Shown here: one piece after another, positions 1-64,000 of the stretch
Layout: every line of letters begins with the position of its first letter
Numbering within the stretch: position 1 is the first letter of the stretch
From: Falsirhodobacter deserti
GTDB lineage: Bacteria > Pseudomonadota > Alphaproteobacteria > Rhodobacterales > Rhodobacteraceae
DNA: 64,000 bases
Assembly: GCF_004015795.1 (NCBI RefSeq)
Contig: NZ_ML137218.1
Coordinates: forward strand, 1,711,811 to 1,775,810
Direction: 5' to 3'
Translations under genes and position numbers: made by a program
Notes under the pieces: model-generated
Database searches by the model: none
What the model saw: only the letters and a program-made list of their open reading frames with translations
Told to the model about the DNA's origin: nothing

Positions 1-1
1 C

Positions 2-469
2 GTCATCTGCCTTGGCGACAGCTTCGATGATGCCGACGCCGTACTGGAGGAGGCAGAACGCCTTTGGTTGACGCGCCTGATGGCAAACCGCGACTGGACG
101 TGGGTCGCGGGCAACCATGATCCCACACCGATGGATCTCGGCGGGGCACATCTGGAAGACCTTGTCCTGCCCCCCCTTGCATTCCGCCATGTCGCGTCAG
201 GCACAGGGAACGAGGTGTCAGGCCACTACCACCCCAAGGCGCGGCTGGCGGGCACGGCGCGGCCCTGTTTTCTGGTCGATGGCCGGCACATCATCATGCC
301 CGCCTATGGCACCTATACCGGCGGGCTATGGTGCAGCGATCCGGCACTGACGGCGCTGATGGCCCCCGATGCCATCGCGATCCTTACCGGCGCCCGCCCG
401 ATTGCGGTGCCGATGCGCCCATCCGCGGCAGCCGCGCGCGGCGATGGCCCTCCGCGGCGGAGGGCTTGA
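2..469 (+). CDS. pdeM: PdeM-like metallophosphoesterase, 5'-truncated
   Basis: This is the C-terminal part of a calcineurin-like phosphoesterase. The frame is open from base 2, so the true start lies outside the window. Visible metal-binding signatures are GDSFDD near the start, GNHD (asparagine and histidine ligands) and SGHYHPK, a GHxHP block typical of the 'ligase-associated DNA damage response endonuclease' PdeM family. Such proteins are usually about 215-230 residues, so roughly 70 residues are missing upstream. In relatives the gene sits beside a DNA ligase/helicase (Lhr) repair set; that neighbour would be off the left edge. The role as a DNA-repair nuclease is taken from the family, not shown here. 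Confidence 0.8.
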   Translation, partial: VICLGDSFDDADAVLEEAERLWLTRLMANRDWTWVAGNHDPTPMDLGGAHLEDLVLPPLAFRHVASGTGNEVSGHYHPKARLAGTARPCFLVDGRHIIMPAYGTYTGGLWCSDPALTALMAPDAIAILTGARPIAVPMRPSAAAARGDGPPRRRA

Positions 470-487
470 GCCGGGCGCGAGCCTCCC

Positions 488-1372
488 TTACGGGGTCAGA
501 CCTTCCGGTTCGGGCAGGCCATTTGCCCGGCAACATGCGGTAACTGTATTTGCCAGCAGGCAGGCGATGGTCATGGGGCCGACGCCGCCCGGCACGGGCG
601 TGATCGCACCTGCAACCTGCGACGCGCTTGCAAAATCCACATCGCCCACAAGCCGCATCTTGCCGTCCCGCTCCACCCGGTTGATGCCGACATCGATCAC
701 CGTCGCCCCCGGCTTGATCCAGTCGCCCGGCACCATTTCGGGCCGGCCAACGGCGGCAACAAGGATATCTGCGCCGCGGCAAACCTCGGCCAGATCCTTA
801 GTGCGGCTGTGGGCGATGGTGACGGTGCAGCTGTCGCCCAGCAGCAGCTGCGCCATCGGCTTGCCCACGATGTTGGACCGGCCCAGAACCACCGCGTTCA
901 GCCCCGAAAGGCTGCCATGGTGGGCGCGCAGCATCATCAGGCATCCCAGCGGCGTGCATGGCACCATCGCCTTTTGCCCCGTGCCCAGCAGGCCCACGTT
1001 CAGGATATGGAACCCGTCCACATCCTTGGCCGGGTCCAGCCGGTTGATCACCTTCGCCGCATCCATATGCGCCGGAAGCGGCAATTGCACCAAGATGCCG
1101 TGCACCGCAGGATCCGCGTTCAGCCGGTCGATCAGCGCCAGAAGTTCGGCCTCGGGGGTGCTCTCCGCAAGGCGATGCTCAAAGCTCTGCATCCCCACCT
1201 CGACCGTCATCTTGCCCTTGTTCGTGACATAAACATTGGAAGCGGGATCCTCGCCCACCAGCACAACTGCCAGACCCGGAACGATGCCCCGTTCCTTCAA
1301 AGCCGCAACATGCGCCCCAACCTGCCCGCGAACCTGCGCTGCAAATGCCTTGCCGTCGATGATCGTCGCCAT
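488..1372 (-). CDS. folD: FolD bifunctional methylenetetrahydrofolate dehydrogenase/cyclohydrolase
   Basis: This cytosolic enzyme oxidises 5,10-methylene-THF with NADP to methenyl-THF and hydrolyses it to 10-formyl-THF for purine and formyl-Met synthesis. The 294-residue length matches the family. Visible signatures are the substrate region with the catalytic lysine in VTNKGK, the loop GILVQLPLP, and the C-terminal Rossmann part with GRSNIVGKP and [11 protein letters not shown]. The tail after the last motif is slightly longer than usual. It is the last gene of the minus-strand block and lies about 125 bp beyond ftsH, after a terminator-like hairpin, so it may have its own promoter. The identification is secure. 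Confidence 0.97.
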
Positions 1373-1458
1373 GCTATTCCCCTGCTTGCCGCCTTCTCTT
1401 AACCGCGCGTGGGGAAAGCGGTCAATCGTGTCGCAGCACCAGCCCGACCATGGGCAAG

Positions 1459-1489
1459 CAAAAGCCCCGAAACCATGGGGTTCGGGGCT
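1459..1489 (-). terminator. Rho-independent terminator after ftsH
   Basis: A 9-bp perfect inverted repeat (AGCCCCGAA, 1463-1471, with TTCGGGGCT, 1481-1489) is followed on the minus strand by TTTTG. It lies just downstream of the ftsH stop codon and separates ftsH from folD. Confidence 0.75.
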
Positions 1490-1497
1490 CTCGTCGT

Positions 1498-3399
1498 TTA
1501 TGCCGAAGGTTCGGGAACAGTTTCGCCGGGCGGTTTCGGCCGCGTCTTCGGGATGGACGCGATGGAACCGGTGCCGGACGAGGGGCGGTCGTCTTCGTCT
1601 TCCGCGTCGATCGGCTCCCCCGCCACGACCTTGCGGATCTGGTTGCCGGTCAGCGTTTCATATTCCAGCAGGCCCTTGGCCAGACGCTCGAACTGCTCCG
1701 ACTGCTCGATCAGGATGCGATAGGCGGTCTCGTAGCCTTCGTCGATCAGACGCTTCACCTCGGCCTCGATCCGTTGCTTGGTTTCGGCAGAAACCGAAAA
1801 GCCCGCCGTTTGCCCCTGATAGCCCTGATGCGCCTCGGCATAGTCGATATTGCCGACCGCGTCCGACATGCCCCAGCGCATCACCATGGCCCGCGCCAGC
1901 GCGCTTGCCTGCTGAATATCGCCAGCCGGGCCAGAGGAGACGCCCTCTTCCCCATACTTGATGATCTCGGCAGCCTTGCCCGCCATGGTCATGGCGATCT
2001 TCTGCTTGCCTTCATCCTTGTGCATGTTCAGCCGGTCCATCTCGGGCAGGCTGACGACCATGCCAAGGGCGCCGCCACGCGGAATGATCGTTGCCTTGTA
2101 GACGGGATCGCATTTGGGCATCGCCATGCCGACGATGGCGTGGCCAGCCTCGTGATAGGCCGTCTTTTCCTTGACGTCCGGCGTCAGCACCATCGACCGG
2201 CGCTCTGCCCCCATCATCACCTTGTCCTTGGCATTCTCGAAATCATCCATCGTCACGAAACGGCGGCCGACGCGGGCAGCCATCAGCGCCGCCTCGTTCA
2301 CAAGGTTCATCAGGTCGGCGCCCGAAAAGCCGGGCGTGCCGCGCGCAATCAGGCGCAGGTCCACGTTCGGGCCCAGCGGAACCTTGCGGGCATGCACGTT
2401 CAGGATCTTTTCGCGGCCCTTGATGTCGGGGTTCGGCACATGGATCTGGCGGTCGAAGCGGCCCGGACGCAGCAGCGCGGGGTCCAGCACATCTTTGCGG
2501 TTCGTGGCGGCGACAATGATCACGCCCTCGTTCGCCTCGAAGCCGTCCATCTCCACCAGAAGCTGGTTCAGGGTCTGCTCACGCTCGTCGTTGCCGCCGC
2601 CGATGCCCACACCGCGGGCGCGGCCAACAGCGTCGATCTCGTCGATGAACACGATGCAGGGGGCGTTTTTCTTCGCCTGCTCGAACATGTCACGGACGCG
2701 GGATGCACCCACACCCACGAACATCTCCACGAAATCGGAGCCGGATATGGTGAAGAACGGAACGCCCGCCTCCCCCGCGATGGCGCGGGCCAGAAGCGTC
2801 TTGCCGGTGCCCGGAGGGCCGACAAGCAGCGCCCCTTTCGGGATCTTGCCGCCAAGACGGCTGAACTTCTGCGGGTTGCGCAGGAACTCGACGATCTCCT
2901 CAAGCTCCTCCTTCGCCTCGTCGATGCCGGCGACATCGTCAAAGGTCACGCGGCCATGCTTTTCCGTCAGCAGCTTGGCGCGGGACTTGCCGAAGCCCAT
3001 GGCCCCGCCCTTCCCGCCGCCCTGCATGCGGTTCATGAAGAAGATCCAGATCCCGATCAGCACGATGAACGGCAACCACAGCGAGATGAGCGACAGGAAG
3101 CCCGACTGCTCCTGCGGCTCGGCGCGCACCTCGACATTACGTTCGATCAGGCGGTCGGTGATGTTTTCGCCCTGCGGCTTGATGGCGACATACTGGTTCC
3201 CGTCCGACCCGCGGAACAGGATGCGTTCCCCGTCAAGCGTGGCAGAGCTGACCTGATTGTTGTCCACCCGCTCGATGAAATCCGAGAAGGAGATGGTACG
3301 GGAGGCGTTTGTCGCGCTTCCCCCGCTGAAAAGGTTGAACAGTGCCAGCACAAGCAGGAACAGGACCACCCAGAAGGCAATGTTGCGCGCGTTCCCCAA
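1498..3399 (-). CDS. ftsH: FtsH ATP-dependent zinc metalloprotease
   Basis: Membrane-anchored AAA+ protease that degrades misfolded membrane proteins and short-lived regulators. Two N-terminal transmembrane segments flank a periplasmic domain. Walker A (GPPGTGKT, about residue 194), Walker B (FIDEID), the second region of homology (ATNR...RPGRFDR) and the zinc motif HEAGH (about residue 416) are all present. An ATG at 3429 would add ten residues, but a TTG at 3399 has AGGGGA nine bases upstream and gives the family-typical start (L/M)GNARNIAFW, so I prefer TTG, about 633 residues. It follows tilS by roughly 75 bp. Confidence 0.97.
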
Positions 3400-3473
3400 A
3401 AGTCCGTCTCCCCTGACACGACCCGGCATGAACCGGGCATTTCGCCGACAAGATAGTCATTCGCGCGGGGGGT

Positions 3474-4649
3474 TCAATGCGATAACGGCACCCTGTGCGC
3501 AGTCCAGCCGACGGAAAGCCCCGCCAGCGGCGCCGCAACCAGTCTTGGGCCCTCCCACACGGCGGGCGTGGAAAGAAGACTGGGACGCGGAACGCCAAGG
3601 CTGCGCCAGCCGGGGCAAGCAGCAAGTCCTTCTGCACCAAGAGCTGCCAAATGAAGGCCTTCGCGCCTTGGGCCGTCCAGTTGCCAGCCATCCCAGATGC
3701 CGGTGACGGGAACCTTCAGGTCGCGCACGGCGGCCCAATCGCGAAAAATGCGCCACCGCCCCCCTTGCGCCACCATGCCGCAGCCCTGCACCGCCGCCCG
3801 CTGCCCTTCCGCAAGTGCCGAAAGCGCCCTTGCGACAGAAGCGGCGCGCGGCGGATAGGGGTTCCCCCCGCGCCACGCGATGGCCCGCAGCACCAGCCGG
3901 CGGGCCATTTCGGGGTCAAGCCCTTCGGGATCGATCAGCACGTCACCTGCCTGAACGCTCAGATGATGGCGGGCTGCAAGGTCCGTGGCGGCTTGCAGGG
4001 CCCGACGCGCCTCGGCCAGATGACCGGCAACATCGGCCAGGCGCCCCGCTGTCAGACCAAGCGGCAGATCGGGCAATGCGGCGCGGGCGCGGACACGGTC
4101 ATAGGCAGGATCCTCGTTCGTCGGATCATCGGCCCAAGGGATCTGACGTGCCCGCAGCAGATCGCGCAACTCCTCCCGCCCGACGGACAGCAGGGGGCGG
4201 GTCCAGCGGATGCCTCGTTCCACCCAGTCGCCCGACATGGCGGCCAGACCGTCCAGCCCCGCACCGCGCGCCAGCCGCATCAGGAAGGTTTCCGCCACAT
4301 CATCGCGCGTGTGGCCCAAGGCGACGATGTCGATGCCGTTTTCCACCGCCCAAGCGGCAATCAGGCGGCGGCGGGCGCGGCGGGCCGCGTCGGAAAGGTT
4401 CCCCTGCCCGTCCCACTGCCAGTGCAAGGTGCTGTGCGGAACGCCGAGCCGCGCGCAAAGCTGCGCCACGTCACGGGCTTCCTGCGCCGCCTCGGCCCGC
4501 AGGCCATGATCCACAGTGACGGCGCGGCAGGCGATTCCCGCCTCCACCGCCAAGACCAGCAGCGCGACCGAATCGCCCCCGCCGGACACGGCAAGGCCCA
4601 GAACCGGCGGCACCGGTTCCAGGCCCTTAAGAAACCGCGCCTGCGGCAT
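3474..4649 (-). CDS. tilS: TilS tRNA(Ile)-lysidine synthetase
   Basis: It ligates lysine to C34 of the CAU-anticodon tRNA-Ile so that it reads AUA. The PP-loop motif SGGGDS lies at residues 22-27, and the downstream GHTRDDVAET block is typical of N-type ATP pyrophosphatases. The frame stays open to 4742, but the ATG at 4649 overlaps the cpoB stop as TGATG, indicating translational coupling, and gives a sensible 391-residue protein. The C-terminal substrate-binding region is short and weakly conserved, as in many alphaproteobacteria. Confidence 0.93.
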   Translation of the reverse strand: MPQARFLKGLEPVPPVLGLAVSGGGDSVALLVLAVEAGIACRAVTVDHGLRAEAAQEARDVAQLCARLGVPHSTLHWQWDGQGNLSDAARRARRRLIAAWAVENGIDIVALGHTRDDVAETFLMRLARGAGLDGLAAMSGDWVERGIRWTRPLLSVGREELRDLLRARQIPWADDPTNEDPAYDRVRARAALPDLPLGLTAGRLADVAGHLAEARRALQAATDLAARHHLSVQAGDVLIDPEGLDPEMARRLVLRAIAWRGGNPYPPRAASVARALSALAEGQRAAVQGCGMVAQGGRWRIFRDWAAVRDLKVPVTGIWDGWQLDGPRREGLHLAALGAEGLAACPGWRSLGVPRPSLLSTPAVWEGPRLVAAPLAGLSVGWTAHRVPLSH

Positions 4650-5470
4650 CAGTTGCAGCCAAGCCCCGCCGCCGCCGTCTGCGCCTCGCCCGCCGCACTG
4701 CTGGCGGGGAAACGAGAGGCAACCTCGGCCAGTGTCACGCAAGCCTGCTGCGTCTGGCCCAGATCGCCCAGACGCTGGCCCACGCGCAGCAGCGCATCGG
4801 GTGCACGATCGCCTTCCGGATCACCCGAAAAGGCATCAAGATAGGACCGCGCCGCTTCTTGCGTCTGACCAAGCTGTGTCAACGCCTCGCCGCGCAGGTA
4901 AAGCGCCTCGAACGTCAGTTCCCCGCCTGTGTAGGTCTGAGCGAAGGTCGCAAACTGGTCAGCGGCGGCTTGAAAGTCACCTTGACCGAGCACCTCACGG
5001 GCCCGGTCAAAATCCGCCTGCTCCTGAACGGCAAGCTGCGTTCCGCCCGCGGGCGGCGTGGGGGACGGTGCTGGCGCAGCGGCCGAGGATGATGCCTCGC
5101 CCCCGCCCAGCGGCTGCGTCGGGGGGATGGCGCCGATGTCGCCGCCTTCCAGTTCGGTCACGCGAAACTGCAGATCGCCCAGCTGGTTGGTGCCGTCCTG
5201 AACCACGCGGTTCAGGCGAAGCTCCACCTCCTCGGTCCGGGCCGTCAGGCGCTGGATCGAGGCTTCGATGGCATCCAGCCGTTGAAGGGCAGAGCCGCCG
5301 GCAGCGCCGCTTTGGATGGCGCCGGTCGTCACAAGCTCTTGCTTCAGGCTGTCGAACCGGGCGTCAAGCTGCGAAAGCTCCGCCTGGATGTCGGCCAGCG
5401 TCTGCGCCCGGTCCTGCGCAAGCGCGGGAACCGGCAGCAGCGCCAGCGTCAGGACCAGGGCCAGCCGCAT
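4649..5470 (-). CDS. cpoB: Tol-Pal system protein CpoB (YbgF)
   Basis: Periplasmic TPR protein that links the Tol-Pal machine to peptidoglycan synthesis during outer-membrane constriction. It starts with a clear signal peptide (MRLALVLTLALL...ALA), continues with a coiled-coil trimerisation segment (about residues 25-110), a low-complexity Ser/Ala/Pro linker, and tetratricopeptide-like repeats at the C terminus (DRAREVLGQGDFQAA, GELTFEALYLRGEAL). The start overlaps the pal stop as TGATG and its own stop overlaps tilS the same way. Length is 273 residues. Confidence 0.93.
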   Translation of the reverse strand: MRLALVLTLALLPVPALAQDRAQTLADIQAELSQLDARFDSLKQELVTTGAIQSGAAGGSALQRLDAIEASIQRLTARTEEVELRLNRVVQDGTNQLGDLQFRVTELEGGDIGAIPPTQPLGGGEASSSAAAPAPSPTPPAGGTQLAVQEQADFDRAREVLGQGDFQAAADQFATFAQTYTGGELTFEALYLRGEALTQLGQTQEAARSYLDAFSGDPEGDRAPDALLRVGQRLGDLGQTQQACVTLAEVASRFPASSAAGEAQTAAAGLGCN

Positions 5471-6036
5471 CAGGACCCCGCACCCTGTTGCAGCACCGTC
5501 ACCACGCGGCGGTTCTGCGCATAGCAGGATTCTTCCGAACAGGTCGCAGCGGGGCGCTCCTTGCCATAGGACACCGTGCGCAGACGGCTGGGCGAGATCC
5601 CTTGCGAGATCAGGAAGTCCTGCGCGGCGGAAGCGCGGCGTGCGCCAAGCGCAAGGTTGTATTCGCGCGTGCCCTTTTCGTCGGCATGGCCTTCAAGGAT
5701 CACGGCGTATTGCGGATGGCTATTCAGCCATTGCGCCTGACCTGTCAGGACCTGGCGGCCTTCGTCGGACAGGGTGGACTGGTCATAGGCGAACAGGATC
5801 CGGTCGCCGATGCGCTGGTTGAAATAGGCCTGGCTGTTGGGATCGTTCGGATCACCAAGCGCGGAGGTGCCGACGCCACCAACGCCGCCAACACCTTGGC
5901 CATAGGCACCGCCATTCGCGCCGCCATAAGCCCCGTCGGCACCGCCGCCCGCACCAAAGCGGTTGGGGTTGTTACAGGCCGCGAGGCCCAGCACGGCGAC
6001 CAGCATCAGCGCCTTGGGAAGAAAGCTCATCGACAC
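5470..6036 (-). CDS. pal: Pal peptidoglycan-associated lipoprotein
   Basis: Outer-membrane lipoprotein that binds peptidoglycan and TolB. The signal peptide ends in a lipobox (LGLAAC), so Cys after about 20 residues is lipidated. A Gly/Ala-rich linker precedes the OmpA-like domain with ILEGHADEKGTREYN and LGARRA, the diaminopimelate-binding signature. Length is 188 residues, usual for alphaproteobacteria. The GGADGAYGGANGGAYG linker is unusually glycine-rich. It lies between tolB and cpoB. Confidence 0.96.
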   Translation of the reverse strand: MSMSFLPKALMLVAVLGLAACNNPNRFGAGGGADGAYGGANGGAYGQGVGGVGGVGTSALGDPNDPNSQAYFNQRIGDRILFAYDQSTLSDEGRQVLTGQAQWLNSHPQYAVILEGHADEKGTREYNLALGARRASAAQDFLISQGISPSRLRTVSYGKERPAATCSEESCYAQNRRVVTVLQQGAGS

Positions 6037-6090
6037 GTCCTCTCGTTACGTTCGCGTCAAAGGATAACAGGTTTGGGCGATCCGTCCACC

Positions 6091-7398
6091 TTACGGCAGA
6101 AGGGGCGACCATGCGGGATCGGAAGCGGCACCCTGCGTCGGAACACGCTTCAGGTTCCGGCCCGAGATATCGACCGAATAAAGCGCCGGCTCGCCCCCTG
6201 CCCCCGCGCTTTCGCGGGTGAACATCAGCACGCGGCCGTTGGGTGCCCAGGTCGGCCCTTCATCAAGGAACGAAGAGGTCAGAAGCCGTTCCTCGGACCC
6301 GTCGGTGCGCATCACGCCGATATGGAAGCGCCCGTCCTGCTGCTTGGTGAAAGCGATCATGTCACCGCGCGGGGACCAGACCGGCGTGTTGTAACGCCCG
6401 GGCCCTGCGGAGATGCGCCGCGCATCGCCGCCCGAAGCGGACATCACATAGATCTGCGAGGCCCCCGAACGGTCGCTTTCGAACACGATCTGGCTACCAT
6501 CGGGCGAGAAGCTGGGCGCGGTGTCGATCGACGGCGCGTTCGTCAGCTGGCGGCGCTGGCCCGAATTGACGTCCAGCGCATAGATGTCGGAATTGCCGCC
6601 CTGTTCAAGGCTGAACACCACCGTGTTGCCATTGGGCGAAAAGCGCGGTGCGAAGGTCATGGTTCCGGGCTGCTGGTCCAGCGCCCGCACCTGCATGTTC
6701 CCCACATTCATCAGATAGATGCGCGGAAAGCCCGAGACATAGGAGGTGAACAGGATCCGGTCCCCCTGAGGGCTGAAGCGCGGAGCCAGCACCAACGAGG
6801 AGGAATCCGTCAGGTATTGCGTGTTCGCACCATCGTAATCCATCACCGCAAGGCGCTTCTGGCGGGCATCCTTCGGCCCGCTTTCCTGCACGAAGGCGAC
6901 GCGGCTGTCGAAATACGCCCCCTCGCCCGTGATGCGGCTGTAAACGGCGTCGGCAACCTTGTGCGCCATGCGCCGCCAGGTATCGGTGGTGCCGGAAAAC
7001 TGCAGCCCCTCGCCCAGCGGCTGGCCTGCGAACACGTCGAACAGGCGGAACTGCACCGTGATGCGGTTGCCCTGCTGGATCACGTTGCCGGTGATCAGCG
7101 CCTGCGCGTTGATCGCCTTCCAGTCGTTATAGCTGACTGGCGCATCGAAGCTGGACACGTTGGATATGAAGGCAGAGGACGGGATCTCGCGGAACAGGCC
7201 GGTGCCGGACAGATCGGCGGCCACGACGCGCGTGATGTCCTGCGCAGCCTGGCTGCCGCCGGTAAAGGTCGGCAGCGCGAAAGGCAGCGGCTCGATCACG
7301 CCCTCGGTGATCTCGATACGGAGGGGGCCCTGCTGGGCATGCGCCGCGCCGACAAGGGAAAGCGCAAGCGTCACAGCGGTGGCGAGGGTTCTGAACAT
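6091..7398 (-). CDS. tolB: TolB translocation protein
   Basis: Periplasmic beta-propeller protein that contacts Pal and TolA. The signal peptide ([14 protein letters not shown]...AHA) is followed by an alpha/beta N-domain and WD40-like PD40 repeats with recurrent FSPDG/FSPNG/WSPRGD motifs (from about residue 195). The frame extends to 7425, but the third in-frame ATG at 7398 has AGAGG seven bases upstream and gives a clean signal peptide, 435 residues. It follows tolA by 48 bp. Confidence 0.96.
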
Positions 7399-7446
7399 GG
7401 TCATCCTCTGGCGTTTTCCGGTCATATAGGCGGCGAAGGCCGCGCG

Positions 7447-8715
7447 TCACTTCACGCGCATGTTCGCCGGGTTGAAGACGATCTCGATTTCTTTCCACTG
7501 CTCGTATTTCTCGGGTGGCAGCGGGAAACCGCGCGCGCCGCAGCGGATGATGGCGCGGCGGGCAGCTTCATAGGCCTGACGCGCACCGGCATCCGATCCC
7601 CCTTCAAACCCCAGCATCCGCACCGAACCTGCATCCGGCACGCCATTCTGGGCCACGTTGAAGGAAACGGTTACGGTGCTTTGCAGCGCCTCGGTCGAAA
7701 GGGAGCCGACGTTCCAGCATTGCTGCACGGCCACGCGCAGGTTGTCCTTTTCGCCCGATGTCATGGGCGGGCCCGAAGGGGCCGAGGGCGTTGCGGGCGC
7801 TGCCGGTTCGCTCCCGGCAAGGGCTTCGGCCAGCGCATCATCGACCGCGCCGCCCTGCTCGGGCTTCGGTTCCGGTGCGGGACGCGCGGGCGTTTCGGCA
7901 GCCTGCTGGCGTGGTGTTTCCGCCGGCTCGGCGCTCTGCTGGCGGGGTGTTTCCGTTTGCTCCGCAGCGGGCGGCGTGGGCGTTTGGGCCTGTTGCGGCG
8001 CGGCAGCCGGGCGCGGGCGATCGCGCGGACGCGGCGTGCCGGCGGGGGCAAGATTCGCCTGCGGCTGCGGTTCGGGCACGACTTCGGTCGTGGCCTCGGG
8101 CGGTGCCTGCTCGGGCTGAGGCTCCGGTTCCTCGGCCTGCTGCTCGGCAGGTTCTTCGGTCACCGCGGGGCTGGGCGTTTCGGCAACCTCGGCCTGCGGG
8201 CTGGGGGCTGGCGCGGGCGTGGGGGCCACGCGCGGCGCCTGCCGCGGACGCGGGCTGGCCTCGGGCGAAAGCTGCGGCTGTTCCACCGGCGCGGGCGGAA
8301 GCACCGCCTGCGGTTCTGGAGATTCCGGCACGGGCGCGGGCGCAACCTCCGGCGCGGCGGGGGCCGGCTCGGGCTCGGGGCGCGGCGCAGGGGCCGGTGC
8401 GGGCTCTGGCGCAGGCTCCGGCTCTGGCGTGGGGGCCGGCTGGGGCTGCGACTCCGGTTCTGGTTCCGGCTGGGGTTGGGGCTCGGGTGCGCGTTCAGGA
8501 CGTGCAGGCGGCGCTGCCGGCGCTGGCTGCGGCGCCGGCTCTTCGGCGGGCTCCTCGCTTTGCGCCATCATCGCATCAAATTCGCTGCTGGACATGATCG
8601 ACACTTCCGCGACCGCGATCGGCGGTGTGGGGTCGTGACGGAACAGGCCGCCGAACAGCAGCCAAAGGATCACCAGAAGGTGCCCAATACCGGAAATGAT
8701 GACGCCCGTTCTCAT
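7447..8715 (-). CDS. tolA: TolA-like cell envelope integrity protein
   Basis: Inner-membrane protein that transmits force from TolQR to TolB/Pal. One N-terminal transmembrane helix (about residues 3-24) is followed by about 270 residues of Pro/Glu/Ala-rich linker and a C-terminal TonB/TolA-like domain (VTVSFNVAQNGVPD, then a final segment ending in NMRVK). The start at 8715 lies 13 bp past the tolR stop, with AAGGG upstream; the frame is open to 8772 but would then overlap tolR. The linker is PEP-rich like TonB rather than Ala/Lys-helical like the enterobacterial TolA. Position between tolR and tolB decides the name. Confidence 0.9.
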   Translation of the reverse strand: MRTGVIISGIGHLLVILWLLFGGLFRHDPTPPIAVAEVSIMSSSEFDAMMAQSEEPAEEPAPQPAPAAPPARPERAPEPQPQPEPEPESQPQPAPTPEPEPAPEPAPAPAPRPEPEPAPAAPEVAPAPVPESPEPQAVLPPAPVEQPQLSPEASPRPRQAPRVAPTPAPAPSPQAEVAETPSPAVTEEPAEQQAEEPEPQPEQAPPEATTEVVPEPQPQANLAPAGTPRPRDRPRPAAAPQQAQTPTPPAAEQTETPRQQSAEPAETPRQQAAETPARPAPEPKPEQGGAVDDALAEALAGSEPAAPATPSAPSGPPMTSGEKDNLRVAVQQCWNVGSLSTEALQSTVTVSFNVAQNGVPDAGSVRMLGFEGGSDAGARQAYEAARRAIIRCGARGFPLPPEKYEQWKEIEIVFNPANMRVK

Positions 8716-8728
8716 GAACGAGGAACCC

Positions 8729-9199
8729 TTAGTTGCCCGCGCCGAAGGTCGGCCCGTCGCTGTCGGTGACAAGACCGATGCTGTTGAAACCGGCCGCGTT
8801 CAGCGCGCCCATGATCTGCGCCACCCGTTCATAGGGCACCGCGCCGTCGGCCCGCAGGAAGATCTTGCGATTCTCCCGCTCGGCCGCGATGGCGGTCAGG
8901 CGGGGGATTAGCTGATCCTCGGCCACGTCCGATTCCTGGATCATCAGGCTGCCATCGGCCGTGACGGTGATCGACAGCGGCTCTTCCTGCTCGGTCGGCA
9001 GGGCGGTGGCCGCCGTTTCGGGAAGCTGAACCGGAACGCCAACGGTCAGAAGGGGCGCGGCCACCATGAAGATGATCAGCAGCACCAGCATCACGTCCAC
9101 AAAGGGCGTGATGTTGATTTCCGACATCGCCGCATTGCGCCGCCGCCGCCGACCCCGGCGCCCGCCACCACCTGCCCCGCGCATCACGCCACCCGCCAT
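8729..9199 (-). CDS. tolR: TolR proton-channel protein
   Basis: ExbD/TolR-family protein. After a basic Gly/Arg-rich N terminus comes the family block MSEINITPFVDVMLVLLIIF with the membrane aspartate that responds to the proton gradient. The periplasmic domain ends in ALNAAGFNSIGLVT. It is 156 residues long and begins 3 bp after the tolQ stop. With TolQ it forms the motor of the Tol complex. Confidence 0.95.
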   Translation of the reverse strand: MAGGVMRGAGGGGRRGRRRRRNAAMSEINITPFVDVMLVLLIIFMVAAPLLTVGVPVQLPETAATALPTEQEEPLSITVTADGSLMIQESDVAEDQLIPRLTAIAAERENRKIFLRADGAVPYERVAQIMGALNAAGFNSIGLVTDSDGPTFGAGN

Positions 9200-9202
9200 G
9201 GT

Positions 9203-9898
9203 TCAGGCGTCCAGCTGGCGCGAAAGGATGGTGGAAAATTCGTCCGAAAACGCCTCGTATCCTCCAAGAATGCGTTCGCTGTCGCCGTTCAGCTTGTTGT
9301 AGAAGATCACCGCCGGAATGGCCGCAACAAGGCCGATGCCGGTTGCCAGCAGCGCCTCGGCGATGCCGGGGGCCACGACGGCAAGGTTGGTGTTCTGGCT
9401 GATCGCGATCTGCTCGAACGAATTGGTGATGCCGACGATCGTGCCGAACAGGCCGATGAACGGCGAGGTGGACCCGACGGTGGCAAGAACGCCGAGGCCG
9501 CCTTGCAGCTTTTCGGCTTCCTTGTTGATCGCCACGTCCATCGACCGGTCGATGCGCGATTGCGCGCCCGCGATCAGGCGCCCGTCCTGGCGGTGGCTGC
9601 GCCGCCATTCCATCATGCCGGCGGCGAAGATTTTCTCCGAAGCGCCATCGGGCTGCGAGCCTGTCTTCTCGAACAGCTCGTCCAGCGGTTCACCCGACCA
9701 GAAGGCGCGATCGAAGATCGCAGCCTCGCGCCGGGCAATTTTGAAGGCTATGTGCTTCTGAATGATGATAGCCCAGGACCAGACCGACATGATGAGCAGC
9801 ACGATCATCACCAGTTTCACGGTCAGGGTGGCGCGTGCGAAAAGTGCGAGCATCGAGAAGTCGATCTCGTGCGCCGCAGCAAGAGTTTGCGTGTCCAT
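9203..9898 (-). CDS. tolQ: TolQ proton-channel protein
   Basis: MotA/TolQ/ExbB-family membrane protein of 231 residues with three predicted transmembrane segments (about 20-40, 130-155, 175-195). The conserved stretch VGSTSPFIGLFGTIVGI is the family signature. It is the first Tol gene and lies about 85 bp downstream of ybgC, so it could have a promoter in that gap although none is obvious. Confidence 0.95.
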   Translation of the reverse strand: MDTQTLAAAHEIDFSMLALFARATLTVKLVMIVLLIMSVWSWAIIIQKHIAFKIARREAAIFDRAFWSGEPLDELFEKTGSQPDGASEKIFAAGMMEWRRSHRQDGRLIAGAQSRIDRSMDVAINKEAEKLQGGLGVLATVGSTSPFIGLFGTIVGITNSFEQIAISQNTNLAVVAPGIAEALLATGIGLVAAIPAVIFYNKLNGDSERILGGYEAFSDEFSTILSRQLDA

Positions 9899-9983
9899 TA
9901 TGCCTGCTCGTCCGAATGGGGCCCTTATGGCCTCTTAACGGCGAATCTATCTTCTTTGCAGGGGGATTGCCAACACGAACTCG

Positions 9984-10370
9984 TCATCTGGCAAGAGCTT
10001 GCCGGAGAGGGTCCGGAAGCCGGACCGGACGCGCCCCGTCAAGGCAGGCAAGCGTGACTGTTGCGCGGAAAAGAAGCGTATTTTCAAGCATCACGCGCTG
10101 GTTCAGCACAAGCCGCGCAGGGCCAAGGTTCGCAAGATCCGTTTCCACGTCCAGCCGGTCGCCCAGCTTTGCAGGCCGAAGGAAATCCGCCTCCACCCGC
10201 GTGACGGCGAAGATCTGCCCCGCCTTTCGCATCGCGTTCTGGTCGATGCCAAGAGCTTCGACCCATTCGCTGCGCGCCCGCTCGATGAACTTGAGATAGT
10301 TGGCGTGATAAACGATGCCGCCCAGATCGGTATCCTCGTACCAGACGCGGGTTTGGAAGCGGTGCGTCAC
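9984..10370 (-). CDS. ybgC: YbgC family acyl-CoA thioesterase
   Basis: Hot-dog-fold thioesterase of the tol-pal-associated YbgC family, 128 residues. The active-site region reads YEDTDLGGIVYHANYLKF with the catalytic aspartate, matching 4-hydroxybenzoyl-CoA thioesterase-like enzymes. In family members the substrates are short-chain acyl-CoAs or acyl-ACP linked to phospholipid synthesis. The start overlaps the preceding hypothetical gene by four bases (ATGA), showing co-translation. Confidence 0.93.
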   Translation of the reverse strand: MTHRFQTRVWYEDTDLGGIVYHANYLKFIERARSEWVEALGIDQNAMRKAGQIFAVTRVEADFLRPAKLGDRLDVETDLANLGPARLVLNQRVMLENTLLFRATVTLACLDGARPVRLPDPLRQALAR

Positions 10371-10930
10371 AGGCGGGCCGCAAGGCGCAGGGCGTGGCTT
10401 GCATCCCCTGCCCGTGCGGGCAGAACGGGATCATAGGCCGCGCGCAGGATTGCCGCGATGTCGGGCCGCAGGGCGCCGCCTTCCAGCATCGGCGGATCGC
10501 CCGCCCATGTCAGCATCATCCGGGCCGCCTGATCCAGCACAAGGGGTTCGGCGGGCGCATCGGCCAGCGTTCCGCCCATCCGCAGGAACAAAAGACCCAG
10601 CCGAATCGCGCCCTGCGAATCGAAGCGGAACATCCGCGCCACATCCCCTGACAGGGTGGACGGGTCGGGAACAAGCTGGTCAAGGTTCGGCACCGCCTTC
10701 AACTCCTCCCAGTCGCGGAAAAAGAAGACCATCAGGTTCGCGCCAAGTTCCGGATCATGTTCGGCCATGCGGTGGTTCGCGGCGCAGACGACCGCCTCCA
10801 ACGCGCCCTTCACCAGCGAAAGGGTATCATCCTGCACCCCGAACACGATGGGCACGATCGGCCGCCCCCAGCGGGCGCAGCGAAAACCGTCGGAATGGGT
10901 GAAAAGCGGGGCGATCTGGTCAGGCGTCAT
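10367..10930 (-). CDS. Conserved hypothetical protein between ruvB and ybgC
   Basis: I do not recognise a named domain in this 187-residue protein. It is soluble with no signal peptide. Its features are a central aromatic patch (MVFFFRDW), an acidic/polar N terminus and a C-terminal segment rich in Ala/Leu/Arg. It sits 28 bp after ruvB and overlaps ybgC by four bases, so it is expressed with the ruv-tol block. The context does not fix a function. Confidence 0.7.
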   Translation of the reverse strand: MTPDQIAPLFTHSDGFRCARWGRPIVPIVFGVQDDTLSLVKGALEAVVCAANHRMAEHDPELGANLMVFFFRDWEELKAVPNLDQLVPDPSTLSGDVARMFRFDSQGAIRLGLLFLRMGGTLADAPAEPLVLDQAARMMLTWAGDPPMLEGGALRPDIAAILRAAYDPVLPARAGDASHALRLAARL

Positions 10931-10958
10931 GGCAGAGGGAATAGCGGTTGCGGATCAG

Positions 10959-11978
10959 TCAGGCAAACAGATCAGGCTGGGTGCGCGGCGGGGCGATGCC
11001 GATATGCTGCCATGCCTTCTGCGCCAGCATCCGCCCGCGCGGCGTGCGCTGGATCAGCCCCTGTTGCAGCAGGTATGGCTCGATCACCTCCTCCACCGCG
11101 TCGCGGGATTCGGACAGCGCGGCGGCGATGGTTTCGATCCCGACCGGCCCGCCGCCATAGTTTTCGGCCAGCAGCAGGATGTAACGGCGATCGGCTCCAT
11201 CAAGGCCCAGATCATCCACGCCAAGGCGCGACAGGGCGGAATCGGCAATTTCGCGCGTCAGGCGGCCATTGCCCTCCACCAGCGCGAAATCGACGACGCG
11301 GCGCAGCAGGCGGCCCGCGATGCGCGGCGTGCCACGGGCGCGGCGGGCGATTTCACGCGTGCCTTCGGGATCGCTGTCCACCCCCAGCAGGCGCGAGCCG
11401 CGGGTCACGATCAGGTCCAGCTCGTCGATGTTATAGAATTGCAGGCGGGTCGGGATGCCGAAACGGTCGCGCAGCGGCGTCGTCAGCAAACCAAGCCGCG
11501 TCGTTGCCCCCACCAGCGTGAAGGGCTGCAGATCGATCCGCACCGTGCGTGCGGCGGGCCCCTCCCCGATCACCAGATCCAGCGCGAAATCCTCCATCGC
11601 GGGGTAAAGCACCTCCTCCACCACGGGGGAAAGGCGGTGGATCTCGTCGATGAACAGAACGTCGCGCGGTTCAAGGTTGGTCAGGATGGCCGCCAGATCA
11701 CCCGGCTTCGCCAGCACCGGACCCGAGGTCATGCGGAAGCCGACGCCAAGCTCCCTCGCCATGATCTGCGCGAGGGTGGTCTTGCCAAGGCCGGGCGGGC
11801 CGTGAAACAGCGTGTGGTCCATCGCCTCGCCCCGCATCCGCGCGGATTCGATGAAAACGCGAAGATTGGCGCGCGCCTCGGCCTGACCGATGAATTCATC
11901 AAGGCCCTGCGGGCGCAGGGCACGATCGGCATCTTCGGGCAAACGTTCGGGGCGGAGGGTGGGGTCAGGCTGGTCCAT
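10959..11978 (-). CDS. ruvB: RuvB Holliday junction branch migration helicase
   Basis: AAA+ motor that drives Holliday junction branch migration with RuvA. The 339-residue protein has Walker A ([11 protein letters not shown]), Walker B (FIDEIHR), sensor I (GATTR) and the arginine finger region (LRDRFG), with a C-terminal winged helix ([18 protein letters not shown]). Unusually for a ruvAB pair, an htpX-type protease gene lies between ruvA and ruvB on the same strand. Confidence 0.97.
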
Positions 11979-12020
11979 CAGGGAACAATCGCGGAACGCG
12001 CGGCCACCCGCAAGCCCCGA

Positions 12021-12917
12021 TCAGCCCCACGGACCAGTGCGGGGTCGCGCCGGCACAGGGCGCGGCGCGGCAGCGGGCGCCGGCATTCCGCCTGCCATCT
12101 CGCGCAGGGCGGCGATGCGGTTGGCGGTGTTGGGATGGGTTGAAAACAGCTTGTCGTGCTTGAACGCATGAAGCGGGTTGATGATGAACATATGCGCCGT
12201 GGCCGGATTGCGTTCGGCGGCAGGATTGTCGATCCGCTGGGCGAATGCCTCGATCTTCTGAAGCGCGCCGGCCAGCCAAAGCGGGTTGCGGCAGATCTCG
12301 GCACCCATGCGGTCCGCCTCGTATTCACGGCTGCGGGAAATCGCCATCTGCACCAGCGCCGCCGCAAGGGGCGCAAGGATCATCAACGCCAGCGTGCCGA
12401 TGAACCCGCCCGGCCGGTCGCGATTGCCAAAGAACATCGCGAAGTTCGCCAGCATCGAAATGGCACCTGCGAAGGTGGCCGTGATGGTCATGATCAGCGT
12501 GTCGCGATTCTTCACATGCGCCAGTTCATGCGCCATCACCCCGGCCAGTTCCTCGCGCGTCAGCCGCTGCAACAGGCCGGTGGTGGCGGCAACGGCCGCA
12601 TTTTCAGGATTCCGCCCCGTCGCGAAGGCGTTGGGCTGGTCCGTTTCGATGATGAAAACGCGCGGCATGGGCAGTTCGGCATTGCGCGCCAGCTGGGCCA
12701 CCATGCGGTAATATTCGGGGGCCGACCGCTCATCCACCTCGCGGGCGTTGTGTAGGCGCAGCACGGCCTTGTCCGAGTTCCAGTAGCTGAACGCGTTCAT
12801 GCCGACGGCGATCACCAGCGCGATCATCATGCCGCCGCGCCCGCCGATCAGCGCACCAACGCCAAGAAACAGGGCCGTCATCGCGGCCATCAGGATCGCG
12901 GTTTTCGCAAAACCCAT
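12021..12917 (-). CDS. htpX: HtpX-like membrane zinc metalloprotease (M48)
   Basis: Inner-membrane protease of the M48B family, 298 residues from the ATG at 12917, which has GGAGG six bases upstream; an ATG at 12935 is less likely. Two N-terminal hydrophobic segments precede the zinc motif HELAH (H130, E131, H134), and the third ligand lies in [13 protein letters not shown] Pro/Arg-rich tail ends the protein. In other bacteria HtpX degrades abnormal membrane proteins together with FtsH, and ftsH is in the same block. Its position between ruvA and ruvB is noteworthy. Confidence 0.94.
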
Positions 12918-12950
12918 GGGAACCTCCATCTTCATGGCGGATATGGGGGA

Positions 12951-13616
12951 TCAATCCTTGGGGGCAAGCCGCCGAAGCGACATGCGGATCAGTGTGGCCG
13001 TGTCGGCCTCCGGCATCTCGGCCACGGTCTCGGCCACGGCAGCTGCCGCATCCGCAGGGCCATAGCCCAGATTGGCCAGTGCCGAAAGCGCATCCGCCGT
13101 GTTCGCCGCGCGCGTGGGCGGCTTGGGCGGGCTGCGACGCTTGGGCGCAGTGGCGGGTGCGGGATCATCCTCCAGCACCGGAGGTTCGTTTTCAACGCCG
13201 CCCATCGCCATGACGGTGGGCGCCTTGGCCTTCAGCTCCAGCACCACGCGCTGCGCGATCTTCGGACCGACGCCCGGCGCCGCCTGAACCGATCGCGCAT
13301 CGCCCAGGGCAATCGCCCGCGACACGCCTTCCGCGCCCAGAACCCCGAGAATCGCCATGGAGGCGCGGGCCCCGACCCCCTGCACCGTCATCAGCAAACG
13401 GTGCCATTCCTTTTCCAGCAGCGTCGGAAAGCCATAAAGCTGCAGCAGATCCTCGCGCACCAGAAGATCGGTATAAAGGGCCACCGCCTCACCTGGCCCC
13501 GGCATCGACGCCAGCGTCCTGTCCGAGACGTAAACGATATAGCCGACGCCACGCACGTCGATCAGCACATGATCCGTGCCGCGGTAATCCAGCCGCCCTG
13601 CGATACGCCCGATCAT
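12951..13616 (-). CDS. ruvA: RuvA Holliday junction DNA-binding subunit
   Basis: 221-residue tetramer-forming protein that binds the four-way junction. It starts with the OB-fold domain ([13 protein letters not shown]), has helix-hairpin-helix motifs ([14 protein letters not shown] and [17 protein letters not shown]), a long Pro/Arg linker, and a C-terminal RuvB-binding domain ([10 protein letters not shown]). It overlaps ruvC by four bases (ATGA). Confidence 0.96.
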
Positions 13617-14119
13617 GCCGAAGCCTTTGCCAGCGCCGCCTGAAGCCGGCCCGCGCTTTGCACATGGTGCGAATGGCAGATCGCAACGGCCAGCGCATCG
13701 GCGGCATCGGGCCCCGCGATCACCACGCCGGGCAGATGCAGGCGCACCATATGGTCGACCTGCTGCTTGGCCGCGTGCCCCACGCCCACCACGGTCTTCT
13801 TCACGGCGTTGGGGGCATATTCGCCCACCTCCAGCCCAGCCTGCGCGGGAACCAGCAGCGCGATCCCCCGCGCCTGCCCCAGCTTCAGCGTGCCGGCGGC
13901 GTCCTTATTGACAAAGGTGTGTTCCACCGCGGCCGTTTCGGGCGCATAGCGGGCAACCACTTCGGTCAACTGCGCGTGGAGGGAGCAAAGCCGCCGCGCC
14001 AGATCATCCCCCACCGAATGACAGATGCCATTAGCGACATGCGTCACGCGCACCCCCGTCACATCGATGATGCCCCAGCCCATGTTTCGCAGACCGGGGT
14101 CGATTCCCAACACGCGCAT
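13613..14119 (-). CDS. ruvC: RuvC crossover junction endodeoxyribonuclease
   Basis: Holliday junction resolvase, 168 residues. The acidic residues are in [16 protein letters not shown] (Asp), AAVEHTFVN (Glu) and the C-terminal [14 protein letters not shown] (Asp pair). The frame stays open to 14164, but the ATG at 14119 has GGAGGG five or six bases upstream and gives the canonical N terminus. It heads the minus-strand ruv-tol block. Confidence 0.96.
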
Positions 14120-14322
14120 CCTGTCCCTCCGGTTTTCCAAGGCGATAGCACGAAGCGCGAACATCTGTCACTTGCCAAATGAAGATTTTGCGAACGAAGC
14201 CATGCGAATCCCGCATCTCGGCAATGCGAACTGGTGCGTTGTCGTTCACACCCTGCCCGCTTATTTCACCGTCATGCAGCAAGGGTGCTGCATAATTCAT
14301 CCGTTTGAAAAGGACTGCCACA

Positions 14323-14508
14323 ATGGCCGCTATCGAGACGTCCACCCATGCGCCGGTCGGCACACTCTCGACCTCGCGCTTCGCTTCCTTCTTCCAAGCC
14401 GTTCGCGACTGGAACGACGCACGCGTTACCCGCAATGCGCTGAACAAGCTGTCGGACCGCGAACTGAACGACATCGGCCTGACCCGCGCCGACATCGCCA
14501 AGTTCTGA
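14323..14508 (+). CDS. DUF1127 domain-containing small protein
   Basis: 61-residue protein with the C-terminal DUF1127 (YjiS-like) motif LNKLSDRELNDIGLTRADI. The ATG at 14323 has AAAAGGA eight bases upstream; an in-frame TTG at 14305 would add six residues. Small DUF1127 proteins in alphaproteobacteria have been linked to RNA turnover, phosphate and stress responses, including sRNA regulation in Rhodobacter; which role applies here is unknown. It is divergent from ruvC and followed by a terminator-like hairpin. Confidence 0.88.
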   Translation: MAAIETSTHAPVGTLSTSRFASFFQAVRDWNDARVTRNALNKLSDRELNDIGLTRADIAKF

Positions 14509-14532
14509 TCCACGCATCAGTGACGAAAAGAC

Positions 14533-14566
14533 AGGCCGCACGGGGAAACCCGCCGCGGCCTTTGTC
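14533..14566 (+). terminator. Terminator between DUF1127 gene and prmA
   Basis: Inverted repeat AGGCCGC (14533-14539) and GCGGCCT (14555-14561), with the loop also partly self-complementary, followed by TTGTCTT. It lies between the convergent DUF1127 and prmA genes and probably serves the plus strand. Confidence 0.6.
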
Positions 14567-15442
14567 TTATCCAGCCTTCCGCATCGTGAGGGCGGACCAT
14601 TCGCCCAGATCCTCGCGGTGAACCAGCCCGAACCCCTGAGCTTCATAGGCGGCAAGGATCGCTTCCGCCTGCACCACCAGAAGCCCCGACAGGATGATGA
14701 TCCCGCCCGGTGCGGCATTGGCGGCCATGTCCGGCGCAAGTTCCACCAGCGGGCCTTTCAGGATGTTGGCGAAGATCAGATCGAACGGGGCCGCGGCCTG
14801 AAGGTCGGGATGGGCGAAGCCCGCCGCTTCCATGCAGGCGATACGGCCTTTCAGATCGTTGATCTCGACATTGGCGCGGGCAACATCCACGGCCACCTCG
14901 TCGATGTCCGAGGCAAGAACCAGCGCGTCCGGAAGCTCTTTCGCGGCCGCCATCGCCAGAACTGCCGTGCCGCACCCGATATCGGCCACCTTGGCAAAGG
15001 TCGCACCTTCGTTCAGCAGACGGTCCAGCGCCTTGAGGCAGCCCAGCGTCGTGCCGTGATGGCCGGTGCCGAAGGCCACCGTCGCCTCGATCTGAAGCGG
15101 CACGCGGCCTGCGGGCACCTTGCCTGCATCATGAGAGCCATAGACGAAGAACCGTCCGGCATCCACGGGCGCAAGTTCGCGCCGCACATGGGCAACCCAG
15201 TCCACTTCGGGCACTTCGGATACCGCGAAAGGCGCGGCCCCGAACGCGGTGCGCAGCAGTTCCAGCGTCACCTCGTCCGGACGGTCAAGAAAATAGGCGC
15301 CCACTTCCCAAAGGCCCGAACCGTCCTCGATCTCGAACACGCCGACGCCGGAAGGCTCCGGCTCCATCCGCTCCAGCGCCTCGGCCAGGGCCTCGGCGGT
15401 CTCCTCTCCGGGCAGGGTGGTGAGTGCGGTATAGGTCGGCAT
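14567..15442 (-). CDS. prmA: PrmA ribosomal protein L11 methyltransferase-like
   Basis: SAM-dependent methyltransferase of 291 residues. Motif I reads VADIGCGTAVLAMAAAK, then the acidic SAM-ribose loop ASDIDEVAV and the PrmA-type DLIFANILKGPL motif. The N-terminal half matches the L11-recognition domain in length but is divergent. Its start is about 100 bp from the preceding aldolase gene, with a long hairpin in the gap. Confidence 0.92.
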   Translation of the reverse strand: MPTYTALTTLPGEETAEALAEALERMEPEPSGVGVFEIEDGSGLWEVGAYFLDRPDEVTLELLRTAFGAAPFAVSEVPEVDWVAHVRRELAPVDAGRFFVYGSHDAGKVPAGRVPLQIEATVAFGTGHHGTTLGCLKALDRLLNEGATFAKVADIGCGTAVLAMAAAKELPDALVLASDIDEVAVDVARANVEINDLKGRIACMEAAGFAHPDLQAAAPFDLIFANILKGPLVELAPDMAANAAPGGIIILSGLLVVQAEAILAAYEAQGFGLVHREDLGEWSALTMRKAG

Positions 15443-15489
15443 GATGTCTCCAATGTCGTCGGCGTTTCCGCCTGCCGCCGCTTGGCGGC

Positions 15490-15537
15490 CCGCCCGGCCC
15501 GGCGCCTCCTCTTCACGGGGAGGTCCGGGCCGGGCGG
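15490..15537 (-). terminator. Long GC hairpin between the aldolase gene and prmA
   Basis: Arms 15490-15502 (CCGCCCGGCCCGG) and 15525-15537 are perfectly complementary over 13 bp, and an inner CCTCC/GGAGG pair extends the stem. It starts just past the aldolase stop codon on the minus strand. No U-run follows, so it may be a partial terminator, an mRNA 3'-end stabiliser or a processing site rather than a full stop. Confidence 0.55.
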
Positions 15538-15544
15538 AGTCTGC

Positions 15545-16198
15545 TTACACGATCTTCTGGCCCGTCTTGGCCCAGTCGGCCATGAATTGCTCCAGCCCCT
15601 TGTCGGTCAGCGGGTGGCTGGCCAGCCCCTTGATGACGGCGGGCGGCGCGGTGATCACATCGGCACCGATCAGTGCGCATTGCGACACGTGGTTCGCGTT
15701 GCGGACCGAGGCGGCAAGGATCTGCGTGCGGAAGTCGAAGTTGTCGAAGATCGTACGGATGTCCTGGATCAGCTCCAGCCCGTCAAGGTTCATGTCGTCC
15801 AGACGGCCGATGAAGGGGCTGATGAACGTCGCGCCCGCCTTGGCGGCCAGCAGTGCCTGATTGGCGCTGAAGCACAGCGTCACGTTGACCATGAAGCCGT
15901 CATCGGTCAGCACCTTGCAGGTTTTCAGACCGTCATGCGTCAGCGGCACCTTCACGGCGATGTTCGGCGCGATCTCGGCCAGCTTGCGGCCTTCGGCGAT
16001 CATGTCATCGGCGTTCAGCGCGACGACTTCGGCCGAAACCGGACCGGACACGATCGAGCAGATTTCTTTCGTGACCTCAAGAATATCGCGGCCCGATTTC
16101 AGGATCAGCGACGGGTTGGTGGTCACGCCGTCAACCAGGTTCAGGTCGTTCAGCTCGCTGATGGCCGCCACGTCGGCGGTGTCGACGAAGAATTTCAT
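15545..16198 (-). CDS. fsa: Fructose-6-phosphate aldolase / transaldolase-like protein
   Basis: Small class I aldolase of 217 residues, the length of the TalC/FSA subfamily. Signatures are [18 protein letters not shown] and the Schiff-base lysine K83 in NIAVKVPLT, with SPFIGRLDD downstream. Members act either as transaldolases in the pentose phosphate pathway or as F6P aldolases, and sequence alone does not separate the two reliably. In Rhodobacteraceae it often serves as the transaldolase. It is divergent from priA. Confidence 0.92.
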
Positions 16199-16263
16199 GA
16201 TGTCCTCCGGATATCTGCGGGGTTCCCCCCGGGCTTGCCCCCGTGATAGCGCAAGCGAAGGCC

Positions 16264-18471
16264 ATGGGAAAGGGAAAGCGGTTGTCCGAACGGTTCAAGG
16301 AAGGCGATCTTGTCGGCGTCCTGACGACCGAGCCGCTGGGCCGCCCGCTGGATTACAAGGCGCCCGAGGGCGGCTGCACCGCCGGCGATCTGGTGGAGGT
16401 TCCGCTGGGCCCGCGCCGCGTGCTGGGTTGTGTCTGGGGGCGCGGTCAGGGCGGTTTCGATCCGGCCCGCATCAGGCCGGTCACCCGCATTCTGGACGCG
16501 ACGCCCCTGCGGGACGAGATGCGCGTTTTCCTGCAACGCGCCGCCGATTACACCCTGACCCCCCTGCCGCAGATGCTGCGCCTTGCCACGCGCGCGCCCG
16601 ATCTTGGCGCCGGCCCCGCAACCCGCCGCGTTCTGCGCGCAACAGGGCGCGAGCCTGCGCGCGAAACCGATGCCCGCCTGCGGGTGATGGACACGCTGGA
16701 TACCTTCGGCGGCGCATGGGTCACCGCAAGCGAACTTGCGGCCGAGGCGGGCGTGTCCACCGCTGTGATCAAGGGCCTCGTCAAGGCGGGCGTTCTGGCC
16801 GAAGAGGATGCGCCGCGCGATCTGCCCTATCCCCGTCTGAACCCCGACCTGCCATCCAAGGATCTGTCGGACACCCAGGCAACGGCCGCCGCCGCCTTGG
16901 CCGCATCCGTGGCGACGGGCGATTATGGCACCACCCTGCTGAAGGGCGTCACCGGATCCGGCAAGACCGAAGTTTACCTTGAGGCCGTTGCAGAATGCCT
17001 GCGGCAGGGCCGCCAGGCGCTGGTCCTGCTGCCCGAAATCGCCCTGACCGCCGGTTTTCTGGATCGGGTCGAACAGCGGTTCGGCGCCAAGCCCGCCGAA
17101 TGGCATTCGGGCGTCACCTCCACCGAGCGTCGGCGGTTGTGGCGCATGATCTCCGAAGGGGAGGCGCAGCTGGTCGTGGGCGCCCGATCGGCCCTGTTCC
17201 TGCCCTTCCGCGAACTCGGGCTGATTGTCGTGGATGAAGAACACGACACCTCCTACAAGCAGGAAGAGGGCGTGCTTTACAACGCCCGCGACATGGCCGT
17301 GCTGCGCGCCTCCATCTGCGGGGCGCAGGTGGTGCTGGCCTCGGCAACGCCGTCACTGGAAACATGGGTGAATGCCGATACGGGCAAATACCGCCGGCTG
17401 GATCTGACTGCCCGCTTCGGGGCGGCCGAGCTGCCGGACATGCGGGCCATCGACATGCGGGCCGAACGCCTGCCCCCGAACCGCTGGGTGTCGGAAACAC
17501 TGGCAAAGCAGGTGGAGCGGCGCATCGCTGCAGGCGAACAATCGCTGCTGTTCCTGAACCGGCGCGGCTATGCGCCCGTCACCATCTGCCGCGCCTGCGG
17601 GCATCAGGTGGGCTGCACCGAATGCGACGCGCGGATGGTCGAACACCGGTTCCTGAAGCGCCTTGTCTGCCACCAATGCGGCGCGACCCGCCCCGTGCCC
17701 GAAGCCTGCCCCGCCTGTTCGGTGGAAGGAAAGATGGCCGCCGTCGGCCCGGGGGTGGAGCGGATGGCCGAGGAAGTGGCCGAGCGTTTTCCCGATGCCC
17801 GCGTTTCTGTCCTGTCATCGGACCTGTTCGGTACAGCGCGGGCACTGAAGGAATCCATCCAGACCATCGCCGAGGGCGGCGCGGACATCATCATCGGCAC
17901 GCAGATCGTGGCCAAGGGCCACAACTTTCCCCTTCTGACGCTGGTGGGAGTGATCGACGCCGATCTTGGCCTTCAGGGATCGGACCTGCGCGCGGCGGAA
18001 CGCACTTTCCAGCTGATGCGCCAGGTGGCCGGCCGCGCGGGGCGGGCGGAAAAGGCAGGCGTGGCCCTGCTGCAAACCCACCAGCCCGAACATCCCGTGA
18101 TCCGCGCCATCCTGACCGGCAACGAGGAAGATTTCTGGCGCGCCGAGGCCGCAGAGCGCCGAATGGCCGGCGCGCCCCCCTTCGGCCGGATGGCCGGCAT
18201 CATCCTGTCGCATCCCGACGTGGCCACCGTTTTCGATTTCGCGGGGGAACTGGTGCGCCGCGACGGGCCGCTGCGGGCCATCGGCGCGCAGATCTTCGGC
18301 CCTGCCCCCGCCCCCATCGCCCGCGTGCGTGGACGCCACCGTGTCCGCATCCTGATAAAGGCCGACCGCAGCGCCCCCTTGCAAGCGGCACTTGCCGAAT
18401 GGGCCGCGCAACTGAAGCCGCCTGCCAACCTGCGCCTTGCCATCGATATTGATCCCCAAAGCTTCCTCTGA
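16264..18471 (+). CDS. priA: PriA primosomal replication restart helicase
   Basis: 3'-5' DNA helicase that restarts stalled forks. Signatures are the N-terminal DNA-binding domain ([15 protein letters not shown]), Walker A ([11 protein letters not shown]), the DEEH box ([12 protein letters not shown]), zinc-binding cysteine pairs (CRACG, CTEC, CHQCG, CPAC) and late helicase motifs ([12 protein letters not shown] and [11 protein letters not shown]). Length is about 735 residues. The frame opens at a GTG at 16243; ATG 16264 is used here but the start is uncertain. Confidence 0.96.
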
Positions 18472-18517
18472 CGGCGGGCGATGCCTATATACCGGCCAAC
18501 TACGGAGGGTTTATTCC

Positions 18518-19150
18518 ATGTTCTTCACCAAACCGACCGCGATGGTTCGCGCCGAAGATGCGCTTCCCGGCCGCCCCGAGCCCCTGCCCACCGCCGAAAC
18601 CCACTTCCTGTCCGGCATCCCGCTGAAATCCCCCGTACCTGCGGGGATGGAGGAGGCGATGTTCGGCATGGGCTGCTTCTGGGGCGTGGAGCGGCGTTTC
18701 TGGAAGGTGCCGGGCGTGTGGCTGACAATGGCCGGTTATGCCGGCGGCTTCACGCCCAACCCCACCTACAAGGAAACCTGCACCCAGATGACCGGCCACA
18801 ACGAGGTGGTGCGCGTGATCTTCGATCCGAAGGTGGTGACCTATGCCGATCTGCTGAAGGTGTTCTGGGAAAACCATGACCCGACGCAGGGCATGCGGCA
18901 GGGCAACGATGTCGGCTCCACCTATCGTTCGGGTATCTATTACTACACCCCCGAACAGAAGGCACAGGCCGAGGCGACGAAAGCCGAATTCGAGGCGAAC
19001 CTGAAGGCCGCAGGTTACGGCGCCGTGACGACAGAAATCGTGCCGGTGCCGGAATTCTATTACGCCGAGGATTACCACCAGCAATATCTGGCTAAGAACC
19101 CCGACGGGTATTGCGGCCTGCGCGGCACGGGCGTGACCTGCGCGATCTGA
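18518..19150 (+). CDS. msrA: MsrA peptide methionine sulfoxide reductase
   Basis: Reduces methionine-S-sulfoxide in proteins. The catalytic motif MGCFWG places the active cysteine at residue 53, and the family blocks YAGG, GHNEVV and HDPTQ are present. The second cysteine pair near the C terminus ([11 protein letters not shown]) provides the resolving residues. The ATG at 18518 has GGAGG upstream and gives 210 residues; the frame is open further into priA but without a usable start. A strong terminator follows. Confidence 0.95.
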
Positions 19151-19153
19151 CGG

Positions 19154-19180
19154 AAAAGGGGCCACGCGGCCCCTTTTTTC
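19154..19180 (+). terminator. Rho-independent terminator after msrA
   Basis: Perfect 10-bp inverted repeat AAAAGGGGCC / GGCCCCTTTT with a four-base loop (19164-19167), followed by a T-run. It begins 4 bases after the msrA stop codon. Confidence 0.9.
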
Positions 19181-19233
19181 TTTCCTTTGCGTGAAAGCCC
19201 CGTAACAAAAGCGTCAACTTGCGGGAGGGGCAT

Positions 19234-20526
19234 ATGGCAACGGTTGATGACGTTCTGGCGATCGGGGGTGCGGGGCGCTTCCAGCGGCGATTGCTGGGAA
19301 TTTTCGGGCTGGTCTGGACAGCGGATGCGATGCAGGTCATCGCGGTCGGCTTTTCCGCCGCATCCATCGCGGCAACCTTCGGGCTGACGATCCCGCAGGC
19401 GCTGCAAACCGGCACTTTGTTCTTTCTGGGCATGTTTCTTGGGGCTGCGGCCTTCGGGCGGCTGGCCGACCGGATCGGACGGCGGCGGGTGCTGCTGATC
19501 ACCGTGGCACTGGATGCGGTGTTCGGCCTTTTGTCGGTTTTGGCGCCCAGCTTCGGCATCCTGCTGGCCTTGCGCTTCCTGACCGGCATGGCTGTTGGCG
19601 GCACGCTTCCCGTGGATTACGCGATGATGGCCGAATTCCTGCCGCCCAAGAACCGCGGTCGCTGGCTGGTCGGGCTGGAGGGGTTCTGGGCAGTCGGCAC
19701 CCTCATCATCGCGCTGACGGCATGGATCGCCAGCCTTCTGGGCATCACCGAGGCATGGCGCTGGATGTTTGCCGTTGCCGCCCTGCCCGCGCTGATCGGG
19801 ATCTGGCTGCGCCTGTGGATTCCGGAATCGCCGATGTATCTTCTGAAATCGGGCCGCGAGGATGAGGCGAAGGCCGTGTTGGCCCGCGTGCTGCACGTCA
19901 ACGGCCAGAAGATGCCCGACGGGGTGCGGCTTGACCTGCCGGCCCCCGCCCGCTTCACCCCCGCCCTGCGCCGCATGACGATGGCTGTGGCGGCGCTGTG
20001 GTTTCTTGTCTCGGTCGCCTATTACGGGGTGTTTGTCTGGGTGCCGGGGCAGCTTGCATCAGAAGGGTTCGGCTTCGTCCGCGGTTACGGCTTTCTGGTG
20101 GTCGTCGCGCTGGCGCAGCTGCCCGGCTATGCCCTTGCGGCCTATGGCGTCGAACGCTGGGGGCGCAGGCCGACACTGATCGGTTTTCTGCTGACCTCGG
20201 CCGCCGGATGCGCACTTTTCACCGTGGCCGGAAGCGATGCCCTGGTCGCCCTGTCGCTGCTGGTGATGAGCTTTGCATTGCTGGGCACCTGGGGCGCGCT
20301 TTATGCCTTCACGCCCGAGCTTTATCCCACCGGCCTGCGGGCCACGGGTATGGGCGGCGCAGGGGCGATGGCGCGTCTGGGCGGGCTTGCCGCCCCCTCG
20401 CTGGTCGGGCTGGTGGTGGCGCAGAGCTTCACGCTGGCCATCGGCCTGTTCGCGGGGCTGCTGCTGCTGGCGGCCCTTGCCGCCGCCACGATCCGCACCG
20501 AAACGCGCGGCGCAAGCATCGCATAA
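19234..20526 (+). CDS. MFS transporter (sugar-porter/SV2-like)
   Basis: 430-residue major facilitator protein with about 12 predicted membrane helices. The loop 2-3 signature GRLADRIGRRRVLL and the end-of-domain motif PESPMYLL place it with the aromatic acid:H+ symporter / sugar porter / SV2-like group. ATG 19234 has GGGAGGGG just upstream. The substrate cannot be read from sequence and the neighbours (msrA, trcR) give no metabolic hint. It is followed by a bidirectional hairpin. Confidence 0.88.
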   Translation: MATVDDVLAIGGAGRFQRRLLGIFGLVWTADAMQVIAVGFSAASIAATFGLTIPQALQTGTLFFLGMFLGAAAFGRLADRIGRRRVLLITVALDAVFGLLSVLAPSFGILLALRFLTGMAVGGTLPVDYAMMAEFLPPKNRGRWLVGLEGFWAVGTLIIALTAWIASLLGITEAWRWMFAVAALPALIGIWLRLWIPESPMYLLKSGREDEAKAVLARVLHVNGQKMPDGVRLDLPAPARFTPALRRMTMAVAALWFLVSVAYYGVFVWVPGQLASEGFGFVRGYGFLVVVALAQLPGYALAAYGVERWGRRPTLIGFLLTSAAGCALFTVAGSDALVALSLLVMSFALLGTWGALYAFTPELYPTGLRATGMGGAGAMARLGGLAAPSLVGLVVAQSFTLAIGLFAGLLLLAALAAATIRTETRGASIA

Positions 20527-20532
20527 CGAAAT

Positions 20533-20555
20533 CGCCCGGAGTTTTCCTCCGGGCG
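20533..20555. terminator. Bidirectional hairpin between MFS gene and trcR
   Basis: CGCCCGGAG (20533-20541) and CTCCGGGCG (20547-20555) form a 9-bp stem with a T-rich loop. It lies between two convergent genes and can serve both strands. Confidence 0.7.
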
Positions 20556-20561
20556 CTGGCT

Positions 20562-21311
20562 TTAGCGGCGATCGTCTTCGTCGTCTGCATCCCGTTCGTC
20601 GCCGGGAAGCGTGAAGAAGCTATCGGCATTGGAATAATCGACCGACTCTTCTTTCTCTTCCTCATCCTTGCGGGTGAAGATCTCGAACTCGGGGGCGACG
20701 CGGGGTTCGTCCTCGTCCATCGCCAGCGACTGTTCTGTGGACACCAGCTTGCGGCGTTCGTCATCGGACATGACCACGCCTTCTGCCGCCCGTTTGCGGG
20801 CAGCCTGCTGCACCTGCGAATCCAGTTCGGTTTGGCGGCACAGGCCCAGCGCGACGGGATCGATCGGCGTCATGGACTGGATGTTCCAGTGCGTGCGTTC
20901 GCGAATCGACTGGATGGTGGGCTTGGTGGTACCGACCAGCTTGGCGATCTGGCCGTCCGTCAGTTCGGGGTGGAACTTCACCAGCCAAAGGATCGCGTTC
21001 GGACGGTCCTGGCGCTTGGACAGCGGGGTATAGCGCGGGCCGCGGCGCTTGTCTTCGCCCTGGGCGGCAGCGTTGAACTTCAGCTTCAGCTTGTGAAGCG
21101 GGTTCTTCTGGCCCTTCTCGATCTCGGACGCATCAAGCTGGTTGTTGGCCACCGGATCGAAGCCCTTCACCCCCGTCGCCACATCGCCATCGGCAATGCC
21201 CTGCACCTCAAGTTCGTGCATTCCGCAAAAATCGGCGATCTGCTTGAAGGACAGCGTCGTGTTGTCGACCAGCCAGACAGCGGTCGCCTTGGCCATCAGG
21301 GGCTTCGTCAT
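20562..21311 (-). CDS. trcR: TrcR/DUF1013 cell-cycle transcriptional regulator
   Basis: 249-residue member of the DUF1013 family, conserved almost only in alphaproteobacteria. The N-terminal region (ATAVWLVDNTTLSFKQIADFC) and a central region (GQIAKLVGTTKPTIQSIRERTHW) each look like a helix-turn-helix. The C-terminal third is strongly acidic, ending DERDADDEDDRR. Annotated relatives are called cell-cycle transcriptional regulator TrcR. It is a monocistronic gene with a spacer of about 120 bp to the divergent RNase T2 gene. Confidence 0.88.
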   Translation of the reverse strand: MTKPLMAKATAVWLVDNTTLSFKQIADFCGMHELEVQGIADGDVATGVKGFDPVANNQLDASEIEKGQKNPLHKLKLKFNAAAQGEDKRRGPRYTPLSKRQDRPNAILWLVKFHPELTDGQIAKLVGTTKPTIQSIRERTHWNIQSMTPIDPVALGLCRQTELDSQVQQAARKRAAEGVVMSDDERRKLVSTEQSLAMDEDEPRVAPEFEIFTRKDEEEKEESVDYSNADSFFTLPGDERDADDEDDRR

Positions 21312-21431
21312 GAGGTTGCTCCTTTACACATCTCTCCCGCGCCGGGAAAACGGCTGCGGGCGGACCCGCGACTTTCGCTTTCGGGAATTGCCGCTGTATA
21401 TAGGTCATGGACACGGGAAGGGGAAGGGAAA

Positions 21432-22028
21432 ATGCGCCTTGCGCTGCTGCTGATCCTGCTGGCGCTGCCTGCACGGGCGCAAGCGTTCGACTATTACATC
21501 CTTGCCCTGTCATGGTCGCCCACATGGTGCCAGACCGATGGCGGCCCGCACGAGCCGCAGTGCCGGCAGGATTTTGGCTTCATCGTTCATGGCCTTTGGC
21601 CGCAATATGAAGAAGGCTGGCCGGAATGGTGCGAAACGGACGCACGCGGCCCCTCGCACGCAGATCGTGCGGCAATGGCCGATATAACCGATCCCGATCT
21701 GGCCCTGCACGAATGGCGCAAGCACGGAACCTGCACGGGATTGTCGGCCAGCGGCTATTATGCCCAGACGCGGAAGGCGTGGAACAGCGTGACGCTTCCC
21801 CCTGCCCTGCAATCCCTGCGACACGATCGCCGCCTTCCCGCAAGCGAGGTAGAAGAAGCGTTCCTGTCCGCCAATCCGCAGATGGTGGCCGATGGCGTGA
21901 CCGTCACTTGCGACGCGGGCCGGATCGACGAGGTACGCATCTGCATGACCCGTGATCTTGCCCCCCGCACCTGCGCGCCCGATGCGCGGCGCGATTGCAC
22001 CAGGACAGCCGTGATGCCGGGGCGTTAA
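21432..22028 (+). CDS. Ribonuclease T2 family protein
   Basis: Secreted or periplasmic endoribonuclease of 198 residues. The signal peptide (MRLALLLILLALPARAQA) precedes the two T2 catalytic blocks, CAS1 with FIVHGLWPQ and CAS2 with EWRKHGTC, both with their histidines intact, and several cysteines for disulfides. ATG 21432 has GGGAAGGGAAA immediately upstream. Its stop codon overlaps that of the convergent quinone oxidoreductase in the tetramer TTAA. Confidence 0.92.
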   Translation: MRLALLLILLALPARAQAFDYYILALSWSPTWCQTDGGPHEPQCRQDFGFIVHGLWPQYEEGWPEWCETDARGPSHADRAAMADITDPDLALHEWRKHGTCTGLSASGYYAQTRKAWNSVTLPPALQSLRHDRRLPASEVEEAFLSANPQMVADGVTVTCDAGRIDEVRICMTRDLAPRTCAPDARRDCTRTAVMPGR

Positions 22029-23023
22029 TCCCCCGGCATTTCCAGAACGATCTTCCCGATATGGGCAGAACTTTCCATCCGCGCATGGGCCTTCGGCGCA
22101 TCGTCCATCGCAAAGGTGCTGTCCATGACAGGCCGCACCTTGCCCGCCGCGATCATCGGCCAGACGTTCCGCTCCACCTCGGCGGCGATGCGGGCCTTGG
22201 CGAGGGTGCTTTGCGGACGAAGGGTTGATCCCGTGATGGTCAGGCGGCGGGTCATCACCTCTGTCAGGTTCATCTGCACCTTGGCGCCCTGAAGGAAGGC
22301 GATCTGCACCAGCCGCCCGTCATCGGCCAGCGACTTGATGTTCCGCGCGACGTAATCGCCCCCCACCATGTCGAGGATCAGGTTCGCGCCGCCCTCCATC
22401 CGCATGATCTCGACGAAGTCGCTGTCGCGATAATTGATCGCCTCGGCCCCCAGTTCGGCACAGGCATCGCATTTGTCATCGCTGCCGGCCGTGGCAAAGA
22501 CACGCGCGCCAACTGCGCTTGCGATCTGGATCGCGGTGGTCCCGATGCCGGAGGATCCGCCATGAACCAGAAACCGCTCCCCTGCCATCAGGCCGCCGCG
22601 CATCACCATGTTGGACCAGACGGTGAAGCATGTTTCGGGCAGGCAGGCAGCCTCGGCGAGTGAAAGGCCCTCGGGAACCGGCAGCGCGTGATCGGCCTGC
22701 GTGACCACATGCGTGGCATAGCCGCCGCCCGGAAGCAGCGCACAAACGGCGTCGCCTACCTTCCAGCGGGTGACACCCGGCCCCACCGCGGCCACATGCC
22801 CCGCACATTCCAGCCCCGGCAAGGGAGAGGCATCGGGCGGCGGCGCGTAAAGCCCCGCCCGTTGCAGCGCATCGGGCCGGTTCACCCCGGCAAAGGCCAC
22901 ACGGATCAGGATCTGCCCGTGGCTGGGCACGGGTGCGGGGACGTAATCGACCTTCAGCACCTCGGGCCCGCCATGTTCGGTGATGGCGACGGCGCGCATC
23001 ATCTCCGGAAGCTCTGTCGTCAT
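22025..23023 (-). CDS. NAD(P)H-quinone oxidoreductase, zinc-type/PIG3-like
   Basis: Medium-chain dehydrogenase/reductase of 332 residues without the catalytic zinc cysteines of alcohol dehydrogenases. It has the N-terminal GroES-like domain (GVNRPDALQRAGLY) and a Rossmann nucleotide-binding region (VHGGSSGIGTTAIQIA), closest to quinone oxidoreductases of the TP53I3/PIG3 type. The ATG at 23023 overlaps the end of the COQ9 gene by four bases (ATGA); the longer open frame would run deep into that gene. The two proteins are co-translated and may both act in quinone metabolism. Confidence 0.9.
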   Translation of the reverse strand: MTTELPEMMRAVAITEHGGPEVLKVDYVPAPVPSHGQILIRVAFAGVNRPDALQRAGLYAPPPDASPLPGLECAGHVAAVGPGVTRWKVGDAVCALLPGGGYATHVVTQADHALPVPEGLSLAEAACLPETCFTVWSNMVMRGGLMAGERFLVHGGSSGIGTTAIQIASAVGARVFATAGSDDKCDACAELGAEAINYRDSDFVEIMRMEGGANLILDMVGGDYVARNIKSLADDGRLVQIAFLQGAKVQMNLTEVMTRRLTITGSTLRPQSTLAKARIAAEVERNVWPMIAAGKVRPVMDSTFAMDDAPKAHARMESSAHIGKIVLEMPGD

Positions 23024-23679
23024 TGGGTGCGCCCGGGCATGTCCTGCGAAGTGCGGGGCGCGCGGATCCACGACAGCGGGGCGGCCATCGCCTTGGCAAG
23101 CGGATTGCCCGCACATTTCGCCTTCACCATCTCGATCCGCATCACGCCGGCGATCCGGCGGTCCAGAAAGTCCCACGTGGCCTGATTGCCGGCGCTGTCA
23201 TCGCCCAGCCAGAACAGCACGGTGGCGGCATAAACGCCCGAAAGGGTGGCGCGCTTGGTGTACCAGTTCACGTCATCGGACGTATCGCCCAGCGCCTGCC
23301 AGATGGAATCGGCCGTATGCCACACGGCCCGCGCCCCATCGCCCGCATGTTGCGGCAGTGCGAACAGCGTGGATCCGCGGCGAACGGCCTCCCTGTCGGC
23401 CTCTTCCAAGCGAAAGCGGATCAGGGCCGCCACCTTCTCGGAATAGCGCAAACCGTCCAGTTCGTTTCCCGCCGCCCGCTCGACCATCCGGGCATCACCG
23501 CGCCAGTGATAGGCCAGCGCAAGATCCACCGCGCCGCGCGGGAACAGCGCCCGCCCCAGCCCCGGCGACACGCCCGCATCGGCCAGCGCAGCCCGCAGTG
23601 TCGCCTCGGACCAGCCATCAAACGCGACATGTGCCAGCGCGGCGTCGATTACGGCGTTTTTCGCGTCTGTCGTTTCCAT
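23020..23679 (-). CDS. COQ9 family ubiquinone biosynthesis protein
   Basis: 219-residue all-helical protein with a TetR-like N-terminal fold and the COQ9 C-terminal region (DVNWYTKRATLSGVYAATVLFWLGD), the signature of COQ9/rpsU-divergent proteins. COQ9 binds lipid intermediates and assists COQ7 hydroxylation in ubiquinone synthesis. It is divergent from rpsU, a layout conserved in alphaproteobacteria. The ATG at 23679 has GAGG seven bases upstream and is preferred over the ATG six bases earlier. Confidence 0.92.
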   Translation of the reverse strand: METTDAKNAVIDAALAHVAFDGWSEATLRAALADAGVSPGLGRALFPRGAVDLALAYHWRGDARMVERAAGNELDGLRYSEKVAALIRFRLEEADREAVRRGSTLFALPQHAGDGARAVWHTADSIWQALGDTSDDVNWYTKRATLSGVYAATVLFWLGDDSAGNQATWDFLDRRIAGVMRIEMVKAKCAGNPLAKAMAAPLSWIRAPRTSQDMPGRTQ

Positions 23680-23761
23680 CGGCATACCTCGCTTGCAGTA
23701 GACAGGAGGGATATAGTGTCTTATATGAGCCCGGCCTGCACAATCGTGCAACTCTAGCTTA

Positions 23762-23782
23762 GGAAGGTGGTGACACCACATG
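23762..23782 (+). promoter_or_regulatory. Hairpin at the rpsU ribosome-binding site
   Basis: The Shine-Dalgarno GGAAGG (23762-23767) runs into a stem GTGGT (23767-23771) / ACCAC (23775-23779) with a three-base loop that ends directly before the ATG at 23780. The fold would partly mask the start. Whether it is used for S21 autoregulation is inference. Confidence 0.4.
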
Positions 23783-23986
23783 CAGGTCAGCGTTCGTGAC
23801 AATAACGTCGAACAGGCCCTCCGGGCCCTGAAGAAGAAACTTCAGCGCGAAGGCGTTTTCCGTGAAATGAAGCTCAAGCAACATTTCGAGAAACCGTCCG
23901 TGAAGAAAGCGCGCGAGCAAGCCGAGGCCGTTCGTCGTGCCCGTAAACTCGCCCGTAAGAAAGCGCAGCGCGAGGGTAACCTCTAA
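23780..23986 (+). CDS. rpsU: 30S ribosomal protein S21
   Basis: 68-residue basic protein of the small subunit that helps recognise mRNA start regions. The sequence is typical: [27 protein letters not shown] and a Lys/Arg-rich tail. The start follows AGGAAGGTGGTGACACCAC, and a strong terminator follows the gene. Confidence 0.97.
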
Positions 23987-24020
23987 GACGCGTCAAAGCT
24001 GGACCTTCGGGTCATCGTTG

Positions 24021-24050
24021 AACCCCCTTGCCTTGGCTTGGGGGTTTTTC
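24021..24050 (+). terminator. Rho-independent terminator after rpsU
   Basis: AACCCCC (24021-24027) pairs with GGGGGTT (24040-24046) and is followed by TTTC. It is 35 bases past the rpsU stop and also faces the convergent Lrp-family gene. Confidence 0.85.
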
Positions 24051-24051
24051 G

Positions 24052-24510
24052 TTATACGGGAATGGCGGTCGTGCGGAACACCGTCTTCAGCGCGAAGGAC
24101 GAATGCATCTGCGCCACGCCCGGAAGCCGCGCCAGATGCTGGCGGTGGATGCGGGCGAAATCCTCGGTATCCTGCGCCACCACCTTCAGAAGATAATCGG
24201 CATTGCCCGCCATCAGGTGGCATTCCAGCACGTCGGGGATGCGCTGGACCGCCGCCTCGAACGCGGCCAGAACCTCATCCGCCTGCCCCGACAGCGTGAT
24301 TTCCACGAAAACCACGGTGGGGCGTTCCATCTTGCGGGCGTTCAGCAGCGCGACGTAACCGGCGATGAAGCCCTCTTCCTCCAGCCGCTGCACGCGGCGA
24401 TGGCAGGCAGAAGCGGACAGGTTTACCTGTTCGGCCAGATCGGCATTGGTGATGCGCCCCTGCCGCTGCAGGACGTTGAGGATGCGGCGATCGGTCGGGT
24501 CGAGTTTCAT
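24052..24510 (-). CDS. Lrp/AsnC family transcriptional regulator
   Basis: 152-residue Lrp-type regulator. An N-terminal helix-turn-helix (LDPTDRRILNVLQRQGRITNADLAEQV, continuing to SASACHRRVQRLEEEGFI) is followed by a RAM ligand-binding domain (VECHLM-like VLECHLMAGNADYLLKVVA). Members sense amino acids and control transport or catabolism; the ligand is unknown. The ATG at 24510 gives the usual length; a longer frame would reach into the end of mscL. Confidence 0.93.
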   Translation of the reverse strand: MKLDPTDRRILNVLQRQGRITNADLAEQVNLSASACHRRVQRLEEEGFIAGYVALLNARKMERPTVVFVEITLSGQADEVLAAFEAAVQRIPDVLECHLMAGNADYLLKVVAQDTEDFARIHRQHLARLPGVAQMHSSFALKTVFRTTAIPV

Positions 24511-24568
24511 CCGGGCGAACCTTTGGCTGACGGCACGGCCATACGCCGAAGCCGCCCGGATGGGAATG

Positions 24569-25021
24569 TCAAACCTGCGGCTTCTGCGCCAGAAGATCGC
24601 GGATCTGCACAAGAAGTTCCTCTTGCGTGGGGCCCTTGGGCACGGCCGGCGCTGCGACGGCTTCCAGCTGTTCCTTGCGGTGCGCGGCGTCCTTCACCCG
24701 GTTCACGATCTTCACCAGCAGGAACACCACGAAGGCGATGATCAGGAAGTTGATGACCGACATGATGAAGCTGCCATAGGCGAAGATCGCCGCACCCGAA
24801 GCGCGCGCCTGTTCAAGGCTGGCCTCCAGCGGAACGCTGCCCGACAGCACCCAGTAAAGGTTCGTGAAGTCGATGCCGCCGATGATCAAGCCGATCACCG
24901 GGTTGATCAGGTCGTTGACGATGGAATTGACGATGGCGGTGAATGCCGCCCCGATGATGATCCCCACGGCAAGATCCAGCACGTTGCCGCGTGCGATGAA
25001 CTTGCGGAATTCTTCAAGCAT
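24569..25021 (-). CDS. mscL: MscL large-conductance mechanosensitive channel
   Basis: Inner-membrane channel that opens under hypo-osmotic stress. The N-terminal amphipathic helix and first membrane helix read [20 protein letters not shown], followed by [15 protein letters not shown]; the second helix is [19 protein letters not shown]. Length is 150 residues, typical. It lies 58 bp upstream of the Lrp gene. Confidence 0.97.
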
Positions 25022-25136
25022 GGTCTGCCCCCGTTATTTGCGTCACCCCGTGAGTATGCCACACAGCCCCCTTCTTTCGAGTGGGACGCCGCCCGCGAGC
25101 GGCATTTACATCCCTGGATGCCCGCAGCTTCATGAC

Positions 25137-25627
25137 CTCGTTGTAGCCTGGCAAAGCCTTTGCCAGAATCGGCCCCGTCGGCCGGCCGGTGGGCGAGCCG
25201 CCAAAGGGCTCAAGCGTGATCTCGTAAAGCTGCCCCTGTGCGGGCGCGGCGGGGGCGTCCAGCATATCGGTCCGGTCCGCTTCCAGAAGGCCCATGGGAA
25301 CGGGTCCCGTCTGCTGCGATTGCAGCGTCCAGACCTGCATCTGCCGCCCCTCGGGCACGTCGACCTCACTGACAAAGCGGATGCGGGCAGAGGAGTGCCG
25401 TAATCCTTCACCACGGCGCAGGCATTGCCGGCATCATCTATCAGGACCGCCACGACCACGGGTTCGGGACGAAGGACGGTGCTGCCGGTGTATAGCCCCA
25501 CCGCAAGCGCAAGGGCCGCCGCAAGGCCCGCCGGAAGGAAGCGGCGCAAGCGCGGTTGGCATGCTTGCGGCGCGGGGGCATTCCCCCAGCCGCCCTGTGG
25601 ACGGGGCAGCGGTTCCGCGGTCAGGTC
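25137..25627 (-). pseudogene. Anti-sigma-K factor (RskA-like) remnant, frameshifted and N-truncated
   Basis: The minus strand encodes, in one frame (from about 25627), a short cytoplasmic piece DRLLPLDLTAEPLP, a membrane segment (FLPAGLAAALALAVGLYTG) and the start of the extracytoplasmic RskA domain. Around 25385-25405 the homology moves to another frame, which continues ARIRFVSEVDVPEGRQMQVWTL to SPTGRPTGPILAK. The zinc-binding/ASD-like N-terminal part expected before this is missing. The fragment abuts the truncated sigma-factor gene, so one deletion probably removed the sigma C terminus and anti-sigma N terminus. I read it as a decayed gene; a sequencing error would explain the frameshift but not the deletion. 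Confidence 0.75.
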
Positions 25628-25850
25628 AAGCGGCAGCAGCCGGTCGCTGCAGGATGCGCTGGGCCACGCCCATCAGGCGGCCCCCCTCCAGTTCCATGAT
25701 GCGGCGCAGCGCGGACTGTTCGTCCCAAGCACAGGCCGCCAGCGCAATATCGCACCTGCCAGCGTCCTGGATGCAAGCTCCTCTTTCCGGTACGGGGCCG
25801 CTGAAGCCGGAGCGTTGCATGCCATCGTCGGTGAAGTCCAGTTGCAGCAT
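25626..25850 (-). pseudogene. ECF sigma factor, N-terminal fragment
   Basis: About 74 codons. The ATG at 25850 has AGGAG upstream. The part DIALAACAWDEQSALRRI plus ELEGGRLMGVAQRILQR matches region 2.1 of RpoE/SigK-like ECF sigma factors, after which the frame runs into PAAAA and a stop. Regions 2.4 and 4, needed for promoter binding, are absent. The position beside an RskA-like anti-sigma fragment supports the identification. It cannot act as a sigma factor. Confidence 0.72.
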
Positions 25851-25999
25851 TAGCGCTCCTTTTCGAAGGAATGAACACACCAAACCGATTGATTGGATGC
25901 AGCCACAAAATTCGTACCCGCCTGCATCCAGATCGCGCCTCCCGCGTGTCTTGGGGGGTACGGGCGGCAATGACCGACCCGCAACAGTAAGGACACAAG

Positions 26000-26769
26000 A
26001 TGATCAAACTGCACGCTGCCCTTGCCGGCACCACCCTTGTCCTTTCCGCACCCGCCTTTGCGGCCCCCGCTGCCGGGCTGGTCGATGGCGACACACTCGT
26101 GATATTCGACACCGACGCGCCGTCGGGCGTCTCGATGATGCAGGTCAGCGGCGTTGATGCGCTTGTCGGCATCGACTTCCGTCCGGCCAACGAAACGCTG
26201 GTTGGCGTGACGTCCGAAGGCCGGATCGTCATCATCGACACGGCACCCGGCGCGGCCACCGCGCTGTCCACGATGCCCCCCCACAGATGGCCGACATTCC
26301 CGCGAGCGTCGATTTCAACCCGATGGCCGACCGCCTGCGCCTGATGACCGGCACCACCAACCACCGCGCGAACATGGACATCGGAGAGGGTGACGGTCAA
26401 CGGCTCGCTCGCCTACGAGGACGGCGACATGCATGCCGGCGAGGCGCCCATGGTCGCAGCGGCGGCCTACACCAATTCCCATGGCAAGCCCGAGGCGACG
26501 GCGATGTATGACATCGACACCACCATCGGCGCACCGATCCGCCAAACCTCGCCCAATGACGGCACGCTGGCCGCCATTGGCAAGCTGGGCTTCGAGCTGA
26601 ATGACAAGGCGACCGCCTTCGATATCCAGACCACGGCAGACGGCGTGAACATCGCGTGGCCGGTCGCCTGCGGCACGATCCATACGGTCGATCTGGAACC
26701 GGCGCGGCGACCGAGGTCGGGATGATCAAAGGCGATCTGACCGACATCCCCGTGATATCGGCCATGTGA
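26000..26769 (+). pseudogene. DUF4394 domain protein, broken by several frameshifts
   Basis: A signal peptide (MIKLHAALAGTTLVLSAPAFA) and the start of a DUF4394 domain (DALVGIDFRPANETLVGV) are in one frame. The homology moves to a second frame near 26290 (NPMADRLRLMTGTTNHRAN), back near 26390 (VNGSLAYEDGDMHAGEAP to TDGVNIAW) and again near 26695, ending ATEVGMIKGDLTDIPV and TGA at 26767-26769. At least three frame changes make it a pseudogene. DUF4394 genes are often divergent from ECF sigma/anti-sigma pairs, so the three neighbours probably decayed as one unit. Confidence 0.8.
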
Positions 26770-26933
26770 AGGATCCTGCCCCTGACCGGAAACGGTCGGG
26801 GGCGATCTTCAAACGGGTGCGAACGAAGCCACGAGTCGACACGTGGCAGCGAAATGGCGTATTTCTTCAGGGCATCATCCCGATGCCGCACGGGCCTGCA
26901 CCGCCCGCTTCACGCCTTAACGCAAAGACGCCC

Positions 26934-27488
26934 ATGGCCCCCCGACCCAACAAGACCGACCGATCATCCAAGGGCTTCTTCGGTGTCGGCCTTTACCGCC
27001 CCAAGCACGCCCACAACATCGGGCAGGTCCTGCGCGCGGCAGACAACCACCGTGCCAGCTTCGTTTCCATCGAGGGCGGGAGGAGCGAGGACATCAGAAG
27101 CGCGGCCAACACCTTCGACACGCAGCTTTCGATGCCCGTCTACATGGTGGAGGATCTGTTCGATCACCGCCCCCACGGCACGCAGGTCGTCGTCATCGAC
27201 CTGATCGACGGGGCCACGGATCTGCGCACGTTCATCCATCCGCCGCGCGCCCTTTACATGTTCGGGCCAGAGGACGGAACGCTTGGCCGTGCGCATACCG
27301 GCCGCGCCCAGCACGTCGTTCATATTCCCACGAATGATTGCATGAACCTTGCCGCATCGGTGAATGTCGTTCTTTACGACCGGATGCTGAAGGAACATCT
27401 GGGCATGACCCATGCGCGCGAGGCCGCGCAGGCCAGGGCCCGCGCAGCGGCACGGACAAAGGCGGCACTGCGCGAACCTTCCGGCTGA
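26934..27488 (+). CDS. TrmH/SpoU family RNA methyltransferase
   Basis: SPOUT-fold RNA 2'-O-methyltransferase of about 184 residues. The N-terminal FFGVGLYRPKHAHNIGQVLRAA contains the SpoU motif 1 (Asn, Arg), motif 2 is in ALYMFGPEDGTL, and motif 3 is in HIPTNDCMNLAASVNVVLYD. An Ala/Arg/Lys tail ends the protein. The target nucleotide cannot be assigned. The frame opens at 26766 but the ATG at 26934 fits the family start; ATG 26883 is an alternative. It is convergent with the nitrate reductase gene. Confidence 0.9.
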   Translation: MAPRPNKTDRSSKGFFGVGLYRPKHAHNIGQVLRAADNHRASFVSIEGGRSEDIRSAANTFDTQLSMPVYMVEDLFDHRPHGTQVVVIDLIDGATDLRTFIHPPRALYMFGPEDGTLGRAHTGRAQHVVHIPTNDCMNLAASVNVVLYDRMLKEHLGMTHAREAAQARARAAARTKAALREPSG

Positions 27489-27516
27489 GGGGGCACGGGG
27501 ACCGCCCCGGAAACCC

Positions 27517-30138
27517 TCAGGGCTCGGGTTCGGCCGAGGCGAGAAGATGCGCCAGTTCCGGCTTGCAGGAACCACAGTTCGTGCCTGCGCGCAGGGCTCT
27601 GCCGATCCCCTCCACGGAAACCAGCTTCTGCGTCTGAATGCTTCGCAGGATCGTCTTTGCGCCGATGCCGAAACATGCACAAACCAGTGCGCCCTCGTCT
27701 TCGCGATCCGCACCGGGCTGCCCGGCAAGAATATCCAGCCCGCAATCGGACCCGACCGCTGCCGCGACGTATCTGCGCGACACCGCAACCGGATCGGCCG
27801 AGATGAACAGCGCCCCCACAAGCCGCCCCCCTTCGAGGAAGGCCAGCCGCAGAACGCCACGCCGATCGTCCCGCATCGTCAGCGGTTCAGCCTGCGAGCC
27901 AAGCAGGCGCGCTGCCGCCCTGCCCCAGTCATCGGGATGATGGCGGCCCGCCAGTTCAATCTGGAAACCGCCCTCCAGCGCCGCCTCGGCCCAGTAATCG
28001 CAATCGGGGCGCATCTTGCGGGCCGATACCGCAAAGCCGTACCACGCCGCCCTGAACGGTCGGATCGCCACGGCGGCCGATTTCAGCGCCGGCTGGCCCG
28101 AGACGGGATCTGTCACCGCAGGGATGATCGCGCCGATCCGGCCCGTCGGGGCCGTTTCGCCCGTCCAGTGGATGGGCGCGAACGGCTCGCCCTGCCCCAC
28201 GCTGTCAGTCACCGTGACACGCAGAACGGCGCGGCCATGTGGGGTGGACACCTCGGCCAGCGCGCCCGTCTGAAGGTGCAGACGCCCTGCATCTGCGGGA
28301 TGCAGGTCCAGATACGGTTCGGCCAGATGCTGGCCAAGACGCGGGGCAAGGCCGGTGCGGGTCATCGTGTGCCAATGATCGCGCACGCGTCCGGTGTTCA
28401 GCCGGAACGGAAATGCCTCTTCCACCGGCGCCGGGGCACGCGGGATGATCGGCAGCATCCGGCCCTTCCCGGAAGGCGTGGTGAACCGGCCGTCCCCGAA
28501 GAAACGCCCGCCTTTTTTCGTTGCCGATCGCGGCCAGTGGAAGGGTTCCAGATCGTCATAGGCCGCCACATCGATCGCGGCGAGGTCCGAGATGTCGAAG
28601 TCGCTGCCCAGCGCCCCCGCCACGCCGGACAAGGCCGCATGTTCGGCGAACACCTCGGCCGCGTGCGCCCAGCCGAAGGCCTGCGGCCAGCCCATCCGGC
28701 AGCCGATTTCGGCGATGATGCGCCAATCGTCCCGCGCCTGCCCGGCAGCGGGAAGGCTTCGCCGCTGCCGGCTGATGCAGCGTTCCGAATTCGTGACGGT
28801 GCCGTCCTTTTCGCCCCAGCCGGTGGCGGGCAGCAGCACATGGGCCAGCCGCGTCGTGTCGGTTTTCTCCATCATGTCCGATACCACCACAAAGTCGCAT
28901 CCGGCGATGGCGCGGGCCACGCGATCCGCTTCGGGCATGGAAACGGCAGGATTGGTGCACATGATCCACAGGGCCTTGATCCGCCCCTCCTCCACCGCGC
29001 GGAATATGTCCACCGCCTTCAGGCCCGGCGCGCCTGCCATGCGCGGCGTGTTCCAGAAGGTTTGAACGGCCTTGCGATGGGCGGGATTTTCAATCTCCAG
29101 ATGGCAGGCAAGCATATTGGCCAGCCCGCCAACCTCGCGCCCGCCCATCGCGTTGGGCTGCCCCGTGACCGAGAATGGCCCCATTCCCGCCCGTCCGATC
29201 CGCCCCGTTGCAAGGTGGCAGTTTATGATGGCGTTGACCTTGTCCGTCCCACTGTCCGACTGGTTTATCCCCTGCGAATAAACCGTGACGACCTTTTCCG
29301 AACCGGTCCAAAGATCAAGGAACCCCGACAGATCGCCCGGCGAAAGTCCCGAAGCATCGGGATCGGTCGCATGTGCAGCGGCAAGGGCACCGGCCATGCC
29401 TTCCACATGGGCCGAAAAGGCCTGATCGATCAGCCCGCGGCGGTCGATCTCTGCCAGCAGCAGGTTGAACAGGACGGCATCCGCGCCCGGGGCAAGCGCC
29501 AGATGCAGATCGGCAATGTCGCAGGTGGCTGTGCGACGGGGATCGATGACGACCACCTTCGTTCCACGCGCGGCACGGGCGGCGGCAAGGCGCTGATACA
29601 GCACCGGATGGCACCATGCGAGGTTGGAACCCACAAGCACCACCGTGTCCGCCAGTTCCAGATCCTCGTAAAGGCCGGGAACGGTATCGGTGCCAAAGCC
29701 CCGTCTGTGCCCCGCGACCGAGGAGGCCATGCACAGACGGGAGTTTGTGTCGATATTCCCCGAGCCGATGAAGCCCTTCATCAGCTTGTTGGCGACATAG
29801 TAATCCTCGGTCAGCAACTGCCCGGAAACATAGAAGGCGACGGAATCCGGTCCGTGTTTCGCGATGGTTTCGGTGAAACGGGCGGCGACAAGATCCAGCG
29901 CCTCGTCCCAGCCGGTTTCGCGGCCGTGGATGCGTGGCGCCAGAAGCCGCCCCTGAAGGCTCACCGTCTCGCCCAGGGCAGATCCCTTGACGCAAAGGCG
30001 GCCCGCATTGGCCGGATGATCAGGATCGCCCTTGATGGACAAGCCGCCCGCGCCATCGGGCGTGGCAAGCACGCCGCAGCCGACACCGCAATACGGGCAT
30101 GTGGTTCGGATTGCGGGGGGAGTGGGTTGCATGTTCAT
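27517..30138 (-). CDS. nasA: Assimilatory nitrate reductase, molybdopterin catalytic subunit
   Basis: Cytoplasmic molybdoenzyme that reduces nitrate to nitrite for nitrogen assimilation, 873 residues. The N terminus binds a 4Fe-4S cluster through C14, C17, C21 and C49 (CPYCGVGC...CVKG). The molybdopterin oxidoreductase domain follows, then the dinucleotide-binding domain (NTGRVRDHWHTMTRTG). A C-terminal BFD-type 2Fe-2S domain has C820, C822, C855 and C858 (CACFG...TNCGSC). No Tat signal is present, as expected for NasA. The ATG at 30138 overlaps the upstream stop as TGATG. Electrons probably come from the FAD protein encoded just upstream. Confidence 0.94.
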   Translation of the reverse strand: MNMQPTPPAIRTTCPYCGVGCGVLATPDGAGGLSIKGDPDHPANAGRLCVKGSALGETVSLQGRLLAPRIHGRETGWDEALDLVAARFTETIAKHGPDSVAFYVSGQLLTEDYYVANKLMKGFIGSGNIDTNSRLCMASSVAGHRRGFGTDTVPGLYEDLELADTVVLVGSNLAWCHPVLYQRLAAARAARGTKVVVIDPRRTATCDIADLHLALAPGADAVLFNLLLAEIDRRGLIDQAFSAHVEGMAGALAAAHATDPDASGLSPGDLSGFLDLWTGSEKVVTVYSQGINQSDSGTDKVNAIINCHLATGRIGRAGMGPFSVTGQPNAMGGREVGGLANMLACHLEIENPAHRKAVQTFWNTPRMAGAPGLKAVDIFRAVEEGRIKALWIMCTNPAVSMPEADRVARAIAGCDFVVVSDMMEKTDTTRLAHVLLPATGWGEKDGTVTNSERCISRQRRSLPAAGQARDDWRIIAEIGCRMGWPQAFGWAHAAEVFAEHAALSGVAGALGSDFDISDLAAIDVAAYDDLEPFHWPRSATKKGGRFFGDGRFTTPSGKGRMLPIIPRAPAPVEEAFPFRLNTGRVRDHWHTMTRTGLAPRLGQHLAEPYLDLHPADAGRLHLQTGALAEVSTPHGRAVLRVTVTDSVGQGEPFAPIHWTGETAPTGRIGAIIPAVTDPVSGQPALKSAAVAIRPFRAAWYGFAVSARKMRPDCDYWAEAALEGGFQIELAGRHHPDDWGRAAARLLGSQAEPLTMRDDRRGVLRLAFLEGGRLVGALFISADPVAVSRRYVAAAVGSDCGLDILAGQPGADREDEGALVCACFGIGAKTILRSIQTQKLVSVEGIGRALRAGTNCGSCKPELAHLLASAEPEP

Positions 30139-31376
30139 CAGCACGCCTCGGCCAGTTGTGCAGGCTCGGGGGCCGCCTTGGGTTGAAAGGCAGGCCCGAA
30201 GATCAAGGCATCGCGCATCGCGCCGATATTCGCTTCCCGCTGAAGCAGATCATAGAACCAGCCCCCGTCGGCGGTGTCGCCATACATGACGATCCCGATG
30301 ATCCGGTCGCCCTGCAGGACCAGCCGCTTGTAGATCCCGCCTTGCGGATCGCGCAGCACGATATCTTCCCGCCCCTCGCCCGGGGCGAAATCGCCCGCGC
30401 CGAACAACTCGCACCCCGTGACCTTCAGGCGCGTCGCGGTCTGCACGGGACGGAAGGTGGCCGGTTTGTTCAGCAAGGTCTGCGCCAGAACCTCGGCTTG
30501 GAGGTAAAGCGGTGCGACAAGCCCGAACAGCTGGTCGCGGTGTTCCACGCATTCGCCAAGGGCGAAGATATGCGGATCGCTGGTGCGCATTGCATCATTG
30601 ACCACGATTCCGCGCGCCACCTCCAGACCGGCATCATTTGCAAGCCGTGTTTCGGGCCGGATACCGACAGCCATGCAAACGAGATCGGCGGGATAAACCG
30701 TCCCATCCTCCAGCAGCACCGCCTCGGCCTTGCCGTCGCCAAGGATCGCTTTCGTTGCGCCCTTGCAGTGAACGGTGATGCCGCGCCGTTCCAGATCCTG
30801 TTGCAGCAAAGCGCCGGCCGCGGGATCAAGCTGGCGTTCCATCAGGTGGCCCATCAGGTGGATGACGGTCACGCTCGCGCCCCGTGCGGCCATGCCCGCT
30901 GCCGCCTCCAGCCCAAGAAGACCGCCGCCGATCACCACCGCGCTTTTGCCAGCCAGACCCGCCGCGATCATGGCCTCCGTATCCTCCAGGTCGCGATAGG
31001 TCACGACGCCCGGAAGCTCTTTCCCAACCACGGGAATGATGAAAGGCGCAGATCCCGTGGCCATCACCAGCGCATCATAAGGCGTGTCCCCGCCCGCCGA
31101 GCGGACGATCCGCGCGCTGCGGTCGACCTGCGTGACGGATTCGCCGAAACGGCAGGTCACGCCGCGGGCCGCATACCAGCCCTCGTCATGCGTCACGATC
31201 TGGGCATAGGTCTTTTCGCCCGACAGCACCGGCGACAGCATCAGCCGGTTATAGTTTCCGCGCGGCTCGGCGTTGAACAGCGTCACCTCCCACTGGTCGG
31301 GTGCGGCGTTGAAAAGATGCTCCAGCATCCGGCCCGAGGCCATGCCCGCGCCGATGACCACAAGTTTGCGCTTCAT
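30138..31376 (-). CDS. FAD/NAD(P)H oxidoreductase, NirB-N-terminal-like nitrate reductase electron-transfer subunit
   Basis: 412-residue pyridine nucleotide-disulfide oxidoreductase. It has the FAD-binding motif VVIGAGMASGRMLE, the NAD-binding GGGLLGLEAA and the second FAD motif region IFALGEC. It aligns in style with the N-terminal half of NirB nitrite reductase, but the BFD cysteines and the sulfite-reductase/siroheme domains are absent. In nas operons such proteins (NasC of Klebsiella, NasB of Bacillus) pass electrons from NADH to nitrate reductase. It is co-translated with nasA (TGATG) and lies about 10 bp after the transporter gene. Confidence 0.85.
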   Translation of the reverse strand: MKRKLVVIGAGMASGRMLEHLFNAAPDQWEVTLFNAEPRGNYNRLMLSPVLSGEKTYAQIVTHDEGWYAARGVTCRFGESVTQVDRSARIVRSAGGDTPYDALVMATGSAPFIIPVVGKELPGVVTYRDLEDTEAMIAAGLAGKSAVVIGGGLLGLEAAAGMAARGASVTVIHLMGHLMERQLDPAAGALLQQDLERRGITVHCKGATKAILGDGKAEAVLLEDGTVYPADLVCMAVGIRPETRLANDAGLEVARGIVVNDAMRTSDPHIFALGECVEHRDQLFGLVAPLYLQAEVLAQTLLNKPATFRPVQTATRLKVTGCELFGAGDFAPGEGREDIVLRDPQGGIYKRLVLQGDRIIGIVMYGDTADGGWFYDLLQREANIGAMRDALIFGPAFQPKAAPEPAQLAEAC

Positions 31377-31385
31377 CACGCCCCC

Positions 31386-32600
31386 TCACGCCGTTTGCGA
31401 CAGTTGCGCACGCGACATGCGGGCGATGGACAGGTGCATCCAGACGGCGCAGCAGGCAACCAGAACGAACAGCACCATGAAGCAGCTGGACCACAGTCCC
31501 GTCTGGTCCTTCAGCCATCCGAAAAGCAGCGGCAGGATGAACCCGCCAAGCCCGCCGATCATCCCGACCAGTCCGCCCACGGCCCCGACATTCTGCGGAT
31601 AGTAATTCGGGATGTGCTTGTAGACCGCTGCTTTCCCAAGGCTCATGAAAAAGCCAAGCGTGAAGATGACGGTCAGGAAGATCCATGTCGGAACGGTTGC
31701 GGGCATGGACAGGATTGCCGTCGCCACCAGCGAGACGGCGAAGGTCATGTAAAGCACCGTCCGTGCCCCGATGCGGTCGGACAGCACGCCGCCATAGGCG
31801 CGGAAGATGGATGCAGGGATGGAATAGGCCGCGCCTACGATACCTGCCATCCGCATGTCGAAGCCATAAACCCCGATCAGGTAATGCGGCAGCCAAAGTG
31901 CCAGCGCCACGAAGGCCCCGAAGCTGAAGAAATAATAGGCGGCGAAGCGCCAGACCTGGCCGTTTTTCAGCGGCGCGAATTCCTCGCGGAAACTGCGGGC
32001 GGGGGCGGCCGCGCCGCGGCGGGCGGCGGTCACGGGATCTTCCTTGCTCAGCACCCAGAACAGGATCGCGGTCAGGGCAAGAACACCGGCCCAGATGTGC
32101 GCGGTGGCCTGCCAGCCAACCGCGAACATCACGAAGGGGGCGGCGAACTTGGTTACCGCCGCGCCGACATTGCCGACGCCGAAGATGCCCAGTGCCGTAC
32201 CCTGCCGGTCCGCACCGTAGAAGCGCGAAACATAGGCCACGCCCACCGCAAAGGATCCGCCCGCCAGACCCACGCCCAGCGCCGCCACCAGCATCTGCGC
32301 GTAGGTTGCGGCCCAGCCCAGCAGAAAGGTCGCCAGCGCCGCCGCCAGCATGGTGAGGGTATAGACAAGGCGCCCGCCCAGCCGGTCCGTCATCACGCCC
32401 AGACCAAGCCGGACAAGCGAGCCTGAAAGGATCGGCATGCCGACCAGAAGGCCGAACTGCGTATCGCTCAGCGAAAGCTGGTCGCGGATCTGCAAGCCGA
32501 TGATGGAAAAGATGGTCCAGACGGCGAAGCAGATCGTGAAGGAAACTGTTGAAAGGGTCAGCGCGCGGCTGGCATCCGGTGCGGTGGTTTGAACAGGCAT
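31386..32600 (-). CDS. MFS nitrate/nitrite transporter (NNP family)
   Basis: 404-residue NarK/NasA-type transporter of the nitrate-nitrite porter family with about 12 membrane helices. Helpful blocks are the residues LVGMPILSGSLVRLGLG in helix 2 and two Gly-rich nitrate signature-like helices (GVGLAGGSFAVGVAYVS and GLVGMIGGLGGFILPLLFG). It is the first gene of the nitrate assimilation operon, with GGAGG just upstream of ATG 32600. Uptake of nitrate, rather than export of nitrite, is inferred from the operon context. Confidence 0.92.
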   Translation of the reverse strand: MPVQTTAPDASRALTLSTVSFTICFAVWTIFSIIGLQIRDQLSLSDTQFGLLVGMPILSGSLVRLGLGVMTDRLGGRLVYTLTMLAAALATFLLGWAATYAQMLVAALGVGLAGGSFAVGVAYVSRFYGADRQGTALGIFGVGNVGAAVTKFAAPFVMFAVGWQATAHIWAGVLALTAILFWVLSKEDPVTAARRGAAAPARSFREEFAPLKNGQVWRFAAYYFFSFGAFVALALWLPHYLIGVYGFDMRMAGIVGAAYSIPASIFRAYGGVLSDRIGARTVLYMTFAVSLVATAILSMPATVPTWIFLTVIFTLGFFMSLGKAAVYKHIPNYYPQNVGAVGGLVGMIGGLGGFILPLLFGWLKDQTGLWSSCFMVLFVLVACCAVWMHLSIARMSRAQLSQTA

Positions 32601-32694
32601 GGGTCCTCCGATGGCAAACTGGCTTCAGTAGCGTTCTGAAAGCGGTGCCCGGCGCCATCATGGCGGCATGCGGCTTCGTGCGCTTTCGTGATGC

Positions 32695-32731
32695 CACGCC
32701 TCGTTGCGTGATCGTGCCGCGGCTTTGCGGC
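32695..32731 (-). promoter_or_regulatory. Two-hairpin leader resembling an ANTAR (NasT) RNA target
   Basis: On the minus strand, about 95-130 bases ahead of the transporter ATG, two small hairpins sit in tandem. Hairpin 1 has stem GCCGC/GCGGC with hexaloop AAAGCC (32731-32716). Hairpin 2 has stem CACGC/GCGTG with hexaloop AACGAG (32710-32695). Five bases separate them. Both loops carry A at position 1 and G at position 4, the rule described for ANTAR-protein antitermination targets. NasT controls nas operons this way in related proteobacteria. No clear U-run terminator is seen downstream, so this remains a proposal. Confidence 0.55.
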
Positions 32732-32977
32732 GTATCGGTGGAACAGCTTCGCTCCGGCCCTGAAGCACAGCATTGCCCTGCTCAGGCAGACCCACAATGA
32801 TCGGGGCAACGTGCAAGGGGATCTTCCGGGCATTTTCGTCAAGCGCCGAAATTTTGCGCGGTTTCGAAGGTGAAAGACCCGCAACTGGGCTCCATTCCAA
32901 GCCTAAGCGGACCCACGGCCGTGGGAAGTCGAAGGCTTCTTCCGAGCTGCTTCGATCAGAAGTCTGGTTGACGACTA
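32732..32977. other. Upstream region of the nitrate operon, no gene seen
   Basis: Together with the leader at 32601-32731 this 377-bp gap has no convincing coding sequence; the open frames on the minus strand are shadows without recognisable content. It should hold the promoter of the nitrate operon. The boundary to lower-GC accessory DNA lies about here. Confidence 0.4.
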
Positions 32978-33373
32978 TTGGCTGACTGGCAAAAACCGAG
33001 CGCTTGGTATGGGATTCATGATGCGAACGCTCCATACGAAAAACATGCGGCACAGCGGCAGACTGTGGTTGACGCCGCCCGCATTTGCTTCGGCAGGACC
33101 GGCTTTCACCGCGCCACGACCGACGCCATCTGCACCGAGGCGGGCATGAGCACGGGCAAGCTTTTCAATTACTTCCCGAACAAGAGGGCGCTGATCCTTG
33201 CCGTCATCGTGGATCAGGCCCGAGAGACCTTCCGCCAGTTGGAGGCTCTGCTGTGGCAGGACGACCTCGTGGCCGCCCTCGGGGATATGCTGGACGAGAT
33301 ATTGCGACTGTCCGGCAACGCGCCGGAGCGGCGACTGATCCTCGAGGTGGCTGCAGAGGGAGCGGCGAGTTAA
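32978..33373 (+). pseudogene. TetR-family regulator, truncated
   Basis: The helix-turn-helix domain is clear (VDAARICFGRTGFHRATTDAI, then AGMSTGKLFNYFPNKRALI). The frame starts at a TTG (32978) with no good ribosome-binding site and no in-frame ATG; an ATG in a neighbouring frame suggests an N-terminal frameshift. It stops after 131 codons at LILEVAAEGAAS, whereas TetR proteins run to about 190-210 residues, so the ligand-binding half is lost. IS110-type sequence begins right after the stop. Its original target is unknown. Confidence 0.72.
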
Positions 33374-33652
33374 GCAAGGCAGGAGGGAATGTTTCCTCGC
33401 TCGTGTGAACGGCGGCTAAAGGGATGTGCCGGCTGCTCCCCCCGAAAGTCGTGTTATCCTGAACGGGATCACCGCATTCGAAAGGAGAACGGCCACGCGC
33501 GTAAAGAAAGCAGGAAGCCTTGAGACCCTTGCCGTAGTCGGCATCGACATCGGCAATGACACAATCCACCTGGTCGGTTTTGACTGCGGCGGCCAGCTGG
33601 TCTTGCGCCAGCAGATCCCGCGACAGGCGCTGACCCCTGCCTTTGCCGCCCC
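33374..33652 (+). mobile_element. IS110-family fragment (5' end and transposase N terminus)
   Basis: About 100 bp of non-coding lead sequence is followed by a frame with VVGIDIGNDTIHLVGFD plus GGQLVLRQQIPRQAL, the N-terminal DEDD (RuvC-like) signature of IS110/IS1111 transposases. After about 50 residues the match stops where the IS3-type element begins near 33653. The rest of the transposase is missing. Confidence 0.7.
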
Positions 33653-33721
33653 TGAGAACTGGACAGTTTGAAACTGGAGTTTTCGGCTAACATTCTCTGG
33701 CTGGGAGAGGAACTGAAGACG

Positions 33722-34045
33722 ATGAAGGTGTCGAGGTTTACGGAAGCGCAGAAGGCGTTCATCCTGAAGCAGGGCTAGGAAGGCACGCCGGTGGCGGAGA
33801 TCTGCCGCAAGGCAGGGATCACCAATCGTCCTGCTTCAACTGGAGTAAGGAGGATCATTGAACAGTCCAGTGGACTGTTCAATCGACGAACGCGGTATGG
33901 AGGGTTGCTGCCTGATGATATGCGCCGGCTGAAGGCGCTGGAGGACGAGAACAGCCGGCTGAAGAAGGTCGTGGCTGACCTGCCCCTGGACCGGGAGATG
34001 CTGCAGGACGTCATCCGACGAAAGCTCGTTCGCCAGCCGGCTTGA
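33722..34045 (+). pseudogene. IS3-family orfA (helix-turn-helix transposase subunit), broken
   Basis: The frame begins MKVSRFTEAQKAFILKQG, meets an in-frame TAG at 33776-33778, and resumes EGTPVAEICRKAGI, ending with LEDENSRLKKVVADLPLDREMLQDVI. The segment between the helix-turn-helix and YGGLLPDD, usually a short SQATYFNWKKK-like block, is replaced by a longer stretch carrying a 27-bp palindrome (33857-33883). It cannot give a normal product. Confidence 0.75.
33857..33883. repeat. Perfect 13-bp-arm palindrome inside IS3 orfA
   Basis: ATTGAACAGTCCA (33857-33869), one G, then TGGACTGTTCAAT (33871-33883). The arms are exact reverse complements. It lies in the stretch that departs from the normal orfA sequence. 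Confidence 0.85.
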
Positions 34046-34138
34046 ACCGGTGGCGCCTGCTGGCTCACCGTGCCCGCACACGGGCACTGGTCGATGGGAT
34101 GTTGGTGGACTGGGGTGTGTCGATCCGCCGTGCATGTG

Positions 34139-34146
34139 GGGCCCTG
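34139..34146. repeat. Target-site duplication of IS256 copy 1, left
   Basis: GGGCCCTG directly left of the element, repeated at 35480-35487 directly right of it. The 8-bp size fits IS256 transposition. Confidence 0.85.
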
Positions 34147-35479
34147 GAGAGTGTCCGAGCTTCTGTGTATTCGTGATGTGGTCCATGCTTCCTGAGAGGA
34201 GCAAGGCTGATGACGATTTCGAACGAATTGCTGGACGAGCTGCTGAAGGGCTGCAAGCGGCCTGACGATCTGCTTGGCGAGGCCGGGCTGATGAAGGAGC
34301 TGAAGATCCGTCTGATGGAACGGATGCTCGGGGCCGAACTGACCGCGCATCTGGGCTATGAGGCCGGTGCCGAGGCCCCGCCGGAACAATCCAACCGCCG
34401 CAACGGGATTTCAACCAAGCGGGTCAAGGGTTCGGATGGCGAGGTGCCGCTGTCGGTTCCGCGCGACCGGGATGGCAGCTTTGAGCCTGAGCTGGTGAAG
34501 AAGGGTCAGACCCGGATCGACGGGGTGGATGACAAGATCATCGGGCTCTATGCCGCCGGTTTGTCGGTGCGCGACATCCAGTCCCATCTTGAGGATCTGT
34601 ATGGCCTGCGGGTCTCGCCCGACCTGATCAGCCGCGTGACCGATGCAGTTCTGGACGAGGTGCGCGAGTGGCAGCACCGGGCGCTGGACCGGATGTATCC
34701 GATCGTCATTTTCGACGCGCTCAGGGTCAAGATCCGCGATGCCGACAGTCGGATGGTCAAGAACAAGGCGGTCTACATCGCCCTGGGTGTCACCAGGGAT
34801 GGGGAGCGCGAGGTCCTCGGACTCTGGATCGCCGACAACGAGGGCGCCAAGTTCTGGCTGTCGGTGATGAACGAACTGCGCAACCGGGGGGTTCAGGACA
34901 TCCTGATCGCGGTCGTGGACGGCCTGAAGGGCTTCCCGCAAGCCATCACAGCGGCCTTCCCGGATACCACAGTTCAGACCTGCATCGTTCACCTGATCCG
35001 GCATTCGATGAACTTCTGCAGCTGGAAGGACCGCAAGGCCGTGGCCGCCGATCTGCGCCCGATCTACCAGGCCCCGACGGCGGAGGAGGCCGCCCGACAG
35101 TTGGACGGGTTCGAGGAGAAATGGGCCGGGAAATACCCCTCCATTGCCCCGGCCTGGCGCCGGGCCTGGGCCGAGGTGATCCCGTTCTTTGCCTTCAGCG
35201 CAGCGATCCGGAAGATCATCTACACCACCAACGCCGTGGAGTCGCTGAACCGGGTGCTGCGGAAGACGCTGAAGACCAAGGGCTCATTCCCCACCGAGGA
35301 GGCCGCGACCAAGCTGATCTACCTGGCCATCCGCAACTTCGAGAAGGGCGGTCGTGCGGTTCGTGAATGGGTTGCGGCCCGCAATCAGCTGGCCATAATG
35401 TTCGCCGGGCGCTTCGACGCCTGACTGTATCTGAAAACCGTATGGGCCCCGTCAGATACACAGAGTTTCAGACACTCCC
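34147..35479 (+). mobile_element. IS256-family element, copy 1 (intact)
   Basis: 1333 bp. Left end GAGAGTGTCCGAGCTTCTGT and right end (reverse complement) GGGAGTGTCTGAAACTCTGT are imperfect inverted repeats. It is flanked by the 8-bp duplication GGGCCCTG and carries one intact transposase gene. It sits inside orfB of the IS3 remnant and encodes the same protein as the copy at 43975-45307. Confidence 0.92.
34210..35424 (+). CDS. IS256-family transposase (copy 1)
   Basis: 404-residue mutator-type transposase. The DDE residues are in IVIFDALRVKI (Asp), IAVVDGLKGFP (Asp) and TTNAVESLNRVLRK (Glu), and the C/HxxH-like region QTCIVHLIRHS lies between. The N-terminal region includes LMERMLGAELTAHLGYE, typical of the family. 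The frame is complete and identical in sequence to the second copy, so it is probably functional and recently moved. Confidence 0.96.
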   Translation: MTISNELLDELLKGCKRPDDLLGEAGLMKELKIRLMERMLGAELTAHLGYEAGAEAPPEQSNRRNGISTKRVKGSDGEVPLSVPRDRDGSFEPELVKKGQTRIDGVDDKIIGLYAAGLSVRDIQSHLEDLYGLRVSPDLISRVTDAVLDEVREWQHRALDRMYPIVIFDALRVKIRDADSRMVKNKAVYIALGVTRDGEREVLGLWIADNEGAKFWLSVMNELRNRGVQDILIAVVDGLKGFPQAITAAFPDTTVQTCIVHLIRHSMNFCSWKDRKAVAADLRPIYQAPTAEEAARQLDGFEEKWAGKYPSIAPAWRRAWAEVIPFFAFSAAIRKIIYTTNAVESLNRVLRKTLKTKGSFPTEEAATKLIYLAIRNFEKGGRAVREWVAARNQLAIMFAGRFDA

Positions 35480-35487
35480 GGGCCCTG
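35480..35487. repeat. Target-site duplication of IS256 copy 1, right
   Basis: GGGCCCTG, identical to 34139-34146. Joining the flanks restores the IS3 orfB reading ...RRACGALRFDPSGY. Confidence 0.85.
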
Positions 35488-36283
35488 CGCTTCGACCCAT
35501 CGGGCTACCCCTACAAATCCCGCCGAACCGGGCAGGCGGCTTTGGAACTGAGGATCAGGTAGTTTGCCAAACGCGGGTGCGCTACGGATACCGGCGTGTC
35601 CACGTGTTGCTGCGACAGGAAGGATGGCAGGTGAACATCAAGAAGACCCGACGGATTTACAACGAGTTGGGTCTGCAGCTTAGGAACAAGCATCCGAAGC
35701 GGCGGGTCAAGGCAGATGCGCGATGATCGCGCCGAGGTCGTTGGGCCGATGATGCCTGGGCCATGGATGTTGTCCATGACCGGCTGGCCCTGGGCAGCAA
35801 GCTGCGGATCCTGACCATCGTCGACACGCATTCCCGTCTTTGTCCGGCCGCGGACCCCCGCTTCACGTATCGCAGCGAAGATGTCGTGCGGACTTCAGAA
35901 CAGGTCTGCGCCCAGATTGGCCACCCAAAGACGATCAGGGTGGACGATGGCAGCGAGTTCATCGCGTGACCTCGATCTGTGGGCTTGCGTCAACAACGTA
36001 ACCCCGGACTTCTCACGTCACGGCAAGCCGACAGACAGCGGCTTCATCGAAGCGTTCAACAGCAAGCTCCGGTCTGCATGCGTGAACGCGCACTGGTTCA
36101 TGAGCCTTGCGAATGCGCGGGAAAAGCTGGGGTTGGCGTCGACACTACAACGAGGACGACCCCACAGCGCGATCGGGTACAATGTTCCGACCGCCTGCGG
36201 TATCCCGGCGACGCTCCTACGCAATGAAGTGATGCAATACGGACGACGAGATTCGCCAAAACTTTGGCTCTCATGCTCTCGCA

Positions 36284-36769
36284 TCATGTGCAAACCCACT
36301 CAAGAATCTTGCAGCTGCCGCCTGCCTCCTCGCAAACTGCCAAGGCTCCCTCTTCTGCCTCGCGTCTGGTGGGCGCAGATTTTGTAGCCCAAGGTGTGAT
36401 CTGGCTGACTGCACTGTCGCCGATGGCTAGTGCGCCGCAGTGATGATATGGAAATCCGGTATCATCATCATCACTCCAGTGACGATGATTACGAAAGACT
36501 TCGACCACCTTGCACGTCTCGCCACCGGCATTCCGACAGTGCTCGAATGCAATGTCCATCGCCTCCATACGCTTATCGGCACCCCAGAAAAATCCGTGCT
36601 TTTGGTCTAAGTCGGAGTAAGCGATTGCAGCCCAGATACCTCGTTCTTCTTTTTTTGGCTGAGACATCGGTGCTTGATCCACTGTCTGTAGCGCGAGCCC
36701 GCCAGCGATGCCCTCTCCGGCAAGGGTGACAACAAACCCCAATGCGCCAATAATAGGAACCAACTTCAT
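36284..36769 (-). CDS. DUF4189 domain-containing exported protein
   Basis: 161 residues from the ATG at 36769. A signal peptide (MKLVPIIGALGFVVTLAGEG...) precedes a DUF4189 domain with IWAAIAYSDLDQKHGFFWG and cysteines in HCRNAGGETCKVV and CEEAGGSCKILEWVC, probably forming disulfides. The family has no defined function and is found in periplasmic or secreted proteins. It is the last gene of the adhesin cluster, 19 bp after the unknown gene, and ends about 25 bp from the worn IS3 end. Base composition is clearly lower in GC than the core genes. Confidence 0.8.
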   Translation of the reverse strand: MKLVPIIGALGFVVTLAGEGIAGGLALQTVDQAPMSQPKKEERGIWAAIAYSDLDQKHGFFWGADKRMEAMDIAFEHCRNAGGETCKVVEVFRNHRHWSDDDDTGFPYHHCGALAIGDSAVSQITPWATKSAPTRREAEEGALAVCEEAGGSCKILEWVCT

Positions 36770-36788
36770 CTTCGAAATTGCCTTTCCA

Positions 36789-37469
36789 TTAATCCACAGA
36801 ATTCCTTGTCGACGCATAAGAAATCACAGTACACGAATTGCCACTCGGCAACAAAAGAGCATCACCACCGTTTTTACCTAGATAATAGACGGATATCTGG
36901 CCAAGATTATTGACGAGCTTGCTGCCATCCGGAAGCAAAGCGGGAATTTCCGTGCATGATGTGGAGAACGGCACCACTCTTATCATTGTGCCTTCGCAAG
37001 CCGAGGACGTTGGCGCAGCATACACAATGCCTGCAGCGGGGCCACTATAGCTGTCTGTTTTAAGATCCATACCGACGAATGCTTGAACCGCATGATCATT
37101 TGGCCGCTCGGCATTCCACGAAGATTGGATGCTATACTGTGAACCACTCGTAAGAATTTCACCTAGAGCAGGAAAAACAGTGGAACATGTACCAATGCCA
37201 GCTTCCTTGGAGTGTTGCGAGAATATCGATCCCTCCGATGCGTCTTGGGCATTGCTTGTTTCTGCGGCCGCTGGCTGTGAAAGAATGTTCGCAAATCTAT
37301 CATATTGCGTCACTGCATATGAGACGGCACCAGCAGATGCGGCTCCGAGCATAAACAATAGAGCCGGCTTCAGCCAATTCCGCTTGGGACCACGCGACTT
37401 AAGACCTTCTTCTGTGGTTGTAGCATCATCCCGCGCCATTGTCCTGCCAGGAGAATTTTTTTGATTCAT
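36789..37469 (-). CDS. Unknown single-pass membrane-anchored protein in the adhesin cluster
   Basis: 226 residues from the ATG at 37469. I recognise no domain. A basic cytosolic N terminus (about 35 residues, ending RGPKRNW) leads into one transmembrane helix (ALLFMLGAASAGAVSYAV) and an exported domain of about 160 residues. That domain contains four cysteines (GTCSTVF, SSACEGTM, STSCTEI, NSCTVIS) that could form two disulfides. The gene overlaps neither neighbour in the preferred start but lies 16 bp from the ialB-like stop and 19 bp from DUF4189. Low GC suggests transfer with the cluster. Confidence 0.7.
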   Translation of the reverse strand: MNQKNSPGRTMARDDATTTEEGLKSRGPKRNWLKPALLFMLGAASAGAVSYAVTQYDRFANILSQPAAAETSNAQDASEGSIFSQHSKEAGIGTCSTVFPALGEILTSGSQYSIQSSWNAERPNDHAVQAFVGMDLKTDSYSGPAAGIVYAAPTSSACEGTMIRVVPFSTSCTEIPALLPDGSKLVNNLGQISVYYLGKNGGDALLLPSGNSCTVISYASTRNSVD

Positions 37470-37485
37470 TGGAACTCTATCTCCA

Positions 37486-38061
37486 TCAATTGATGGCCTC
37501 AACGGCCTCAGAAAGCCCCTTAAGAGGCGCAGTTACGCTGATCGTTTTCCCATCTATGGTGGGATACGAGATAGTTGGTGCCGCATTTCTTGCGATCTGC
37601 TCACGCGTGATGGGTCCAACCGGCAGCATTCCCAGGCACACTGTCTGGTTGCACCCGTCGAATTCAATTTGAACCGGCTCACTACGACCTTCAAAAATGA
37701 AGGATATCAGGCCCTCAGTATTCGCTATTGGGGCTGTCCGAATGATCATGTACGGCCTTCCCTCATTCGTCGCGGCGAGTGACCAGCTAAAAACCATCTG
37801 TCCAGCTTGGTTCTCAATGATTTGGGTCACGTTGCAGATGCGCTGCCGCTTTTGAAGATCTTCATCGCAAATAAGGGTCCAGTTTTCGAATGGCCGAATT
37901 GTTCTCTCGTATTCTCCAATTCGCACATCGGATGGCACTGCAACCTCGGAAGGTCTGATGCGGAATCCAGATGATATTACCTCCTGTCCAGCGACGCCGC
38001 CGCTGGACAGGAAAAGGCCAAATAGCAAGGTGGCAATCCCGTGAGTTGTTCGCCTGATCAA
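37486..38061 (-). CDS. Invasion-associated locus B (IalB) family protein
   Basis: 191-residue exported protein with a signal peptide (MIRRTTHGIATLLFGLFLSS). The IalB domain is seen in ENWTLICDEDLQKRQRICNVTQ, with paired cysteines, and later CNQTVCLGMLPVGP. IalB of Bartonella is linked to erythrocyte invasion; environmental members have no known role. It starts 7 bp after the adhesin stop codon, so the two were probably co-transcribed before the IS insertion. Confidence 0.87.
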   Translation of the reverse strand: MIRRTTHGIATLLFGLFLSSGGVAGQEVISSGFRIRPSEVAVPSDVRIGEYERTIRPFENWTLICDEDLQKRQRICNVTQIIENQAGQMVFSWSLAATNEGRPYMIIRTAPIANTEGLISFIFEGRSEPVQIEFDGCNQTVCLGMLPVGPITREQIARNAAPTISYPTIDGKTISVTAPLKGLSEAVEAIN

Positions 38062-40949
38062 CTTGTCCTCAATTCAGGGTAAAGCTCACACCCAAGCCGA
38101 CCCCATAGTCTCCATCAGCGGCTGTACCCGAGAGGTTAGCACGAACGCGACCGTCTTCGCTGGTATAGCCTGCACCAAAGGCTATCGCGCTCTCGCCACG
38201 CCAGCGCCCGCCGCCCATAGCCACGCTCACCTTGCCTGGACGGTCGTCGTAGCGGAGTGATGCAGCCGCCAAGCCAATCGCTGCCGCCGTACGTGCCTCT
38301 GAGCGGACTTCTCCGAGTTGCTGGTTAAGCTGACTGAACCTTTGATCCGTGTAATTATTGGCAGTTGTGACAGCATAATCGATACGTTTATCCGTGTATC
38401 CATTAGATGTCTCAATGGCATAATCGACACGATTATCTGTGTAGGATTTGGCTTCTTTGGAGTGTTCCGTAAGCTGCGCGACATTAACAGCATCTGTGTC
38501 TTTGACGCCTTTGCCGACATTGGAAATGACGACCGGAGCGTTGACGTCGCCACCAACGAGGGTAACACTGTTTTTCTTATTACCGTCAGGATCAAGATCG
38601 TAGAAAACTGCGTTATTGTTCACGTTTCCGACGTTGGTCTGTAGATCCTCGATTGCCGTGTTGGTGGCGTGAAGCTGGGAGCCATTGATAGCGTCGGTGC
38701 TGTTTGCTGAAACGCGACCAGCCGCCACATTTGTGATCGTTCGTTCTGCGCCATCTGTGCCGACGCTGACAGTGCCGACGGGAGCCGTGCCGGCGAAGTC
38801 GTAGCTTTTTCCATTGATGGTGGTGCCAGCAGTCCCGACAGCATTATCCGTTACAGAACCCGAACCCAAGGCAACGTCATTGGCATTGTTGGCTTGCGCG
38901 CCCTCCCCCAGTGCAACCGAACTCTGCCCTGTGGCAGTTGAGCCGTTGCCAGCCGCCAAGCTGCTCGTACCGCTGGCGACGCTTTCCGGACCGATCGCAA
39001 CACTATCCGTTCCGGTCGCAGAAGAATCCGCTAGACTGGAGTTGGCATGGAAGTACTTTATGCCGCCTCCGCCGTTGATCTGGTTATTCATGTTCGTCAG
39101 GCTGTTATCCACCGCCGTAAAGCTGTCATAGATGGTTGTGTAGCTGCCTCCTTGAATGTTGTAAGTGGGGCCGCTGATCGTGCCATCCGAATTAACCACC
39201 GACCCGCCACCAAGGTGATTTGTAATCTGCGTGCCGAGGCCCTGCAGCTGACTAACGTTTACGGCATCGGTTTCCGCCGAGCCGGCAGCCACGTTCGTAA
39301 GCTTCCGCTCGGAACCCGCGGAACCGAACGAGACCTCTCCAACTGAAGTCTGGGCCGTAGCAAGGGCAAACGCCGCATAGCCGCTTTCAGCGCCCACAGA
39401 CGTGACTGAGGACGAGCCAATCGCGACGCTATTGATGTGATCGCTGGCAGCTCCTGCACCAAGCGCCACCGACTGGATCCCGTTGGCCCTTGATTGTGTA
39501 CCGATTGCAACGCCATCGGCCAGCATTACCTGCGCCCCCTGGCCAATTGCGGTGCCGCCTAGGGCGAGCTGATCGACAACCGCGCCATTGCCGATGCCGA
39601 TGCCATTGTCGCCGTTGACAACGGTCGTCGGGCCTACAGCGATGGACTCGGCTCCGGCTGCAATTGAATCTCCGGCTGTCGAGTTGGCATGGAAATATTT
39701 CGACGGGGACCCCGCAATGGAACCGATAGCGCCCTGAAGCTGACGCACCGTGACCGCGTCCTGGGCGTTCGTACCATCGGCGACGTTCGTGATCTGCCGG
39801 TAGGAAGTGTCTGTACCGACAGAGACTGCTCCCAGGAGAGCCTTGTCCGTCGTATTGTACTCTATGAAGCCCGTCGGACCGACTGCGATTTGTCCCGTAG
39901 TAGGCGCCAGGGCGCGATCGGAAACCGATCCCCATCCGAGCGCTACACCGCCATCGATGCTGACGTTGCTGTCACGGCCAAGCGAAAGCGAGCTGTCGGC
40001 CGAGGCGACAGCGTTATAACCAAGTGCGCTGGAACCGATGCCTTGTGCAAATGAATCGGTGACCGCCAATGTCCTGTCGTTGGTGCGGACATACCGGATG
40101 CCGTTACCATTCGCGTCGGTGTAGGTTGTCGTCGTGTCACCGGCGATGTCGTTGATGGTATCGCCGATGTCAGTGATGTCTCCGCCCAGGTTCGCGATAT
40201 CCGAAGCGTTTTTGGTGATATCAATCTTGTTCTTCGTGACCTGTTGGTTGGTGGCGAAGAGCTGCGACCCGTTAATCGCGTCGGTCGAGGTGGCGGTGAG
40301 GCGCCCTGCCGCGACGTTTTGGATCTGGCGCTCTGCTCCCGCCGAACCGATGGAGAATGCGCCAACCGGCGCACTGCCGGCGAATGTATAGCTCGTACCC
40401 CCGATAGTGGCGCCTGCGACCGCGCTCGTCGCACTCGATTCCGTATTGAAACCGATCGCCACGTCACCCGCATTGCTGGCCACCGCGTTCGGACCGATGG
40501 CAACGGAGTCCGATCCGAGAGCCTGGGAATCCGGCAATGTCGAGTTGGCATGGAAGTACTTGATACCACTTCCGTTATTGATGTCGCCGATCGTGTTGCC
40601 GAGATTGGTGATGTTTGCCGTATTGGTGGCGATGTCGGTAGTGTTCGCCGTCACCTGCTGATTGGTGGCGAAAAGCTGCGACCCGTTAATCGCGTCGGTC
40701 GAGCTGGCGGTGAGTTGTCCCGCCGCCACATTGGTGATCGTGCGCTCCGCGCCCACTGCGCCGACGCTGACGGTGCTGGTCGGCACCGCTCCAGCGAAGT
40801 TGTAGGTGACGCCGCCGATCGTAGTGCTGGCGGTCCCGATGGCGGCGGCAGTCACCGAGCCCGAACCCAGCGCCACGTCGCCGGCGTTGATCGCAGTGGC
40901 TGTGTCACCGAAGGCGAGCGAGCCCGCGGCTAGCGCGCTGCTGTCGTTG

Positions 40950-42985
40950 CCGAGTGCGACCGAGCCCTGGCCGACCGCCACGTTGTTGTTGCCGATCGCA
41001 ACCGCGCCGCTCGCCATATTGGCTGCGGTCGCCGTCGCCGTGCCGTCGGCATTGGCGATGTTGTTCGCGCCGCCCGTGAAGGCGCCGGTGCCGCTGGCAT
41101 AGCTCGGATCGCCGATTGAAACCGCGCCGTCGCCATAGGCGGTGTTGTTGGAGCCGATCGAGACCGACTTGCCGCCTGTAGCGACCGCATTGGTGCCCAG
41201 CGCCACGGCTTCAGCCGTGTCGGCCGTAGCGTTGGTTCCCATCGCGATGGCATCAAGAGCGGACGCAGTCGCCCTGCTGCCGATTGCGGTGGCATTTTCG
41301 CCGCCAGCAACGGCAAGGACGCCAAGCGCGGTGGTGTTGGTTGCCGTCGCACTAGCCGTCCGGCCCACTGCGATCGACAGCGGCCCCGTGGCAACGGCCC
41401 GCGCTCCGATGGCAGTGCCACCAAGATCGGCCAGGCTTTCGGCACCCATGGCCGTTGACTCGAAGCCATGCGACTGCGCCGCCCTGCCGAGTGAGAGCGT
41501 GCTGTTCCCGTCCGTGATGCTGTTCAGGCCCAATGCAACGGAGGCAAAGTTTGTGGCATTGGCTCCGGTTCCTATAGCGACGGCGCTATTACCGTCGGTG
41601 GTGCTGCCGGTTCCGATTGCAACCGTCTGAAAGCCCAGGGCCGAGGCATTCGCACCCATGGCGGCTGTCTGCTGTCCATTTGCGACCGTCCTTGAGCCTA
41701 GCGCAATGGCATCGTCATTAGAGGCCCTAGCGCCAGCGCCGGCTGCGAGCGTGTTGATGCCGGTTGAGTGCGCGCCGGCGCCCAATGCGGTCGAAGTTGC
41801 TCCCGTGGCCTGTGCATTGACGCCAAAAGCTGCACCTGACAGCCCGGCGATAGAACCATTACCAACGGCGACGCCGTAGTTCTGGGACGCATTAGCCTGC
41901 CAACCGATAGCAACCGACGTCACCCCCTGCGATTGTGCTTGATATCCGATCGCAACAGCATTGCCGCCCGTCGCCGCAGCCCCAAAGCCGAGAGCTGTGT
42001 CATTTATGCTGGCCGCCGTGGAGCCGGCACCCAGTGCTATAGCACTCTGGCCCGAGGCCGCAGCAGATGGCCCAATCGCGATGGCGTTGACACCGCTCGC
42101 GCCATCGTTGTTGTAGTTCGGCCGCTGTGTACCGCTGTCGTTGATGCTGAGGTAATGCGGCGCCACGCCGTCCACCGCCGACTGCAGCGAATCCTGCACC
42201 GCAAACAGCTGGGAGCCGTTGACCGCATCCGTGGACATGGCGCTGATCCGGCCCGCTGCAACGTTCTGGATCTGACGCTCCGCGTCGACCGCGCCCACCG
42301 ACACCACACTCGTCGGCGCTGCACCTGCGAAGTTGTACGTTGTCCCGCGAATGGTTGTGCTGGCAGTCTGAACCGCGACCGATGTATTCGAGCCCATACC
42401 CAGCGCAACATCACCATTATTGCTCGCAGTCGCGCCAACGCCGAGCGCGACGCTGCGGGTGCCTGTAGCCGATGCCGAAGTGCCGATCGCAATCGCGCCT
42501 TGTCCGGATGCTGTGACACCTGTGCCCCACGAGTTGCCGATAGCGATGGAGCCCAAATTGGTTGCTTGGGCGCCGGAGCCGATCGCTACCGCCATCGTCT
42601 CGGCTGCGCCGCCGCCCGCCGCTTGTGCACCGGAGCCGATCGCAATATCAGCGCCAGCGGTGGCAATCGCCGCATCGCCGAACGCGAGCGCCCCTGCTCC
42701 GCCGGCGCGGCTTGTGTTGCCAAGCGCGACCGAACCTTGACCGACACTCACGTTGCTGTTGCCGATGGCGACGGCGCCTGCCGCCTCGTTTGCAGCGGTG
42801 GCGGTTGCTGTACCGTCAGCGTTGGCGAGGTTATCCGCGCCGCCGACAAACGCACCGCGGCCGCTTGCATAGCTGGGGTCGCCTATTGCGACCGCGCCGT
42901 CGCCGAAAGCAGTGTTGCCAGAGCCAATAGAAACTGCTTTTCCACCGGTCGCTGTCGCATTCGTTCCAATCGCAACGGCTTCAGC
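40950..42985 (-). repeat. Long duplicated head module within the adhesin
   Basis: Two copies of a roughly 90-residue block, about 1.77 kb apart (about 40950-41215 and 42715-42985), share GDPSYASG, NADGTATATAAN and VGQGSVALGN motifs in the same order, with substitutions. Further paralogous stalk blocks (GAERTITNVAAG, NGSQLFATNQQV) recur. This suggests growth of the adhesin by internal duplication. Confidence 0.7.
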
Positions 42986-43965
42986 GGCATCGGCGACCGC
43001 CGTGTTACCTAAAGCGACCGTGTTGTCAGCGCCGGCGTTAGCAGTGGTTCCGATCGCAATTGCGTTTGTGCCCGACGCTTGAGCCAAAGCAGAGATCGCA
43101 ACGGAGTTGATGCCGGTGGCAGCAGTATCAACACCGAATGTTAATGCATTGACGGCGTTGGCTGTACTGTCGCGCCCGATGGCTATGGCGCTCTCTGCGC
43201 TTGAGGAAGCGCGGTCACCCATCGCGATGCCGTCATCGGCCGTCGCCTCTGCGAATGTTCCCACCGCGACGGAATAATGCCCAGTTGCGTGGGCCGATCG
43301 GCCCAGTGCGGTCGCACTGAGCCCAGATGAAATACTGCCCCCACCGAGCGCAGTTGCATAGCTGTTCTCCGCACTGGCACTGATGCCGATCGCTACGGCA
43401 CCGAAGGCGCCGGATGCCGTCGCCGAGTTGCCCAATGCCACCGCACTCGCGCCGGTCACCTTGGTGTTGTAACCGATCGCCAAAGAAGCGCCGTCTCCCG
43501 TAACGCTCGAATTCAATCCCATTGCGATAGAATTCGCAGCGGCTGCGTTTGCACCGGGTCCAAAGGCTAACGCTTCACGTGCTGTGGCTTTACTCAGTCG
43601 TCCTATGGCGATGGCGTCGAATTGCGATGCGGTGACATCTGTACCGATGGCAATGGCACCCTGTCCTGAGGCCCCCGTTCCCGCTAGGGTGCGCGCCCCA
43701 AGATAGACCGAATTTACTCCGGACGCGATCGATTGAAAGCCAATACCAATCGCGTTTTGTTGACTGGCACTAGCGGTGGTGCCCTGTGCAATGGAATCTA
43801 CCCCGGCCGCCGTTGCTTGACTTCCGAAAGCTGAGCTACGTAGTCCGCTTGCATTGGACGCCCGACCCACGGCAGTTGCGAAATCTGCAGTGGCGTTTGC
43901 ACCCTGTCCAAGCGCAGTGGATGACAACCCAGACGAAAATGCGGCGTATCCGAGCGCCACCGCGT

Positions 43966-43974
43966 TGGTGAAGA
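43966..43974. repeat. Target-site duplication of IS256 copy 2, left
   Basis: TGGTGAAGA, repeated at 45308-45316 on the other side of the element. Nine bases. Confidence 0.88.
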
Positions 43975-45307
43975 GGGAGTGTCTGAAACTCTGTGTATCT
44001 GACGGGGCCCATACGGTTTTCAGATACAGTCAGGCGTCGAAGCGCCCGGCGAACATTATGGCCAGCTGATTGCGGGCCGCAACCCATTCACGAACCGCAC
44101 GACCGCCCTTCTCGAAGTTGCGGATGGCCAGGTAGATCAGCTTGGTCGCGGCCTCCTCGGTGGGGAATGAGCCCTTGGTCTTCAGCGTCTTCCGCAGCAC
44201 CCGGTTCAGCGACTCCACGGCGTTGGTGGTGTAGATGATCTTCCGGATCGCTGCGCTGAAGGCAAAGAACGGGATCACCTCGGCCCAGGCCCGGCGCCAG
44301 GCCGGGGCAATGGAGGGGTATTTCCCGGCCCATTTCTCCTCGAACCCGTCCAACTGTCGGGCGGCCTCCTCCGCCGTCGGGGCCTGGTAGATCGGGCGCA
44401 GATCGGCGGCCACGGCCTTGCGGTCCTTCCAGCTGCAGAAGTTCATCGAATGCCGGATCAGGTGAACGATGCAGGTCTGAACTGTGGTATCCGGGAAGGC
44501 CGCTGTGATGGCTTGCGGGAAGCCCTTCAGGCCGTCCACGACCGCGATCAGGATGTCCTGAACCCCCCGGTTGCGCAGTTCGTTCATCACCGACAGCCAG
44601 AACTTGGCGCCCTCGTTGTCGGCGATCCAGAGTCCGAGGACCTCGCGCTCCCCATCCCTGGTGACACCCAGGGCGATGTAGACCGCCTTGTTCTTGACCA
44701 TCCGACTGTCGGCATCGCGGATCTTGACCCTGAGCGCGTCGAAAATGACGATCGGATACATCCGGTCCAGCGCCCGGTGCTGCCACTCGCGCACCTCGTC
44801 CAGAACTGCATCGGTCACGCGGCTGATCAGGTCGGGCGAGACCCGCAGGCCATACAGATCCTCAAGATGGGACTGGATGTCGCGCACCGACAAACCGGCG
44901 GCATAGAGCCCGATGATCTTGTCATCCACCCCGTCGATCCGGGTCTGACCCTTCTTCACCAGCTCAGGCTCAAAGCTGCCATCCCGGTCGCGCGGAACCG
45001 ACAGCGGCACCTCGCCATCCGAACCCTTGACCCGCTTGGTTGAAATCCCGTTGCGGCGGTTGGATTGTTCCGGCGGGGCCTCGGCACCGGCCTCATAGCC
45101 CAGATGCGCGGTCAGTTCGGCCCCGAGCATCCGTTCCATCAGACGGATCTTCAGCTCCTTCATCAGCCCGGCCTCGCCAAGCAGATCGTCAGGCCGCTTG
45201 CAGCCCTTCAGCAGCTCGTCCAGCAATTCGTTCGAAATCGTCATCAGCCTTGCTCCTCTCAGGAAGCATGGACCACATCACGAATACACAGAAGCTCGGA
45301 CACTCTC
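43975..45307 (-). mobile_element. IS256-family element, copy 2 (intact), inside the adhesin gene
   Basis: 1333 bp, the same length as copy 1 and in inverted orientation. Ends are GGGAGTGTCTGAAACTCTGT (43975) and, reverse-complemented from 45307, GAGAGTGTCCGAGCTTCTGT. It is flanked by the 9-bp duplication TGGTGAAGA. The insertion splits the trimeric autotransporter gene. Confidence 0.93.
44030..45244 (-). CDS. IS256-family transposase (copy 2)
   Basis: 404 residues, identical in amino-acid sequence to the copy at 34210-35424, with the same DDE residues (FDALRV, VVDGLKG, NAVESLNR). The complete frame and identity between copies point to a recent duplication. The gene is co-oriented with the adhesin it interrupts, so read-through from the adhesin promoter may transcribe it. 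Confidence 0.96.
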   Translation of the reverse strand: MTISNELLDELLKGCKRPDDLLGEAGLMKELKIRLMERMLGAELTAHLGYEAGAEAPPEQSNRRNGISTKRVKGSDGEVPLSVPRDRDGSFEPELVKKGQTRIDGVDDKIIGLYAAGLSVRDIQSHLEDLYGLRVSPDLISRVTDAVLDEVREWQHRALDRMYPIVIFDALRVKIRDADSRMVKNKAVYIALGVTRDGEREVLGLWIADNEGAKFWLSVMNELRNRGVQDILIAVVDGLKGFPQAITAAFPDTTVQTCIVHLIRHSMNFCSWKDRKAVAADLRPIYQAPTAEEAARQLDGFEEKWAGKYPSIAPAWRRAWAEVIPFFAFSAAIRKIIYTTNAVESLNRVLRKTLKTKGSFPTEEAATKLIYLAIRNFEKGGRAVREWVAARNQLAIMFAGRFDA

Positions 45308-45316
45308 TGGTGAAGA
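45308..45316. repeat. Target-site duplication of IS256 copy 2, right
   Basis: TGGTGAAGA, identical to 43966-43974. Removing the element and one copy restores the adhesin reading frame exactly. Confidence 0.88.
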
Positions 45317-45752
45317 CGGCCTGCGCGCTGACGCCGATTGCAGTCGAGCCGCTCGCGCCGCTCGCCGTTGCCCCTGAGCCAACCGCCGTGCCGCGGACCG
45401 CCGATGCGGTAGCGTTTGCGCCGATCGCGACAGCGTCACCGCCAGTTGCCGAGCCGCCTCCGGCGGCGTACTGGGCATGCGCTGGCGCTATGGACCCGAA
45501 CGCTATGATCACTGCCAAGCTGCCGATCACACCGGTGGAGCTTGCTGATGATACAGCAACCGACCCGCTGCCGCCGCCCAATGTGCCAAGCCCAAGACCT
45601 TTGCGCCGGACTCCAAGCACCCGATGCGCCATGCGCAGGACAGCCATCAGCCGCCGCCGCTGCGAGGGAGTGTCGACAGCGCCTGGTATCCAGTTGCCTG
45701 CGAAACGGCGACGGGGCTTGTGCGAAGCGATTGTGCCGGACGTGTGACTCAT
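45308..45752 (-). pseudogene. Trimeric autotransporter adhesin, 5' part of the IS256-split gene
   Basis: About 148 codons. ATG 45752 has AGGAG eight bases upstream. A long basic N terminus (about 65 residues, many Arg) leads to a hydrophobic signal region (STGVIGSLAVIIAFGSIAPAHA), so the signal peptide is of the extended type seen in large autotransporters. Head repeats begin at once (GDAVAIGANATASAVRG). The frame runs into the IS at AVFT; across the restored junction it reads AVFTNAVALGYAAF. Confidence 0.9.
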
Positions 45753-46476
45753 TGCGATTTCTCCTGGAATTCCGCAGCGCTCAATGAGCCAACACCTGCA
45801 TCGGCTGCACTGGCACTCTCGGTGCTATTCTGTTTGACTATGCGAGCCCATTTCGATCATGCGACGTTCGACCGTTTCATATGCTAATGACTTGGGGAAC
45901 GGCATGAAGATCAATACGGGCACGCTCAGGCGACAACTGTAGATCGACCAGAGCGCGACAAAAAAATCAGATGCTCAGCTGGTTGTTTGTCGACCCAACA
46001 AGAGTAAATCAAATCGAAGACAAAAGAGCATACCGATGAATAAGCTCAGCCGAAGACAAATGTTCATCAAAGCAACATTCAGGGGCGCGCCAAGACGCTT
46101 CTGCCTTCGGAGCAAAGATATTGACGTCACGGGATGGGAAAGGGGTATCTGTCTTATGCCCGCTGGATGAAGCGGGCTTATCCTGAAGATGGATCGTGGC
46201 GCTTCCGTCGTGTGTCGACCGCAGTGCATCCAGAAGCACGGATCTTGGCAAGCGGCCTCGATCGGTGAATTTTTTAAAATCCCACCCAGTGTCGCTTGTC
46301 CATCTGTCAGCACCGACTGCTGATCGACTACATTATCCTGCACTTTACCCGATCACACCGCATCTCTCAGAGAAAAGGCAGAAAGCTCCAGTCTAGTCTT
46401 TGGACGAAATAACTATTTCTTGTCGATTCTCACCAAAGAACTATTTGTATAAAGTTGTGTTGCTTCTGTGCCACGG
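45753..46476. other. 724-bp region between adhesin and AraC gene, no supported gene
   Basis: The stretch next to 45752 must hold the adhesin promoter. The rest has low GC and only short, unrecognised open frames on both strands, such as a plus-strand piece with WMKRAYPEDGSWRFRR near 46170 that stops after about 35 codons. These may be degraded remnants. I see no RNA gene or strong hairpin. Confidence 0.4.
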
Positions 46477-47547
46477 CTAGCTTAGCAGTTTCCGGTAGTT
46501 AGCCGGGGTCACCCCCATCAGACGTTTGAAGATTCGGGTGAAGTGAGGCTGGTCGCCAAATCCGCTATCGACAGCGACCTGCTCGATAGGTCTGTCAGTT
46601 TGAGAAAGAAGATGCTGCGCACGACTTGTCCGACGTCGCAGTACGTATTGATACGGCGTCATCCCGGTAGACTTCTTGAATAATCGCGCAAAGTGACTGG
46701 GGCTTAAACTGTTTACTTTTGCCAAGCTGGATAACGACAAAGTCGTCCGGAGATTGGCTTCGATGTACTCGTTTAAGGTATTCATCTGACGCTGAGTGAG
46801 GCCCTCATGAACCCGTTCTGGCACAATCGTGGCCGTGCTGTGCTCAACTACGAGTCTGGCAGCGAACGTGCTAGCAAGCTGATCAACATAAAGGTGCGAG
46901 AAAGGCGTCGGGTTTTTTGCCGCATCAGATATAGCGATAGCGAGTTGTTCGAGGAGTTGATCCAAGACAGCGAATCTAGAAATGATTTCTATCTTGGAAG
47001 GATCGCCTTTGCCCAGTTCACCTGCAATCTCCTCGATGATTGCTTGCCTCACATATATCTGCAATGATTCCACCGGAACATCCGTTTGGCTATCAAACGG
47101 GACGCCTGCAGGAATGATGCCGAAACTTCCCGGCACAAACTCTTGTCTTCTTGGTATTCCGTTGATGGTACGACCAATGAATACCGGCCCACTCAAGGCA
47201 AAACTTACCAAGGGGTCATTACATTCTGCAAATTGGCGCTGATAAGGGGAAATCTTCTGACGTGAGACAAACGCACTTGTCCAATCCAGACTTTCACTGG
47301 TGATCGAGACTTCACTAAAATCTGCAACAGAAAAACCATGGGTTTCAGAACTTTTGAATATACGTCCATTTGGCGAGTCAGTAAAAACTGGCGAAACCGA
47401 TTGATCTTTCGTATCGACCGCAGCCAATGATCTTCCGGCCAATCGATGAGGCGAGTTACCCGTATTGCTGCTATCGAGAAACTGATTTTTCAGTCGATGA
47501 TTGATCCTGGAACCTCTGCGTTCCAGAACATCATTCCGATCATGCAT
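46477..47547 (-). CDS. AraC-family transcriptional regulator
   Basis: 356 residues. The C-terminal AraC/XylS domain is complete: LNEYIEANLRTTLSLSSLAK, SPSHFARLFKKSTGMTPYQYVLRRR, then PIEQVAVDSGFGDQPHFTRIFKRLMGVTPANYRK. The N-terminal part resembles cupin-type ligand-binding domains (QFAECNDPLVSFAL; RRQEFVPGSFGIIPAG). The effector is unknown. GC content is lower than the core, as for the adhesin-cluster genes, so it may have arrived with them. It is co-oriented with the adhesin cluster but about 720 bp upstream, so it could regulate the adhesin promoter; this is conjecture. Confidence 0.9.
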   Translation of the reverse strand: MHDRNDVLERRGSRINHRLKNQFLDSSNTGNSPHRLAGRSLAAVDTKDQSVSPVFTDSPNGRIFKSSETHGFSVADFSEVSITSESLDWTSAFVSRQKISPYQRQFAECNDPLVSFALSGPVFIGRTINGIPRRQEFVPGSFGIIPAGVPFDSQTDVPVESLQIYVRQAIIEEIAGELGKGDPSKIEIISRFAVLDQLLEQLAIAISDAAKNPTPFSHLYVDQLASTFAARLVVEHSTATIVPERVHEGLTQRQMNTLNEYIEANLRTTLSLSSLAKVNSLSPSHFARLFKKSTGMTPYQYVLRRRTSRAQHLLSQTDRPIEQVAVDSGFGDQPHFTRIFKRLMGVTPANYRKLLS

Positions 47548-47800
47548 TTTTACTGTCGCCTCAGTCTTCGTTAACAGTCGTCAAGCGCTGTCTGAACTTC
47601 TTGTTCCTTAGGGTTTATAGCGGCGGCTCGTCCCATTGGCCCCCCATGCCAAAAGTAGATATTACGGGTAAACGAAAGGTTAAAACGCCTACTCAAGTTG
47701 CGGCGGCAGGGCTCCAACGGTTGGTGTGGAAGATCGCGCATGGAGCCCTCGGAGTATCGAACGCGCGGCTGGGCTGGCCGTAACCGCGCTCTCGGCAGTC
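47548..47800. other. Non-coding gap between AraC gene and IS3 remnant
   Basis: About 250 bp. It should contain the AraC-gene promoter (minus strand). No convincing coding region or repeat was seen. Confidence 0.3.
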
Positions 47801-48656
47801 TGGACGCGTCGCGGCTTGGTGCCACTCTTTAATCATGTGATGTGCAGCAGAGGAGAGGGACCATGGGCACAGGCAGGACGGATGAGTTTCGCAAGGATCC
47901 GGTGCGGACCGGACCGACCAGCGGGCTTTCGCGGCGTCAGGTTGCTGATGATTGGGGGGCGGCTTATCGACCCTGAACAAATGGGGGGCCGCGCACCGTG
48001 ACACGGATGTGGTCTCAGCCGAGGATCGGGAGCTGGCGCGGGAGAACGGGATCATTGTTGAACGAACGCGCAGATACAAGGTGACTACGGACAGCGACCA
48101 TACGTTCAACATTGCGCCAAGCCTGCTGGATCGGGACTTCAGGGCGGATCTACCCAACCAGAAATGGGCAGGCGACATCAGCTACATCTGGACCCGGGAG
48201 GGCTGGCTGTATCTGGCGGTGATCCTGGACTTGCATTTCCGGCGGGTGATTGGCTGGCCTGTCAGCGACCGAATGAAACGGGTTCTCGCGATCCTGGCGC
48301 TAAAAATGGCCATTGTGCTGCGGTTCCTTCCGCAGCGATCGCGGCAGCCAATACTGTTCGCATGACTACCCGAAGGTGCTGCACGAACATAGCCTACTGC
48401 CGTCGATGAGCGGCAAAGCCAACTGCTATGACAACACTGCTGTCGAAACCTTCTTCAAGACCATCAAGGCCGAGATGATCTGGCGCAGCACCTGGGAGAT
48501 CCGTCGCCAGACCGAAACCGCTATCTTCCAATACACCAACGGCTTCTATAACCCGCGTCGTCGTCATTCAGCCTTGGGAGGGAAAAGCACTTTGGCCTAC
48601 GAGCGCCGAGTTGCCTAAACGAGCACTCGGAGCGGCACAAATACGTGACAGGTCCA
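47801..48656 (+). mobile_element. IS3-family remnant with inverted repeats and internal deletion
   Basis: Imperfect terminal repeats: TGGACGCGTCGCGGCTTGGT (47801) versus, reverse-complemented from 48656, TGGACCTGTCACGTATTTGT; both continue into GTGCC.CTC. The 856-bp length is short for an IS3 element (about 1.2 kb). No matching short target duplication is visible. It is inactive because the transposase genes are fused and frameshifted. Confidence 0.75.
47863..48618 (+). pseudogene. IS3-family orfA/orfB fusion remnant
   Basis: orfA begins MGTGRTDEFRKDPVRTG with RRQVADDWG, shifts frame to STLNKWGAAHRDTDVVSAEDRELAREN, then jumps straight into the orfB region (RRYKVTTDSDHTFNIAPSLLDRDF; QKWAGDISYIWT with the first Asp; LYLAVILDLH). 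A further frameshift near 48340 leads to RGSQYCSHDY and NCYDNTAVETFFKTIKAE with the Glu, ending GGKSTLAYERRVA. The orfA C terminus and orfB N terminus are deleted. Confidence 0.8.
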
Positions 48657-48817
48657 GCCGATCGCGGTAGTGGCGCGAACGCTTTAGAAAGCAGGGCAGG
48701 GAACGACGTACTCTTGCCTCACGCGGCACGCATTTTTTCCGCGATGAGCCCTTTGCAGACGGTCGTAGAACCTTCTGGTTGCATGTGCTGCCCCACCACT
48801 AGCATGAGACTGGAACA

Positions 48818-48843
48818 CTCGCCCCGGAACAAACCGGGGCGAG
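48818..48843 (-). terminator. Terminator hairpin after the Hint-domain gene
   Basis: Perfect 10-bp stem CTCGCCCCGG (48818-48827) / CCGGGGCGAG (48834-48843) with a six-base loop, 21 bases past the stop codon of the minus-strand gene. Only a weak T-stretch follows. Confidence 0.65.
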
Positions 48844-48864
48844 GATTAGGCCTGCGTCATGCGG

Positions 48865-50499
48865 TTAGGCAACCAGCATCCTGCCGTTCTCGATATGACG
48901 GCTGGCCAGCTTACGACCCATCCGGCCTGAGGCGATCGGGCGCGCCGCTTCGGCGATGAAGCCCTCCACCTCAAGCTCGGGGAAGAGCGTGAGGATTTCC
49001 AGACGGGCGTCCGCACTGACAGCCTTCAGCGCCTCCGGACCGGTGAACAGAGTTTCCGTTTCCGCGCCGTTGGAGTAGACGATCGCATGCCCATCCAAGA
49101 GGAAGTGGAAGTACTCCACGCCCGTGCAATCGTGCACGACATCAACTCCGTCGACCATCAGCAACTGCTTGGCGGCGACCAGAACTTCGGCGGCGCCAAA
49201 CATCCGGTGTGCGATGGCGGAGCGCACGAGGATCCTGTGCTGGGGCGAAACAACCAGATCGGTTTTCGGTGTTGCCTTGCCAAGAGCGCCGGCGACGATC
49301 CGGATGGGCAACAACTTCGGGTTCTGGCGCAGGTCATCATTTTCCAACCTGTTGCTGCCGATCCAACGAATTGCCTGACACCCCTTGTCTAGTGTTCGAA
49401 CGGTATCGCCCACCCGGAGAGTTTCGATGGGCACCGCTCCGCGATCTGTCTCGATCAGGGTGCCGCGTGTGAAGCATGTCACATTGATGGTTGCAAACGC
49501 CACATCGGTCGTTCCGCTCTGATCGCTGATCTCGTAGCTGAACGTTTCTTCGCCAAGAGTTCCACCGGGTTGGAAACCCAGCGAGCCGTCAGCGTTGAGT
49601 GTCACGATTGTTCCAGACACCAACGTCACGCTGTCACCGGGATTGACCGGCTGACCATTGATCTCGGTGATGGTCAGCGTTCCGCCCTCGCCGACGGTGT
49701 CGTTCTGCAGAACGTCGAGATTCTTGGTGTTGCTACGTCCGACACTGATCGCATCGGCGTAAGCAATAACTTCGGTCTGGACGCTATTTGCCGCGATCAG
49801 AAGGTTCGAGTCGTAGCTTGCATCGCCAGCATCCGCGATGCCGATGCTGATGGTATTCTCGACACCCGGATTGACAGGAGCCTTGAGCGTGAGGGTGATC
49901 GTCAACCCATCCATCTCAGTGTTGTACTGGCTCTGGGAGTTGTCGAGATAAAGGTTCTCATTACTGGGAACGCCGTTGGTTCCGCCATCTGTGATGTTAT
50001 CGATCGAGATATCGCCGCTTCCGATCGAGAGTTGGACTTTCTGGCCGTTGACGAAAATGCCGACAGCGTCGTTGAAGCCGCCGTTGACATATTCCGGATA
50101 CTCTTCCGACGAGAAGACCAACTGCATGGTCATCGTCGAGCCATCAGGGATGAAGGTCGCGTTCAGAATGGCACCGTCGAACGTGTCCAAGCCCGCGATC
50201 TGATCCAGAGCTGGATTGCCATCAACGCCGGCGGTGTTGGTGGATGTACCCGCCTGTTGGTTCGCATTATCGCCACCGGCGTTCGTGAATTTGCTCGCGT
50301 GCCCCGTCGACAGAATGATACCGCTGTCGGACGGCGTGCTGCCCGGCGATACCGTCTGCCCTTGGGTATAGATACCCTTGGAAGCGGCATCACCTTCATA
50401 GGTTGCCGATACAACGGTTATTCCCTTACCAAACATGGTTTGGGCGAGTTGGGTGGCATCTGCAGACGTATCCACCGGAAGCTGTGTTGCTTGGACCAT
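48865..50499 (-). CDS. Choice-of-anchor L and Hint domain protein
   Basis: 544 residues from the ATG at 50499, with AGGGA eight bases upstream; the longer frame to 50577 is unlikely. The N-terminal half has a choice-of-anchor L-type domain (ATYEGDAASKGIYTQG; GIILSTGHAS; LVFSSEEYPEYVNGGFNDAVGIFVNG). A short cadherin-like repeat (LDVLQNDTVGEGGTLTITEINGQ) leads to a C-terminal Hint domain (CFTRGTLIETDRGAVPIETLRVGD; VSPQHRILVRS). Hint folds are autoprocessing, as in hedgehog and inteins; this arrangement is common in Rhodobacteraceae surface or secreted proteins. There is no signal peptide, consistent with a type I export route, but no adjacent ABC exporter is present. Confidence 0.85.
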   Translation of the reverse strand: MVQATQLPVDTSADATQLAQTMFGKGITVVSATYEGDAASKGIYTQGQTVSPGSTPSDSGIILSTGHASKFTNAGGDNANQQAGTSTNTAGVDGNPALDQIAGLDTFDGAILNATFIPDGSTMTMQLVFSSEEYPEYVNGGFNDAVGIFVNGQKVQLSIGSGDISIDNITDGGTNGVPSNENLYLDNSQSQYNTEMDGLTITLTLKAPVNPGVENTISIGIADAGDASYDSNLLIAANSVQTEVIAYADAISVGRSNTKNLDVLQNDTVGEGGTLTITEINGQPVNPGDSVTLVSGTIVTLNADGSLGFQPGGTLGEETFSYEISDQSGTTDVAFATINVTCFTRGTLIETDRGAVPIETLRVGDTVRTLDKGCQAIRWIGSNRLENDDLRQNPKLLPIRIVAGALGKATPKTDLVVSPQHRILVRSAIAHRMFGAAEVLVAAKQLLMVDGVDVVHDCTGVEYFHFLLDGHAIVYSNGAETETLFTGPEALKAVSADARLEILTLFPELEVEGFIAEAARPIASGRMGRKLASRHIENGRMLVA

Positions 50500-50696
50500 C
50501 GATTTGTCCCTAGAGAAACTTGGGCAAGAGCACCCAGGGAGGAGCTCAAAACGCAAACGTGAACATAAGAAAATCAATTTGGTTAACTAGTTGAATTTGG
50601 GCGCTCAGCAGTTGCAGATGGGCAACTTTGAGAGTGCAGCCAGCGAGAGAGGAACCGTATTCGGGTGGACCAGTATCGGCTTTGTTTCATGAGCAG

Positions 50697-51132
50697 TCAT
50701 AGGTTGGCCCGTAGCGCGGCAGTAGTCCCGTGGGTCTGCCCCGGGCGGTCCGAGCCGGACTTGCAGTGGATCAACACCGGTTTCGGCGCGTCGCGCAGCA
50801 GCGCGATCAGCTGCTCCGCCTTGGCCTGATCCAGCCCTTTACTGGCTGACAATCCAAAGTCGTCATGCTTCAGGCCAAGTGCGTCGGAGGCGGCGATTTC
50901 CGCGTCATCAGGGTTTCCCTTCATGATTGCCGCGAAGGTTGATCACGCTGCGGATGCCTTGCTGCTTCACCCACACGCGCAGGTCCTTCCCGTCGGGCTG
51001 GGCGGAACGGTAAGCCTCGCCCCCCACAATCGGGTGGAAATTGCCGCTGGTCTGGAGGTGGAGCAGATACCCGCCCGGCAAAGCGAGGCAGAGGAGGCTG
51101 GCAAGGGCGGCGCGGCGCAGGAAGGTCTTCAT
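50697..51132 (-). pseudogene. Tyrosine/dual-specificity phosphatase remnant
   Basis: From the ATG at 51132: a signal or anchor helix (RRAALASLLCLALPGGYLL), then GNFHPIVGGEAYRSAQPDG and GIRSVINLRGNHEGKP. A frameshift near 50915 moves the homology to the next frame (DAEIAASDALGLKHDDFGLSASKGLDQAKAEQL, in segments) with the active site HCKSGSDR. Straight after this loop the family match ends and the frame runs into unrelated sequence. Both a frameshift and a C-terminal truncation make it non-functional. Confidence 0.78.
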
Positions 51133-51242
51133 CGGCAATGTCCGTCTGGTGGGCCGTCCTGCATGCCGCGCGAAGCTGACGCCAAGCTGAACGCGCTGAC
51201 GCATCGTCGCCGCCGCCTGTTATGATGCGGAGCGGAGGCGCG

Positions 51243-51878
51243 TTGCGGTTATTGCTGATCGAAGACGATGAGAGCCTCGGCTCCGCCGTGCGGGACCAGA
51301 TCGCCTCGGACGGACATGTGCCCAACTCGGCGCGTGATCTGGCCGGGGCGCGGGACCATCCGGCGACGGTCGCCTATGACCTGCTGCTTCTGGACATGAT
51401 GCTACCCGACGGCGCCGGACTGACGCTGCTGCGCGACCTGCGGCGCAAGGGGGCCACGGTGCCGGTCATCATCCTGACCGCAATGGACCGCATCACCGAC
51501 CGCATTGGCGGGCTGAACGCGGGGGCCGACGACTACCTTGTGAAACCGTTCGACCTGTCGGAGTTGTCGGCCCGCATCAGCGCCGTCGCCCGGCGATATG
51601 CGGACAACCCGAACCCGCATCTGCAGGTGGGCGGTTTCGCGGTCGATTTGGCACAGCGGCGGGTCGAGCGGCCGGAGGGGGCAGTCGACCTCAGCCAGCG
51701 CGAATGGATCATTCTGGAGACGCTGCTGCAGAGTCGCGGCAGCATCGTCGCGAAAACGTGGTTGGAGGACCGACTATCTTCCTTTGATGCAGAGGTGGAA
51801 AGCAACACCATCGAGGTCTATGTTGGGCTGCGCCCACCTTGCTTTGCCCTTCGGATGACACAAGGTCATCCAAAGTGA
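51243..51878 (+). pseudogene. OmpR-type response regulator, C-terminally truncated
   Basis: The receiver domain is complete: LLLIEDDESLG at the start, the phospho-acceptor Asp (about residue 51) in LLLLDMMLPDG, the ILTAMDR and the DDYLVKPFD lysine. The winged-helix output domain begins (LSQREWIILETLL) and reaches SNTIEVYV, but the last part with the recognition wing (normally SRLRKKLG to GLGYRL) is replaced by about 18 unrelated residues. A TTG at 51243 with GGAGG upstream gives the family start; ATG 51222 is the alternative. No partner kinase follows. Confidence 0.75.
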
Positions 51879-51999
51879 AAAGCACGGATGGCTTCGCCAC
51901 TGGCGGAACAGGAAGTAGCGGACGGGAATGTGGAAACACGCACGAGGTAGTTCCGTGACGCAGAAGGCAGCTTTGCTGCGGTGTTTACAACTGAGGAAA

Positions 52000-52076
52000 T
52001 GGCGGACCCGGAGCGATTCGAACGCCCGACCCTCAGATTCGTAGTCTGATGCTCTATCCAGCTGAGCTACGGGTCC
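52000..52076 (-). tRNA. tRNA-Arg (anticodon ACG)
   Basis: The minus strand reads GGACCCGTAGCTCAGC at the 5' end and CGGGTCCGCCA at the 3' end, giving a perfect 7-bp acceptor stem and an encoded CCA. The anticodon loop CTACGAA has anticodon ACG, and the T-loop is GTTCGAATC. 77 nucleotides. It borders the accessory region on its right side. Confidence 0.96.
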
Positions 52077-52140
52077 GTTGAGAGGCGATGTACCGATGTG
52101 CGGGGGGGGGCGCAAGTGAAAAACGACAGAAAGTTAAAAA

Positions 52141-53550
52141 TTATGCTTCGGTAAGCGTTTCGCCTTTTGGCAGACGGATCAGGAACTCGGTCCCCGTCTC
52201 GGCCGAATTCAACATTTCCAGCCGCCCGCCGTGGCCGCGCACCAATTCAGAGGCGATGGCAAGGCCAAGGCCGGATCCGCCCTTGCGCGCGCCGCCCTGG
52301 AACGCCGTGAACAGATGCTCGCGCGCCTTGGGCGGCAGGCCGGGGCCCGTGTCGCCAATGCGGATCCACCATTCCACATCCGCCTCGCCGCCAGCGATCT
52401 CGATATTGCCGGGTTCGCCCGTGGCCTCGATCGCCTGACGGGCGTTGCGCATCAGGTTGGACAGGACGCGATACAGCTGCTCACGGTCGGCGCGGATCAT
52501 CAGGCTGGCTGGCACGTCCAGCACGGGCGTGACGGGACCATCCTCGGGCAGTTCGGCATCCGTCACCTCCTCCACCAGCATCCTCAGCGAGAATCGCGTC
52601 AGCGAGGGTGGCGGCTCCTCGGCCTTGCCGAAGGCCAGCGTGGTTTCGCACAAGGATACTGCGCGACTGATGGAGTTCAGCAGCTTCGGCGCGGCCCGTG
52701 CCACCGCCGGATCGACGCTTGCCCCGATCCTGTCGGCGAAAAGCTGGGCAGACGTGAGGATGTTGCGCAGGTCATGGCTGATCTTGGCCACCGCGCCCCC
52801 AAGCTGTGCCAGACGTTCCTTCTGGCGAAGGTTGTCGGTCAACTGGCGCTGCATGGATTTCAGCGCCTCCTCGGCCTCGCGAATCTCCAGAATGCGGGCA
52901 CTGGGATCGATCATGCGGCGGGCATCTTCGGGCGCTTCGGCATAAACGGCCATATGCGCCACAACGCGGCGAATCGGCACCACCATCAGCTTCTGCACCG
53001 CCACGAACAGGATCGCCGCCGTCAGGATGGAAATCGCGGCCGAGATCACGAGGATGCGGATGCTGTAATCCAGCATCGCCGCGCGCAACGGGCGGGTGGA
53101 CATGGCCACCTCGATCAGGTCGCCCCCCTGCTCTACCGGGCTGCCGATGATGCGCACCACGCGAGCGTTGGGATCGAAGAATTCGTGCACGGCGTCACGG
53201 ATCAGCGCGGCGTGACTGATCATCCGCAGATCGTACGTGGCCATGATCGGTTCGGGAATGGGCGAGGACAGAACCAGCTGGCGCACCGCATCGCGCCGCA
53301 GCACCACATTGTAAACGCCCGCATTGTCCAGCAACTCCCGCTCCAGCTGGGGAGAGATGGGGTCGTCGGTGGCCAGCAGGGCAAGGCTGGCGATCTGCGC
53401 CTTTTCCAGCCGCGCCTGCAGATAGCCTTCCCTGAACCGCGCGATGGAGGGGACGAGAATCATCAACTCCGCCAGAATGACGAAGATGACCGTCAGCATG
53501 AGGAAGCGGCCCGAAAGGGAATTGAAAAAGCCCAAGCGTCCGATCTTCAA
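52141..53550 (-). CDS. Sensor histidine kinase
   Basis: 469 residues. Two transmembrane helices (about 15-37 and 163-187) enclose a periplasmic sensor of about 125 residues. A HAMP-like segment follows, then the dimerisation domain with the phospho-accepting His in KISHDLRNIL and the ATPase domain (N-box LMRNARQAIEA, G1 IGDTGPGLPP, G2 GGSGLGLAIASELV). The stimulus is unknown. No response regulator lies next to it on the same strand; the truncated regulator at 51243 is convergent and on the far side of a tRNA. Confidence 0.92.
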   Translation of the reverse strand: MKIGRLGFFNSLSGRFLMLTVIFVILAELMILVPSIARFREGYLQARLEKAQIASLALLATDDPISPQLERELLDNAGVYNVVLRRDAVRQLVLSSPIPEPIMATYDLRMISHAALIRDAVHEFFDPNARVVRIIGSPVEQGGDLIEVAMSTRPLRAAMLDYSIRILVISAAISILTAAILFVAVQKLMVVPIRRVVAHMAVYAEAPEDARRMIDPSARILEIREAEEALKSMQRQLTDNLRQKERLAQLGGAVAKISHDLRNILTSAQLFADRIGASVDPAVARAAPKLLNSISRAVSLCETTLAFGKAEEPPPSLTRFSLRMLVEEVTDAELPEDGPVTPVLDVPASLMIRADREQLYRVLSNLMRNARQAIEATGEPGNIEIAGGEADVEWWIRIGDTGPGLPPKAREHLFTAFQGGARKGGSGLGLAIASELVRGHGGRLEMLNSAETGTEFLIRLPKGETLTEA

Positions 53551-53747
53551 GGTGCACCTTCCCGCCGCGCCCCAAACCGGCGCAGAACATACATAACCCG
53601 TCCTGCCGCCGTCTCAAAGGGGGACCGGCATCAGCAGGCATGCAGAGGTTGACTCGTGGCGCTTCCACGCTTATGAGACGGCCTTCGAATATGAGGCGTC
53701 CGAATCCCACGTGGCTTTCGGGCATGACCGTCTGATGGAGTTACGCA

Positions 53748-53882
53748 ATGAAGCGCACGTTTCAACCGTCGAACCTGGTTCGCGCCCGCCGCCACGGCTT
53801 CCGTGCCCGTATGGCGACCAAGGGTGGCCGCCTGGTTCTGAACGCCCGCCGCGCCAAGGGCCGCAAGAAGCTGTCGGCCTGA
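53748..53882 (+). CDS. rpmH: 50S ribosomal protein L34
   Basis: 44 residues, [20 protein letters not shown] continuing to [10 protein letters not shown], the standard bacterial L34. It has GGAG upstream of the ATG. It starts the rpmH-rnpA-yidD-ttcA-yidC cluster, as in most bacteria, and is divergent from the sensor kinase. Confidence 0.97.
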
Positions 53883-53907
53883 TCCTTCGGGACAGCGACG
53901 CGATGAT

Positions 53908-53933
53908 ACCGCCGGATCGCAAGGCCCGGCGGT
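53908..53933 (+). terminator. Intergenic hairpin between rpmH and rnpA
   Basis: ACCGCCGG (53908-53915) and CCGGCGGT (53926-53933) form an 8-bp stem with a 10-base loop, followed by CTTGTCAT. It may act as a partial terminator that lowers rnpA expression relative to L34, as in other rpmH-rnpA pairs; no long T-run is present. Confidence 0.5.
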
Positions 53934-53955
53934 CTTGTCATGTCCGGAGGTGGCA

Positions 53956-54282
53956 ATGCAGGTTCTGACAAAACGTGCCGATTTCCTGCGCGCGGCGCAG
54001 GCAAGGCGGCAGGGCGCGCAGGGTTTCCTGCTGCAGGCACGCGCACGCGGCGATGATGCGCCGCTGCGTGTCGGATTCACCTGTTCCAAGAAGCTGGGCA
54101 ATGCCGTGGCGCGTAACCGTGCCAAGCGCCGCCTGCGCGAGATTGCCCGCATGGTTCTGGCCGAGGCGGGACAGCCCGGCTGGGATTACGTTCTGGTGGG
54201 CCGCCCGAACACCACGGCCAACCGTGATTTCGCGGCCCTTCTGAACGATCTGCGGCTGGCCCTGCGCCAGATCCATAAATGA
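53956..54282 (+). CDS. rnpA: Ribonuclease P protein component
   Basis: 108-residue basic protein that assists the RNase P RNA in tRNA 5' maturation. The RNR signature is present: [24 protein letters not shown]. The ATG at 53956 has GGAGG five bases upstream; the ATG in the longer frame is less well placed. The stop overlaps yidD by four bases. Confidence 0.96.
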
Positions 54283-54509
54283 GCCCGCTGGCGCATCTGG
54301 TTGCCCTGCCGATCCGGGCCTACCGGCTGTTCCTGTCGCCTTGGGTCGGTCATGGCTGCCGCTTCCAGCCCACATGCTCGGTCTATGCACTGGAGGCGCT
54401 GGCAAAGCGCGGGGCTGTCACCGGCACATGGCTGACGGTGCGGCGGCTTGTGCGGTGCCATCCGTGGGGCGGATCGGGGTATGATCCGGTGCCGGAAAGG
54501 AAAAGATGA
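54279..54509 (+). CDS. yidD: YidD membrane protein insertion efficiency factor
   Basis: 76 residues with the family motif [20 protein letters not shown] and conserved Cys, continuing [16 protein letters not shown] and [12 protein letters not shown]. It assists YidC in membrane protein insertion. Overlaps both rnpA and ttcA by four bases, so the three are translationally coupled. Confidence 0.95.
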
Positions 54510-55372
54510 TGGACGACGTCGACGACATCCACCCGCTGTTCCACGGCGCCCCCAAGACGACCGAGTTCCGCAAGCTGCGCAAGCGCCTCGTGCGCGAGGT
54601 GCGCGAGGCGATCGACACCTACGGCATGGTGAAGAAGGGCGACCGCTGGCTTGTCTGCCTTTCGGGCGGCAAGGACAGTTATACCCTGCTGGCCATTCTG
54701 ACCGAACTGCAATGGCGCGGCGTTCTGCCGGTGGATATCCTGGCCTGCAACCTGGACCAGGGGCAGCCCAACTTCCCCGCCACGGTGCTGCCGGAATTCC
54801 TGTCGAAGATGGGCGTGCCCCACCGGATCGAATATCAGGACACCTATTCCATCGTGGTGGACAAGATCCCGCAGGGACGGACGATGTGCGCCCTCTGCTC
54901 GCGCCTGCGCCGCGGCAACCTGTACCGCATCGCGCGCGAGGAAGGCTGCTCGGCGGTGGTTCTGGGCCATCACCGTGATGACATTCTCGAGACGTTCTTC
55001 ATGAACCTGTTCCACGGCGGGCGGCTGGCGACGATGCCGCCGCGCCTGTTGAACGAGGATGGGGACCTGTTCGTGCACCGCCCCCTCGCCTTTGTTGCCG
55101 AGGCCGATTGCGAGGCGTTCGCCAGCGCGATGAAATATCCGATCATCCCCTGTGATCTTTGCGGATCGCAGGAAGGCCTGCAACGCCAACAGGTAAAGCA
55201 GCTTCTGGACGGGTGGGAGGCACGCACCCCCGGACGCCGGCAGGTGATGTTCCGCGCGCTGATGAATGCCCGCCCTTCGCACCTGCTGGACCCGAACCTT
55301 TTCGATTTCGCGGGGCTGATGGCCGAAGCCGCCGACCCCGACGCGCCGCCGCATCTGCGCGCGGCCGAATGA
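54506..55372 (+). CDS. ttcA: TtcA tRNA 2-thiocytidine(32) synthetase
   Basis: Iron-sulfur PP-loop enzyme that thiolates C32 in certain tRNAs, 288 residues. The PP-loop SGGKDS is at residues 53-58. Cluster-binding cysteines are C128 and C131 (MCALC) and a second pair at C216 and C219 (CDLC). Its place between yidD and yidC is usual in Rhodobacteraceae. It overlaps yidD by four bases (ATGATG start). Confidence 0.95.
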
Positions 55373-55462
55373 TCGCCGCAGGGGAAAAGGCTTGACGTTT
55401 AGCCTACCCTTCTGTTGAACCACCGCTGACCTACGGACTGCAAGAAGGGCGCCGCCGGCCTC

Positions 55463-57271
55463 ATGGAAAATACGAAGAACCTCATCCTTGCGATCGTCCT
55501 CAGCCTTCTGGTGATGCTGGGATGGTTCTGGCTTTTCCCGCCGGAGCAGCAGGCGAACAACCCGAACGATCCCGATATCGTCAGCACGACCGAGGATGTG
55601 CCGGTCACGCAGCAGCAGGCGGGCCAGCCCGATGCCGCCGTGGCACCGGTTTCGGCCGAAGCACCGCGCATCACGATCGACACGCCGGAACTTGCGGGCT
55701 CGATCTCAACCCAAGGCGGGCGGATCGATGATCTGCTGCTGAAGGACTATCACGTCACGCTGGACGACAATTCCGACAACGTGCGCCTTCTGACGCCGGT
55801 TGGCGAAGATCACGCCTATTACGCGCTGCAGGGCTGGGTTCCGGCAGGCGGGCTCGATTTTCCCGACGTTCCGGGCCCCGACACGGTCTGGTCCATCCAG
55901 GGCCAGGGCACGCTGACGCCCGACACGCCCGTGTCGCTGCAATGGGAAAGCCCGGCAGGCCTGATCTTCACGCGCACCATCGCGGTGGATGACCAGTACA
56001 TGTTCACCGTCACCGACCGTGTGCAGAACACGGGCGAGGCGGAACAGCGGCTGGCCCCTTATGGCATGATCGCCCGTCACGGCACCCCGCCCGATCTTCA
56101 GGGTTTCTTCGTGCTGCACGAAGGCGTCGTGGGCCGCACCGATGGCGAACTGACCGAAACCAAGTACAGCGCCATCGAGGATCTGCCCCGAATCGCGCGT
56201 GAGAACGCACAGGCCGAACTGCGCGAGGCGACCACCGATGGCTGGATCGGCTTCACAGACCACTACTGGATGACGACGCTGATCCCGCAGCAGGGCCAAC
56301 CCTTCACCTCGGTCGCGAAGTATCTGGCGCAGCAGAACGTCTATACGACGGAAACGCGGATGCCCGTCATGGCCGTTGCGCCGGGCGCCACGATCGAAAC
56401 ATCGCAGCGCGTCTTTGCCGGTGCAAAGGAATGGGCAACCATCCGTCATTACCAGAACGAAGAAGGCATTGCCGGCTTCATCGATTCCATCGACTGGGGC
56501 TGGTTCTTCTTCCTGACCAAACCGATCTTTGCCGTGCTGCACTGGCTGAACGCGCATATCGGCAACATGGGCGTTTCCATCATCGCGCTGACCTTCCTGC
56601 TGAAGGCGCTGGTTCTGCCGCTGGCCTACAAGTCCTATGTCTCCATGGCGCGGATGAAGGAACTCCAGCCCGAGATGGAGGCCCTGAAGGAACGTGCGGG
56701 CGATGATCGCCAGAAGCTGCAAAAGGAAATGATGCAGCTTTACAAGGACAAGAAGGTCAACCCGGCGGCGGGCTGCCTTCCCATCCTGATCCAGATCCCG
56801 ATCTTCTTCTCGCTCTACAAGGTGATCCTCGTCACGATCGAGCTGCGCCACGCGCCGTTCTTCGGCTGGCTGCAGGATCTGTCTGCGCCCGATCCGTCGT
56901 CGCTGTTCAACCTGTTCGGCCTGCTGCCCTGGGCCGCGCCCGAGGCGGGGACGACGCTTGCGATGGTGTTCATCGGCGTGCTGCCGATCCTTCTGGGCGT
57001 GTCGATGTGGCTGCAACAAAAGCTGAACCCGGCGCCCCCGGATCCGACGCAGCAGATGATCTTCGCTTGGATGCCGTGGGTGTTCATGTTCATGCTGGGC
57101 CATTTTGCCAGCGGTCTGGTTCTTTACTGGATCACGAACAACCTGATCACCTTCGCGCAGCAATATATCATCATGAGCAGCCACGGAAAACGGCCGGACC
57201 TGTTCGGCAATATCCGCGAAGGCTTCAAGCGCAAGACCAAGGCGGAGCCTGAGAAGAAGGGCAAGAAATGA
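55463..57271 (+). CDS. yidC: YidC/Oxa1 membrane protein insertase
   Basis: 602-residue insertase. An N-terminal membrane helix (LILAIVLSLLVMLGWFWLF) is followed by the large periplasmic beta-domain (about residues 60-345) and the five-helix insertase core (GVSIIALTFLLKALVLPLAYKSY; VNPAAGCLPILIQIPIFFSLYKV; ASGLVLYWITNNLITFAQQY). A basic tail ends the protein. Works alone or with SecYEG. Overlaps the MOSC gene by four bases. Confidence 0.97.
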   Translation: MENTKNLILAIVLSLLVMLGWFWLFPPEQQANNPNDPDIVSTTEDVPVTQQQAGQPDAAVAPVSAEAPRITIDTPELAGSISTQGGRIDDLLLKDYHVTLDDNSDNVRLLTPVGEDHAYYALQGWVPAGGLDFPDVPGPDTVWSIQGQGTLTPDTPVSLQWESPAGLIFTRTIAVDDQYMFTVTDRVQNTGEAEQRLAPYGMIARHGTPPDLQGFFVLHEGVVGRTDGELTETKYSAIEDLPRIARENAQAELREATTDGWIGFTDHYWMTTLIPQQGQPFTSVAKYLAQQNVYTTETRMPVMAVAPGATIETSQRVFAGAKEWATIRHYQNEEGIAGFIDSIDWGWFFFLTKPIFAVLHWLNAHIGNMGVSIIALTFLLKALVLPLAYKSYVSMARMKELQPEMEALKERAGDDRQKLQKEMMQLYKDKKVNPAAGCLPILIQIPIFFSLYKVILVTIELRHAPFFGWLQDLSAPDPSSLFNLFGLLPWAAPEAGTTLAMVFIGVLPILLGVSMWLQQKLNPAPPDPTQQMIFAWMPWVFMFMLGHFASGLVLYWITNNLITFAQQYIIMSSHGKRPDLFGNIREGFKRKTKAEPEKKGKK

Positions 57272-58002
57272 TCCTGTCGTCCATCTGGCGGCACCCGATC
57301 AAGGCACACGGACGCGAAGAACTCGCGTCCGTTCTGCTTTCCGCGGGCGCCTGCCTGCCCTTCGACCGGCACTGGGCCGTCGCACATGAAGCCGCGAGAC
57401 TGGCCGAAGGCTGGAGCCAATGCGCCAACTTCTCACGCGGGGCCAAGGCCCCTGCCCTGATGGCGATCACCGCCCGGCTGGAGGGGGAGGCCGTGACGCT
57501 GTCGCATCCCGATCGCCCCGACCTGTGCTTCCGGCCCGACGATCCCGCGGACCTGCCCGTCTTTCTGGACTGGGTGCGCCCGCTGATGCCCGCCGAACGC
57601 GCGGCCTCTGCCCGGATCGTCAGTGCGGGCCGCGGCATGACCGACACGCCCTTCCCGTCGGTATCGATCCTGTCGCTTTCCTCGCTGGCGGATCTGTCGG
57701 GGCGGATGGGGACGGACCTGTCGATCCACCGCTGGCGCGGCAACCTCTGGATCGAGGGGGCGGCGCCCTGGGCCGAGTTTGATATGATCGACCGCGAAAT
57801 CGCCATCGGCGACGCCGTCCTGCGGATCGAGGACCGGATCACCCGCTGCAAGGCCACCATGACCAACCCTGAAACCGGCATCATCGATGCCGACACTCTT
57901 GCCGCATTGCAAAGCCATTACGGCCACCGCGATTTCGGCGTATATGCCACCGTGATCCGCGGCGGCGAAATCACTCGCGGAGACGAGGTACGCCCATGCT
58001 GA
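57268..58002 (+). CDS. MOSC domain-containing protein
   Basis: 244 residues, MOSC N-terminal-like beta-barrel plus MOSC core. The N terminus reads SSIWRHPIKAHGREEL and the core has SLADLSGRMGTDLSIHRWRGNLWIEG, with a late segment RCKATMTNPETG. MOSC proteins bind the molybdenum cofactor or transfer sulfur; the conserved MOSC cysteine is near RCKAT. The substrate is unknown. It overlaps yidC (4 bp) and engB (7 bp). Confidence 0.85.
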   Translation: MILSSIWRHPIKAHGREELASVLLSAGACLPFDRHWAVAHEAARLAEGWSQCANFSRGAKAPALMAITARLEGEAVTLSHPDRPDLCFRPDDPADLPVFLDWVRPLMPAERAASARIVSAGRGMTDTPFPSVSILSLSSLADLSGRMGTDLSIHRWRGNLWIEGAAPWAEFDMIDREIAIGDAVLRIEDRITRCKATMTNPETGIIDADTLAALQSHYGHRDFGVYATVIRGGEITRGDEVRPC

Positions 58003-58643
58003 ACTTTACCCTTGCCCCGGAACCCGAAGACCTTGCCCGCGAAAAGGGCCGCCTGCTGTTCGCGGGGCCGGTCGATTTCGTGAAAGGTGTGGTGGCGATG
58101 CCGGGCCTGCCCCCTGCCGACCGCCTGGAGGTCTGCTTTGCCGGACGATCGAATGTCGGCAAATCCAGCCTGATCAACGCGCTGACGGGCCGAAAGTCGC
58201 TTGCCCGCGCCTCGAACACGCCGGGCCGGACGCAGGAGATCAACTATTTTGCGCTTGGCGAGGAAAAGTATCTCGTCGACCTTCCCGGCTATGGCTATGC
58301 CGAGGCGCCGGTGGCCATTGTCGCGAAATGGCAGGCGCTGCTGAAAAACTATCTGGCTGGCCGCAGCACCCTGCGCCGCGCCTTCGTGCTGATCGACACG
58401 CGTCACGGCATCAAGAAGGTCGATGACGAGATCATGAGCCTGCTGGACCGTTCCGCCGTGACCTTTCAGACTGTGCTGACCAAGGCCGACAAGGTCAGCC
58501 GGACCGAGCGCGAGAAAACGATCGAGCAGGTGATGGGCGCGCTGCAAAAGCACCCCGCCGCCTTCCCGGAGATCGTGGTGACCAGTTCCGAAAAAGGTGA
58601 TGGCATTGAAACGCTGCGTTCTATTGTCGCAACGCTTCAATGA
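57996..58643 (+). CDS. engB: EngB/YihA ribosome biogenesis GTPase
   Basis: 215-residue small GTPase involved in 50S assembly. G-motifs: G1 AGRSNVGKSSL, G2/G3 TPGRTQEINYF and DLPGYGYAEA, G4 LTKADKV, G5-like TSSEKGDG. The start lies inside the end of the MOSC gene, so the genes are coupled. Confidence 0.95.
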   Translation: MLNFTLAPEPEDLAREKGRLLFAGPVDFVKGVVAMPGLPPADRLEVCFAGRSNVGKSSLINALTGRKSLARASNTPGRTQEINYFALGEEKYLVDLPGYGYAEAPVAIVAKWQALLKNYLAGRSTLRRAFVLIDTRHGIKKVDDEIMSLLDRSAVTFQTVLTKADKVSRTEREKTIEQVMGALQKHPAAFPEIVVTSSEKGDGIETLRSIVATLQ

Positions 58644-58673
58644 TGGCCTAGCTGTGTTGGCAGGAGGAAGACG

Positions 58674-60446
58674 ATGCCAAGCCAAGACAGCGACAAGCCA
58701 GCGCCCGACAGTTTCGAACAATCCCGACCCGACCAACGTACCGGTGCCGAACGCGGCGATGTCGGAGTAATGACAGGCCCCTCTGCCGCACCGCCGGGCG
58801 GCGGAGGTCAGGCACCCAAGGCGGACATGGCGGCCTCGTCGGTTCTTTCGCCGCTCAAGCATCCCGCATTCCGCATGATCTGGACGGCCACGCTTGTCGC
58901 CAACCTTGGCACGCTGATCCAGAACGTCGGCGCAGGCTGGCAGATGGCACTGCTGACGCCCTCGCATGACATGGTGGCGCTGGTGCAGGCATCGACCACG
59001 CTGCCGGTGATGATCCTTGCCATCGCGGCGGGCGCGCTGGCAGACAACTTTCCCCGCCGCCGCGTCATGCTTGCCGCGCAAAGCTTCCTGCTGGTGGTGT
59101 CGGCCATCCTTGCGATCATCGCGTTCATGGGGCTGCTGACCCCCTGGCTGCTGCTCACCTTCACCTTCCTTCTGGGCTGCGGCAACGCGATGCACCTGCC
59201 CTCGTGGCAGGCATCCATGCGGGATCTTGTTCCCCGCGCCGACCTGCCCTCGGCCATCACGCTCAACTCCATGAGCTTCAACCTCATGCGTTCGGTCGGG
59301 CCGGCGGTGGGCGGCATCATCGTGGCAAGCGCCGGACCGGCCTTTGCCTTCACGCTGAACGCCGTCAGCTATACCGCGGTGATTTTCGCGCTGGCCCGCT
59401 GGAAAAGCCCGCAGGAACCGCGCATCCTTCCGCCGGAACGCCTGGGCCACGCCATCGGCGTGGGGCTGCGATATGTCCAGCTTTCGCCCAACCTGTCGCG
59501 CGTGATGATGCGCGGGCTGGTTTTCGGCATGGGCGCGGTGGCCGTTCTGGCGCTGCTTCCGGTCATCACCCGCGATATCCTTCTGGCCGAGGCGCGGACC
59601 TATGGCAGCCTGCTGGGTGCTTTCGGCCTTGGGGCAATCGGCGGTGCGCTGGCCGCGCCGCGGCTGCGCGCCCGCCTGCGGATCGAGACGATCATCACCG
59701 GCGCCTTCGTGCTGAACGGGGCCGGCATCCTGATCATCGCCCTTTCGACGGTGGAGGCGGTGACGGTTGTCGGCCTGCTGCTGGCGGGCGCGGCATGGGT
59801 AACCGCGCTGTCATTGTTCAACGTTTCGGTCCAGCTGGCGACACCCCGCTGGGTCGTGGGGCGGGCGCTGTCGATCTATCAAACGGCTACATTCGGCGGC
59901 ATGGCGCTTGGCAGCTGGCTGTGGGGCGTGCTTTCGGAAGAAATCTCGCTTCCGGCCACGCTGATTGCGGCGGCGGTGGTGCTTTTCTTCGGTGCGCTGA
60001 TGGGGCGCGTCTGGCCGATGCCCGATTTCAGCGAAACGAACCTTGATCCCGCCAACCGCTTCAGCGAACCGGCGCTTCGGCTGGACCTGCAGCCGCAATC
60101 CGGGCCGATCATGGTCATGGTCGACTGGGACATCCCGCCCGAAAACACGCAGGCGTTTCTTGATGCCATGGCGGACCGCCGGCGCGTGCGCATCCGTGAC
60201 GGTGCGCGGCAATGGTCGCTGCTGCGCGATCTGGAAAATCCCGACATCTGGGTGGAAACCTATCACGTACCGACATGGGTCGAATATATCCGGCACAACA
60301 TCCGCCGGACGCAGGCTGATGTGGAATCCTTCGACCGGCTGCTGGAGCTGCATCGCGGGCCTGGCCGGCCGCATGTGCACAGGATGATCGAACGGCAAAC
60401 CGTGCCCCTGACCGACGACATCATCATTCCGCCCAAGGTACCGTGA
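58674..60446 (+). CDS. MFS transporter (MFS_3/EntS-like) with extra C-terminal domain
   Basis: 590 residues. A hydrophilic N terminus of about 50 residues precedes 12 predicted membrane helices (about 60-445) with the MFS_3-type signature region (TLVANLGTLIQNVGAGWQM; LAIAAGALADNFPRRRVML). After the last helix comes a soluble domain of about 120 residues beginning IMVMVDWDIPPENTQAFLDAM, which resembles antibiotic-biosynthesis-monooxygenase or dimeric alpha/beta-barrel domains. Proteins of this composite type occur in the family; the substrate is unknown. It lies between engB and argB. Confidence 0.82.
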   Translation: MPSQDSDKPAPDSFEQSRPDQRTGAERGDVGVMTGPSAAPPGGGGQAPKADMAASSVLSPLKHPAFRMIWTATLVANLGTLIQNVGAGWQMALLTPSHDMVALVQASTTLPVMILAIAAGALADNFPRRRVMLAAQSFLLVVSAILAIIAFMGLLTPWLLLTFTFLLGCGNAMHLPSWQASMRDLVPRADLPSAITLNSMSFNLMRSVGPAVGGIIVASAGPAFAFTLNAVSYTAVIFALARWKSPQEPRILPPERLGHAIGVGLRYVQLSPNLSRVMMRGLVFGMGAVAVLALLPVITRDILLAEARTYGSLLGAFGLGAIGGALAAPRLRARLRIETIITGAFVLNGAGILIIALSTVEAVTVVGLLLAGAAWVTALSLFNVSVQLATPRWVVGRALSIYQTATFGGMALGSWLWGVLSEEISLPATLIAAAVVLFFGALMGRVWPMPDFSETNLDPANRFSEPALRLDLQPQSGPIMVMVDWDIPPENTQAFLDAMADRRRVRIRDGARQWSLLRDLENPDIWVETYHVPTWVEYIRHNIRRTQADVESFDRLLELHRGPGRPHVHRMIERQTVPLTDDIIIPPKVP

Positions 60447-60502
60447 GGCTTGGCAGGACTTCACAAAGCCGCTAGTCCTGTGCCGAACCCCGAGGGCCCC
60501 CG

Positions 60503-61399
60503 ATGAAGAAGCAGCTTGCCATGATGCGTGACTCGATCGCTACCGCCAAGACCCTGTCCGAGGCACTGCCCTATCTGCAGCGATATGCAGGTGCGGTTGT
60601 CGTGGTGAAGTTCGGCGGCAATGCCATGGGCGATCAGGATGCGATGGCCGAATTCGCGCGGGACATCGTGCTGATGCGGCAGGTGGGTCTGAACCCCGTT
60701 GTCGTGCATGGCGGCGGGCCGATGATCAACGACATGCTGACCCGCCTTGGCATCAAGAGCGAGTTCGTGCGCGGCAAGCGCGTGACCGACAAGGCCACCG
60801 TCGAGGTGGTGGAGATGGTGCTGTCTGGCCTTGTGAACAAGCGCATCGTGCAGGCGATCAACGATCAGGGGGGGCGCGCCGTCGGCATCTCGGGCAAGGA
60901 TGACGACCTGATGGTTGCCGTGGCCGATGATCCCGAGCTCGGCTTCGTGGGCCGCCCGGTCGAAATGAACGTTCAGGTTCTGCGCGATCTTTACAAGGCG
61001 GGCATCATCCCGGTTGTCGCCCCCGTCGCCACGGGGATGGAGGATAACGAAACCTTCAACGTGAACGGCGACACGGCGGCGGGCGCGATTGCGGGCGCGC
61101 TGAAAGCCGATCGCCTGCTGCTTCTGACGGATGTATCCGGCGTCAAGAACAAGGCGGGCGAGGTTGTGACCCAGCTGACCCCTGATGAAGTGCGTGCCAT
61201 GATCGCCGACGGCACCATCGCGGGCGGCATGATCCCGAAAACGGAAACCGCGCTTCAGGCGGTGGAGGAAGGCGTGCGCGCCGTCGTGATCCTTGATGGC
61301 CGTGTTTCCAACGCATCCTTGCTGGAACTGTTCACCGATCACGGCGCGGGCTCCATGATCCGCTCGACCGAGCCTCGGGTGAAGCCGCGGATCCGCTGA
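60503..61399 (+). CDS. argB: ArgB acetylglutamate kinase
   Basis: Second step of arginine synthesis, phosphorylating N-acetylglutamate. 298 residues. Signatures are [11 protein letters not shown] (Gly-rich loop), [13 protein letters not shown] (substrate loop) and [15 protein letters not shown] (nucleotide region), with [11 protein letters not shown] downstream. The longer N-terminal helix is typical of arginine-sensitive hexameric kinases, so feedback inhibition by arginine is likely. The stop overlaps the next gene by one base (TGATG). Confidence 0.97.
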
Positions 61400-61893
61400 T
61401 GCGCCGGCTTGTCCTGATCCGCCACGCCAAATCGGCGTGGGAAGATCCGCTTCTGACGGACCATCAACGCCCCCTTGCCCTTCGCGGGCAGGAGGCTGCA
61501 CCCAAGATCGGCCGCTGGCTGGCCGATCAAGGCGCGGTGCCGGACCAGATCCTGTGTTCCGATGCCCAGCGCACGCGTGAGACATGGGGCCTGATCGCGC
61601 CCCTTCTGGACACGCCGGAACCGGCTTATCTGCCCGCATTGTATCATGCGGGGCCGGATGTGATCCTGCGCGAGTTGCGCCGCGCCACGGGCCAGACGGT
61701 TGCCCTGGTCGGTCACAATCCGGGAATGTGCGAATTCGCCGGCCTGATCGTGAAATACCGCCCCGCGCATCCGCAGTTCGACCGCTATCCGACGGCTGCC
61801 ACACTGATCGCCGAATTCAGCATCGACGACTGGCGAGAGGCGACCTATGCCACCGCCCGCCCCATCGCCTTCACCGTTCCGCGGGATCTTTGA
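61399..61893 (+). CDS. SixA-type histidine phosphatase family protein
   Basis: 164 residues of the histidine phosphatase superfamily. The catalytic LIRHAKSAWED carries the nucleophilic His, and a second key His is in ALVGHNPGMCE. Closest to SixA-like proteins, which dephosphorylate phospho-histidine in two-component or PTS phosphotransfer proteins. The substrate is not predictable. It is coupled to argB and convergent with the ABC transporter genes (6 bp apart). Confidence 0.9.
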   Translation: MRRLVLIRHAKSAWEDPLLTDHQRPLALRGQEAAPKIGRWLADQGAVPDQILCSDAQRTRETWGLIAPLLDTPEPAYLPALYHAGPDVILRELRRATGQTVALVGHNPGMCEFAGLIVKYRPAHPQFDRYPTAATLIAEFSIDDWREATYATARPIAFTVPRDL

Positions 61894-61899
61894 CGATCC

Positions 61900-62685
61900 T
61901 CAGTGCCCGAGGATCTGGCTGAGGAACATCCTCGAACGCTCCGACTGCGGGTTGTTGAAGAACTCGCGCGGGGTGTTCTGCTCCACCACCTGCCCCTGGT
62001 CCATGAAAACGACCCGGTTCGCGACAGCTTGCGCGAAGCCCATCTCATGCGTCACGCAGATCATGGTCATCCCGTCCTCGGCCAGCGAGATCATGGTGTC
62101 CAGAACTTCCTTGATCATCTCGGGATCCAGCGCCGATGTCGGCTCGTCGAACAGCATGATGCGCGGCTTCATGCAAAGTGAGCGGGCAATGGCCACACGC
62201 TGCTGCTGCCCGCCCGAAAGCTGCCCCGGATACTTGTGCGCCTGGTCGGGGATCTTGACCTTGCGCAGGAAGTGCATGGCCGTTTCCTCTGCCTCGGCCT
62301 TGGGAACCTTGCGCACCCAGATCGGGGCAAGGGTGCAGTTTTCAAGGATGGTCAGATGCGGGAACAGGTTGAAGTGCTGGAACACCATCCCGACTTCGGA
62401 GCGGACCTTGTCGATGTTCTTCAGGTCAGATGTCAGCTCGGTACCGTCCACGATGATCTGGCCCGACTGATGCTCCTCCAGCCGGTTGATGCAGCGGATC
62501 AGGGTCGATTTGCCGGATCCCGAAGGGCCGCAGATCACGATCCGCTCCCCCCGATGGACGGTCAGGTCGATATCGCGCAGCACATGGAACTGGCCGAACC
62601 ACTTGTTCATGCCGCGGATCTGGATGGCAATCTCTTCGCTGATCTGCATATGTCGGGTGTCGACGGCGCGTTCGGCAGTTTGCAT
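61900..62685 (-). CDS. Amino-acid ABC transporter ATP-binding protein (AapP/BztD-like)
   Basis: 261-residue ATPase. Walker [11 protein letters not shown]-loop region [13 protein letters not shown] signature [13 protein letters not shown], Walker [14 protein letters not shown], switch His THEM. The N terminus ([17 protein letters not shown]) and length match general polar amino-acid importers (AapP, BztD). It is 10 bp downstream of the permease gene with AAGGAG before the ATG. The substrates are probably Glu, Gln, Asp or Asn, by similarity of the permease. Confidence 0.94.
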
Positions 62686-62695
62686 GGCATGCTCC

Positions 62696-64000
62696 TTAAC
62701 GGTTATCGCGTTTCAGGCGGCGCTCCAGATACATGGAATAGCGCGACATGCCGAAACAGAAGATGAAGAAAATGGTGCCCACGAAGATGTAAGGCTCCCA
62801 GTAGATGCCTTTCCATTCCATGGACGCGCGAACGGCGTCGGTGATGCCCTTCAACGGATCCAGAAGCCCCACGAAGATGACCAGCGTCGTGTCCTTGAAC
62901 AGGCCGATGAAGGTGGACACGATCCCGGGGATGGAGATTTTCAGCGCCTGCGGCAGCACGATAAGCCGCTGCGCCTGGAAATAGTTCAGGCCCAGCGCGT
63001 CTGCCGCCTCGTATTGCCCGCGCGGCAGGGCTGCGAGACCGCCACGGATAACCTCGGCGATATAGGCGGCGGCAAACAGCGTCACCATGATGATCACCCG
63101 CAGGATGATGTCGAAGCTGGTTCCAGGCGGCAGGAAATAGTTCAGCAGAAGCGACGCCGTAAACAGCAGTGTGATCAGCGGCACCCCCCGGATGAACTCG
63201 ATGAAGCAGACGGACATCGTCTTGATTAGGAACATGTCGGACCGCCGGCCCAGCGCCAGCGCGATGCCCAGCGGCAGCGACAGCGAGATGGCGGCCACGC
63301 CAATCGTAAGCGACAGCACGAAGCCCCCGAAACGGTCCGAACGGACGGCGTCGATCCCCAGCGGAATGGCAGAGCTGAGCGCCCGGTCCACCGGCGCGGC
63401 GGCCAGCAGCCACCACAGCACAGGCACGATCACGGCCGCGATGATGGCCAGCAGCGGCGAAACCCCGCGCAGCGCCCGCCACACCACCCACCCGATCACG
63501 AAGCCCAGCAGCGCCACCACCGGCAGCCACATGGATCCACCCCAAAGCAGCCAGAAGCCAAGGAACGGATAGATCGCCGAAACCGCCATCAGCCGGCGCG
63601 ACATACCCGGAACCAGCACCGGTGCAAGGGCAACGAACAGCAGGACCAGCGCCAGCACGGGCCGCCAGTACAGATGCGCGGGATAAAAGCCGAACAGCCA
63701 TTGCTGCCAGCGGTCGCGGACCACCGCAAAACAGGCGCCGCGCGCATCCGGCCCCCATATCTGGGCAATGATCTCGCGGCATTCGGTCAGGGTGTTCGCG
63801 TTCCAGACGCTGTGGGCGAACCATGGAACCAACCCGCGCAGCAGGAAGAACACCGCGATCAGGCCAAGCACGGTCAGGATCGTGTTCAGCCAGCCGGAGA
63901 ACAGGTTCTCGCGCAACCAGCGGACGGCACCGGCCTGCCCTGCGGGGGGCGCGGCCTGCGGAAGCATCGAGTCGCGCACGAAACGAACGGTCTGGGCGTG
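62696..64000 (-). CDS. Amino-acid ABC transporter permease (AapM/BztC-like), 5' end outside the window
   Basis: At least 434 residues; the frame is open to the window end ([13 protein letters not shown]), and the earlier residues resemble the N-terminal part of AapM/BztC, so the start lies beyond 64000. A long N-terminal region with several membrane helices precedes the HisM/QM-type permease domain, with the EAA-like loop ([31 protein letters not shown]) that docks on the ATPase. The partner permease (AapQ/BztB) and binding protein should be further right. Confidence 0.92.

What the first reader, a model, noticed from the sequence alone, without database searches (positions are those of the whole stretch)
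38069..45752. Giant adhesin gene inactivated by a clean, recent IS256 insertion
The trimeric autotransporter gene is interrupted at 43975-45307 by a 1333-bp IS256-family element flanked by the exact 9-bp duplication TGGTGAAGA. Removing the element and one duplication rejoins the two halves in frame (AVFT+NAVALGYA), giving 6342 bp, about 2113 residues, with signal region, head, stalk and complete anchor. The lack of any other lesion suggests a very recent event, perhaps selected in culture to lose an adhesive or aggregating phenotype, and one that could revert.
Basis: seen in the sequence. Interest (0 to 1): 0.72.

Follow-up and report, generated by a model that had tools for sequence, protein, structure and literature searches.

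The report
Transferred adhesin operon silenced by IS256
A jumping gene has cut a giant stickiness protein in half in this bacterium, which is ordinary, but the gene belongs to a little-studied operon that appears to have come from root-nodule bacteria and shows other signs of decay.

Summary
A 1,333-bp IS256-family element (43975-45307) with an exact 9-bp duplication splits the only trimeric autotransporter adhesin (TAA) gene found in this Rhodobacteraceae genome. The halves share one frame by arithmetic (2,113 codons) and neither has another stop. The element is identical to four other copies, so it belongs to a recent burst.

The context changes the reading. The gene sits in a cassette (AraC-type regulator, small gene, TAA, IalB-family protein, unnamed protein, DUF4189 protein) whose nearest relatives found are on Rhizobium and Sinorhizobium plasmids. 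The unnamed protein was found in 23 plasmid records, and all 23 carry TAA and IalB directly before it. The window's IalB and unnamed protein have no match in the six other genus members held.

'No other lesion' holds for the TAA frame, not for the operon: the small upstream gene, open in 19 of 23 plasmid cassettes, is a remnant with in-frame stops here. The IS probably hit a cassette already losing parts. Culture selection and reversion are untested. The knock-out is ordinary. The transferred TAA cassette, of which I found only the TAA-IalB pair in print, is the more useful result.

The parts
43975..45307 (-). IS256-family insertion element (transposase reads in the same direction as the adhesin gene)
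43966..43974 (.). left copy of the 9-bp target duplication
45308..45316 (.). right copy of the 9-bp target duplication
44030..45244 (-). transposase, 404 aa, PF00872
45317..45752 (-). 5' piece of the TAA gene: start codon with AGGAG before it, signal region, one weak head repeat; as it stands the ORF runs into the element and stops at 45189 (187 aa)
38069..43965 (-). 3' piece of the TAA gene: head, stalk, membrane anchor; ORF 38069-43960, 1963 aa
37486..38061 (-). IalB-family protein (PF06776), 191 aa, next gene of the cassette
36789..37502 (-). third protein of the cassette: one hydrophobic stretch (read by eye) and a C-terminal part with four invariant cysteines; no Pfam or NCBIfam match
36284..36817 (-). 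DUF4189 protein (PF13827), last open gene of the cassette
45895..46149 (-). remnant of the small gene that precedes the TAA in 19 of 23 plasmid cassettes; in-frame stops here, none in the 19
46477..47547 (-). AraC-family regulator in the position where 18 of 23 plasmid cassettes have one (26-35% identity only)
34147..35479 (+). second, identical copy of the element in opposite orientation with its own 8-bp duplication
35881..36387 (+). ORF with a transposase-type integrase core (PF13683), a remnant at the cassette's downstream edge; the label IS3-type is recalled
52000..52076 (-). tRNA-Arg; this tRNA lies beside the same histidine kinase gene in all 7 genus members

Best explanation
This is a loss-of-function insertion. 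An active IS256-family element, in the course of a recent multi-copy burst, landed about 148 codons into the genome's only TAA gene found. Translation from the native start now ends inside the element after 187 residues. The 1,963-codon remainder has the anchor but lies apart from the native start and signal region, so it should not be exported to the outer membrane. No functional TAA is expected. The gene is part of a cassette (AraC-type regulator, small gene, TAA, IalB, third protein, DUF4189) probably acquired from a Rhizobiaceae-type plasmid lineage and now in a variable stretch near a tRNA-Arg gene. The cassette was also eroding otherwise: its small upstream gene is a remnant. The IS is most simply a further step of neutral or mildly favoured loss. 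Shown: insertion, duplication, frames, copy identity, cassette homology, remnant gene. Inferred: lack of export, direction of transfer, order of the two lesions, absence of strong selection.
For: Element, duplication and frames. Eleven full copies in the genome, the focal one identical to four others; 8 of 11 have their own 8- or 9-bp duplication, two share an outer 9-bp one as a pair, one has none. One YadA anchor in the genome; 17 of 394 sampled family genomes have one. In the genus the adhesin matches 2 of 7 genomes, this one and a partial match of 37% identity; the third protein and the IalB match 1 of 7 each, this one. Best plasmid relatives are rhizobial: TAA-IalB-third protein in that order in 23 of 23 records that hold the third protein, DUF4189 in 21 of 23, AraC-type in 18 of 23. 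Tree: window in one set with Rhizobium and S. meliloti rows, 100/99. GC 0.49 (regulator side) and 0.51 (downstream genes) against 0.64-0.65 for two chromosome stretches of the window. Remnant small gene.
Against: The adhesin frame itself shows no decay and the genes downstream are open, so the cassette may have been in use until the insertion; 4 of 23 plasmid cassettes have no match to the small gene, which may be dispensable. The order of the small-gene lesion and the IS is not dated. The window's exact place beside the Rhizobium and Sinorhizobium branches is unresolved, its end branch is long (0.38) and the tree is rooted at the midpoint only, so the donor is not identified. GC of the TAA gene itself (0.61-0.68) does not stand out. 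AraC similarity is at family level only.
Confidence: 0.85

Rival explanations
1. Reversible phase switch: the element goes in and out precisely, turning the adhesin on and off, as proposed for IS256 in the staphylococcal ica locus.
For: Exact 9-bp duplication and unbroken frame on both sides. Passages of PMC4322838 recount IS256 insertion and excision in icaA, icaB or icaC of repeatedly subcultured S. epidermidis and an icaC insertion in subcultured S. aureus.
Against: No empty-site sequence from this species was available. The same review states that IS256 was never found within ica in 120 clinical isolates. The decayed small gene suggests loss, not a maintained switch.
Confidence: 0.08
2. 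Selected in culture: the isolate lost an aggregating phenotype on the bench.
For: Recent by identity of copies. Two of eight B. henselae isolates lack BadA by frameshift (PMC8859334, abstract and passages). In 3 of 23 plasmid records the TAA gene is split into two ORFs, so loss of this gene type may recur. Among ten sites tested, only the focal one and L094 have a frame open for over 100 codons on both sides, so hits inside long genes are not the rule.
Against: No passage history and no sister isolates. The element has spread to at least ten other places in the same genome, so no special selection is needed to explain one hit in a 6.3-kb gene. The three split plasmid genes may be sequencing errors.
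Confidence: 0.15
3. Assembly artefact: a repeat copy was placed in the wrong spot.
For: Eleven nearly identical full copies exist, a known cause of misjoins.
Against: Both edges carry the same 9-bp duplication and the frames agree across the element, which a misjoin would not be expected to produce. The second window copy has its own matched 8-bp duplication, so the stretch between them is unlikely to be inverted either.
Confidence: 0.02

Closest known systems
Bartonella badA island with an ialB homologue directly downstream (PMC8859334, abstract and passages read)
   Same: TAA gene followed at once by an IalB-family gene; TAA expression lost by mutation in two of eight isolates; variable island.
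   Different: There the losses are frameshifts; the 12 passages shown mention no third cassette protein, and the term DUF4189 occurs 0 times in the paper.
Brucella batA-ialB pair (PMC7688925, passages read)
   Same: TAA with IalB neighbour in the same direction; the authors leave the relation of the two genes open.
   Different: Only the pair is described in the passages; the authors judged an operon not the likeliest explanation, while citing another work that calls the pair bicistronic. No sequence of that genus was fetched here.
YadA-like TAA of Rhizobium tropici CIAT 899 (PMC3557214, passages read)
   Same: Same cassette: plasmid record NC_020062 of this strain holds TAA-IalB-third protein-DUF4189 (L140).
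   Different: In one ORF there. [quoted passage not shown]
IS256 insertions in staphylococcal ica genes (PMC4322838, passages read)
   Same: IS256 insertion abolishing an adhesion factor, with debate on natural reversal.
   Different: Unrelated host, polysaccharide not TAA; no reversal evidence here.
TAA helper proteins SadB and TpgA (PMC3953254: search listing and start of abstract; TpgA: passages of PMC7688925)
   Same: Helper genes beside TAA genes, which is what the IalB, third protein and DUF4189 genes may be.
   Different: No sequence comparison with SadB or TpgA was made here.

Membership tests
IS256 family | Mutator-type transposase (PF00872) | tested here: met
   3.6e-124; similar plasmid elements are annotated IS256 family transposase
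IS256 family | imperfect terminal inverted repeats and 8-9 bp target duplication (recalled as typical) | tested here: met
   25-nt arms, 80% complementary; 9 bp here, 8 or 9 bp at seven other full copies
Trimeric autotransporter adhesin (type Vc) | YadA membrane anchor at the C-terminus | tested here: met
   PF03895, 3.2e-14, residues 1904-1961 of 1963 in the 3' piece
Trimeric autotransporter adhesin (type Vc) | head repeats and coiled stalk | tested here: met
   15 head and 7 stalk stretches in the 3' piece
Trimeric autotransporter adhesin (type Vc) | trimerisation and surface display | not testable with these tools
   needs protein work; expected absent in this strain
Rhizobial TAA-IalB-third protein cassette | gene order TAA, IalB, third protein, DUF4189, same strand | tested here: met
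   window 43965 down to 36284 against 23 plasmid loci, DUF4189 in 21 of them
Rhizobial TAA-IalB-third protein cassette | open small gene before the TAA (19 of 23, so common but not universal) | tested here: not met
   remnant with in-frame stops at 45895-46149
IS256 phase variation (ica type) | precise excision giving the open gene back in part of the population | not testable with these tools
   no population data

The most novel reading that the evidence does not exclude
IalB, the unnamed third protein (probably membrane-anchored) and the DUF4189 protein form a dedicated periplasmic assembly module for one clade of alphaproteobacterial TAAs, moved as a unit by plasmids even across orders. 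This window would be an experiment of nature in which the module stays open after its client has been cut, so it should decay next if it has no other client.
Probability: 0.45. Interest if true: 0.55.

Novelty: new member of a known kind. Interest (0 to 1): 0.35.

Why it matters
IS knock-outs of surface adhesins are common, so the insertion alone teaches little. What may matter is the cassette. Papers on Bartonella and Brucella note an IalB gene beside a TAA gene and leave the relation open (passages). Here a particular IalB type, a third protein without a Pfam or NCBIfam name and a DUF4189 protein travel with one TAA clade on plasmids, which turns the open question into a simple gene-removal test in rhizobia.

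Tried and rejected
A second genome-contig scan with YidC served only to place the host in Rhodobacteraceae (best match 71%, a Gemmobacter sp. MAG; 80 of 582 relatives kept); the genus name was not obtained. A family-wide search with the whole adhesin gave no usable answer and was not repeated; PF03895 covers the question in part. Neighbours of other TAA loci in family and genus were checked at 10 loci covering 9 TAA genes of 9 of the 16 other positive genomes, up to about 1.5 kb on each side where the contig allowed: no IalB, third protein or DUF4189 match. A class-wide search with the third protein found it in 1 of 385 sampled genomes, this one. The structure of the third protein from its single sequence was too poor to use (mean pLDDT 41), so no fold search was run. 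A profile search of solved structures listed 6 sequences with E up to 1, the best PilA5 at 4e-4 over profile positions 41-118, which include the hydrophobic stretch; not taken as kinship. The nitrate transporter on the left flank has a strong match (E up to 1e-60) in only 2 of the 6 other genus members, so the left edge of the acquired stretch is not defined. A reading that many other copies of the element also cut genes was dropped: of nine other sites only L094 has a frame open over 100 codons on both sides; at six the shorter side is 58-79 codons and at two 51-52, which says little in GC-rich DNA.
Full report
Observation. The 3' half is open for 1,963 codons and carries 15 head and 7 stalk stretches and the anchor. 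The 5' half begins at ATG 45752 behind AGGAG. By coordinates the two halves share one frame and would total 2,113 codons.

The element. The genome (2.98 Mb, 7 contigs) holds 11 full copies, one copy with an internal gap (two rows), and one 65-bp match (14 rows). The focal copy is identical to four others; the remaining six differ by 1 to 27 bases. Eight of 11 full copies have their own 8- or 9-bp duplication, two share an outer 9-bp duplication as a pair, and one has none. This looks like a live, recent burst. Of ten sites tested for a frame that stays open on both sides, the focal one (at least 657 and 169 codons) stands out; L094 is next (177 and 130); at six others the shorter side is 58-79 codons and at two 51-52. 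A second identical copy lies at 34147-35479 in the opposite orientation; since both copies keep matched duplications, the segment between them has probably not been inverted.

Host. Names of the nearest YidC relatives place the host in Rhodobacteraceae. The five best plasmid matches of the element are in Paracoccus, 87-89% identical over the whole element; Pseudosulfitobacter records are the most numerous, 37 of 59. The species name is not given to me.

Is the gene shared by relatives? One YadA anchor was found in the own genome, and 17 of 394 sampled family genomes have one, this one included. In the genus, 2 of 7 genomes match the adhesin: this one, and one partial match of 37% identity. The third protein and the IalB match only this one of 7. 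All 7 keep the histidine kinase gene and a tRNA-Arg beside it (for six relatives, for the window). In the four relatives with 20 kb available the DNA beyond the tRNA has no match to the TAA end, IalB, third protein or DUF4189; one has an AraC-family match of 30%, one a weak nitrate-reductase-type match and a short match to the end of the window's response regulator ORF. The two other contigs end within a few kilobases.

Where it comes from. A tblastn search of 72,556 plasmid records finds the best relatives in Rhizobium and Sinorhizobium, the three widest covering 90-92% of the query at 57-61% identity (370 records match in all, 15 listed). R. leguminosarum Vaf10 shows the annotated order AraC - hypothetical - TAA - IalB - hypothetical - DUF4189, the order of the window. 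I took the gene without a family name (the third protein) as the probe: 23 records match. I fetched all 23 and tested the order by tblastn: TAA N-terminal region, TAA anchor and IalB precede it in 23 of 23; DUF4189 follows in 21 of 23; an AraC-type match precedes in 18 of 23 (26-35% identity, family level). The 23 are not independent: six S. meliloti records, two CCGE strains and two records of AB2/73 are near-copies. Ranked by coverage times identity, the first 23 records for the TAA end are the same 23 (47.7-78.8% identity); below them the listed full-length matches are at 41% or less, with two partial ones at 50% over 60% and 45% over 65% of the query (60 of 348 records listed). The IalB search gives 25 records: the 23 plus two Microvirga records where, by coordinates, the IalB match lies about 235 and 253 bp behind the TAA match. 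The DUF4189 search gives 24 records: 21 of the 23 plus two Pseudochrobactrum records (neighbours not examined) and one Ochrobactrum record with a TAA match about 1.2 kb away.

A maximum-likelihood tree of TAA end, IalB and third protein (19 rows: the window and 18 of the 23 records; 740 columns; midpoint root) puts the window in one set with 8 Rhizobium and 3 S. meliloti rows at 100/99 support, with Agrobacterium and another S. meliloti outside. With GC of 0.49 and 0.51 on the two sides of the TAA gene against 0.64-0.65 in the rest of the window, transfer from a Rhizobiaceae-type source is the simplest reading. The TAA gene itself (0.61-0.68) does not stand out.

A second lesion. Rhizobial cassettes have a small gene between the regulator and the TAA. 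With the 139-aa product of strain CCGE532 as query, 19 of 23 plasmid loci match without a stop, the query's own locus included. The window matches at 46149-45895 (38% identity, E 4e-10) with two in-frame stops inside the match and no start codon at the matching place. The product has no Pfam match. The second IalB gene that follows the cassette in some annotated plasmids has no match in the window (three queries); an integrase-core remnant and the second IS256 copy lie there instead. So the cassette was losing parts by other means too. This weakens the argument that a single clean event struck an otherwise intact system, although the TAA, IalB, third protein and DUF4189 frames are open.

Consequence. 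As it stands the native start gives 187 residues, of which about 148 are native, and the remainder of the gene is cut off from its start and signal region. Loss of surface TAA follows from what is established for type V secretion; it is inferred, not measured. The downstream genes are open and may be transcribed, since the transposase reads towards them; this too is inference.

Loss elsewhere. In 3 of 23 plasmid records the N-terminal region and anchor lie in different ORFs (L133, L144, L146). They are described only. Sequencing error is possible.

Literature. TAA-IalB adjacency is in print for Bartonella and Brucella, with the relation left open (passages of PMC8859334 and PMC7688925). The R. 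tropici TAA is in print without characterisation (passages of PMC3557214). Plasmids of Ochrobactrum sp. LM19 with IalB-like proteins and a YadA-like adhesin are also in print (passages of PMC4447125). One search for papers holding both 'DUF4189' and 'trimeric autotransporter' returned 0; the listed titles (15 of 42; 12 of 43; 10 of 16; 3 of 3) include none on a TAA cassette with a third protein. Only this open-access library was searched. IS256 and adhesion switching: passages of PMC4322838, where natural switching is disputed.

Third protein. No match in Pfam (at E up to 0.001; a relative at E up to 0.1) or NCBIfam at E up to 0.1. Ten aligned members share 20 invariant columns, four of them cysteines. 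The hydrophobic stretch near residues 46-64 looks like one membrane helix (read by eye, not predicted by a tool). Its single-sequence model is unusable.

Verdict. Observation confirmed; interpretation partly supported. Interest is low for the knock-out and moderate for the cassette.

Noticed in passing
own genome, largest contig (place not given): Two identical copies of the same element in the same orientation enclose a short stretch that the operators withhold, with a shared 9-bp duplication outside: the form of a composite transposon. Not pursued.
   Followed up: no
window 48865-50577 (-): Choice-of-anchor L protein with Ig-like and Hint domains between the adhesin cassette and the tRNA-Arg; perhaps a secreted surface protein.
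   Followed up: partly
window 51222-51878 (+): Response regulator with a cut C-terminal domain; its last residues match sequence beside the tRNA-Arg in three genus relatives, which suggests a junction of variable and conserved DNA near 51.8 kb.
   Followed up: partly
L133, L144, L146: TAA genes split into two ORFs in S. meliloti BL225C, Phyllobacterium sp. A18/5-2 and S. meliloti Ak57, while IalB and third-protein matches behind them are present.
   Followed up: partly
own genome contig C3, about 154.2-155.4 kb: A copy of the element that has lost an internal stretch but keeps an 8-bp duplication.
   Followed up: no
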